A stretch of DNA of 38,549 nt from Chloroherpetonaceae bacterium (GTDB lineage Bacteria; Bacteroidota; Chlorobiia; Chlorobiales; Thermochlorobacteraceae): positions 112,102 to 150,650 of the forward strand of contig JANWWA010000006.1 of the NCBI GenBank assembly GCA_025056565.1. Direction: 5' to 3'. Position 1 is the first letter of the stretch. Each line of letters opens with the position of its first letter. The translations under genes were made by a program, and so were the position numbers. Below, piece by piece: positions 1 through 38,549 of this stretch. The notes below the pieces were generated by a model. That model was given only the letters and a program-made list of their open reading frames with translations. It searched no databases and was not told where the DNA came from.

Positions 1-381
1 TAACATCAGTCGGATACCGTGCTCACTGAGGCGATGCCGAAACTTTGCTAAGGCTGCTTCTCCGCCTAAATCAGTTGACACACTGTAGCGCGCAATGGCG
101 TAGGGTGAAGCCACAATATCTCGTTCACCTACATCTGGCAAAGCACGCTGGTATGCTCGCCACAGTTCCGAATGCGTGCGCGCCATCATTCTGGCTTTGG
201 GACTTTCTTCCCAGATGCCCATTAGCCACAGTACTCTCACGCCCCAATTTTGCCACTTTTGAAATTCCACTTCGGGCACCTCAGCCAGCGTAAGCGCACG
301 CCCTGCTTTGGTGCTAAGTTCCCGAAGCCACACCCGTGTGTTTAGCTCGTAGATGAGCGGATACTTGTTTAAGCCTGCCAT
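1..381 (-). CDS. GH13 alpha-amylase-family glycosidase, N-terminal part (cut by window edge)
   Basis: An open frame of exactly 127 codons runs from an ATG (complement of 379-381) off the left edge without a stop. The start of the protein reads MAGLNKYPLIYELNTRVWL, followed by a TLAEVP segment, a VLWLMGIWE strand, an SPYAIARY loop and a DLGG-x-AALAKFRHRL helix leading into GIRLML. This is the usual order of the first beta-alpha units of GH13 alpha-amylase-type catalytic domains, just before the LDFVPNH motif that would lie outside the window. The family hydrolyses or transfers alpha-glucans; the exact substrate cannot be read from this fragment. An AGGA stretch lies immediately upstream of the ATG. 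A TTG seven or so codons further upstream is an alternative start. The family call is solid; specificity is unknown. Confidence 0.8.
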   Translation of the reverse strand, partial: MAGLNKYPLIYELNTRVWLRELSTKAGRALTLAEVPEVEFQKWQNWGVRVLWLMGIWEESPKARMMARTHSELWRAYQRALPDVGERDIVASPYAIARYSVSTDLGGEAALAKFRHRLSEHGIRLML

Positions 382-773
382 TCCTAAAAATCTGCTCAAT
401 TGCGACTTCCGCTACTCTGGTGCTCGGAAGCCATCCAGACGCAACGCCTTCTTAGACTTCGCCTCTGACTCCTCCTCCTTCCGAAAAAGAGCCGTTTTGA
501 GCTGCACCCTACCTATCCAATCCACATTGTTAGCGCACACATGGCTCCTACGGCGCTATGAAAATTACGGAATCTGTGTGTCTTATCGGGTGAGTTGTTA
601 CGCCCTATTCTAATGTGGAACGTTGGCGCCATATTTTGCATTACCGTACTACGCACAGATGCTTTCCACTTCTGCTCGGCGTTTCTTTGCCTTAGTCAAA
701 GCTTGTTTGGGGTTACGATGGTGATTACTATATTTTTGAATTGGCATATACTCACATCACTAAGTATTAAGCA
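382..773. other. Intergenic region between divergent genes
   Basis: This stretch separates the divergent amylase-family gene and the hybrid histidine kinase. Short open frames in it have no recognisable similarity and no ribosome-binding site. The only element I can support is a Bacteroidota-type promoter candidate close to the kinase start (706-738). No RNA gene or repeat was seen. Confidence 0.5.
706..738 (+). promoter_or_regulatory. Candidate Bacteroidota-type promoter of the hybrid histidine kinase
   Basis: TTTG at 706-709 and TATTTTTG at 731-738 match the -33 TTTG / -7 TAnnTTTG consensus of the Bacteroidota primary sigma factor, with a 21-bp spacer. The predicted transcript would start near 745 and leave a leader of about 30 nt before the ATG at 774. 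Confidence 0.45.
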
Positions 774-3245
774 ATGAAGAAGTCATCACGTTCGTCTGCC
801 GCGCATCCATCAGGAGATAATCCACATCAAACTCGCTCTTCAAAGTCGGCATCTACCTATCGACGTCGCTCCACCAGTGCACCACCTCATGCCAGCATGT
901 CCGTACCTCAGCTCTTTTCCCTGCAAGCCTATCCTCAGCCCGCTCTACTTTTGCATGCTGAAACCGCCTTAGTCCTTGACCTCAATGATGCCTTTTGCAC
1001 CCTTATCGGTTTCAGCCGAGATGCACTTTTAGGCAACTCGCTCCCTGAATTAGGTTTCTGGAAAAATCCTGAGCAGCTGGATACCTTACTTGCTCAACTT
1101 CATACTGCAGCTTCGCCTTGCAAGCTGCGCACTGCTCTTCTTTCTCACACAGGGATTGAGCGCTGGGTCAGTTGCACTGCTGCTGCTCTTAGAGATGGCA
1201 ATGCCACTTATTTTCTTTTTCTCTTTGAAGACATTACGGAATTATTGCAAGAACATGCCGCACTTCAGAAAGAGCTTTTGCAAGTTCAGAAAAAGTTGTT
1301 AGAGCTGCAGCAGCTCTCACAAGTCGGCTTTTGGGAGTATGATTTGCGCACTGGGAAAATCTCGTGGTCGCCTGTTATTTTCGAGTGGTTTGGTTTGTCG
1401 CCCGAGTCTGGCGAGCCAGACTACGAGCGATTTTTAGCTGCACATCTGCCTGATAGTGCCGCTCGTCTTCGTCAAGCGGTTGAGCGTGCCATTCAAACTG
1501 GCGAACCTTATCGGCTCGAGCTGGAAGCTCACCACTCTGGGCGCACGTTTTGCTACATTGGTGCAGGTGAAGTTGAGCGTGATGAAACTGGTCGACCGAC
1601 CAAACTTTTTGGCACTGCGCAGAACATCACAGAGCGAAAGCAACTGGAAAAGTCGCTCAGAGAAAGTAAAGCACTCTTGGAGTCCATTATTGATACGGCA
1701 GCAATCGGCATTTGCGTAACCGATGAAGAGGGGCGGTATGTGCTTGTCAATCCTGCTTATTGCCGCACATATGGATATAGCGAAGAAGAGCTACTTGGCA
1801 AACACTTTAGCCTTGTTATCCCTGACGAGGATAAGCTCAAAGCCAGCAACACTCACTCTGCTTTCATTGCTGGCGACCCACACTCCTCTGGCGAGTGGCG
1901 ACTTTTGCACAAAGATGGACGCTTGCTAGACATTTATGTGAATGCCAGGCTTCTTGTTCGTGAAGATGGTCGGCGATTTAAGGTTACCACAGTTGAAGAC
2001 ATCACGGAACGCAAGCGTGCTGCCAAGCGACTTAAGGAAGCAGAGGAGGCTTTGATGCAATCGCAAAAGATGGAAGCAATTGGCACGCTGGCAAGCGGTA
2101 TTGCACACGATTTTAACAATCTTTTGGGTGGCATCTTGGGCAACGTAAAGTTACTCTACCGCCGCACCGATCCGAGCGATGAATACCTGCAAATTCCGCT
2201 ACGCCGCATTGAATCTGCTGCACACCGTGCGGCAAAATTGACCTCACAGTTGCTTGGTTTTGCCCGCAAGGGCAAATATCAATCTGTTGCCTTCAACGGC
2301 GTGCACGCAATGGAGCGTGTGCTGGACATTCTTTCTCACACTATTGACCGGCGCATTCATATCTCTACGCACTTTGCGCCACACTTGCCCCCTATCGTTG
2401 GCGACCAAAATCAAATTGAGCAAGTTTTTCTCAATGTGCTGGTTAATGCGGTCGATGCAATTCAAGCTACGCTCAAAGAACGAAAGAAAGGCGAAATTCG
2501 TATTCATGCTGCCCTTTATGTTCCCACCGATGCAGATGCAAGGAAATGGGAGCTTTCACCTTCACGCAAATACATTCGTTTTTCCATCTCCGACACAGGC
2601 ACAGGTATTCCAGAGGAGGTATTGCCGCGCATTTTTGACCCATTCTTTACGACCAAAGAAGTAGGCAAAGGCACAGGCTTAGGGCTTTCAATGGCCTATG
2701 GCATAATGAAGAGTCATCACGGCAGTATTGCCGTTGAAACTGCACTTGGCACTGGCACAACTTTTCATCTTTACTTTCCTACTGACCTTGCGGCTGATGA
2801 GGAGCCTGCTGCGCCAACCACTACCATTCACCATTTTCAGCCTAAACTTACTATGGCAGAGAAAAAGCATAAGATTCTTGTGATTGAAGACGAAGAGATG
2901 CTGCGCGAGATGCTCTCTGAGGTCTTTACCGAACTTGGCATTGAAGTTGTCATTGGCACCAATGGCGAAGACGGACTTCACCAGTTCAACGCACACCACG
3001 GACAATTTGACCTTATCTTGCTCGATATGAATATGCCTCAGATGGATGGCGAAGCAGTGTATGACGAGCTTCTGAAATACCCTGACTTACCGCCCGTGAT
3101 AATCCTCACAGGATGTGCCAATGAAGAGGTTCTCAGCCGTTTGCAAGAAAAAGGCGTGCATCGCATTATCACCAAACCCTACGACATTGATGAGCTGACA
3201 GCTGCGGTGCTTGAACTCTTGGCAGCACGAAGCCAACTCAAGTAA
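774..3245 (+). CDS. Hybrid sensor histidine kinase with three PAS domains and a receiver
   Basis: Cytoplasmic sensor kinase of 823 residues with no transmembrane segment. A Ser/Arg-rich tail (1-41) is followed by PAS1 (about 42-155), a short coiled coil, PAS2 (about 178-290) and PAS3 (about 298-412). A HisKA dimerisation helix follows with the phospho-acceptor His445 in GIAHDFNN, the form typical of NtrB-like kinases. The HATPase domain has an N-box around Asn558, DTGTG at 607-611 and GKGTGLGL at 631-638. A C-terminal receiver (about 698-820) has the acidic pair at 705-706, phospho-acceptor Asp751, Thr779 and Lys801. All catalytic residues are present, so it should autophosphorylate and relay to its own receiver. 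No response regulator gene is adjacent, so the output is unknown. PAS3 closely resembles the standalone PAS protein at 24898-25356. Start codons at 774 or 897 are possible; 774 fits the promoter candidate. Confidence 0.9.
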
Positions 3246-3321
3246 GACCTTGTGGATTTAGTGCACTGCGGCGTAGATGTGCGTGGCTCGTTTTACAGGC
3301 GCATTATTTTTCTGCGTTGCG

Positions 3322-4902
3322 TTACACCTTGATAAGGCGTGGCGAATAGACACCTTCAACTTCTGCAATGCGTTTTAGCGTTGCTTGCGACAGTCCTTCG
3401 TCGAGGCAGATTACCGTTAGCGCTTTGGTTTTTTCCTCATTGCGTGAAAGCGAGATATTGGCGATGTTGATGCTGGCGCGCAGCAACCGCGCTCCTACTC
3501 GCGCCATCACGCCGGGCTTGTCATCATTGATGTAAATCAGGATATAGCCTTCGGGCTTGAACTCGCAAATGAAGTGGTCATACATTACCACGCGCAAATC
3601 TTTTGCTCCCAATGCGATACCGCCCAGTCGCTTTTTGCCTTCGGTGGTTTCGTATTCGACGACCACCAAGTTTTGGTAATCAGTATGCTCTTTTTCGCGA
3701 TGCTGGTGCACTTGCAGGTTCAGGTCGTGCGCCATAGCGAACACATTGATATAGTTGATTTCTCTGTGCTGAATTTCGTCCAGCACCCCTTTGAGCGCTG
3801 CGGCGGAAATTGCTTCAGAGAACTTGCAGAGGAAATCACCATATACTGTGATCGCCATTGACTTGGGCGTGCCGTCTAAGAGCTGCGCTACCATTGCGCC
3901 CAATTTTTCTGCCAGCACAAGATATGCTTTGACTTCTGTTTTCTGCGCCAGTTCTACCGTCGTCGCATTGACTGCACCAATTAGCTCACCTGTTTCTTTC
4001 CAGCGAATGACCTGTTCAGCGATTTGCAAAGCCACTTTTTCTTGTGCTTCCACTGTGGAGGCTGCAATGTGCGGCGTAACAATCACATTCTCCAGCCTTA
4101 AAAGTGGGTGGTCAGGTGGAATGGGTTCGGTCTCGAAGACATCTAAGGCCGCTGCGGCCACTTTGCCAGACTGCACTGCTTCTACTAAGTCGTGCTCATT
4201 GACAATGCCGCCACGTGCACAATTGACGATGCGCACCCCTGTTTTCATTAGCCCAAAAGCCTTTGCCGACAGCAAATTGCGTGTCGCTTCACTGTATGGC
4301 GTATGAATGGTGATAAAATCGGATTCACGAAAAAGTTCTTCCATTGGGAGCAGCGTAATACCCAGCTTTGCGGCAAACTCCTCAGCGACCATTGGGTCGA
4401 ATGCTACAATGCGCATTCCGAAGGCTTGCATTCGCTTTGCCACCTCTCGTCCGATTTTGCCCAGCCCTAAAATGCCCAATGTTTTGCCTTCTAGCTCTCG
4501 TCCCATCCATTTCTTTTTGTCCCAGATACCTTGCTTGAGTTCGGCATGCGCTTGCGGGAGCAGCCTTGCTACAGCCAGCAGCATCGCACAGGTATGTTCT
4601 GCCGCTGAAATAGTATTTCCACCCGGCGTATTCATCACAATTACGCCTTTTCGTGTTGCCGCATCAATATCAATGTTATCGACACCTGCACCTGCTCGCC
4701 CAATTAGTTTGAGTGAATCTGCACAGGCTAAGATGTCAGCCGTTAGTTTGGTAGCGCTGCGCACCAAGACTACTTCATAGTTTTTAATCTCGGCTTTCAG
4801 CTCGTCTTTGGAAAGCTTTTGCTTCTCAACGACTTCAAAGCCATTCTGGCGCAAGCGCTCGCCACAGGTTTTTTCAATGTTGTCTAAGATGAGTGTTCTC
4901 AT
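3322..4902 (-). CDS. serA: D-3-phosphoglycerate dehydrogenase, long form with ACT domain
   Basis: Catalyses the NAD-dependent oxidation of 3-phosphoglycerate to 3-phosphohydroxypyruvate, the first step of serine synthesis. The 526 residues match the long bacterial type. An N-terminal substrate-binding half carries RAGAGVDNID (69-78). The Rossmann domain has GLGKIG at 146-151, and the catalytic residues are Arg230 in NCARGG, Glu259 in DVFETEP and His278 in TPHIAAS. An allosteric substrate-binding domain (about 320-450) and an ACT domain (about 452-526, starting near DDKPGVMARVG) follow; in the family ACT binds serine for feedback control. A promoter-like TATCTTTG lies 29 nt upstream of the ATG, so the gene is probably transcribed alone. 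It ends tail to tail with the histidine kinase gene. Confidence 0.97.
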   Translation of the reverse strand: MRTLILDNIEKTCGERLRQNGFEVVEKQKLSKDELKAEIKNYEVVLVRSATKLTADILACADSLKLIGRAGAGVDNIDIDAATRKGVIVMNTPGGNTISAAEHTCAMLLAVARLLPQAHAELKQGIWDKKKWMGRELEGKTLGILGLGKIGREVAKRMQAFGMRIVAFDPMVAEEFAAKLGITLLPMEELFRESDFITIHTPYSEATRNLLSAKAFGLMKTGVRIVNCARGGIVNEHDLVEAVQSGKVAAAALDVFETEPIPPDHPLLRLENVIVTPHIAASTVEAQEKVALQIAEQVIRWKETGELIGAVNATTVELAQKTEVKAYLVLAEKLGAMVAQLLDGTPKSMAITVYGDFLCKFSEAISAAALKGVLDEIQHREINYINVFAMAHDLNLQVHQHREKEHTDYQNLVVVEYETTEGKKRLGGIALGAKDLRVVMYDHFICEFKPEGYILIYINDDKPGVMARVGARLLRASINIANISLSRNEEKTKALTVICLDEGLSQATLKRIAEVEGVYSPRLIKV

Positions 4903-4929
4903 AGAGGTTCATTTTTTCGTCAAGAAAGC

Positions 4930-4946
4930 GCAAAGATACGAAATGC
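4930..4946 (-). promoter_or_regulatory. Promoter element of serA (TAnnTTTG type)
   Basis: On the minus strand this reads GCATTTCGTATCTTTGC, containing TATCTTTG, a perfect match to the Bacteroidota -7 consensus TAnnTTTG. The predicted start of transcription lies about 23 nt before the serA ATG. The identical 17-mer stands upstream of carB at 21822-21838. No clear -33 TTTG is visible. Confidence 0.6.
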
Positions 4947-5096
4947 TTGCGTAGTTGCGGAGAGCTATGACAGGCGCGCTGAACCTACGCACTATTGCAG
5001 CGCATTTGCACAAAACCGCTCGCCTCACGCTTAAGGAAAGGAGAGTTTAGGGCTGTCTTGCTAGCAAAACCGTGCTGAAATGCGGCAACTCCCCCT

Positions 5097-5822
5097 TCAA
5101 GCAAACACAGCGGAAAAGCATCGAACAGGGAGAATGTTCCCATAGAGAAACCCTTCGCCGTAGCGTGCCCCGATTAGCTCGCCAAAGTATTTTGCGCGTG
5201 CCTCCAAGCTTTCTAAAAATTCTTTTCGCGAAATATGCGTCTCTGGCTCCTTCGAGGCAGGATTAAAAAACTGCGACTTAAATGCTAAGACACCTTGACG
5301 CGACTCCTCAAACGTCTCGGAGACATCGACAATAAAACTTGGCAGTGTGAACCGGTCTTGGAGGTAATGAAAGAGAAATTTTGGTCGGTGGCGTGCCTGC
5401 ACTTTGCCGCTTTCTTTGGTCTTAATTTTGAGCAAGCCAGCATAGAAGCAGGCATCGGCAACCAGTTTTGCTGCTCGCTCGTGGTCAGGGTGTCGCTCCA
5501 CAGGTTGGGGCGCAAATACGACCGTCGGTCTGTAGCGACGAATTACGGCAATTAGTTTCAAGAGGTTTTCGCGTGAATTCAGAAAACGCGTATCGCCTAA
5601 GTTCAGATTAATGCGCTCTCTGTAGCCTAATATCTGCGCAGCGGCATGAGCTTCTTTGCGCCGTTGTTTTCTCGAACCGCGCGTGCCCATTTCACCTTCA
5701 GTGAGGTCGCAAACCACTACCGATTTGCCTTCACGATGCAGCTTCAACATTGTTGCGGCACAACTGATTTCAACATCATCAGGGTGTGCCCCAAAAGCTA
5801 AAGCATAGATGGGCTCAGTCAT
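5097..5822 (-). CDS. bshB1: BshB1-type N-acetylglucosaminyl-malate deacetylase (bacillithiol biosynthesis)
   Basis: PIG-L/LmbE-fold zinc-dependent deacetylase of 241 residues. In bacillithiol synthesis BshB removes the acetyl group from GlcNAc-malate before the BshC step adds cysteine. Visible signatures are AHPDDVE with His13, Asp15 and Asp16, an LTEGEMGTRG loop (40-49), and HPDH at 111-114, which together form the metal site of the family. The TRGS...R-x-E-A pattern is typical of the BshB1 subgroup rather than mycothiol MshB or generic PIG-L proteins. It lies 64 bp downstream of the metalloenzyme gene on the same strand and may be cotranscribed. BshA and BshC are not in the window. Bacillithiol-type thiols are known from Firmicutes and green sulfur bacteria, which fits the lineage. 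Confidence 0.85.
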   Translation of the reverse strand: MTEPIYALAFGAHPDDVEISCAATMLKLHREGKSVVVCDLTEGEMGTRGSRKQRRKEAHAAAQILGYRERINLNLGDTRFLNSRENLLKLIAVIRRYRPTVVFAPQPVERHPDHERAAKLVADACFYAGLLKIKTKESGKVQARHRPKFLFHYLQDRFTLPSFIVDVSETFEESRQGVLAFKSQFFNPASKEPETHISRKEFLESLEARAKYFGELIGARYGEGFLYGNILPVRCFSAVFA

Positions 5823-5886
5823 CTTAGGCTATTGAATTTGGGTATGTGCATACTGCTTTTTTATTTATTCTCTTGATACTTTCTCC

Positions 5887-6810
5887 CTAACTATCCAAAC
5901 AATCAAATGCTTTCAGAATTGTTTTTGCGACTTCATCGAGTGAGCGAAGCCCATAGAAGAAATGCGCCCCTTTCCCAAATGCCAAGAGTGGCACGGGGTT
6001 GTGCGTGTGTTGATCCGTTGTCATATCCTCAAAGTTACCATGGTCGCTAGTGAGCACAAGGAGCGTCTCTGAATCCACCCTCTGCAAAATCTCTCCCAAA
6101 AAAGCATCTAAGAGATGCAGTAGTTGCGACGGCTCAATCATTAAGCGGCGATGTCCGACAAGGTCAGTGAGAAAAAACTCATAGAATACCGCATCGTATT
6201 GCTGCAACAGGCGCACAAAATTTCTCGCACTGTCTTCTGGCGACACCACCACTAACTGGGACGCTTGCGCATTATTTTCTTTCCACCATGCATTGATGAT
6301 GTCACCTGAGATGGCTTCTTGTCGCATCAGGTGCTCAAGGCTACGCACTTCGATTTGCTCCTGCAGCGCAATTTCAAACAAAACAGAGCTACGAATTTTT
6401 CCCAGAGCACGGAGCGCCTTGCATCGCTCGATGAAGGCGTGTGGGTATGCATTTGCATAGCAGATATTTTTCCCTCTTGCTTTAAGCGCCTTTAAGAGAT
6501 TCATTTCTGCTAACAGTGGGCGAAGTGGCGTCGGCAGAAATGGTCCAAAGTGCTTGCCAAAAATTTTTGCGCCGTTGAGTGAGGTATAGAGTGAAAATTG
6601 TCCTGTGCCGCTCTGTCCTGCACCCTCTACGCCCATTGATGCAGAAATCGGGATTAGGACGCAACGCGGCGTTTGCACTGTAGCTTCTTCCAGTAGAAGC
6701 TCTCTGCCGAGAATTTTCTTAATAGTAGGCTGCGATGTTTGTGCAAATGGGTTGGTTTGAGTTCTTGGTGCTAACCCTACGCCATCGAGGAAAAGAAATG
6801 CTAATTTCAT
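5887..6810 (-). CDS. Phosphoglycerate-mutase-like metalloenzyme (alkaline phosphatase superfamily)
   Basis: A 307-residue protein of the metalloenzyme clan that contains cofactor-independent phosphoglycerate mutase, phosphopentomutase and alkaline phosphatase. Evidence is the N-terminal FLDGVG with a metal-ligand Asp9, a SMGVEGAGQSGTGQ segment in the place of the nucleophile region, and the C-terminal SDHGNFEDMTTDQHTHNPVP block that holds the second metal site. It is much shorter than the roughly 510-residue iPGM and lacks its separate transferase domain insert, so mutase activity cannot be assumed; a phosphatase or phosphotransferase is as likely. Its ATG overlaps the lysA stop by 4 nt (ATGA), so the two are translationally coupled. 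Confidence 0.8.
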   Translation of the reverse strand: MKLAFLFLDGVGLAPRTQTNPFAQTSQPTIKKILGRELLLEEATVQTPRCVLIPISASMGVEGAGQSGTGQFSLYTSLNGAKIFGKHFGPFLPTPLRPLLAEMNLLKALKARGKNICYANAYPHAFIERCKALRALGKIRSSVLFEIALQEQIEVRSLEHLMRQEAISGDIINAWWKENNAQASQLVVVSPEDSARNFVRLLQQYDAVFYEFFLTDLVGHRRLMIEPSQLLHLLDAFLGEILQRVDSETLLVLTSDHGNFEDMTTDQHTHNPVPLLAFGKGAHFFYGLRSLDEVAKTILKAFDCLDS

Positions 6811-8060
6811 TCTTCATTTGCAACCATCTGCTCATAGGTTTCACGTCGGCGAATGACTTTCGCCGTGCCTTTGCACACCATTACCTCTGCGGCACGCGGC
6901 CTTGCATTGTAGTTGCTTGCCATCACGGTGCTATATGCTCCAGCGGAAAGAATCGCTACAAGGTCTCCCTCTTCTACTGCGGCAATCGTACGCTCACGTG
7001 CGAAGAAATCCCCTGTCTCGCACACTGGCCCAACGATATCGGCGGTGAGTTTCTTTGCTCCTCTCTTTACCACTGGAATAATCTCGTGGTGAGCACCGTA
7101 GAGCGCAGGGCGAATTAAGTCATTCATTGCCGCATCGACAATGATGAACTTCTTTTTGTTATGATTTTCTTTGATATAGAGCACCTCCGAGAGCAACACG
7201 CTTGCATTTGCCACCATATAGCGCCCAGGCTCTAGAAGTATCTTTGCACCTGTGCTTTTCAGGAGTGGCACCAATACCTTTGCAAATTCCTCAATCGGCG
7301 TTGCCTTCTTCTCTTGCGAATAGGTAACAGGGAATCCGCCGCCAATATCCAGATGCTCCACTTCAATGCCCATCGTCTCACAAAGCGACTTGATATGAAT
7401 TAGCTTGAGCGCAGCATCATAGTAATACTTCGGATCTTGAATCTGCGAGCCAATGTGCATATCTAAGCCTAAGATTCGCAGATGTTTGAGCGACTTAATT
7501 TCACATAGCACTTCTTCAGCCAGTGCTTCATCAATGCCAAACTTTTGCTCGTGATTGCCAGTGGTAATGTAGGGGTGAGTCTCAGCTGTGATATTAGGCG
7601 TGATGCGCAGTGCAACGGGCGCAATTCGCTTCAGCTTTTTTGCAATGGTATTTATGCGACGCACCTCCGAGAGAGATTCAGCTTTCAGCATTAAGATGCG
7701 GCTCTGCAATGCATACTCAATTTCATCGGCTGTTTTGCCAACGCCCGCCATAATAATTTTTTCTGGATTTGCTCCCGCCTTTAGCGTGCGGAATAGCTCA
7801 CCGCCTGAGTTTACATCGAAACCACTGCCGATCTCCACCAAAGCTCGAATGACCTCGAGCGTGTAATTTGCTTTGACCGAGTAACAGGTTAAGTGATTCA
7901 GCGGTGCAAACGCTTTCTCGAAGCGCTGAAAGCTATCTAGAATGGCTGATTTGCTGGTTACAAAGAGCGGTGTACCATACTTCTTCGCCAGCGAGGGCAG
8001 TGGGATTCCCTCGCAGTGAAGAATTTCATTCTTGTAGGTGAAGTGTGAATCTAACTGCAC
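6807..8060 (-). CDS. lysA: Diaminopimelate decarboxylase
   Basis: PLP-dependent decarboxylation of meso-diaminopimelate to lysine, the last step of the DAP pathway. The 417 residues match the usual length. The alanine-racemase-like barrel carries the Schiff-base lysine in YSVKAN (Lys63), a DVNSGGE segment, HIGSQI, a GGGFPV glycine loop, EPGRY, and the CETGDFF motif that supplies the active-site cysteine and substrate ligands at the dimer interface. The start is GTG, 3 nt after the stop of the upstream AT-hook-like gene; there is no nearby ATG that preserves the conserved N-terminus. It overlaps the downstream metalloenzyme gene by 4 nt, so the three genes look like one transcription unit. Confidence 0.96.
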   Translation of the reverse strand: MQLDSHFTYKNEILHCEGIPLPSLAKKYGTPLFVTSKSAILDSFQRFEKAFAPLNHLTCYSVKANYTLEVIRALVEIGSGFDVNSGGELFRTLKAGANPEKIIMAGVGKTADEIEYALQSRILMLKAESLSEVRRINTIAKKLKRIAPVALRITPNITAETHPYITTGNHEQKFGIDEALAEEVLCEIKSLKHLRILGLDMHIGSQIQDPKYYYDAALKLIHIKSLCETMGIEVEHLDIGGGFPVTYSQEKKATPIEEFAKVLVPLLKSTGAKILLEPGRYMVANASVLLSEVLYIKENHNKKKFIIVDAAMNDLIRPALYGAHHEIIPVVKRGAKKLTADIVGPVCETGDFFARERTIAAVEEGDLVAILSAGAYSTVMASNYNARPRAAEVMVCKGTAKVIRRRETYEQMVANEE

Positions 8061-8063
8061 GGG

Positions 8064-8777
8064 TTAAGCCTGCTGCGGTTGAACGCTTGGCGCACTGGGC
8101 GTACTCTGTGCATTCATCATTTTGATGAGTTCGACCAATTCTTGCTTTCCTGCATCGGTTAGCTCTACAACATTTTTTTCCAAGAATCGGAACAGTTCAG
8201 GATGCCGCTTGATATTGTTCGTGAAGTTGTTGTCGTAGATTCCCATCTCTTTGCAATCGCTGCGCACTTGCTTGAGGTTACCCAAGAAGCGTCCAGAAAT
8301 CAGTGCGCCAGCCAGACAGTTAAGCAGCACGGCGTTCAGTTGCGCTTTGGCTTTCTTTTCTTCGCCCACATTATTGTAGAGGCGCATGACACTTTCTTCG
8401 CCAATTGCGAAGAGTGAACGCACACTTACATCGGTAAGCGCTGCAGACTCTAAGAAAGCCCTCACATTTTCAATACTTGGCTTTCCCGTAATTTCAACTT
8501 TTCTTCCAGCTACGGCTGCGCTGCTCCCCTTTCTACGCCCTCTTTTTTTTCGCTTAATTTTCGGTGCAGCAATTTCGACTTCACTTTTTTTTGGTCGCCC
8601 TCTGCGCACGGCTGGCATCACTTCTGGCTTTGCCGCTGCTTCTTTTATCCCATTCATCATCTCGCTCTTTAGGACATCTTCTATCATCTTGAAGACAAAT
8701 GGGCGTTCGCTTTCGCTGCACTCTGCTCCGATGCGCTTAATATCTTCAATTAACGCCAGTAATCGTGTGTAGTTCAT
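8064..8777 (-). CDS. AT-hook-like basic protein of unknown function
   Basis: A protein of 237 residues that I do not recognise. It has an acidic/helical N-terminal segment (1-45) and a low-complexity basic middle (about 55-90). The middle carries two AT-hook-like patches, RRGRPKK near residue 58 and KRKKRGRRKG near residue 75. A predicted helical globular half (about 100-220) follows, containing the segment DNNFTNNIKRHPELF, and the tail is Pro/Ser/Gln-rich. AT-hooks bind the minor groove of AT-rich DNA, so a nucleoid-associated or regulatory role is an inference. A TTG two codons upstream is possible, but the ATG at 8777 is preferred. It ends 3 nt before lysA, so it is likely cotranscribed with it. 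Confidence 0.7.
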   Translation of the reverse strand: MNYTRLLALIEDIKRIGAECSESERPFVFKMIEDVLKSEMMNGIKEAAAKPEVMPAVRRGRPKKSEVEIAAPKIKRKKRGRRKGSSAAVAGRKVEITGKPSIENVRAFLESAALTDVSVRSLFAIGEESVMRLYNNVGEEKKAKAQLNAVLLNCLAGALISGRFLGNLKQVRSDCKEMGIYDNNFTNNIKRHPELFRFLEKNVVELTDAGKQELVELIKMMNAQSTPSAPSVQPQQA

Positions 8778-8891
8778 TGTCAAGGTGTCTTGTTTGTCCT
8801 TTCTAAGTTACTTGTTTCTCTCTGCTCTGTCGCTTATTTCGCGACGCGTGCAAAATAAACAAACTAAGCGAAAAAGAAAATTTTTTGTGCG

Positions 8892-9656
8892 TCAGTAACA
8901 CACTTGATTTCTTCCATTTTGTTTCGCTTGATAGAGCTTTTCATCGGCTGCGGAGAGCATCTTCTCGAAATTCGGGTAGTTTATGTCAGCACAGATACCA
9001 ATGCTCATTGTAGCCTTGAGGTCTGGATGAATGCGTTTCCAATCGTAGCTCTCGACACACTTGCGAATGTGTTCAGCAAGCTGTTTTGCTTCTTCCAGAC
9101 TGGTATCAGGAAAGACCGCCACAAACTCCTCACCGCCGTAACGGGCAACCACATCTCCTGCTCGCACTGAAGACTGCCAGATGCGGGCAACGGCTTTGAT
9201 CACCTCATCGCCAACTTGATGTGAAAAGCGGTCGTTAATTTTTTTGAAAAAGTCAATATCACCAATTGCAACGGCTAGCGCTCGATTGTGATGACGTGCT
9301 TCATCAAAAATTTTCTCCAGCGTCTGGTCTAAGTAGCGTCGATTATAGATACCACTTAGCCCATCGGTGATGGCTTGGTGCTCCAGCTTTGCGTTTGCTG
9401 CCGCCAGCTCTTCTTGGGTTTGAAGCAGTTTCTCTTGCGTGCTATCGCCAATGCGCGTAATTTTCATTGCTTGGCGCAAAAGATGACGATACTCGTCAGC
9501 CAATTTTTGATACTCCTCAAAGAGCCTTTCTCGCGAAATCTCTTGGTCTGCCAGTATGGCTTCGGAGTGTTTTAGCACATCCAGCTCCGCTTTGAAAATT
9601 TCCTCAATGTCTCGAGCTTGCTTAGACTTTTCAGGCATATCATTTAGCAGAAACAC
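8892..9656 (-). CDS. SiaD-like diguanylate cyclase (GGEEF)
   Basis: Makes cyclic di-GMP from two GTP. The 254 residues comprise an N-terminal helical/coiled-coil region (about 1-92) and a full GGDEF domain (about 93-254). The domain has DGLSGIYNRRYL (98-109), a metal-binding GDIDFFKKIND (132-142) and the active-site loop YGGEEF (173-178). RAGD at 165-168 stands five residues before GGEEF, which is the RxxD inhibitory-site spacing, so product feedback is possible. There is no membrane segment. It starts 2 nt after the SiaC-like gene stop and is last in a phosphatase-kinase-SiaC-cyclase operon, the order of Pseudomonas siaABCD, where SiaC activates the SiaD cyclase. The start is GTG at 9656 or ATG at 9638. 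Confidence 0.92.
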   Translation of the reverse strand: MFLLNDMPEKSKQARDIEEIFKAELDVLKHSEAILADQEISRERLFEEYQKLADEYRHLLRQAMKITRIGDSTQEKLLQTQEELAAANAKLEHQAITDGLSGIYNRRYLDQTLEKIFDEARHHNRALAVAIGDIDFFKKINDRFSHQVGDEVIKAVARIWQSSVRAGDVVARYGGEEFVAVFPDTSLEEAKQLAEHIRKCVESYDWKRIHPDLKATMSIGICADINYPNFEKMLSAADEKLYQAKQNGRNQVCY

Positions 9657-9658
9657 TG

Positions 9659-10033
9659 TTATTTGTATGCAATCACTTTGAAAGGTAGCGTTAGGTGCTC
9701 AGCAAATTCTTCCCCTGTCTCTTGCATCTGTTCATCGGCTTCGTTATGATACCACTTTACTTCTACCTTTTTACCCTCTTTGTATGCTTTTTCGAACATG
9801 CGTAAAATGTTCAAGATGCATTTCGAAGAGCTGGTGTTAAAGTATTGCAAGCGGAACGAGAGTGTTGCGCCCTGTCCTGATTTGAAATATGCATCAAGCC
9901 AATCCATAATTGGCTGATAGAATTCCAGAGCGGACTCTGGGTAAGACTGTCCAGAGATTTCCAGTTGCCCCGTTTCTGCGTTGAACATCACACTGGGTGT
10001 CGTCTTAGTGCCTGCAATCGTTAGGTGATTCAT
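9659..10033 (-). CDS. SiaC-family phospho-switch protein (DUF1987)
   Basis: A 124-residue protein matching the SiaC/DUF1987 family. The hallmark is the strand-helix segment FRLQYFNTSSSK (about 60-71), in which the Thr (Thr67 here) corresponds to the residue phosphorylated by SiaB in Pseudomonas. The N-terminus (a T-x-x-T-P-x-V-x-F strand, then GQLEISGQSYPE) and the PIMDWLDAYF helix are also typical. In the known pathway dephosphorylated SiaC binds and activates the cyclase SiaD, while phosphorylated SiaC is inactive. Its ATG overlaps the stop of the SiaB-like gene by 4 nt and its stop lies 2 nt before the GGDEF gene, so all three are tightly coupled. Confidence 0.9.
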   Translation of the reverse strand: MNHLTIAGTKTTPSVMFNAETGQLEISGQSYPESALEFYQPIMDWLDAYFKSGQGATLSFRLQYFNTSSSKCILNILRMFEKAYKEGKKVEVKWYHNEADEQMQETGEEFAEHLTLPFKVIAYK

Positions 10034-10590
10034 ACTGTTTTGTGAATGATGATGTTAAGAATGAAGAAGGCCAGTTTATCGCTGATGTTTGTAATCAAAA
10101 ACTCCGCTTTTTCATCGGATTTACGAATCATATCAATTAGCCCTAAGCCTGCACCTTTGCTACCTTTGGGCGGCTCTTGCATTCGGCGCTGCTGATGAAG
10201 TGCTTTCAGCTCTTCGCGCGACATTTCAACAAGCGATTGGCAATACCGCCTGATTTCATCGGCTTTCTCCCGCTCAATCGCATTACCTGAAGTGATTACA
10301 AAACTTTTTTCATTTTCGCGGATGACGATTATTCCTACGCCCACCTCCTTGCCATCGCCACGCACTTCTTTCTCTGCCGAGTAGTAAAGAATGTTTTGTG
10401 CCATCTCGACAAAGACGGAAAACATTTTCTGCACCTTGCTATCGTGCCCTTGCTGCAGCTTGACCAGCTCTCCAAGCTGAACAAGCAATTCCTGCGAAAA
10501 TGCACCTTTGAACGTCATTAGCACGCGTGCGCTGGAGATACGCTGGTAGAACTCGAAAATCTCCTGAATGCCAAACTGCGATGAATTCAT
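10030..10590 (-). CDS. SiaB-family protein kinase (GHKL fold)
   Basis: A 186-residue cytoplasmic protein of the SiaB family, unusual histidine-kinase-fold enzymes that phosphorylate SiaC on Thr. Visible features are an N-terminal EIFEFYQ helix, an FKGAFSQELLVQLG segment, an N-box-like VEMAQNILYYS (Glu62, Asn66) for ATP/Mg binding, and a glycine-rich lid KGSKGAGLGLIDM (142-154). There is no HisKA domain and no phospho-acceptor histidine, as expected for this anti-sigma-kinase-like group. The ATG at 10590 was preferred to a GTG three codons upstream. It lies 56 nt after the propeller phosphatase and overlaps the SiaC gene by 4 nt, giving a kinase/phosphatase pair acting on one small substrate. 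Confidence 0.88.
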   Translation of the reverse strand: MNSSQFGIQEIFEFYQRISSARVLMTFKGAFSQELLVQLGELVKLQQGHDSKVQKMFSVFVEMAQNILYYSAEKEVRGDGKEVGVGIIVIRENEKSFVITSGNAIEREKADEIRRYCQSLVEMSREELKALHQQRRMQEPPKGSKGAGLGLIDMIRKSDEKAEFLITNISDKLAFFILNIIIHKTV

Positions 10591-10642
10591 TTGCGGCACG
10601 AAGCGGTTTTGAGTTCAGAGAGCCTTTGAAGATATGGCTTTT

Positions 10643-13600
10643 TCAGACAATTCGGATTCCCACGACGGTAATGTCATCGCGCTGAGGCTCACTGCCTTGA
10701 TGACGCCGCAATTCTTCTTCTAAAATTTGGAGCTGCGTTTCAACAGGCTTACTGGCAATAAATTTCAGGAGTTCTTTCAAGCGCTTTGCTGCAAACACGC
10801 GCAACTGTGAATCGGGCTGGTCCGCATAGCCGTCGGTGGTCAGGTAAAGCATAGTGCCTCTTTCCAGTTCAAGTTGATGCTCTGTGTATCGGCGCTCTGC
10901 TTCTCGCTGCCAGCCACCAATTGAGGATTTATCCGGCTTAATTTCGTAAAGTTCGCCATGTCGCACATAGTAAAGTGGGCGACGCGCCCCCGCAAAACAA
11001 ACGATATACTTGTCAGGCTCTGCACTTGGCTGCATTACAACTATTCCCACATCCATTCCGTCTTGACTAGCCCCAATCTCATCTGTTTGGTTTAAGGCTC
11101 GGCGCACCAATCGATGCAATTCCTCCAAAATTCTTGCAGGGCTCAAGATGCGCCTTTCAATTACAATTTCGCCTAAGAGCGACTCCCCTATCGCTGACAT
11201 AAATGCGCCGGGCACTCCATGCCCTGTGCAATCAGCGACAGCAAAAATAATTTTTCCCCCTTCTTCATGAAACCAGTAGAAATCGCCCGAGACAATGTCA
11301 CGCGGTTTGTAAAGAATGAAATGCTCGGGTAAGTGTGCCTTCAGCCGCTCTCGGTCAGGCAAAATTGCCATCTGAATTGTCTTGGCATATTCAATGCTAG
11401 CCGTAATGTTTCGGTTTTTTTCCTCCAGCTCATCTTTTTGCCGCTGAATTTCCTCATTTTTTCGACGCAGCTCGAGCGTGGCTTCTCGCACTTTAGCTTC
11501 CAGCTCTCGATTCCGCGCTTCAATTGCTTTTATGCGTTGCTTGTAGCCACCATAACTTATTGCTCCTACACCCACTACCCCAAGAATGATGGTAAGTGAT
11601 TGAAACCACAATGTTTTCCAAAATGGCGGCACAATTTCCAGCTTAATGCTTGTACCCTGCTCATCCCAGACCCCATCGGGGCCTGCTGCTTTCACATAAA
11701 AGGTGTACTCGCCGGGCTCTAAGTTGGTGTAGGTGGCTTCTCGGCGCGCCCCTGCGTAGTTCCAGTTCTTGTCGAATCCCTCGAGCTTGTAAGCGTATTG
11801 ATTCCGATTCTGTTCGTAGTATGCCAGTGCTGAGTATTCAATTGCGAATTTGTTGTATTTGTAAGGCAGCACAATTTTCTCGCTTGCTGAAATAATGCTA
11901 TCGCGCTCTGTATCGCCAACGGTTTCTTTGACAGCTACACCTGTGATAATAATTGGTGGCTTGTAAGACTTCTCGCGGAATCCTTCAGGCGAAAAGCTGG
12001 TAATGACGCCAATTCCACCAAAGTAAAGGTAGCCGCTTGCGCCTTTGTGGCTAGCTGGCAGCTCAAATTGCTGCAGCTGTGTGTTTCTTAACCCAAACTG
12101 CACCCCACTGAGTGCATCATAATTGCGGAACGCTAAGGCTTTCGCAATTCCGTCTTCGCTCTCCGCAGCAGGTAAAACTTTGGTAATGCTTTTGCGCGTC
12201 TTAAGCCATAAGAACCCTTCACTATCCTCCAAGATGCTGTAGACAATGTCACTTGCTAAGCCATCACGCTCGCGGAAAGCCGTGAAAGTTTTTCCATCGT
12301 CTGCTGTCTTGCACAGTCCGCCGCCATCTGTGCCTACCCAAATTGTCCCTGTTGAATCTTGATGAATCGCCCAGACTACATTGGAAGATAAACTCTTTGA
12401 GTTCTGTGGTTCATTCAGCATCTGTGTAAAGGTTTTCCCCTCATCTGAGGTCTTGCACAGTCCACCGCCATTTGTGCCAATCCAAATTGTTCCATCACGG
12501 CTTTCGAAAATGGTGTTAATCACATTGCTGGACAGGCTTTGAGACTTGTTTGGATTACTTTTGAAGACCGTCATTTTCCCACCTCTGTTTGTGTCGAGCT
12601 TATTGGCTTTACTTAGCAGACACAAACCATTTTTCGTGCCTATCCAAAGATTCCCTTTTCGGTCTTCACAAAGTGCCGTAATTTCATTGCTGCAAAGTCC
12701 ACTTGGATTGTCGGGGTAATGAAAAAAGTATCGCAGGCTGCCTTTCTCTTTGGCTTGCAAGCATAAACCGCTGGTTGTGCCAATCCATAGCATTCCTGCT
12801 TTATCGCGCAGTAGTGCCGTAATGTAAGCCGTTTCGAGATTGATTGTTGCGGGTTCTTCTTTTTTCTTAGCTCGCTTGCCTCTTGGAGGTGTGCGTTTTT
12901 TAGGCTTTTTTTGCTCCTCTTCATCTTTGCCTACCTGCAAGCGCCGATACACCCTTGCTTCAGGCAAGTAACGATAAAGCCCACCATCGGTTGTGCCCAC
13001 CAGCAGCGTTTCATCAGGTTCTTCCCAAATTGCTGAGACTTTTCGCACCACCAGCTTTTCACCTCGCTTTGGATTGACTGCAATTGCCTCAAACTTAGCG
13101 CTGCCGCTTGGATTGCAGAGATAGACACCGCCGCTTACTGTGCCAATCCAGAGCAAGCCTGCTCGGTCGTGATAGAGCGCAAGAATCTGGTTGTCAGTCA
13201 AGCCTAAGGCAGGACCGTAATTTCGCCAATCCTTTTTGTCTCGTGTTTTTGCATTGAACAGCCAAAGCCCTCCATTTTCTGTGCCAATCCACACTCGGTT
13301 TGAATTCGGCTCGCAAACCACTGCTGGAAAAGTTTTAATACGCTCGCCTAAGGTCGGAAAGTAAGTAATAAATTTCTCTGTCTTCGGGTTAAAGTAGCAC
13401 AGCCCATTTGCAGTGCCAACCCACACATTACCGAACCGGTCAATTGCAATGGAGAGCACGGTATCGCTGCTGATTGAGTTTTTGTCGCTTGGGTCGTGCC
13501 TGTAAGTTTTAAATGACACACCACCGTTGTCAGATCGTGCCAGTCCGCCACGTGTGCCCACCCACATCGTGCCCAGACTGTCGAAGCAAAGTGCTGTAAT

Positions 13601-14146
13601 AGCATTGTCTGGCAATGATTCTGCATTGCGTTTTTCGTGCTGAAAGTTCAGAAAAGTCTCGCCGCCATCTATCGTCTTGCATAGACCGTTTTGTGTGCCA
13701 ATCCATACCGCACCCCAGCGGTCTTCGCCGATTGCTGTAATGTCTTCATTTACAAGGCTGTTCGAGCGACGTATATCTGGCAAAATTGTTTTGAATGACA
13801 GGCCGCCGTTCTCACTTTTGGCTAAGCCACTCGGCGTGCCGACCCAGAGCGTGCCGTTTCGGTCGCAATGCAAGGCTTGGATAATGTCGCTAGGAATGGT
13901 CTTGGGGTCTTGTGCATCGTAGCGATAGATGGTAAAGGTGTAGCCATCGAAGCGGTTCAGGCCGTCGTTTGTGCCAATCCAGATAAAACCTCGCTTATCT
14001 TGCGCTATGCAATTCACTCGGCTTTGCGATAGCCCACGTCCCGTGCTAAACTGCTCAAATTTGAGCTTGAGCTCTTGTGCCCACAGTGCAGTGCACCCTG
14101 CTTCCCAGAACACAATAAACAAGGTAAGGTGACAGACTTGTCTCAT
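10643..14146 (-). CDS. SiaA-like PP2C phosphatase fused to a two-component-regulator propeller sensor
   Basis: A 1167-residue membrane protein. A signal peptide (1-24, ending ALWAQ) precedes about thirteen Reg_prop repeats (25-655) of the form [LIV]W[IV]GT-x-x-GL, enough for two seven-bladed beta-propellers, interrupted by a Lys/Arg-rich insert at about 408-433. A Y_Y_Y domain (about 760-840, with YKLEGFDKNW), one TM helix (about 847-866), a coiled coil (868-920) and a cytoplasmic SpoIIE/PP2C phosphatase (about 930-1167) follow. Metal ligands are visible in SGDFYW (Asp955), ADCTGHG (Asp972), TTDGYADQ (Asp1105) and QRDDIT (Asp1157/1158). In Pseudomonas SiaA dephosphorylates SiaC. The start at 14146 is fixed by a purine-rich RBS and the signal peptide; an upstream in-frame start would spoil the signal sequence. 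It is first in the siaABCD-like operon. Confidence 0.93.
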   Translation of the reverse strand: MRQVCHLTLFIVFWEAGCTALWAQELKLKFEQFSTGRGLSQSRVNCIAQDKRGFIWIGTNDGLNRFDGYTFTIYRYDAQDPKTIPSDIIQALHCDRNGTLWVGTPSGLAKSENGGLSFKTILPDIRRSNSLVNEDITAIGEDRWGAVWIGTQNGLCKTIDGGETFLNFQHEKRNAESLPDNAITALCFDSLGTMWVGTRGGLARSDNGGVSFKTYRHDPSDKNSISSDTVLSIAIDRFGNVWVGTANGLCYFNPKTEKFITYFPTLGERIKTFPAVVCEPNSNRVWIGTENGGLWLFNAKTRDKKDWRNYGPALGLTDNQILALYHDRAGLLWIGTVSGGVYLCNPSGSAKFEAIAVNPKRGEKLVVRKVSAIWEEPDETLLVGTTDGGLYRYLPEARVYRRLQVGKDEEEQKKPKKRTPPRGKRAKKKEEPATINLETAYITALLRDKAGMLWIGTTSGLCLQAKEKGSLRYFFHYPDNPSGLCSNEITALCEDRKGNLWIGTKNGLCLLSKANKLDTNRGGKMTVFKSNPNKSQSLSSNVINTIFESRDGTIWIGTNGGGLCKTSDEGKTFTQMLNEPQNSKSLSSNVVWAIHQDSTGTIWVGTDGGGLCKTADDGKTFTAFRERDGLASDIVYSILEDSEGFLWLKTRKSITKVLPAAESEDGIAKALAFRNYDALSGVQFGLRNTQLQQFELPASHKGASGYLYFGGIGVITSFSPEGFREKSYKPPIIITGVAVKETVGDTERDSIISASEKIVLPYKYNKFAIEYSALAYYEQNRNQYAYKLEGFDKNWNYAGARREATYTNLEPGEYTFYVKAAGPDGVWDEQGTSIKLEIVPPFWKTLWFQSLTIILGVVGVGAISYGGYKQRIKAIEARNRELEAKVREATLELRRKNEEIQRQKDELEEKNRNITASIEYAKTIQMAILPDRERLKAHLPEHFILYKPRDIVSGDFYWFHEEGGKIIFAVADCTGHGVPGAFMSAIGESLLGEIVIERRILSPARILEELHRLVRRALNQTDEIGASQDGMDVGIVVMQPSAEPDKYIVCFAGARRPLYYVRHGELYEIKPDKSSIGGWQREAERRYTEHQLELERGTMLYLTTDGYADQPDSQLRVFAAKRLKELLKFIASKPVETQLQILEEELRRHQGSEPQRDDITVVGIRIV

Positions 14147-14159
14147 TTTGCCCCCTTTT
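14147..14159 (-). promoter_or_regulatory. Ribosome-binding site fixing the start of the propeller phosphatase
   Basis: On the minus strand AAAAGGGGG at 14151-14159 is followed after 4 nt (CAAA) by the ATG at 14146. This supports the internal start that puts the signal peptide at the N-terminus, rather than a start 20 codons upstream. Confidence 0.6.
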
Positions 14160-14505
14160 GTTTTGTAGAGTGAAGAGGTTACCTGAAGTGCAGCAGGAAA
14201 TGTCAATGCAGCAAAATTTGCAATTTTTTCTCAAATCCCAGTTTAAGAAAGTGTAAAGTGTGTACAACTGGACTGGGATACAGCTAAGCCTTGCCAATCA
14301 AAAAAATTGGTCAAAATTGGTGTGTCGCCCGAGAAACGATTTTCTGCGGTTTGGGGCTAAGGTGCTGAGCACTACTACTTTTTAAGACGCATTCTCCCGA
14401 GAGCTGTGGTATTAGCTCTCCGCATTGCTGCCCTTTTCTCAACCTTGAGAGAGGCGTGCACAATGTGCTTAGTCGCTTAGCTTTGCTTGTAGGTATGCAA
14501 TAAAA
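14147..14505. other. Intergenic region upstream of the SiaABCD-like operon
   Basis: No gene is visible. It must hold the promoter of the propeller-phosphatase operon, but I find no TAnnTTTG match. A perfect 7-bp inverted repeat, GAGAGCT at 14399-14405 and AGCTCTC at 14414-14420, lies downstream of lptB. It has no T-run on the minus side and is at best a weak terminator. A second short inverted repeat (TCTCAA/TTGAGA) follows near 14440. Confidence 0.35.
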
Positions 14506-15240
14506 TCACTGATAACGATCCAAAGAGAATTTTTCGCCCAAGTAGAGCCGCCGTGCTTCCTCGTCTTCTGCCAGCTGCATCGCCGTGCCTTGTTTGAGAA
14601 TTGCGCCGTCATACATTAGGTAGGCGCGGTCAGTAATAGAGAGTGTCTCGTGCACATTGTGGTCAGTAATCAGCACGCCGATATTGCGCTGTTTGAGACT
14701 TGCAACGGTGCGCTGAATGTCTTCAACCGCAATCGGGTCAACGCCAGCGAAGGGTTCATCTAAGAGAATAAACTTCGGCTCAATTGCAAGGGCACGTGCA
14801 ATTTCCGTGCGACGTCGCTCCCCTCCTGACAAAGCATAGCCTGGTGTGTGACGAATGTGTGCGATGTTAAATTCTTCTAATAGCTGCTCAGTGCGCTCTT
14901 TTTGTTCCTTCTTGGAGAGAGAAGAAAATTGCAAAATGCCTAAAATGTTTTCTTCGACCGTCAGCTTGCGGAAAACCGACGGCTCTTGCGGCAAGTAGCC
15001 AATGCCCAGTCTTGCCCGCTTATACATCGGTTCTTTGGTAATCTCTCGCTCGTCCAAAAAGACTTTTCCTCCATCTGGCTTGATGAAGCCCACGAACATA
15101 TAGAACGTGGTGGTTTTTCCCGCACCATTTGGTCCCAGTAGCCCCACCACTTCACCTTGATGCACTTCCAGTGAAGAATCCTTTACAACGGCACGTCCTT
15201 TATAGACTTTCCTTAGACCCTTTGAACTTAGTTTTGCCAT
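14506..15240 (-). CDS. lptB: LPS export ABC transporter ATP-binding protein
   Basis: A 244-residue ATPase of the Lpt machine that drives lipopolysaccharide from the inner membrane to the outer membrane. The order is Walker [10 protein letters not shown] (36-44), Q-loop Gln85 in [14 protein letters not shown], the signature LSGGE (137-141) with the following [10 protein letters not shown], Walker [13 protein letters not shown] (Asp161, Glu162) and H-loop His194. [14 protein letters not shown] and the FAGVDPIAV stretch are diagnostic of LptB (YhbG) over other ABC ATPases. LptA, LptC, LptF and LptG genes are not adjacent. The start is the ATG at 15240. Confidence 0.95.
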
Positions 15241-15592
15241 TGGCTGAATTCGGTAGTCCTTTGTTTGTGTTTTCTGGCTGTTTTACGCAATTTATTTCTT
15301 ACAGTTTGAGCTTTGTTTGCTTTTGCTACTAAGCATGCTGGCACTCGTTTCGTTCTTGCAAGCAGCCTTGCCTGCTCATTAGCATTTTGCCTTACCACTC
15401 TCCTCTTTTTCGCCGACCGTTCCCTCACCAAATTCGCCACACTCAATTTCCGTTTAGGTTTTCCCGTGCAAAATTCTTAACATTCGGCAGCACGCCACCA
15501 TAGCGTAGCGACCCAAATCACAGGGCAAGATTTGCACGCTTGCTAAATTTAGAGGCGCAAGTATTGGTTGATGTCATCTGGGTTTACTGCCG
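15241..15592. other. Divergent intergenic region lptB / gamma-carbonic anhydrase
   Basis: It holds the promoters of two divergent genes. TAAATTTA at 15544-15551 resembles the -7 element TAnnTTTG (one mismatch), 41 nt before the gamma-carbonic-anhydrase ATG. A Lys/Arg-rich minus-strand frame (15228-15446, TTG start) overlaps lptB by 13 nt and is not convincing as a gene. Confidence 0.35.
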
Positions 15593-16165
15593 ATGCCAAA
15601 GTTAATACCTTACAACGGTCATTTTCCAGTCATTCACGAGAGTGTCTTCTTGTGTGAAGGGGTAGTGGTCGTGGGAGATGTGGTCATTGACCGAGATAGC
15701 AGCGTTTGGTTTAATTCAGTGGTGCGCGGTGATGTGTGTTCCATTCGCATTGGCGCACGCACCAACATCCAAGACAACTCCACGCTTCACGTTACACACG
15801 ACACAGGCCCACTCTACATCGGCAACGATGTTACGATTGGTCATCGTGCCATGCTCCATGCTTGCACTGTTCACGACTTTGCGCTGATTGGGATGGGCGC
15901 TGTGCTGCTTGATGGCTGCGTGGTAGAATCATACAGTATGGTTGCAGCTGGCGCGGTGGTGCGGCCGAATTTTGTAGTGCCCTCTGGTATGCTGGTAGCT
16001 GGTGTGCCCGCTAAGGTCATTCGTCCCCTCACGGATGCGGAACGCGCCCAGATTGTTGAATCTTCTCAAAACTACTTGCGCTATGTCCAGACTTATCGCA
16101 AGAGCAACGTTTCGTTCGAAATTGCAAGGCCTTTTAGTTTAACTAATGAATGTAGAACTCCTTGA
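15593..16165 (+). CDS. Gamma-carbonic-anhydrase-family hexapeptide protein
   Basis: A left-handed beta-helix protein of 190 residues. Hexapeptide repeats run from about 18 to 145, with the family's RGDV (45-48), a DNSTLHV strand and the metal ligands His66, His84 and His89 (GHRAMLH). It resembles YrdA/PaaY/CaiE-type gamma carbonic anhydrases; many of these bind zinc or iron but show little or no CO2 hydration, so activity is uncertain. It ends 6 nt before the metallo-beta-lactamase-fold gene and is probably cotranscribed with it. The start is the ATG at 15593. Confidence 0.9.
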   Translation: MPKLIPYNGHFPVIHESVFLCEGVVVVGDVVIDRDSSVWFNSVVRGDVCSIRIGARTNIQDNSTLHVTHDTGPLYIGNDVTIGHRAMLHACTVHDFALIGMGAVLLDGCVVESYSMVAAGAVVRPNFVVPSGMLVAGVPAKVIRPLTDAERAQIVESSQNYLRYVQTYRKSNVSFEIARPFSLTNECRTP

Positions 16166-16171
16166 GCAACA

Positions 16172-17557
16172 ATGAACCAGACTGTTCGGGCGCCTAAACG
16201 CATCTCTAATAACTTCTTCTCCTACGGCAATGGTATCTTCCGCGTCAGCGGCTCTGAAATGGCACTATGTGCTTACTTGGTTGAGACTTCAGAAGGACTT
16301 ATCCAAGTTCACACCGTGCCTGAGCTTTTCAAAACTTACTTCCCGCATCTCAAGAAACTGCCTATTGCTGCAGTGGTTGGTGCCCCAGTTGTCAATCAAT
16401 TAGGCGATACGCACACTGGCTATGAATTTGAACTCTGGACTGCCCGCTTTTTGGACTTTGCCAAGCCGCATCGTCTGAAATTCATTGGTGAGGAAGCGCA
16501 CCTCAAAACGCTCTATCAACGCCTTGAAATCACGATGAATGGCGATTTTGTGCATGATGAATTTGGCAACAAGCAAGCGAAGTTTGTGCCACGCCGCTGG
16601 GTCGATGAAGTCTTTGATTGGCAACCCACGCTCAATGGCTACTCGTTTGGCAATGTTACGATTGACACCTCTAATCCCCATGCGGTTCGCATCTACGACA
16701 AGGGCAAACTGATCTTTGATGGTGAGCAATACCCTGTAAGCAGCGGTGCGACGACGGGTGCGCTCTATGTAGATATGCTTCTCTCGCAAGTCGAGCCTTT
16801 CAAGTGGGACCCAAATAGACTGGGCTTAATTGTAGGTGGCAATGGCATCGGCACGAAGCCCGGCGTAACCAGCAATTTTATCGTGTTCTTTGCTGACCGC
16901 TTGATTTGGATTGACCCGCCTGCTCGCTGCTACGAAAAAGCTGCTCAGCTTGGCATCAACCCTGACTATTTGACAGAAGTAATGATTACGCATTGCCACG
17001 AAGACCATATTGAGGGCTTCAGCGGACTTTTGCAGCGCAAAATCGACCGCAAAGAGCGCTTGGTATTGCTTAGCACGCCGCCCATCTACACGCAGCTTAA
17101 AGCAATTTTCAATCCAGTGTTTGGCAGCGACATTTCTGCACATATTGATTTCAAAGATCTGACCGACCGCCACATCTCGGAAAACTACTACGGTTGCTGT
17201 ATTGACATTCGGGAAAATTACCATCCGATTCCAACCTTTGGGCTGCGTCTTAGTTACAATGGTCGCACCATCGGCATCTCTGGCGATGTGCTCTACTCAC
17301 GCCGACTTTTGGAAGCACGCTTGAAAAATGGCTCTATTGACCAAGAGCAATATGAAAAACTTTCGCCGCAATGGTTTGCAAACTGCGAAATTCTGCTGCA
17401 CGACACAACGGTTTCGCGCGACCCTGTGCATACAGACTTGGAAGACGTAGAGGAATTGGCGCAAGACATTCCACACGTGAAGACCTTTGGCTATCACTTT
17501 GGCGTACGCTTTGAGTCTGACTATGTCAAGCCGACACAATTTGGCGACCGCTTCTAA
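16172..17557 (+). CDS. Metallo-beta-lactamase-fold hydrolase with a long N-terminal extension
   Basis: A 461-residue protein. The C-terminal half (about 215-445) is a metallo-beta-lactamase fold of the RNase Z/arylsulfatase-like kind. It has VGGNGIGTKPG for the first strand turn, the metal motif THCHEDH (His274, His276, Asp278, His279), ISGDVLY with the bridging Asp372, and late histidines His420 and His442. The first 200 residues, starting with a segment that reads like a second, degenerate MBL-like or regulatory domain (FRVSGSEMALCAYLVET), do not match anything I recognise. No signal peptide is present. Substrate unknown; tRNA 3' processing is unlikely given the architecture. It follows the gamma-carbonic-anhydrase gene by 6 nt. 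Confidence 0.75.
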   Translation: MNQTVRAPKRISNNFFSYGNGIFRVSGSEMALCAYLVETSEGLIQVHTVPELFKTYFPHLKKLPIAAVVGAPVVNQLGDTHTGYEFELWTARFLDFAKPHRLKFIGEEAHLKTLYQRLEITMNGDFVHDEFGNKQAKFVPRRWVDEVFDWQPTLNGYSFGNVTIDTSNPHAVRIYDKGKLIFDGEQYPVSSGATTGALYVDMLLSQVEPFKWDPNRLGLIVGGNGIGTKPGVTSNFIVFFADRLIWIDPPARCYEKAAQLGINPDYLTEVMITHCHEDHIEGFSGLLQRKIDRKERLVLLSTPPIYTQLKAIFNPVFGSDISAHIDFKDLTDRHISENYYGCCIDIRENYHPIPTFGLRLSYNGRTIGISGDVLYSRRLLEARLKNGSIDQEQYEKLSPQWFANCEILLHDTTVSRDPVHTDLEDVEELAQDIPHVKTFGYHFGVRFESDYVKPTQFGDRF

Positions 17558-17669
17558 CCTACTTCCGCCTCAGTGCTCTGCTGCTAAATCAGCCAAATCG
17601 TCCGTTTCCAAATAGCCAATTTTCTTGCGTCCGCCGCTTTTGTTTTGCGAATACTCTATCTTCAAACAA

Positions 17670-17687
17670 GGCAAGCTTTGACTTGCC
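17670..17687. repeat. Inverted repeat upstream of the HTH gene
   Basis: GGCAAG and CTTGCC arms flank a 6-nt spacer, 23 nt before the ATG of the HTH protein. It could be an operator for autoregulation or a small hairpin in the leader. Confidence 0.3.
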
Positions 17688-17709
17688 CCTAACTTTAACC
17701 TTTACTGCT

Positions 17710-18006
17710 ATGACGAAGTTTGGTGAAATCTTACGCGCAAAAAAGTTGAAGATTGCTCAGGTGAGCGAATTGACTGGGTTGTCCGAATCCTATCTCAACG
17801 AATTGGTCAATCGCTCTGTTGAGAATCTCACGGTCAAAGAAGCCGTTGCGCTGGCGCATGCGGTTGAGATGTCGGCTGATGAGTTTATGAAGCAGGTCAA
17901 GCCGTCACTCATCAAGACCCCGCCACCGCTTCGCTCACAAGCAGCACAGCAAAGTGGCACAGATGAAACGCCACGCCGACCGCAAAGCCTTAGCAACCGG
18001 GCGTAA
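17710..18006 (+). CDS. Small XRE-type helix-turn-helix protein
   Basis: A 98-residue protein. Residues 5-60 form a lambda-repressor-like HTH, with IAQVSELTGLSESYLNELVN as helices 2-3 and a following VKEAVALAHAVEMSADEFM, the usual XRE pattern. The remaining 38 residues are Pro/Gln/Ser-rich and probably disordered. An ATG at 17710 was chosen; a TTG nine codons earlier lies inside the inverted repeat and is less likely. It is followed by a strongly Shine-Dalgarno-led short ORF. No toxin-like partner is recognisable, so a plain DNA-binding regulator is the best guess. Confidence 0.75.
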   Translation: MTKFGEILRAKKLKIAQVSELTGLSESYLNELVNRSVENLTVKEAVALAHAVEMSADEFMKQVKPSLIKTPPPLRSQAAQQSGTDETPRRPQSLSNRA

Positions 18007-18042
18007 CTTGGCACTAAGCTCTCTGCTTTGCGTCGGAACTGC

Positions 18043-18122
18043 AAGGAGAGCTTTCTATGTTTGGCACTGAAATTTTGTTTTCTGCAACCCTTTGGCAATT
18101 CTGCAAGGAGCGTGTAGTATGA
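18043..18122 (+). CDS. Short 21-aa ORF with strong RBS, coupled to the next gene
   Basis: AAGGAG at 18043-18048 stands 8 nt before an ATG at 18057. The frame runs 21 codons and stops at TGA 18120-18122, overlapping the ATG (18119) of the downstream two-TM protein in an ATGA arrangement. The peptide starts MFGTEILFSATLW and ends with a Cys and basic residues. The same CTGCAAGGAG block precedes both starts with the same 8-nt spacing. Translation of this ORF may set the expression of the next gene, or it may be a true small protein. It is too short to classify; the interval given includes the RBS. Confidence 0.45.
18105..18110 (+). promoter_or_regulatory. Ribosome-binding site of the two-TM protein
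   Basis: AAGGAG lies inside the end of the short upstream ORF, 8 nt before the ATG at 18119, and decides this start over a TTG at 18092. Confidence 0.6.
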
Positions 18123-19066
18123 ATCCCAAGAAATCTAAAGCGCTGCTGGTGGTCGCTGCCCTGTATATTGTCTCGCAGGTCCTGCTTTTTCTCACCGTTG
18201 GCAAAGACCTCGAGCTGATTTTGCTCTCGCTCGGCATTTTTCTTGCCATCGTAGTTAGCATTTTTGCGATTGATTTTAGCAACCTGCAAATCGGTCGCCC
18301 AATTGTCGAGAGCGTCTCTATGCGCCGTGCCCGTCAGCCCAAAGAAGTTCAAGAGCGAATGCTTCGTGAAGGCTACAAAATTGATGAGGAGTTTTTGCGT
18401 CCCAAGCGCTTTACGCTTTACGATAAGCCTTCCTTGAAACCTAAGCCTGCCCCTGTTACACCAGTTGAGCCGATTAATGGCACGGCTGAGGCAGAACTTT
18501 CGCCGATTGAAAAGTTTGAGAAAGCACTGCTCAGTCAAGCCCCAATGTTTGGTGGACTGGAAAAACTGCGTGACACGGTCAACTCAATGGAAGAGACGCG
18601 CTTGCTCTTGATGCTCAAGCGAATGGGATACAAAGACATCACGGTTGAGCAGGTGCGCATTTCAATTGAGAAACTTATCGCCAAAGCCAACACGCCAGAA
18701 GAAAGCACCCCTGAGACGAATTACCGTCCTAAAATCTCACTCAATACGGCAGATTTCTATGATTACATCAAACGCTGTATGAGCGGTAACGATCAAGAAT
18801 CGCTTCGTCAAGGGCCGCCACCAATTATGGGCATGGAAATTTTGTCTCAAATTTCGCTGTCGCAGAATGGCGAGATTTCGCCACGCACATTAGCCCGCAT
18901 GCGCGGCGTGCGACATGGCGGTGGTGTCAAGAAGTGTCAGCGCTGCCAGTTCTATGACGCTACTAATTCTATTTGCAATGCGATTTCCCTGCCTGTCGAA
19001 CCGACGGACGTGTGCGACAACTGGACAGCCAATGCCGCTTACAGCGAATTTGAGTTTCGCCGTTAA
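18119..19066 (+). CDS. Two-TM protein with C-terminal four-cysteine cluster
   Basis: A 315-residue protein I cannot name. Two transmembrane helices (about 7-27 and 31-51) are followed by a long soluble part and a C-terminal cysteine cluster C-x2-C-x9-C-x12-C (Cys273, 276, 286, 299), with aromatic and basic residues between. The cluster could hold a zinc ion or an iron-sulfur centre; its spacing and the CxxCxFY start recall HiPIP-like or zinc-ribbon tails. The start ATG at 18119 is chosen because AAGGAG lies 8 nt upstream and it keeps the first TM at the N-terminus. It ends 2 nt before the RNA methyltransferase gene. Confidence 0.7.
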   Translation: MNPKKSKALLVVAALYIVSQVLLFLTVGKDLELILLSLGIFLAIVVSIFAIDFSNLQIGRPIVESVSMRRARQPKEVQERMLREGYKIDEEFLRPKRFTLYDKPSLKPKPAPVTPVEPINGTAEAELSPIEKFEKALLSQAPMFGGLEKLRDTVNSMEETRLLLMLKRMGYKDITVEQVRISIEKLIAKANTPEESTPETNYRPKISLNTADFYDYIKRCMSGNDQESLRQGPPPIMGMEILSQISLSQNGEISPRTLARMRGVRHGGGVKKCQRCQFYDATNSICNAISLPVEPTDVCDNWTANAAYSEFEFRR

Positions 19067-19068
19067 AC

Positions 19069-19890
19069 GTGCAATCGCTTCCTTTCCTCAGCAAGGCAAA
19101 AGTTAAACTTTACGCTCGGCTTCACGACAAGAAAATCCGTGATGCGGAGCGACTTTTTTTAGCTGAAGGCGAGCGCACAGTTCGGCAGCTTTTGCAGACC
19201 CTACCCAACCCCGATATGCTGGTTGCACTCTGCTTTAATGCAGCGCACTTGCCTGATACTGCTACCTTCTCGCCCTACCGACCGAAGCTGTTTTTGCTTT
19301 CTGCACACGATTTTGCTCGCCTTGCAGAGACACAAGAGCCTCAGCCTATTCTTGGCATTTTTCGCCAACCTTGCTTTACGATGGAGTCACTTCAGCTTCT
19401 TTCACACTCCTGCGCTTCCCGTTTGGTGATAGCTCTAAATGGTGTGCAAGATGCTGGCAATGTTGGCACGATTGTGCGCACCGCTGCTTGGTTTAATGTC
19501 CATGCGTTGCTGAGCGATACACAAACGGCTGATTTCTTTAGTCCGAAGGTCGTGCGTGCCAGCGCTGGCAGCTTGTTTGCGATGCCACTGGTTCGCAGCA
19601 CGCACTTTCTGCAAGATTTGCATGCGCTCCAGCGGCTGGGCTATACGCTCTACGCTACCGTGCCGTCTGGCAAAGCTCTCTCTTCGCTTCACTTTTCTCC
19701 GCAAAGCCTTGTCATCATCGGTAGCGAAGCCAGCGGCATTGCGCCTGAGGTGCTGCAACTAGCTGACCAGACCATTTCCATTCGTGGTAACTGGCGCGCT
19801 GTCGAGTCGCTGAATGCGGCGGTGGCAGCTGGGATTATCATTGCTCGCTTTGCTGAGGCACTGGGGCTTCTCACTGCTTCCTCGTCTTAA
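19069..19890 (+). CDS. TrmH/SpoU-family RNA 2'-O-methyltransferase
   Basis: A SAM-dependent methyltransferase of 273 residues with the SPOUT trefoil-knot fold. An N-terminal substrate-binding domain (about 1-100, with LFLAEGERTVRQLL) precedes the catalytic domain. Motif 1 is DAGNVGTIVRTAAWF with Asn131 and Arg137, motif 2 is IIGSEASGI with Glu220, and motif 3 is ESLNAAVAAGI with Ser247 and Asn249, the SAM-binding knot. Paralogues methylate ribose in 23S rRNA or tRNA; the target here is not readable. GTG start 2 nt after the previous stop. Its stop shares the four bases TTAA with the stop of convergent ugd. Confidence 0.92.
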   Translation: MQSLPFLSKAKVKLYARLHDKKIRDAERLFLAEGERTVRQLLQTLPNPDMLVALCFNAAHLPDTATFSPYRPKLFLLSAHDFARLAETQEPQPILGIFRQPCFTMESLQLLSHSCASRLVIALNGVQDAGNVGTIVRTAAWFNVHALLSDTQTADFFSPKVVRASAGSLFAMPLVRSTHFLQDLHALQRLGYTLYATVPSGKALSSLHFSPQSLVIIGSEASGIAPEVLQLADQTISIRGNWRAVESLNAAVAAGIIIARFAEALGLLTASSS

Positions 19891-21206
19891 TCGACTGTTG
19901 GGCGTCCGATGCTGTAATACTCAAAGCCCATTTGCTTCATCTTGTGTGGGTCATAGACGTTTCGTCCATCGAAGATAAGCTTGCTACGCAAGTAGGCATG
20001 CATTTTGGCAAAATCTGGGTTTCGGAATTCATTCCACTCCGTTACAATCACCAGCGCATCGGCATCAACCAGTGCATCGTAGCATTTGGCTACAAAAGTG
20101 ATTTTGCCCTCATAGAGCTTGCGCACATTATCCATCGCTTCGGGGTCAAATGCGGCAATGCTGGCGCCACGCTTTAAGAGTTCTTCAATGATAACCAGCG
20201 ACGGCGCTTCACGAATGTCATCTGTATTTGGCTTAAAGGAAAGTCCCCACAAGGCAAATTTTTTGCCCCTGACATTTTCTGCTCCACCAAAGCGCCGGTC
20301 AATTTTTTCAACTAAAATGCGCTTTTGTGCCTCATTGACGGCTTCGACGGATTTTAGAATCTTAAAGTCGTAGCCGTGTTCTTCTGCGGTCTTGATGATT
20401 GCCTTGACATCTTTCGGGAAGCAACTGCCGCCGTAACCTGTGCCGGCGTAGAGAAATTGCTTGCCAATGCGCGAGTCGGTGCCAATGCCGCGCCGCACAT
20501 AGTCAACATTTGCTCCTACACGGTCGCAGATGTTAGAAATCTCGTTCATAAAGGAGACCCGAAGTGCAAGCATTGCATTCGCTGCGTATTTCGTCAGCTC
20601 GGCACTGCGCTCGTCCATTACCAGAATTGGATTACCTTGCCGCACAAAAGGCTCATAGAGCTGTTTCATTATGGCAATTGCTCGCTCTGATGAACTGCCA
20701 ATGACCACGCGCTCCGGTTTTAGGAAGTCTTCGACTGCCACGCCTTCACGCAAAAACTCAGGGTTGCTTACTACGTCAAATTCGCTTTTCGCATATTGGG
20801 CCACGATACTGCGTACTTTTTCTGCCGTGCCTACTGGTACAGTGGACTTACACACGATGATTTTGTAGGACTTCACGAGCTTACCAATCTCTTCGGCAGC
20901 TTGCAGCACATACCTCAGGTCAGCCGAGCCATCTTCGCCCTGCGGTGTGGGCAGCGCAAGGAAAATTAGCTCAGCGTGGTCAACTGCCTCAGCAAGGTGC
21001 GTGGTGAATCTTAGTCGTCCTTCGCGCAGGTTGCGCTTGAAGAGCACCTCCAAGCCGGGTTCAAAAATTGTCAGCTCTCCACTCGAGAGGCGCTTGACTT
21101 TTTCTTCCACGATATCAACGCAGATAACGTCGTTACCCGTCTCTGCAAAGCAAGTTCCTGCCACGAGCCCCACATAGCCCGTGCCAACGATTGCAATTCT
21201 GAACAT
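19887..21206 (-). CDS. ugd: UDP-glucose 6-dehydrogenase
   Basis: A 439-residue NAD-dependent enzyme that oxidises UDP-glucose to UDP-glucuronate in two steps, feeding polysaccharide and lipid A or capsule precursors. The N-terminal Rossmann motif is GTGYVG (8-13). The bridging domain and SAELTKYAAN with Lys206 match the family, and GGSCFPKD supplies the catalytic Cys262. The C-terminal UDP-binding domain includes LSFKPNTDDIREAPS. All hallmark residues are present. A promoter-like TAACTTTG lies about 29 nt upstream. It converges with the RNA methyltransferase gene with a 4-nt overlap of the two stop codons. Confidence 0.96.
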   Translation of the reverse strand: MFRIAIVGTGYVGLVAGTCFAETGNDVICVDIVEEKVKRLSSGELTIFEPGLEVLFKRNLREGRLRFTTHLAEAVDHAELIFLALPTPQGEDGSADLRYVLQAAEEIGKLVKSYKIIVCKSTVPVGTAEKVRSIVAQYAKSEFDVVSNPEFLREGVAVEDFLKPERVVIGSSSERAIAIMKQLYEPFVRQGNPILVMDERSAELTKYAANAMLALRVSFMNEISNICDRVGANVDYVRRGIGTDSRIGKQFLYAGTGYGGSCFPKDVKAIIKTAEEHGYDFKILKSVEAVNEAQKRILVEKIDRRFGGAENVRGKKFALWGLSFKPNTDDIREAPSLVIIEELLKRGASIAAFDPEAMDNVRKLYEGKITFVAKCYDALVDADALVIVTEWNEFRNPDFAKMHAYLRSKLIFDGRNVYDPHKMKQMGFEYYSIGRPTVD

Positions 21207-21233
21207 TGATGCTCCGTCTAAGTTTTTGAGGGC

Positions 21234-21250
21234 GCAAAGTTACGAAATTC
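21234..21250 (-). promoter_or_regulatory. Promoter element of ugd (TAnnTTTG type)
   Basis: On the minus strand it reads GAATTTCGTAACTTTGC, with TAACTTTG as a perfect -7 match. It is the same as the serA and carB elements at 14 or 15 of 17 positions. Predicted leader of about 23 nt. Confidence 0.55.
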
Positions 21251-21298
21251 TACTGTGCTCTTCAGCACTTCTTTCGGAGAGAGTACTGAGAGCCTGCA

Positions 21299-21739
21299 TC
21301 ATCGCCCGAAGTAAGTCCAGCTCAGCGTCAGCGTAAAGAAGGTCAGTGCAATGGCAAAGACACCATACCATCGTTTATACTCGTTTGGTGAGCAAGGGTA
21401 TGCCAGCGGTCGGATGAACTTAGCAAGGTAGAACATCGTCGCAGCAAACTGCACCAGATAGAGCAGCAACTTTACCACTGTCCACACTGACCACCCAGCA
21501 AAGAACTGTGCCAGTGCCACCCCTGAGACAAACACGCCAAAGAAAGCGACATCTACCAGCTTTACCTCCAAGCGGATATATGCGCGCAGCAATTCAGCGT
21601 CCCGTGCGCCTGCGCTTTCATCAGTTAGCCGCGGCTCTAAGATGCGAACCACCAAGAGCGATGCGGCTACAGCTCCCAACCAGAGGGCAAAACAAACGAC
21701 ATGCACCAGTAGCAGTGCAGCATGCAGTCCTGCAGACAT
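21299..21739 (-). CDS. Four-TM integral membrane protein (CopD/DUF2269-like)
   Basis: A 146-residue protein with four hydrophobic helices (about 5-32, 62-82, 85-107 and 125-143). The first helix carries His12 in an LLVHVVCFALWLGA context, which resembles membrane proteins of the CopD or DUF2269 type that may bind haem b. There is no second strong histidine pair to prove haem binding. It lies between ugd and the divergent carB, with 82 bp downstream of it before the ugd start region. Function unknown. Confidence 0.7.
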   Translation of the reverse strand: MSAGLHAALLLVHVVCFALWLGAVAASLLVVRILEPRLTDESAGARDAELLRAYIRLEVKLVDVAFFGVFVSGVALAQFFAGWSVWTVVKLLLYLVQFAATMFYLAKFIRPLAYPCSPNEYKRWYGVFAIALTFFTLTLSWTYFGR

Positions 21740-21821
21740 GACAGAGTAATCTTAAAGGCTAATCAATGCAGTTTGCCACTTCGAACTTGCGCTACCAAAC
21801 CGAAGATTTTTAGGTTGCAGT

Positions 21822-21838
21822 GCATTTCGTATCTTTGC
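21822..21838 (+). promoter_or_regulatory. Promoter element of carB (TAnnTTTG type)
   Basis: GCATTTCGTATCTTTGC is identical over 17 bases to the element upstream of serA and contains TATCTTTG (21830-21837). Transcription would start near 21844, leaving a leader of about 40 nt before the ATG at 21884. Confidence 0.6.
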
Positions 21839-21883
21839 TGCCAATTTCACCAAAATCGCATCGCTTGGAAAACGCCACTTGCA

Positions 21884-23749
21884 ATGCAAAATACTTTTCA
21901 GGCACTTCTTAGAAAACTTCCTGAAGCCACACTTCGCAAAGCCAAAGAATACGGTTTTTCTGACCTTCAACTTGCGCATATTTTCTCGGTCTCCCAAGCC
22001 GACATCCGCCAGCTTAGGGAGTATTACGGCATTGAGCCTGTCTATAAAACCGTTGACACATGTGCAGCCGAATTTGAAGCCCAAACTCCCTACTTTTATT
22101 CCACATATGAGGAGGAAAATGAATCCAAGCCCTCCAAGAAAAAGAAAATCATCATCTTAGGTGGCGGACCTAACCGCATCGGTCAAGGCATTGAGTTCGA
22201 CTATTGCTGCGTGCAGGCTGTCTTTGCGCTCAAAGAAGCGGGCTATGAAACAATTATGATTAACTGCAATCCTGAAACTGTCTCAACAGATTACGATGTT
22301 GCCGACAAGCTTTACTTCGAGCCGCTAACTTTTGAAGACACGATGAACATCATTGAACACGAACAGCCTGTTGGCATTATTGTCAGCTTCGGTGGACAAA
22401 CCCCTTTGCGGCTGACCACGCAACTGGCTCGTGCCGGCGTTCATATTTTAGGCACTTCGCCTGAAAGCATTGATATCGCTGAAGACCGCGAAAAGTTTGG
22501 CAAGTTGCTCGATGAGCTGGGTATTCCCCACCCTGCATATGGGGTTGCTTCCTCGTTTGAAGAAGCGCGACTTATCACAGAGCTGATTGGCTATCCAGTG
22601 CTGGTGCGTCCAAGTTATGTCTTAGGCGGGCGTGCGATGCAAATCATCTACAACGATGATTCTCTTAGGCGCTACATTGATGAAGCTTTGCAAGTTTCCG
22701 AAGAGCACCCTTTGCTGATTGACAAGTTCTTAGAACACGCCACTGAGTTTGATGTAGATGCAATTGCCGACGGAAAAGATTGCGTTGTAGCTGGGATTCT
22801 GCAGCATGTGGAAGCGGCTGGCGTGCACAGTGGCGACTCCACCTCTATCCTGCCTCCGCTCAATGTTTCCAAGCATGTGATAAAAACTATCAAGGAATAC
22901 ACACGCAGACTTGCAAAGGCATTGCGCGTGGTGGGCCTAATGAATGTGCAGTTTGCCGTGCAAGGTGAAGGCAAAGATGCGAAAGTTTTCGTGCTGGAGG
23001 TTAATCCGCGCGCCAGCCGCACCGTGCCGTTTGTAGCAAAAGCAACGGGTATGCCTCTTGTTAAAGCGGCCTGTCTTTTGATGGTGGGCGAAAAGCTCTC
23101 TAAGCTGAAAAAGAAGTTAGACCTTGAAGATTGTGACGACCTTGATTTGCCTTACATCTGCATCAAAGAGCCTGTTTTCCCCTTCTCGAAGTTCTTAAAA
23201 TCAGGTGTCTATCTTGGCCCTGAAATGCGCTCCACGGGCGAGGTAATGAGTTTTGCCAAAACTTTCGGTGAAGCCTTTACCAAATCTGCACTGGCTGCAG
23301 GTAGCAAGCTGCCTACCAGTGGTACGGTTTTCGTGAGCGTCAATGATGCGCACAAGACGACCCATACTGCTGCAATTGTACGCCGCTACTATGACATTGG
23401 CTTCGATCTTATTGCCACTAGTGGCACTGCTGAATTTTTACGCAACTATGGATTGGAATGTAAAACCGTCTACAAAGTGGGTGAGGGGCGACCCAACATT
23501 TTTGACATTATTCGTATGGGACGGGTGCAGTTTGTCATCAATACACCGCTTGGCGAAAAAGCACGCTATGATGAAGAAGCCATCGGCACCGCTTCAATTC
23601 TCTCTGGCGTCCCATATGCGACCACGATTGAAGCCGCCGAAGCCGCTATTGCTGGCATTGAGCAGTTGCGCAAAGAAAAGTTTGGCGTCAAAAGCCTGCA
23701 AGAGTATCTCACCTATCGCAAAAAGCGTAAGAAGAAAAAGAAGTCCTAA
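21884..23749 (+). CDS. carB: Carbamoyl-phosphate synthase large subunit, C-terminal half (split carB)
   Basis: A 621-residue protein corresponding to roughly the second half of the 1070-residue CarB. It starts in the oligomerisation domain (about 1-80, with PVYKTVDTCAAEFEA and YSTYEEE), followed by the second ATP-grasp synthetase unit, which phosphorylates carbamate (GGGPNRIGQGIEFDYCCVQA, EVNPRASRT). It ends with the allosteric methylglyoxal-synthase-like domain (about 490-605, GTVFVSVNDAH, TSGTAEFL, NTPLG). The first synthetase unit, which makes carboxyphosphate, is missing and not fused upstream: the start ATG at 21884 follows a promoter 46 nt earlier. So carB is split and the partner gene must be elsewhere. 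Split carB is known in Aquifex and some archaea. A Lys-rich tail ends the protein. Confidence 0.92.
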   Translation: MQNTFQALLRKLPEATLRKAKEYGFSDLQLAHIFSVSQADIRQLREYYGIEPVYKTVDTCAAEFEAQTPYFYSTYEEENESKPSKKKKIIILGGGPNRIGQGIEFDYCCVQAVFALKEAGYETIMINCNPETVSTDYDVADKLYFEPLTFEDTMNIIEHEQPVGIIVSFGGQTPLRLTTQLARAGVHILGTSPESIDIAEDREKFGKLLDELGIPHPAYGVASSFEEARLITELIGYPVLVRPSYVLGGRAMQIIYNDDSLRRYIDEALQVSEEHPLLIDKFLEHATEFDVDAIADGKDCVVAGILQHVEAAGVHSGDSTSILPPLNVSKHVIKTIKEYTRRLAKALRVVGLMNVQFAVQGEGKDAKVFVLEVNPRASRTVPFVAKATGMPLVKAACLLMVGEKLSKLKKKLDLEDCDDLDLPYICIKEPVFPFSKFLKSGVYLGPEMRSTGEVMSFAKTFGEAFTKSALAAGSKLPTSGTVFVSVNDAHKTTHTAAIVRRYYDIGFDLIATSGTAEFLRNYGLECKTVYKVGEGRPNIFDIIRMGRVQFVINTPLGEKARYDEEAIGTASILSGVPYATTIEAAEAAIAGIEQLRKEKFGVKSLQEYLTYRKKRKKKKKS

Positions 23750-23757
23750 GCCTTACT

Positions 23758-24588
23758 GTGCCTAAAGTCCACTACAAAGGCAGCGCAATCACCCCTCAGA
23801 AAAGACTCGGGCAAAACTTCTTGGTCGATGATAATTTGGCACGCAAAATCGTGGAAACCGCCCATTTATCTCGTGATGACCGTGTGCTTGAAATCGGTCC
23901 TGGTTTTGGTAGCCTGACTAAATATCTTGCCGAGCGACTTCCCCACTTTCTGGCTGTTGAAAAAGACCACACCCTTGCTGCTTTTATTCGCACGCATTAC
24001 GCCCAAGTTCAACTCATAGAAGGCGACTTTCTGGATGTGTCTCTGGCTGCGCTATCACCCGACAAAAAGCTCAAGGTGCTGGGTAATATTCCTTACGCTA
24101 TCACCTCACCGATTCTTTTCAAATTGCTTGATGAGCGTGCTGTGATTGAATCTGCAACGCTTATGGTGCAAGAGGAAGTGGCAAGGCGGCTTTTGGCAAA
24201 ACCGTGCACCAAAGCGTATGGTATTTTGGCTGTGCAGTGCCAAGCGTTTGCCGACCTGCAGTATTGCTTCAAGGTGAAGCGTCGTGCTTTTAAGCCAATG
24301 CCAAATGTCGACAGCGCTGTGGTTCACTTCATTATGCGCCCCGACACAGGTATCCAGAACGAAGCCAAGTTTCGCCAGCTTGTGCGTGCCGCTTTTAGAA
24401 TGCGGCGAAAAACCTTAGAGAACAATTTGAAAGATCTCTTTGACCTTCGCTACACCACCTTCAACTTAAAGCGACGCGCCGAAGAGCTGAGCGTTGCAGA
24501 GTTTATCCAACTTTCCGAAGAAGTAGAAGCATTAACCCCGCCCGCTCAGACAACTTTCGCTGCTAAACCTGAGCACCAAGACGATTGA
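23758..24588 (+). CDS. rsmA: 16S rRNA (adenine(1518/1519)-N6)-dimethyltransferase
   Basis: RsmA (KsgA) dimethylates two adjacent adenines near the 3' end of 16S rRNA. The 276 residues show the N-terminal KRLGQNFL, the SAM motif EIGPGFGSLT (45-54), the acidic loop AVEKD, EGDFLDV, the catalytic NIPY (110-113) and FKPMPNVDSAVV. The C-terminal helical domain ends with a short polar tail. The start is GTG at 23758, 8 nt after the carB stop, so cotranscription with carB is likely; no better ATG preserves the conserved N-terminus. Confidence 0.95.
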   Translation: MPKVHYKGSAITPQKRLGQNFLVDDNLARKIVETAHLSRDDRVLEIGPGFGSLTKYLAERLPHFLAVEKDHTLAAFIRTHYAQVQLIEGDFLDVSLAALSPDKKLKVLGNIPYAITSPILFKLLDERAVIESATLMVQEEVARRLLAKPCTKAYGILAVQCQAFADLQYCFKVKRRAFKPMPNVDSAVVHFIMRPDTGIQNEAKFRQLVRAAFRMRRKTLENNLKDLFDLRYTTFNLKRRAEELSVAEFIQLSEEVEALTPPAQTTFAAKPEHQDD

Positions 24589-24897
24589 CTATGTCTCTTG
24601 CCCTTCAAAGGAGCAGACGCTATGTCCTGCGACCAGCACTCGGGGCAGAGTTAGCCATGTGCCCCGCGCCTCTACTACACCCTATCGATTCTATGCACTG
24701 GTCGCTTGTTACTGGCACGCTCTTTGCTCTAAATGTAGGGAGCGACAATGCGGTGCACTCAAGTTCTTCTGCACCGACTCGAAATGGTTCTTTTGATGTT
24801 CTCAATGTTCCTTTTAGGCGTATTTTCTGCATAGTGCTGCAGAAGTTTCTACAGCGCTCACAGCGTTTTAACCAACTTAACCAAATGGAGGCTAAAC
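24589..24897. other. Intergenic region rsmA to PAS gene
   Basis: No convincing gene. An AAGGAG at 24608-24613 stands 8 nt before an ATG (24622), but that frame stops after 10 codons. One of the shifted frames is Cys-rich. The far end holds the GGAGG ribosome-binding site of the PAS gene (24887-24891). Confidence 0.4.
24887..24891 (+). promoter_or_regulatory. Ribosome-binding site of the PAS protein
   Basis: GGAGG 6 nt before the ATG at 24898 is one of the strongest Shine-Dalgarno sites in the window and fixes this start. Confidence 0.6.
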
Positions 24898-25356
24898 ATG
24901 GCAACAGAAAAATTCCAGTTCTCGCCGACGGTTACAGATGCCAATTTTCTGATAGAGATTTATGAAACAGTAGGCACGGCGATATGCGTTACCGATGAAC
25001 ACGGTCGCTATGTGGAGGTTAATAAAGCCTACTGCGAGCTTTATGGCTATACGCGTGAAGAGCTGATTGGTAAATCTTTCACAATGGTGCTACCTGAATC
25101 TATGCGTGAGATAGGTCAGCAGATTCACGACGCTTTTATTGCAGGGGCACCAGAGATGCCAGCCGAGTGGCAAGTGGTTCGCCGCGATGGAAAGCTGCTT
25201 GATGTGTATGTTGTGCCAACCTTGATGATTCGAAAAGATGGCACGCGCTGCAAAGTTACTGCCGTCACCGACATTACGGAGTATAAGAAGATGAAGGAGT
25301 TTCTTCGCAGTGCAGGCGAAAAGGCAAGCGAAAAAGTCGAATCCACAAAAGCGTAA
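24898..25356 (+). CDS. Standalone PAS-domain protein
   Basis: A 152-residue soluble protein consisting of one PAS fold (about 17-127) with a short helical, charged tail. The segments AICVTDEHGRYVEVNKAYC, YGYTREELIGK and RRDGKLLDVYVV are the PAS core, and ITEYKK is the PAC end. No output domain (kinase, GGDEF, HTH) is fused. The domain is strikingly close to PAS3 of the histidine kinase at 774-3245, so it may be a duplicated sensor module or a partner that competes with or binds that kinase. A strong RBS and a perfect terminator bracket it, suggesting a monocistronic, well expressed gene. Confidence 0.85.
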   Translation: MATEKFQFSPTVTDANFLIEIYETVGTAICVTDEHGRYVEVNKAYCELYGYTREELIGKSFTMVLPESMREIGQQIHDAFIAGAPEMPAEWQVVRRDGKLLDVYVVPTLMIRKDGTRCKVTAVTDITEYKKMKEFLRSAGEKASEKVESTKA

Positions 25357-25372
25357 CTCTCTCCTTTCTGCG

Positions 25373-25404
25373 AAAAAGGCTTGCGTTAGCCGCAAGCCTT
25401 TTTT
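25373..25404. terminator. Bidirectional intrinsic terminator
   Basis: A 13-bp perfect stem (AAAAAGGCTTGCG and its complement, 25373-25385 and 25391-25403) with the 5-nt loop TTAGC ends in a T-run on the plus strand. The A-run on the other side makes it work for the minus-strand gene ending at 25458 too. It lies 16 nt after the PAS gene stop. Confidence 0.9.
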
Positions 25405-25457
25405 GTTCATTGCCACATTGTAGTGCTATGCATCTTTAACTTCCTCACCGCTGCGGC

Positions 25458-25883
25458 TCACTCAATCGTGTATTCAATCAAGATTTGCTGGTCATCGTTT
25501 TCTCGAACTTTGCGGAAGTGCGAGCGAGAGAAAATCTTTTGTATGCACTCCTGAATTGCATTGATGGGCAGTGGGGCACGCAAAATTTGCACATCACTGG
25601 CGTATCCATCAGGTTGAATTAGCAGTCGCAGTTGCAGCGTGCCCTTTGCATCAGACAGTTTCAGCTCTGCACATGCTGCTTGTAGGCAAGCTAAAATGAA
25701 CCGCTCTTGCGACTTCAAGGTGCGGATGACGTCTTCTTCGTCGCGCTGGCCGCGGCTGATACGTGCGCCATCGTAATGCCCACGCAGCGTTAGGCGTACT
25801 GTGCTGCTATCTTTTTGTGCCAGCGCTTGTTCAACATCGAGCAGTAGAAGTAGCAGCAAACATGCAGAGCAAAGGCTTGTCAT
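25458..25883 (-). CDS. Small exported protein, AgmX/PglI/TonB-C-like
   Basis: A 141-residue protein with a signal peptide (about 1-22, ending QALAQ). The remainder, ILACLQAACAELKL...GTLQLRLLIQPDGYASDVQIL, followed by a C-terminal strand, resembles the AgmX/PglI C-terminal domain found in gliding-motility and envelope proteins: a helix with Cys, then a TonB-like beta hairpin. No TM anchor is present. It begins 3 nt after the stop of the ATP-grasp gene on the same strand and is likely its operon partner. Function unknown. Confidence 0.65.
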   Translation of the reverse strand: MTSLCSACLLLLLLLDVEQALAQKDSSTVRLTLRGHYDGARISRGQRDEEDVIRTLKSQERFILACLQAACAELKLSDAKGTLQLRLLIQPDGYASDVQILRAPLPINAIQECIQKIFSRSHFRKVRENDDQQILIEYTIE

Positions 25884-25886
25884 TTT

Positions 25887-26933
25887 TTAGCATCCGTTTA
25901 AGAATTTATCCCAGCGAAAACTTTCACGCTGTAAGTGTCCTGTGCGTGCTACTTCTTCAGCTTTGTCCATTAGGAAAGTTGTCATTGTCTGAACAATCCA
26001 TGTGTAATTATCGTGCCCAACGGAGTGGTAATCGGCATCGGGCGCAGGGTTCATATAGTCAATTGCGTAGGGCACGCCGTCTCGCACTGCAAATTCAATC
26101 GTGTTGAGGTCATAGCCCAGCGCTTCACAGATGGCGATGGAGTATTTTTCCAGCGTTTTGCGCATTTCCTCAGATGGCGTGAAATTGGCTTGATAGCGCA
26201 GGTGATGGGGATTACGCGGTTCGTAGGGCATAATGTGCACATGCTTTTTACCGACGCAGTAGCAGCGGTAGTATTCTTCAAACTCAATTCCCTCTTGCAT
26301 CACCATACAGATTGTTCCTGTCTGATTGTATTTCTCGAAGAATTCTTGCGGGCTGTGGATTTTATAGACATGCTTCCAGCCACCACCGTCAAAAGGCTTG
26401 AGCCACAGCGGGAAACCGACATAGTCGAAGCACTCTTGCCAGTTGAGTGGGTAAATCAAATTGCGCATGGACTCGGAGGTAGTATTTGGTGGGTGCTCAT
26501 TGCTTGGCAAGACCACCGTTTTCGGCACGGGAATTCCCATTCGTGTTGCCAGTGAGTAGTTGAAGAATTTATCGTCGGCGCTCCACCAGAATGGGTTATT
26601 GACCACATATGTGCCACTTAGCACGGCGTTTTTTAGGTAAGCGCGGTAGAAGTCAATTTCGTGCGAAATGCGGTCTAAAATGATGGTGTAAGGGCACGGC
26701 TCAGCCATTTTAATTCCCCCGATTTTGATGAACTCCGCTACGATTGGACGCTTTTGTGCCTCTGCTTCACGGTTGATGTTTGCAATCAAGCCCTCGGGGA
26801 AAGAATTCTCTTGGCCGCGCAGAATACCGATGCGCAGCGGTTCGCTGAACTTGCGTGGCGCCGCCATCGCTTCAGTGGACTGGCTTACTGTCCCATCTGT
26901 TCGGCTAGTGTGCGCTTTTTTCCCTTTTGGCAT
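25887..26933 (-). CDS. ATP-grasp family protein
   Basis: A 348-residue soluble protein with the ATP-grasp fold: an N-terminal pre-ATP domain (LRIGILRGQENSFPEGLI), a central LWLKPFDGGGWKHVYKI glycine loop for ATP, and a C-terminal NTIEFAVRDGVPYAIDYMNPAPDAD with Asp, Glu and Asn for Mg. The family ligates carboxylates to amines or thiols; the substrate cannot be predicted here. The ATG at 26933 was chosen over a TTG at 26975, because a promoter-like TAATTTG (26973-26980) would place transcription start between them. It sits with the small exported protein and diverges from the TolC gene. Confidence 0.82.
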   Translation of the reverse strand: MPKGKKAHTSRTDGTVSQSTEAMAAPRKFSEPLRIGILRGQENSFPEGLIANINREAEAQKRPIVAEFIKIGGIKMAEPCPYTIILDRISHEIDFYRAYLKNAVLSGTYVVNNPFWWSADDKFFNYSLATRMGIPVPKTVVLPSNEHPPNTTSESMRNLIYPLNWQECFDYVGFPLWLKPFDGGGWKHVYKIHSPQEFFEKYNQTGTICMVMQEGIEFEEYYRCYCVGKKHVHIMPYEPRNPHHLRYQANFTPSEEMRKTLEKYSIAICEALGYDLNTIEFAVRDGVPYAIDYMNPAPDADYHSVGHDNYTWIVQTMTTFLMDKAEEVARTGHLQRESFRWDKFLNGC

Positions 26934-27094
26934 AGCGTTGGTTTCTGGTTGAATTTGCAGTAAAAAGCGGCGCAAATTATGAAAAGTTTAGATTCTCTGA
27001 TTTCCTTCATAGACCCTGAAACTTTTGAGGTCAGCTCTCCGTTTTGACTGACCGCAAGTCATTTTCTAACTCAAAGTCATTTAACCGCATACCA

Positions 27095-28483
27095 ATGTCA
27101 AAGTTAGCGCGAGTTTGGGTAGTGCTGTGCTTAATAAGCATCTGCGTGCATAGTGCTGCACCTGCACAAGTGCGTCGTCTATCGCTTGATGACGCAGTTG
27201 CTCTGGCAATGGAGTATAACCGAGAGCTGCGGGTTGCAAAGTTAGAACAAGCCAAAGCGGAGCAATCGGTGCGAGAAGCATGGGGCAATGTGTATCCTTC
27301 ACTGACGCTCACGGGACAGTTTGCACATAGTTTCCGTAACACCAACTTTTTCATCTTTCCCGCAGGATTCGGCTTGCCGCCCGGCGCACCTGCCAGCGGC
27401 GCTGGTAGCAACGCTCCGACGCAGATTGTTGCTACAGGCATTAACAACATTAACGCCACGCTGCAGTTTACGCAGCCAATTTATCGTGGCGCTATTTTCG
27501 CGGGTATTCGCGCTTCTACGGTTGTTGATGCTATCAGCGATGAATCTTTTATTGCGGCGCGCGCCAATACGGTTACCGATGTCAAAAAAGCCTACTATGA
27601 TGTGCTCATTGCACAAGAATCCGCTAAGCTGATTGAGCAAAGCATTGCTCGCAATGAACAAGCCCTGCAAGACGTGCGCTTGCTTTATCGTCAAGGCTTA
27701 GCAGCAGACATTGATACCTTGCGCGCTTACCTTGCCGTCGAAAACTTGCGACCGCAGCTTATCAAAGCACAAAATGCCGTAGAGACTGCCAAAACTATGC
27801 TCAAAGTTAAAATCGGTCTGCCCACCAGCGAGGAACTGGAACTGACCGATGCTCTCCGTGCCCAGAATTTGATTCCAACGCCTTCTTTTGCTGATGCATA
27901 CACAGAAGCCCTGAAAAATCGCCCTGAGGTGCGGCAATTGGAGCTACAGGAGCGCGCCAACACCGAGCAAATCGCAGCCGAGTTTTCCAATATGCTGCCT
28001 ACCTTAGACCTCTTTGCACAGGCTCAGGTGCTGACCTTGCAAAACAATTTCAACATTGGCTCTTACCAATGGGGCACCAACTTGGCAGCTGGGTTGCAGC
28101 TTTCCGTGCCCATCTTCTCAGGCTTCCGCAACGATGCCCGTCTGCAGCGCGCCGAGCTTGAACGCAAACAAACCCAAGCCCGTCTGGAAAACCTGCAAGA
28201 ACTTATCCGCTCAGAAGTGCTGGTGGCACTGGCTAACTTAGATGAAGCTAAAAAGCGAATTGCCGTGCAAGCTACCACCGTGCAATCTGCAGAACGCAGC
28301 TATGCCATCACGCGCAGCCGCCGTCAGCAAGGCATTGGCTCGCAGCTGGAACTGACTGATGCAGAGCTGGCGCTCAATCAAGCCAAAGTCAACTACCTGC
28401 AAGCCGTCTATGATTACCTCATCGCCAAAGCCAACTTGGAGAAAGTCTTAGGGCGTGCTGGACGCTTAGACATAAAGCCATAG
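27095..28483 (+). CDS. TolC-family outer membrane efflux protein
   Basis: A 462-residue outer-membrane channel protein. A signal peptide (about 1-25, ending APAQ) precedes the two OEP repeats typical of TolC, with long amphipathic helices (LSLDDAVALAMEYNRELRVAKLEQAKAEQ and the matching second repeat with LTDAELALNQAKVNYLQAVYDYLIAKANLEKVLG). TolC trimers form the exit duct for RND pumps and type I secretion. No membrane-fusion protein or pump gene is adjacent, so it may serve several systems. The ATG at 27095 gives a proper signal peptide; a TTG start 17 codons earlier does not. Confidence 0.92.
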   Translation: MSKLARVWVVLCLISICVHSAAPAQVRRLSLDDAVALAMEYNRELRVAKLEQAKAEQSVREAWGNVYPSLTLTGQFAHSFRNTNFFIFPAGFGLPPGAPASGAGSNAPTQIVATGINNINATLQFTQPIYRGAIFAGIRASTVVDAISDESFIAARANTVTDVKKAYYDVLIAQESAKLIEQSIARNEQALQDVRLLYRQGLAADIDTLRAYLAVENLRPQLIKAQNAVETAKTMLKVKIGLPTSEELELTDALRAQNLIPTPSFADAYTEALKNRPEVRQLELQERANTEQIAAEFSNMLPTLDLFAQAQVLTLQNNFNIGSYQWGTNLAAGLQLSVPIFSGFRNDARLQRAELERKQTQARLENLQELIRSEVLVALANLDEAKKRIAVQATTVQSAERSYAITRSRRQQGIGSQLELTDAELALNQAKVNYLQAVYDYLIAKANLEKVLGRAGRLDIKP

Positions 28484-28566
28484 CCTGCTTTGCACATAGA
28501 GCGTAACGCATAGTGCGGCTCAGGGTTGTTTGCCAAAGAGAGCAAGGCGTTCTTTTTCACCATGCT

Positions 28567-28597
28567 TTTGGAAATGGTAGTACTTTTTGTATCTTCC
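28567..28597 (+). promoter_or_regulatory. Candidate promoter of the 69-aa protein gene
   Basis: TTTG at 28567-28570 and TATCTTCC at 28590-28597 lie 19 bp apart; the second deviates from TAnnTTTG at the last two bases. Confidence 0.3.
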
Positions 28598-28641
28598 GAA
28601 CTGCCACCCCCTCGCACATGTTGCTTTTGAAGTAGTAAAGT

Positions 28642-28648
28642 GGAGGAG
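28642..28648 (+). promoter_or_regulatory. Ribosome-binding site of the 69-aa protein
   Basis: GGAGGAG just upstream of the ATG at 28653 strongly favours this start over frames further upstream. Confidence 0.6.
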
Positions 28649-28652
28649 TAGT

Positions 28653-28862
28653 ATGAATCAGCCCTGCTCTCTTGATCGCCTTCGCTCAGACGTCCTGCAA
28701 CTTTTTGACGCCGTCTGGTCTGCGAAGTCTTCTACCTTTTCTGAGACTTCGATTTTTCAGAAACTCCAAATGCAGGCTTTAATTGAGCGTATCGCAGACG
28801 AGACCTACTTGCGCTTCCTCTATGATTCTCTAAGGCAGCAGCAAGAGCAGTTGCGAAAGTAG
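28653..28862 (+). CDS. Small hypothetical protein (69 aa)
   Basis: A short, mostly helical protein with no recognised family. The strong GGAGGAG ribosome-binding site and the upstream promoter candidate support expression. It is polar and has no signal peptide or TM segment; the sequence is Leu/Gln/Arg-rich towards the end (LYDSLRQQQEQLRK), suggesting an amphipathic helix. It lies between tolC and pyrC and belongs to no obvious operon. Function unknown. Confidence 0.6.
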   Translation: MNQPCSLDRLRSDVLQLFDAVWSAKSSTFSETSIFQKLQMQALIERIADETYLRFLYDSLRQQQEQLRK

Positions 28863-29021
28863 CCTCTTGGCGCTTATATGTTGTTTGACTCTTAGCTCTT
28901 TTGCTCTTGCTACTCTCCTCACACCCAAAGCAGAATGGCTGTGCTATAGCGCAGTAATGAACTTTCTGCTTAGTTCCCCGCCTCTGGAGACTTTGCCTAC
29001 TTTGTGCAGCGTCTCGCTATG

Positions 29022-29029
29022 TATATTTG
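29022..29029 (+). promoter_or_regulatory. Promoter element of pyrC (TAnnTTTG type)
   Basis: TATATTTG matches the -7 consensus; a TTTG at 29001-29004 could be the -33 box, with a somewhat short 17-bp spacer. The leader would be only about 7-10 nt, so it is a less certain element. Confidence 0.35.
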
Positions 29030-29042
29030 TTAAAAGGCTGAT

Positions 29043-30395
29043 ATGAGCATCATCATTCACAAGGCTCGGATTATTAATCCAGCGGAGTCTTTAGACAAGG
29101 TGGGCACGCTTCAGGTTTCTGAGGATGGCATGCTTGAAGCAATGTGGTTTGGTGAAGATGCGCTGTCACTTTCTCCTTCGCTCTTTGCTTCTCACACGGT
29201 AATTGACTTTTCTGATGGGATTGTGGCGTCAGGCTTATTTGATATGCATTGCCACTTTCGTGAGCCGGGCTTCGAATACAAGGAAACAATTGAGACGGGT
29301 GTGCGCTCTGCACTGGCAGGCGGCTTTACGGGTGTAGCGGTTATGCCTAATACCGAACCACCGATTGACAATGCGGCTGTGGTGGCGTTCATCAAGTCTC
29401 GTGCCGCTAAGCTGCCCATTGACCTTGAAGTGATTGGGGCTATCACAGTTGGACGCAAGGGCGAGCGCATTGCACCCTTTGGTGAACTGGCTGAGGCTGG
29501 CGTGCGTGCGCTCTCCGACGATGGGGCTCCCGTGATGAACTCACGCGTGATGCGTCTGGCATTTGAATACGCATCTCAGTTCAATTTGCTGCTGATTCAG
29601 CATTGTGAAGATACAGCGCTTTCACACGGTGGCGTTATGAACGAAAGCCTGTATGCTTCGCTGCTTGGCTTGCGTGGCATTCCTTCTATTGCTGAGTCAA
29701 TCGTGCTGTCTCGTGATTTACAGCTTTTGCGCTATTTGCTGGCGCAGAAATCAGGTGCCATGCCTTTTGTGCCACGCTATCACGTGGCGCATATCAGCAC
29801 CAAAGAAGCGGTTGAGCTTGTGCGGCGTGCAAAGGCTGAAGGTCTGCCTGTCACGGCAGAAGTGACACCGCACCACTTTACACTTTCGGACAAAGATGTT
29901 TTTGAATCAGGCTATGATGGCAATTTCCGAATGAATCCGCCCTTGCGCAGCGAGCACGACCGTCAAGCCATTTTAGACGCAATTGCAGATGGCACGATTG
30001 ATGCGATTGCAACTGACCATGCGCCACACGCCTGTCACGAAAAAGAGTGTGGCATTTCGCAGGCTGCATTTGGTATTGTCGGACTTGAAACCTCTGTTGG
30101 TTTGACTTTTACAGAACTGGTGCACACTGGACGGATTTCTGCCTATCGCGCCATTGAACTGCTCTCTACTGCGCCACGTCGTATTTTAGGCTTGCCTCCT
30201 CTTCGCTTTGAAGTTGGTAAGCTCTTAAACGCCACGCTCATCGCTCCATCAATGGAATGGATAGTTGAGCCGTCTCAATTTTCAAGCAAGTCCAAGAACT
30301 CACCTTTTGCACATCGCATTCTGCGCGGTAAAGCGATTGGCATAATTCACAAAGGCAAAGTAATTTTGCCCAGTATAGTTATGCGCTCAACTTAG
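29043..30395 (+). CDS. pyrC: Dihydroorotase (class I)
   Basis: A zinc amidohydrolase, third step of pyrimidine synthesis, interconverting carbamoyl-aspartate and dihydroorotate. The 450 residues show DMHCHFREPG with His69 and His71, SDDGAP with Asp159 in the place of a bridging residue, QHCED with His187, HVAHIST with His250, and DHAPH with Asp325. This is the class I pattern. It is not linked to other pyr genes, though the carB half lies 5 kb away. The start ATG is followed by the conserved hydrophobic strand IIIHKARIINP. Confidence 0.95.
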   Translation: MSIIIHKARIINPAESLDKVGTLQVSEDGMLEAMWFGEDALSLSPSLFASHTVIDFSDGIVASGLFDMHCHFREPGFEYKETIETGVRSALAGGFTGVAVMPNTEPPIDNAAVVAFIKSRAAKLPIDLEVIGAITVGRKGERIAPFGELAEAGVRALSDDGAPVMNSRVMRLAFEYASQFNLLLIQHCEDTALSHGGVMNESLYASLLGLRGIPSIAESIVLSRDLQLLRYLLAQKSGAMPFVPRYHVAHISTKEAVELVRRAKAEGLPVTAEVTPHHFTLSDKDVFESGYDGNFRMNPPLRSEHDRQAILDAIADGTIDAIATDHAPHACHEKECGISQAAFGIVGLETSVGLTFTELVHTGRISAYRAIELLSTAPRRILGLPPLRFEVGKLLNATLIAPSMEWIVEPSQFSSKSKNSPFAHRILRGKAIGIIHKGKVILPSIVMRST

Positions 30396-30410
30396 GCTTT
30401 TTTCATCGCA

Positions 30411-30857
30411 ATGAATCGCACGCTTTCCAAATATGTAACGCTGCTGCGGCAGAATGATTTTAAGGCTACCAAGCCTCGCATTCGCATTCTTGAAATTCTC
30501 GACCGCGCCCAAAAGCCCCTTACTGCTGCTGAAATTCACTCTCAGCTTTCGCGCTACAAGATTGACCTTGCAACGGTGTATCGCTCGCTCAATAAACTTG
30601 CCGATGCTGGCATTGCCACACGCGTAGAACTGGGCGATGAATTCACCCGTTTCGAGCTATCTCGCTCGCCAGTGCATCATCATCATATTGTTTGCATAGA
30701 TTGTGGCACAGTCAAGGAAATTGACCTTTGCAACTTAGATGCGATTGCTAGTGACATTTCTCGTGCCACAGGCTTTACACACATTGAGCATCAAGTTGTC
30801 TTTCGTGGCTACTGTGCGTCCTGTGCCACTCATCATCAGGATTTGCAGCCCTCGTGA
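30411..30857 (+). CDS. Fur-family metal-responsive regulator
   Basis: A 148-residue repressor of the Fur/Zur/PerR family. A winged-helix DNA-binding domain (about 1-80, with ATVYRSLNKLADAGI) is followed by a dimerisation domain with HHHHIVCIDCG (Cys95, Cys98) and a second pair CASC (Cys135, Cys138). The two CxxC pairs form the structural zinc site. The HHHH and later His/Glu residues supply the regulatory metal site, which cannot be assigned to Fe, Zn or peroxide sensing by eye. Its TGA overlaps the GTG of hemC by 4 nt, tying it to haem synthesis. Confidence 0.92.
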   Translation: MNRTLSKYVTLLRQNDFKATKPRIRILEILDRAQKPLTAAEIHSQLSRYKIDLATVYRSLNKLADAGIATRVELGDEFTRFELSRSPVHHHHIVCIDCGTVKEIDLCNLDAIASDISRATGFTHIEHQVVFRGYCASCATHHQDLQPS

Positions 30858-31846
30858 AGTCCTCGCTTTTGATTGGCACACGTTCCAGTCCGCTTGCGCT
30901 CTGGCAGGCTGAGTTTGTGCGTGCAGAGCTTCATGCACGCTTTCCGCATCTTCAAATCGAACTCTATCCTATCAAAACGACTGGCGACAAACTTCTCGAC
31001 TCCCCTCTTTCCAAAATTGGCGACAAAGGTCTTTTTACGCGCGATATTGAACAGGCTTTGCTTTCTGGCGAAATTGACCTTGCTGTCCACAGCCTCAAGG
31101 ATTTACCCACTCAGCTACCAGATGGACTCACGATTGCAGCTGTAACGGCAAGAGAAGCCACGCACGATGTTTTGATTTCTAATGCTGGCTATACGATTGA
31201 TACGCTTCCGCCCGCTGCCTGTGTGGCTACAGGTAGTCTAAGACGACGGGCGCAACTGCTGGCTCGACGTCCTGACCTGAGAATCGCAGAAATGCGGGGC
31301 AATCTTCACACACGCCTCCGCAAGTTTGATGAGTGCAATGCGTTGCCCTTACATCACCCAGCGCACTTGGACGCAATGGTCTTAGCCTTTGCTGGCGTAC
31401 ATCGGCTTGGGTTAGACCACCGCATTTCCGAACATATTTCGCTCGACCTACTCCTGCCAGCCGTTGGACAAGGCACACTTGCCTTAGAGACGCGGCACGA
31501 CGATTCAGAAACCCTTGCCCTTGTGCGCCCCCTCAACGATATGCCCACTTTTCTTTGCATCACCGCTGAACGCAGTTTTTTGCGCTACTTGGAAGGCGGT
31601 TGTCAAATTCCGATTGGTGCGCTGGCAACTTTGCAAGGGGCAACCCTTTCGCTTTCTGCCTTTATTGGCGCTCTAAATGGGCAGCCTTTCGTGCGCAACC
31701 AGCTCTCAGAGGTTGGTTTCTTGGAGCCACTCTCCTCTCAGGTTGCACGTGCAGAGGCGCTTGGGGTTCATCTGGCAGAACAGATGCTGGCTGCAGGCGG
31801 ACGCGAAATTCTCTCCTCTATTCGCGCATCCAGTTCACAACACTGA
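30854..31846 (+). CDS. hemC: Porphobilinogen deaminase (hydroxymethylbilane synthase)
   Basis: Joins four porphobilinogens into hydroxymethylbilane, the linear tetrapyrrole precursor. The 330 residues carry RSSPLALWQAE (10-20), HSLKDLP (79-85), GSLRRRAQLL (127-136), the Arg cluster binding the dipyrromethane cofactor, LPAVGQGTLALE, and EGGCQIPIGA with cofactor-attaching Cys250. GTG start overlapping the Fur-family gene stop (GTGA), so translation is coupled. Placing hemC behind a metal-responsive regulator suggests tetrapyrrole flow is tied to metal status; that is an inference from context only. It converges with the BadF-type gene with a 2-nt gap. Confidence 0.96.
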   Translation: MKSSLLIGTRSSPLALWQAEFVRAELHARFPHLQIELYPIKTTGDKLLDSPLSKIGDKGLFTRDIEQALLSGEIDLAVHSLKDLPTQLPDGLTIAAVTAREATHDVLISNAGYTIDTLPPAACVATGSLRRRAQLLARRPDLRIAEMRGNLHTRLRKFDECNALPLHHPAHLDAMVLAFAGVHRLGLDHRISEHISLDLLLPAVGQGTLALETRHDDSETLALVRPLNDMPTFLCITAERSFLRYLEGGCQIPIGALATLQGATLSLSAFIGALNGQPFVRNQLSEVGFLEPLSSQVARAEALGVHLAEQMLAAGGREILSSIRASSSQH

Positions 31847-31848
31847 TT

Positions 31849-32634
31849 TTACTGACTTAGCGCAGTTTCTATCATCACCCTATAGGCATTTGGTTTTTCA
31901 ACCAAGCCTCCCACGACTGCAACAGGCAGGCTTGGCTCGGTTATGCTTTTCAGATGCCGCACAAATTCCGAGACGCGCTGCGCTTCGGTTTGCAAAATGG
32001 TCTCTGCCGTGCTACTCCCTTGCTCAGCCAGTTTGATGATGTCTTCTGCCAGTTTTTGCACGGGAAAGTTTTCTTCATAGACTTTTCTTAGTGTGCTTTC
32101 TCGACTTTTGAAATGCTTTCGCATTGCATTTTGGAAGACTTCATCTACAAAGAAGCCATCGAGCAAGCGTAGATACTTTTCCAGTGCAGCGATGCCGATT
32201 GCCCAACCGCTGCCTGCATCACCAATCCACCGACCATAGCCACCGATGCGCACGGTGCGGCGGCCTACTCTTGCAGCAAAGACGGAGCCAGTGCCCAACA
32301 TCACCACTATTCCATCTTGATTTGGGAAAGACCGTTCCAATTGCAGTTCCCAATCACTTACGACCCTTAGTGCCTTGCCTCTCAGGGCTTTCGTTGAAGC
32401 AAGGGTATGCGTCAGCGCATGCTGCGCGCTTTTGTCGGACAGCCCTGCTAGTCCAATCAGCACCGAATGGGTCTTTTGCAGCTCAGGCAGGGTGGCAATT
32501 GTCTTTGCAAGTTGCTTTGCGCTAAAAAGATGCGCGTTGAAGTTTCCTCGAATGCGCCGCACCAGTTGCCACTTGCCTGCTTGGGTGATTTGCCAAATTT
32601 TAAGGCTTGTGCCTCCGCCGTCTAAGACGAGCAT
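31849..32634 (-). CDS. BadF/BadG/BcrA-type ATPase (N-acetylglucosamine-kinase-like)
   Basis: A 261-residue protein of the ASKHA sugar-kinase/actin-like ATPase fold. It starts with LDGGGTSLKI (phosphate loop 1), continues with LIGLAGLSD, GTGSVFAAR (phosphate loop 2), GGYGRWIGDAGSGWAIG and a late VAVVGGL (adenosine motif). It resembles GlcNAc/glucosamine kinases of the BadF clan rather than the benzoyl-CoA reductase activators. It ends about 20 residues after VVGGL, whereas relatives carry a further strand and helix, so the C-terminus looks short. It converges with hemC. The substrate is unproven. Confidence 0.75.
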   Translation of the reverse strand: MLVLDGGGTSLKIWQITQAGKWQLVRRIRGNFNAHLFSAKQLAKTIATLPELQKTHSVLIGLAGLSDKSAQHALTHTLASTKALRGKALRVVSDWELQLERSFPNQDGIVVMLGTGSVFAARVGRRTVRIGGYGRWIGDAGSGWAIGIAALEKYLRLLDGFFVDEVFQNAMRKHFKSRESTLRKVYEENFPVQKLAEDIIKLAEQGSSTAETILQTEAQRVSEFVRHLKSITEPSLPVAVVGGLVEKPNAYRVMIETALSQ

Positions 32635-32674
32635 TTGTGCTGGAATTCAGCATCTTTTCTTTTTTAGGCTGCAC

Positions 32675-33001
32675 TTAGGACTGACGCAGTGCTCGCAATT
32701 GTGCTAAACGATTGCCGCTATATAGCTTGCGATTGAAGGTATTGCCTTTGCACGGATTTGAAAGGTCTTCTCGCTGCGGAATCGGCTCACCGTATAGGTC
32801 GCAGGTGTGTGTGGCACCGTTGTAGTTGGTGCAATATGGACACGCTGCAGCAATGTGAATATGTGCAATCAGCTTGCCACTGGTGTCGCGCATCGCCTCT
32901 TTTGCCCACTGTGGCGCAGGGGAGTGCTCAATGCTGAATGCTTGAGTGCTTACTTGCGATTGCTCAAGCGTGGCTGAACTGCGGCGGGAAAACTGGAACA
33001 T
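32675..33001 (-). CDS. Small Cys-cluster protein
   Basis: A 108-residue soluble protein with the cysteine arrangement C-x2-C-x9-C-x16-C (Cys54, 57, 67, 84) inside ACPYCTNYNGATHTCDLYGEPIP. The first three cysteines have the same spacing as in the two-TM protein at 18119-19066, so both probably carry the same type of metal or Fe-S binding module. No signal peptide. It is transcribed in the same direction as the BadF-type gene, 40 nt upstream. Function unknown. Confidence 0.65.
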   Translation of the reverse strand: MFQFSRRSSATLEQSQVSTQAFSIEHSPAPQWAKEAMRDTSGKLIAHIHIAAACPYCTNYNGATHTCDLYGEPIPQREDLSNPCKGNTFNRKLYSGNRLAQLRALRQS

Positions 33002-33144
33002 TTTGATACAACTGTTTTGTTTACTACTCTACCTCGAAGCGAATGTAGCGCTTTTTTCTGTAGCGCGCAACTGCTCGTGCTTGCTTTTCTCCTACTCTTC
33101 TCCCAGAAAGCGCACTCTTAGCGACGTTGCGTATATTGAGACCT

Positions 33145-33714
33145 ATGCCAGTTTTGCCCAGAGCTATGCGTATCTGCTCCGTTTTTTCACTGCTTCTCTT
33201 CTGTGCTTTTCTTTTCCCTACTTTGGCGCAGTCTCAAGATTCACAGAACAGAGATATTCTCTTGCTTTTGCAAGAAGGCATCCATCGTTTGAACCAGAAA
33301 GAGTATGAGGCTGCAATTAACTTTTTTAACGAGGCCCTTAAGCTTAGTCCGAACAACACCATTGCGCTCATCAACCGTGGGATTGCCGAGGCTAGATTAG
33401 GTCAGTTTCGTGCAGCGATTTTAAGCTACACTGCTGCGCTAAACATTGATTCAAGTGAGTTTCGCGCCTACTACAATCGCGGTCGAGCCTATATGGACAT
33501 TCAGGATTATGCCCGCGCACTCAGCGATTTTAGTCAAGCCATTCGGCTTGATAGTGGCTACGCAAATGCATACATCAATCGCGCAAATGCCCGTATGCAG
33601 CTCGGCGACTCTACAGGCGCCTATCAGGACTATATTCAAGCGGCAAAGCTCGGCTCTACTAAATCACGCGAGTTCTTGAAAGCACGAGGTATCGACTGGG
33701 AAAAAGCAAAGTAG
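33145..33714 (+). CDS. Exported TPR-repeat protein
   Basis: A protein of about 189 residues with a hydrophobic N-terminal signal sequence (ICSVFSLLLFCAFLF, ending TLAQSQ) and four tetratricopeptide repeats (about 40-175). These are recognised by the pattern A-x-x-x-x-x-x-x-x-A-x-x-L-P/D and phrases such as AYYNRGRAYMDIQDYARAL. TPR proteins act as scaffolds; the partner is unknown. Two ATGs (33145 and 33166) could start it; the second gives a compact signal peptide and fits the TATATTGA box at 33132. Its stop precedes a G/C hairpin. Confidence 0.8.
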   Translation: MPVLPRAMRICSVFSLLLFCAFLFPTLAQSQDSQNRDILLLLQEGIHRLNQKEYEAAINFFNEALKLSPNNTIALINRGIAEARLGQFRAAILSYTAALNIDSSEFRAYYNRGRAYMDIQDYARALSDFSQAIRLDSGYANAYINRANARMQLGDSTGAYQDYIQAAKLGSTKSREFLKARGIDWEKAK

Positions 33715-33725
33715 CTTATTTGTTC

Positions 33726-33749
33726 CCCCTCTCCTTGCCAAGAGAGGGG
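33726..33749. terminator. GC-rich hairpin between convergent genes
   Basis: A perfect 8-bp stem, CCCCTCTC at 33726-33733 and GAGAGGGG at 33742-33749, with an 8-nt loop lies between the TPR and T9SS genes, which are transcribed towards each other. There is no T-run on either side. It may be a terminator or one copy of a dispersed palindromic repeat. Confidence 0.4.
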
Positions 33750-33781
33750 TCAGAGTGCAGGACGGTTAGTCGTCAAGCCCC

Positions 33782-36700
33782 CTACTTCATCAACACCATT
33801 TTCCGACTCTCCACATACTGCCCTCGCCCAGACACTGCTTCAAGACGATAAATGTATATCCCACCACTTAACCCACTTGCCACAAACCGCACCTCATAGC
33901 GCCCTGCTTCCCTACGCCCCTCTACTAATCTTGCCACCTCTCGCCCCAATAGGTCATACACCGCTAGCCGCACCTCCGCTGGCTCAGGCACTTCAAACGC
34001 AATCACCGTGCCCGGATTGAACGGATTCGGATAATTCTGCTCCAAGCGAAACTCCCGACTGACCCGCCGACCTAGCACCTCCACCCGCCACCCATACTCA
34101 TGCACCGTGCCGTCAAAATCCACCGACCGCAACTGATACACATACCGCTCCCCTTCCCGCACTTGCTCATCCAAGTAGCGATACGCCCGCCCCAGTGGCG
34201 TGGTGCCTGCACCTTGCAGCGCCGCTTGCTCTCGGTAGTGCGCCACCACCTCACCGTTGCGCAACAGAATGAAACCCGCATTATTCAGCTCCGATGCCGT
34301 CTTCCAGCGCAACTCCACACCCAAACCCGTCGCCTTGCCCACAAACTCCACTAACTCCACAGGCAACGGATTGTCCGATACATTTACCGTGCCCAGCGCT
34401 ACATAAAAGTTTGGGTTCGTCGTCGTGATGGTCTCCGTAAATGGGTCTGATGTAATCGGGTTCGGCACGCTTGAAACTGAGCCACCTCGGTTGAGCCACT
34501 GGAACGGAGTGCTGCCTTGAAGAATGGTTGCCACACGTGTATTCGGTGGATTCAAGGCACCATCGTCTGTATTGACTTGCACGGTTGCCTGCGTTACATC
34601 TAGGTTGGATGTTCCTGTGTTGGTGAATTGATAGTGGCGCAGCTGTGAGACGCCTTGCAACGGGGATTGGTAGGCACTGGACACAGTGCTACCGGGTTGT
34701 GGGATGAGTTGTCCCAACAGCGCAGCGCCACTGGCGGCGGCTTGGGCTTGCAGCGTTACGGGGCGATAGAGTGCGGCATCGCCGAGGGGGTAGAGATAGC
34801 TGCCTGAGACAGTGGAGATAGCTCGTTCGATGCGTCCGTTGATATGCCCTGAGGTGCGGACGACGGAGCTGGGTGCAGCGTTGGTCACTCGCACGGTATC
34901 AGTAGCGTCGACGGTTACAATGCCGCCTGAAAGCGTCAGGGTGTTGCCCACTACGGCGCTACCGCCTGAGAGGTTTTTATTCAAGCCGCTAATGACAAGG
35001 TTGTGATACTGCACATTGGGCGCAAAGGTGCTCGTGCCATTGCGCGGCGTGATGGCTTGCGCCGCAACATTGTTGCTATACTCTATCGTGCCGCTGGTAT
35101 TAATGCTTGTTAAGTTCCAGCCGCCAATTGGGCCTCCAGTTGCTGGTGCTTCTTCTCCGTAGAAAAGCGTTACGTCTGGTGGCGCTCCTCCGCTTGGATA
35201 GGTATCTTGCCCCGTTCCTAAACCGTGCACATCATTTACCAGAATCCTACCGTTTGGTCCCATACTGAGGAAGGTTACGCCAGAGCCGCCCCCAGTGCGT
35301 GTAGCAATGAGCGCTGCACCATCATCGCATATCAGTGTTCCATTCACAAACAGGGTGCGCTGATTCATCAGCCCCATTGCCGCACCTGATACTACTCTAA
35401 GAAAGGCGTTTGGGGCCACTTCCCAGTCAGAAATTGCATTTGTCTCAGAGCCTGTGCCTAACCACATTTCTTTTGGAGCATAGAAAATCGCTGGGTTGCT
35501 GATGCTTGTTCCCCCTGTGAAGCGTAGCAGCGGCATGCTCAGTGAGAAACCACTTCTTAATCCATTGTAGCGGCTGGTATTTTTGACCGTAAAATTGCCA
35601 CCAAAATTAAATTGAATTGTTCCCGTAGGCGGTGAGATCGGTAACGACAACGGACTAAATCCATTCGCGGTCAAAAGCAGCGTTGCGCCCGTTGTGCCAT
35701 TCCCCGTATTGAAATTACCGTTCACGTTCAGGATTGCACCTGCTGCCGCTGTGGCTTTTGGAGAAGTGAGCACGATTCCAATACCTTCATTAGGGTGTGT
35801 CAGGTCTGGCGCAAGAATATCTTGCTGCACAGTTAGAGTCGTAACTGCATTAGCTGCACTACTCAGCACCATACCTGTATTGAATCTCGCACGGTCTGGC
35901 TGCCCTCCTCCAGCGGGGATATACGCCGCTTCACTTGTCGACGTGCCGATATTAATGTTACCTGTAACGGTATGGGAGAGTGTGGCACCTGGGTTAGCGT
36001 TCCAGATTAGTATCCCACGAGATAAAAACACATCACCTTGAATATTCAAGGGAGTGAATACACGCGTTGCGTTATCCTCCTTGTAGTCACCTGCAAATGC
36101 AAGCACCCCACGTGCCTGGCCGCCAAGATTTTGAATTGCTAATCCTCGCATAGTAATAGCTGGCGCGCCTGCCTGACCAATAATCTGCTCACGACTTGTT
36201 TGTTCTGGGTCATCAAATACGAAGCTCGGTGGTGGGGTAGGGTTGAATGAAGCATTAAGACCTGGCGGCGGTGTGGGCGAGGAATTGACCATTAACAGGT
36301 TGTTCAAATCATATGAACCGCTGCCGATAAGCTGCTGCTGCCCTTCATCGTTTCGAGTGAACACCACGTTGCAGATGTTGAACTCAGTAGGGTTATTGAA
36401 TTGGTTAAAACCCACCACTCCATTGTTGTTAAAGACAGTTGATGTGTTTGGCGGGTCAGTTGGCAAAGGCGAAAGTTGCAAGGTGTGTGTCGTAGTGGTG
36501 CTTAGTGGCAGTATCACCCCAAATTGCCCACCCGAATTCACAGTCACATTCCTTACAATAACTGTGCGTCCTGTCCCTGTGGCATCAAACTGCAATGTCC
36601 CACCACTATTGACCGTAATAGACTGTAAGGGAAACGGTGGCGTCACGTTGATTGTAACCGTGTGCCCAGCATTGATTGTAACGACCGCATTGTTACTTAG

Positions 36701-36883
36701 CTCTCCTGGGTATGTTCCCGTCGCAGTAGTATTCCAAATGCTTGGGTCACTCCAGTTTCCTGAACTGATGCTGGTGTAGGTGGTTTGTGCCCAAGCGGTG
36801 GAGAGGCTTAGTGCCCAGCAGGCAAGCCACACAGCGGCCAGTCGTCGCACGCTTTGCATCACTTGTTGTATCGCTTTAGTCAT
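33782..36883 (-). CDS. Large secreted protein with T9SS type A sorting domain
   Basis: A 1033-residue surface or extracellular protein. A signal peptide (about 1-33, ending AWAQ) starts it. A long, Gly/Ser/Thr/Asn-rich beta-strand region (about 34-830) opens with a NWSDPSIWN segment. Near residue 838 begins the conserved NPLPVELVEF linker of such proteins, and residues 945-1033 form the type IX secretion C-terminal sorting domain: QNYPNPFNPGT, VYDLLGREVARL, YIYRLEA and a terminal KMVLMK. The sorting domain is cleaved after export in known systems. The cargo function (adhesin, matrix protein or enzyme) is not recognisable. The last 590 bases have a different codon flavour from the rest. Confidence 0.93.
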   Translation of the reverse strand: MTKAIQQVMQSVRRLAAVWLACWALSLSTAWAQTTYTSISSGNWSDPSIWNTTATGTYPGELSNNAVVTINAGHTVTINVTPPFPLQSITVNSGGTLQFDATGTGRTVIVRNVTVNSGGQFGVILPLSTTTTHTLQLSPLPTDPPNTSTVFNNNGVVGFNQFNNPTEFNICNVVFTRNDEGQQQLIGSGSYDLNNLLMVNSSPTPPPGLNASFNPTPPPSFVFDDPEQTSREQIIGQAGAPAITMRGLAIQNLGGQARGVLAFAGDYKEDNATRVFTPLNIQGDVFLSRGILIWNANPGATLSHTVTGNINIGTSTSEAAYIPAGGGQPDRARFNTGMVLSSAANAVTTLTVQQDILAPDLTHPNEGIGIVLTSPKATAAAGAILNVNGNFNTGNGTTGATLLLTANGFSPLSLPISPPTGTIQFNFGGNFTVKNTSRYNGLRSGFSLSMPLLRFTGGTSISNPAIFYAPKEMWLGTGSETNAISDWEVAPNAFLRVVSGAAMGLMNQRTLFVNGTLICDDGAALIATRTGGGSGVTFLSMGPNGRILVNDVHGLGTGQDTYPSGGAPPDVTLFYGEEAPATGGPIGGWNLTSINTSGTIEYSNNVAAQAITPRNGTSTFAPNVQYHNLVISGLNKNLSGGSAVVGNTLTLSGGIVTVDATDTVRVTNAAPSSVVRTSGHINGRIERAISTVSGSYLYPLGDAALYRPVTLQAQAAASGAALLGQLIPQPGSTVSSAYQSPLQGVSQLRHYQFTNTGTSNLDVTQATVQVNTDDGALNPPNTRVATILQGSTPFQWLNRGGSVSSVPNPITSDPFTETITTTNPNFYVALGTVNVSDNPLPVELVEFVGKATGLGVELRWKTASELNNAGFILLRNGEVVAHYREQAALQGAGTTPLGRAYRYLDEQVREGERYVYQLRSVDFDGTVHEYGWRVEVLGRRVSREFRLEQNYPNPFNPGTVIAFEVPEPAEVRLAVYDLLGREVARLVEGRREAGRYEVRFVASGLSGGIYIYRLEAVSGRGQYVESRKMVLMK

Positions 36884-37540
36884 TGCTACATCCGTTTAAG
36901 TTAAAGAGACTTGCGTATTACACTCTACATTCTACACATCTTGCTTCCCTCTTTTAGGCAGACAGCGGTCAGCTCAAACCTGTGCGGCACGGAGAGCACG
37001 ATAGCTTGCACTTTGCGCACCCTTACTGCCAAAGCGATGCCGTGTTTGCTCTCTTGACCGAAAAGCGCTGCACCGCATACTGAATCCTCACCTATTTTCG
37101 CCCTGCTATGCCTTGTGCAGAACGTGCAGTCAGACTTTGCGAGTGCACAAAGGCACACGAGAACTTCAAAGCGTGCTTTACTTCAACGCATCACGCAAGC
37201 TGCATATTGCTTGCATTTTTCTCAGATTTTCCCTCAGCGGCTTGGATTTCAAGGGCAGCAGTGTGCCGTGAGAGTTTTCGGGGTAGGCTTACTTTGGGAG
37301 ACGCTCTCCCTGCAACACTCTCTTTCTTCCCCTCTCGAACATGCTCGCTTCGCGTGCCATTGTGTTTTGTTTTTTGGTGATGGGTACAGTTGTAAAATTA
37401 GGTCTTTTTCACTTGCGTTTCAACTAAGTGCTCGTAAGAATGTGACTTCTATCACACCTCATCTTTTCTGTCACGCTGCCAGCTACTCCGCTCACTTTTA
37501 CTTGAAGTTTGCTTTCGCTCGCAAAAGGCATTGCACCACT

Positions 37541-37605
37541 TTTTCAAAATGAGAAATCACTCTCCAAACTGCACAAAATGCCGCATTTCATTCTCAAAGT
37601 GAGAA
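37541..37605. repeat. Pair of near-identical palindromes 50 bp apart
   Basis: TTTTCAAAATGAGAA (37541-37555) and TTCTCAAAGTGAGAA (37591-37605) match at 13 of 15 positions. The second is a perfect 6-bp inverted repeat around AAG; the first has one arm mismatch. Their centres are exactly 50 bp apart, about five helical turns, which suits a dimeric repressor or activator bound on one face. Confidence 0.45.
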
Positions 37606-37630
37606 ACTGAATATTCCGTTATGCTCTTTT

Positions 37631-37647
37631 TTGAAAAAAGTTTTCAA
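37631..37647. repeat. AT-rich palindrome
   Basis: TTGAAAA and TTTTCAA arms flank the same 3-bp AAG core seen in the two repeats just upstream. It may be a third, variant operator. Confidence 0.35.
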
Positions 37648-37885
37648 TTTTTTTGCCGCAACCATTTCACTCACCTAAATTTGCTTCGCATCACAATTGC
37701 GCTTGCAGCATTTTTCCCTGCATAGATGCCCTGCGGAAAGCACGCAACAGCGTATTTCTACTTGCAAGCGTATCCACTCTGAAGGCACAGAAATTGCTTG
37801 CCTCTTTACGAGGCAGAGCCCGACTCTAACAACACTTTTTTCCAGAAAGCACCAGCTTTGAGCCGCTTTCATCACAGACTAAACA

Positions 37886-37892
37886 AAGGAGG
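37886..37892 (+). promoter_or_regulatory. Ribosome-binding site of nrdA
   Basis: AAGGAGG, the best Shine-Dalgarno match in the window, 6 nt before the ATG at 37899. Confidence 0.7.
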
Positions 37893-37898
37893 AACGCT

Positions 37899-38549
37899 AT
37901 GTATGTCATTAAGCGTGATGGCTCACGCGAAGAAGTCAAAATCGAGAAAATTTTGCATGCGGTTTCGCGCGCGTGCCGCGGCATTGAAAACGTCGTTCCG
38001 CTGGAAGTCGCCAAGCGCACCATCAACGGACTGCACGAAGGCAGCACCACCGAAGAGCTCGACAATCTCTCGATTGAAACCGCCGTGATGCTCACGGTCG
38101 AAGAGCCGAACTATTCCAAAGTCGCCGCCCGAATGCTCGCCGAGACCATTCGCAAAGAAGCAGGACGCGACGAAGCCTTCCGCGATTACGTCAAAACCGC
38201 CGACGAACTGGGCTTGATTGATAGTCGCGTGCGCGCGCTCGCCGAAGAAGACTTGGACGCGATTGAATACGCCATCGACCACGACCGCGACGACCTCTTC
38301 GAATACTTCGGACTTCGCACCATCTACGACCGCTATCTTCTGCGACACCCGAAAACGCGCAAAGTCATCGAGCGCCCGCAATGGATGTTTATGCGCGTCG
38401 CCTTGGGTCTCTCGAAGAACATCGCCGAAGCGATTGAGTTCTACGACATCATCTCGAACTTTCTTTATATGCCCTCCACGCCGACGCTCTTCAACTCAGG
38501 CACGCGCCATGCGCAAATGAGTTCGTGCTACCTGCTCACGGTCGGCGAA
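37899..38549 (+). CDS. nrdA: Ribonucleoside-diphosphate reductase alpha subunit, N-terminal part (cut by window edge)
   Basis: 217 codons run to the right edge with no stop. An ATP-cone allosteric domain (about 1-90: YVIKRDGSREEVKIEKIL, LSIETAVMLTVEEPNYSKVAARML) is followed by the R1 N-terminal region (YDRYLLRHP, ERPQWMFMRVALGL) and the start of the barrel with YMPSTPTLFNSGT and MSSCYLL, whose Cys210 corresponds to the first redox-active cysteine of class I alpha subunits. It makes deoxyribonucleotides together with a beta subunit not in the window. The gene sits behind a 1 kb leader region with palindromes. Class I is inferred from the ATP cone and conserved cysteine; the rest of the active site lies outside the window. 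Confidence 0.9.
   Translation, partial: MYVIKRDGSREEVKIEKILHAVSRACRGIENVVPLEVAKRTINGLHEGSTTEELDNLSIETAVMLTVEEPNYSKVAARMLAETIRKEAGRDEAFRDYVKTADELGLIDSRVRALAEEDLDAIEYAIDHDRDDLFEYFGLRTIYDRYLLRHPKTRKVIERPQWMFMRVALGLSKNIAEAIEFYDIISNFLYMPSTPTLFNSGTRHAQMSSCYLLTVGE

Follow-up and report, generated by a model that had tools for sequence, protein, structure and literature searches.

A four-gene operon on the minus strand of the 38,549-nt stretch of DNA analyzed here (the window) raises the question of whether the SiaC protein of a SiaABCD-type switch serves only the cyclase encoded beside it. The SiaABCD system was described in Pseudomonas as a switch for one cyclase (PMC7647112, PMC8457831), and the second of these papers went no further than to suggest that members of DUF1987 act on the proteins encoded next to them. 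The host is a hot-spring relative of the green bacteria (Chlorobiota) and belongs to the same genus as Ca. Thermochlorobacter aerophilum. Taken as a whole, the locus is best explained as a SiaABCD-type Ser/Thr partner switch with a propeller front end and a portable receiver stalk that would control varied outputs, a reading that we consider quite probable.

All four ORFs were present at the positions given by the initial annotation, and the gene order (PP2C phosphatase, GHKL kinase, SiaC, GGEEF cyclase) and junctions are as it described: SiaB and SiaC overlap by 4 nt, 2 nt separate SiaC from the GGDEF gene, and 43 nt lie between SiaA and SiaB. Family profiles and PDB matches agree on the four-part identity. 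Genomic comparison reveals that the operon, including the propeller phosphatase, is kept in four genomes of two genera (the host, G000; T. aerophilum, G001; G002; G003), which puts it far beyond chance and bears out the linkage anticipated for relatives; the reading frames of the G002 copy are broken in that assembly. G001 and G002 share both flanks with the host; G003 shares the LptB side. A second family of the phylum likewise has the propeller-PP2C/SiaB/SiaC set (L041, L044, L048), and in a third genus of the host's family (G004, G006, G007) SiaB-SiaC is followed by a histidine kinase, with no GGDEF gene. Judged from sequence, the operon is a SiaABCD-type variant with a new front end, an assignment made although none of the four proteins attains its NCBIfam equivalog cut-off (SiaA, NF038263, 222 bits against 700, with the C-terminal 296 residues alone matching; SiaB, NF038264, 95.8 against 225; SiaC, NF038265, 118.8 against 150; SiaD, NF038266, 177 bits against 290). 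Immediately downstream, a 239-aa K/R-rich protein without a family (8064-8783, minus strand) is kept in G001 and G002.

The new front end comprises the following features:

10643-14146, minus strand: SiaA-like sensor phosphatase, 1167 aa (Pfam Reg_prop/Y_Y_Y/SpoIIE, PDB, hydropathy, blades)
12167-14017, minus strand: propeller region with 13 blade signatures, 14 being expected by homology (Pfam, PDB 4a2l, blade pattern)
11633-11821, minus strand: Y_Y_Y domain (Pfam, 69.7 bits)
11555-11614, minus strand: single transmembrane helix, residues about 845-864 (hydropathy)
10649-11260, minus strand: PP2C/SpoIIE phosphatase domain (alignment to 6k4e)

The ORF itself spans 10643-14206, and the most likely start is the ATG at 14146, preceded by an AAGGGGG-type ribosome site. 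The protein is composed of a signal peptide, a two-part beta-propeller (Reg_prop, 203 bits), Y_Y_Y, one transmembrane helix, a coiled coil and a PP2C domain (SpoIIE, 76 bits). Thirteen blade signatures of the form D..G..W[IV]GT were counted, in keeping with the roughly thirteen repeats plus Y_Y_Y noted initially; their spacing of 43-54 aa (one of 73 aa) fits double-propeller sensors such as 4a2l, the best PDB match of the ectodomain (E 1e-94). At the sequence level, the protein thus has the double propeller, Y_Y_Y and one transmembrane helix of propeller/Y_Y_Y sensors, and the exchange of the periplasmic input for the Pseudomonas sensor had been read correctly. In the phosphatase domain, the metal-site Asp and Gly motifs are intact in the alignment to 6k4e (SGDFYW, ADCTGHG, TTDGY, QRDDIT), and the nearest solved PP2C is SiaA-PP2C itself (6k4e, E 2e-41). 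The predicted structure of the whole protein had a mean pLDDT of 48 and was discarded. Structurally, ectodomain architecture and topology are shared with the Bacteroides-type propeller/Y_Y_Y hybrid sensors (4a2l/4a2m, 3v9f, 3ott), whose output is a histidine kinase with a regulator, whereas that of the window protein is PP2C. It also differs from those sensors in its surroundings, where polysaccharide-use genes were looked for and not found: the window ORFs scanned include neither a CAZyme gene nor SusC or SusD. Glycan sensing, offered earlier as a possible role of the propeller, was considered and gains no support from the genes in the window.

The kinase and its substrate follow:

10030-10599, minus strand: SiaB family kinase, GHKL, 186 aa from the ATG at 10590 (NCBIfam NF038262, PDB 6kko chain A)
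9659-10033, minus strand: SiaC phospho-switch protein, 124 aa (PF09345, NCBIfam, PDB alignment)
9833-9835, minus strand: codon of T67, the predicted phospho-acceptor in YFNTSSSK (alignment; PMC7647112, PMC8457831)

Both proteins lie above the cut-offs of the families to which they had been attributed. SiaB scores 165.4 bits against NF038262 (SiaB_fam_kinase, cut-off 85), matches 6kko chain A (E 1e-20) and keeps the GHKL ExxQN motif. SiaC scores 155 bits against PF09345 (cut-off 24.5); its phospho-site NTSS opens helix 2, the alignment pairs T67 with Pseudomonas T68, and the nearest solved SiaC sequences are 6kko and 7e6g. By profile matches, the host genome contains a single SiaC, a single SiaB, eight GGDEF and five class III cyclase proteins, and no PilZ match was found in it despite the eight GGDEF and two EAL matches. 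The pathway had been described as known mainly from Proteobacteria, a statement that the genome scan corrects: from more than 500 SiaC sites, the 80 examined are mostly from Bacteroidota and usually adjoin SiaB, and other SiaC loci are found in Acidobacteriota and Spirochaetota. SiaB/SiaC is common in Bacteroidota. Along the SiaC tree the output class changes repeatedly; the tree gives no support to the idea that SiaC was gained horizontally from Acidobacteria. At one locus, a response-regulator receiver, PP2C and SiaB are naturally fused into a single protein encoded upstream of SiaC (L039:7718-9439).

The last gene encodes the cyclase and, at its N-terminus, the putative receiver:

8892-9656, minus strand: SiaD-like diguanylate cyclase, 254 aa, alternative ATG at 9638 (Pfam, NCBIfam, PDB)
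9387-9626, minus strand: putative SiaC-receiver stalk, coiled-coil helices, residues 11-90 (alignments A1/A4; the stalk profile reaches SiaD 7e6g first)
9435-9455, minus strand: predicted docking motif RIGDSTQ, residues 68-74, equivalent to SiaD R80-Q86 (stalk profile against PDB, 39-stalk alignment)
9153-9164, minus strand: RxxD product-inhibition site, RAGD (alignments A6/A8)
9123-9137, minus strand: GGEEF active site (ORF translation, alignment)

The GGDEF domain scores 151 bits in Pfam, and the protein matches SiaD, yet other cyclases in the PDB outscore SiaD on the GGDEF domain alone. The initial annotation was right about the GGEEF gene but overlooked both the receiver stalk and the other stalk enzyme that the host encodes away from the operon. 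The stalk belongs to no Pfam family, and as a single query it has no match in the PDB; the alignment profile alone gives one. The best match of this profile (E 6e-4, weak) is to SiaD from 7e6g, the crystal of SiaC with SiaD, with KITRIGDSTQ placed on KVARISDRYQ, exactly at the SiaC-binding motif, so that a GGEEF cyclase and a stalk motif in register with SiaD R80-Q86 are found in one protein. The motif follows the pattern R-I-S/G-D-x-x-Q. Across 39 stalks, D71 and Q74 are the sole invariant residues and position 70 is S, G or A; these correspond to SiaD D83, Q86 and S82. In the crystal, SiaC T68 bonds SiaD S82 and Q86, and neighboring SiaC residues touch Q86 and D83 (PMC8457831). The window motif has Gly at the Ser82 position. 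The profile matches SiaD twice, and the window stalk carries one motif in place of two in tandem. A structure model of the cyclase is helical at the N-terminus and uncertain around the motif, and its fold search ranks SiaD 17; it was therefore given no weight. For the genome scan, alignment A2 was too diverse and the subset A3 was used instead.

Joining the observed parts, motifs, co-occurrence, register and linkage to the phosphorylation logic and docking of the Pseudomonas system by analogy, we infer the following sequence of events. The periplasmic propeller/Y_Y_Y module would sense a cue, and the signal would pass through the single transmembrane helix and coiled coil to set the activity of the cytoplasmic PP2C. 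This phosphatase and the kinase SiaB would together set the phosphorylation of SiaC T67. Unphosphorylated SiaC would grip the GGEEF protein by its N-terminal stalk, at the single RIGDSTQ site, and docking, if it occurs in this organism as in Pseudomonas, would order the coiled coil and switch on c-di-GMP synthesis; a phosphate on T67 would prevent it. Other proteins may be governed likewise, the stalk acting as a portable receiver in fixed heptad register on histidine kinases, class III cyclases, PP2C phosphatases, Hanks kinases and small membrane or stand-alone proteins.

The distribution of the stalk makes such a portable SiaC receiver well supported, as far as sequence comparison goes. The same stalk is found on GGDEF, HisKA/HATPase, Guanylate_cyc, SpoIIE and Pkinase proteins, and on small membrane and stand-alone proteins. 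The N-terminal 80-90 residues of the window GGDEF protein and of the histidine kinases of G004, G006 and G007 are alike. Within the phylum, stalk-like N-termini adjoining SiaC occur on class III cyclases (L047, L051, L060), PP2C phosphatases (L043, L045), histidine kinases (L055, L058, L059) and one small membrane protein. Four stand-alone stalk proteins of 77-99 aa were also identified (L039:9826-10083, L040:9502-9801, L053:9705-9962, L056:9627-9860). Stalk-only proteins gave zero Pfam matches in the scan, and in longer stalk proteins the Pfam matches cover the output, GAF or further parts downstream. The SiaC beside the four stand-alone proteins reads NSSSIK, so that its phospho-site residue is Ser; next comes a protein of about 980-1270 aa, which is alike in three of the loci. 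A further family of 160-199 aa combines the stalk with hydrophobic TM-like helices (L109, L114, L115, L149, L160, L176, L225, L226) and has no Pfam name in the members scanned. In Acidobacteriota, Hanks-type Ser/Thr kinases with the stalk adjoin SiaC (L221, L222, L241, L243, L244, L246); their linker lengths are 38 and 45, a difference of 7 residues.

The host genome carries exactly two stalk enzymes, one GGDEF protein and one class III nucleotidyl cyclase, against its single SiaC. The second enzyme (G000:C3:80887-81834, equivalent to L092:6887-7834) is encoded on a contig other than that of the operon, divergently from an adjoining PtsI-like gene identified by eye. Its catalytic motifs align with mammalian adenylate cyclases, including the lysine of EKIKTIG and the aspartate of YDLWGDTVN, which we take to be typical of ATP use. 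The single SiaC probably also drives this adenylate-cyclase-like enzyme, which could place c-di-GMP and cAMP under the joint control of one SiaC. A stalk cyclase is also present in G002 and G003; none was found in T. aerophilum (G001), so not every member of the genus has this second output.

These data bear on the most serious alternative, that the locus is an ordinary SiaABCD orthologue in which the stalk is SiaD's own N-terminus, SiaC serves the operon cyclase alone, and other stalks are old paralogues with private partners. Most stalk proteins do adjoin their own SiaC, and multiple SiaC copies go with multiple stalk proteins in the same genome, as this account would predict. Against it, G000, G002 and G003 each combine one SiaC with two stalk enzymes, and two stalk enzymes share one-SiaC operons in Chloracidobacterium (L104, L245, L247) and Azospirillum (L182). 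The Azospirillum operon has the stalk on a histidine kinase and a cyclase, found by profiles trained without either, and Chloracidobacterium has the same pair. We therefore regard the orthologue account as unlikely, and somewhat favor the broader claim: that the stalk is a receiver of general use, absent from the catalogues, through which SiaA/B/C, a widely used Ser/Thr phospho-switch, would act as front end for at least six kinds of output. One SiaC could then drive several of these simultaneously, in this host c-di-GMP together with, probably, cAMP in a two-messenger switch.

That the propeller protein acts mainly in another pathway, for example by dephosphorylating other STAS-like proteins, and stands before siaBC incidentally, would be surprising: such sensors are versatile and the propeller-PP2C/SiaB/SiaC set of family f48 has no adjoining stalk gene, but the operon is tight, the nearest solved PP2C is SiaA, and the arrangement is kept in two families.

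The portable-receiver reading also bears on the spacing between motif and output, measured in residues from the Q of the motif to a landmark of the catalytic domain in 42 measurable proteins, some of them near-copies. The distances are 17, 24, 31, 38, 45 and 52 residues for GGDEF proteins, 18, 32, 39 and 46 for histidine kinases, and 65, 79 and 86 for class III cyclases. Within each output class all distances are equal modulo 7, with zero exceptions among the measurable proteins, and two beta-proteobacterial cyclases and Pseudomonas SiaD (17) fit as well; counting distinct lengths only, the chance of this pattern is 7^-10. The motif is therefore rigidly coupled to the output. Heptad quantization is a general property of coiled-coil sensors and linkers, so the modulo-7 lock alone is no proof of SiaC binding.

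Co-occurrence supplies a second line of evidence. In Acidobacteriota, stalk and SiaC are found in the same 9 of 247 genomes, with a Fisher p of 1e-16 that is only nominal because three of the stalks in profile A4 come from that phylum, whose genomes are related to one another. In the Bacteroidota-phylum sample, SiaC is present in 15 of 16 strong-stalk genomes, the exception (G010, L095) having a stalk cyclase with neither SiaC nor SiaB found; related genomes in these counts are not independent, and the association partly reflects training-set choice, since the first stalk profile was built from SiaC-adjacent genes. Conversely, five SiaC-positive genomes of the phylum sample have no detectable stalk, and in a further check of 19 genomes, 11 combine SiaC with no detectable stalk. 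In Marinifilum, Labilibaculum, Crocinitomix and others, SiaB-SiaC pairs occur with no stalk found anywhere in the genome, so another partner must exist in this large branch of Bacteroidota. Pairs alone, with no adjoining PP2C, are seen there at L148, L161, L167, L171 and similar loci.

Signaling linkers such as S-helices are, like the stalk, heptad-quantized coiled coils ahead of catalytic domains, and this likeness favors the view that the stalk is a generic linker arisen by convergence and resembles the SiaC site only incidentally; that view is the least probable of all, since hundreds of genomes without SiaC yield no such linker to the profile (G010 being the one high-score exception), the best of 15,600 shuffled stalks reaches only E 0.006, and the invariant residues are SiaC contacts, not merely coiled-coil core positions. 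Unlike S-helices, the stalk is an N-terminal input module, has an invariant D..Q motif and co-occurs with SiaC.

Compared with SiaABCD of Pseudomonas aeruginosa, the window operon has the same four functions in the same order and the same SiaC phospho-site (PMC7647112, PMC8457831), together with the stalk docking motif and its modulo-7 spacing to GGDEF. It differs in its one-TM propeller/Y_Y_Y sensor (Pseudomonas has a two-TM HAMP sensor), in its one docking motif with Gly for Ser82 (Pseudomonas SiaD has two motifs) and in the second stalk enzyme elsewhere in the host genome. The STAS partner switches HsbA-HsbD and BgrV-BgrR, as they are cited in PMC8457831, likewise place a diguanylate cyclase under a phospho-switched STAS-fold protein, whereas SiaC (DUF1987) is a separate family whose target would be a recognizable stalk common to many output classes. 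No paper describing a portable SiaC-receiver stalk was found in a literature search. A recognizable receiver motif would predict the target of each SiaC in many genomes, including targets encoded at a distance. If the reading is true, Ser/Thr partner switching would be joined to two-component, c-di-GMP, cAMP and Hanks-kinase signaling by one mechanical principle, with the stalk as a candidate phospho-gated coiled coil of known register. Elsewhere in the window, a 1033-aa ORF with no Pfam match (33782-36883, minus strand) has partial relatives in the vicinity of SiaC in G007 and G004, at 45-54% across short stretches.
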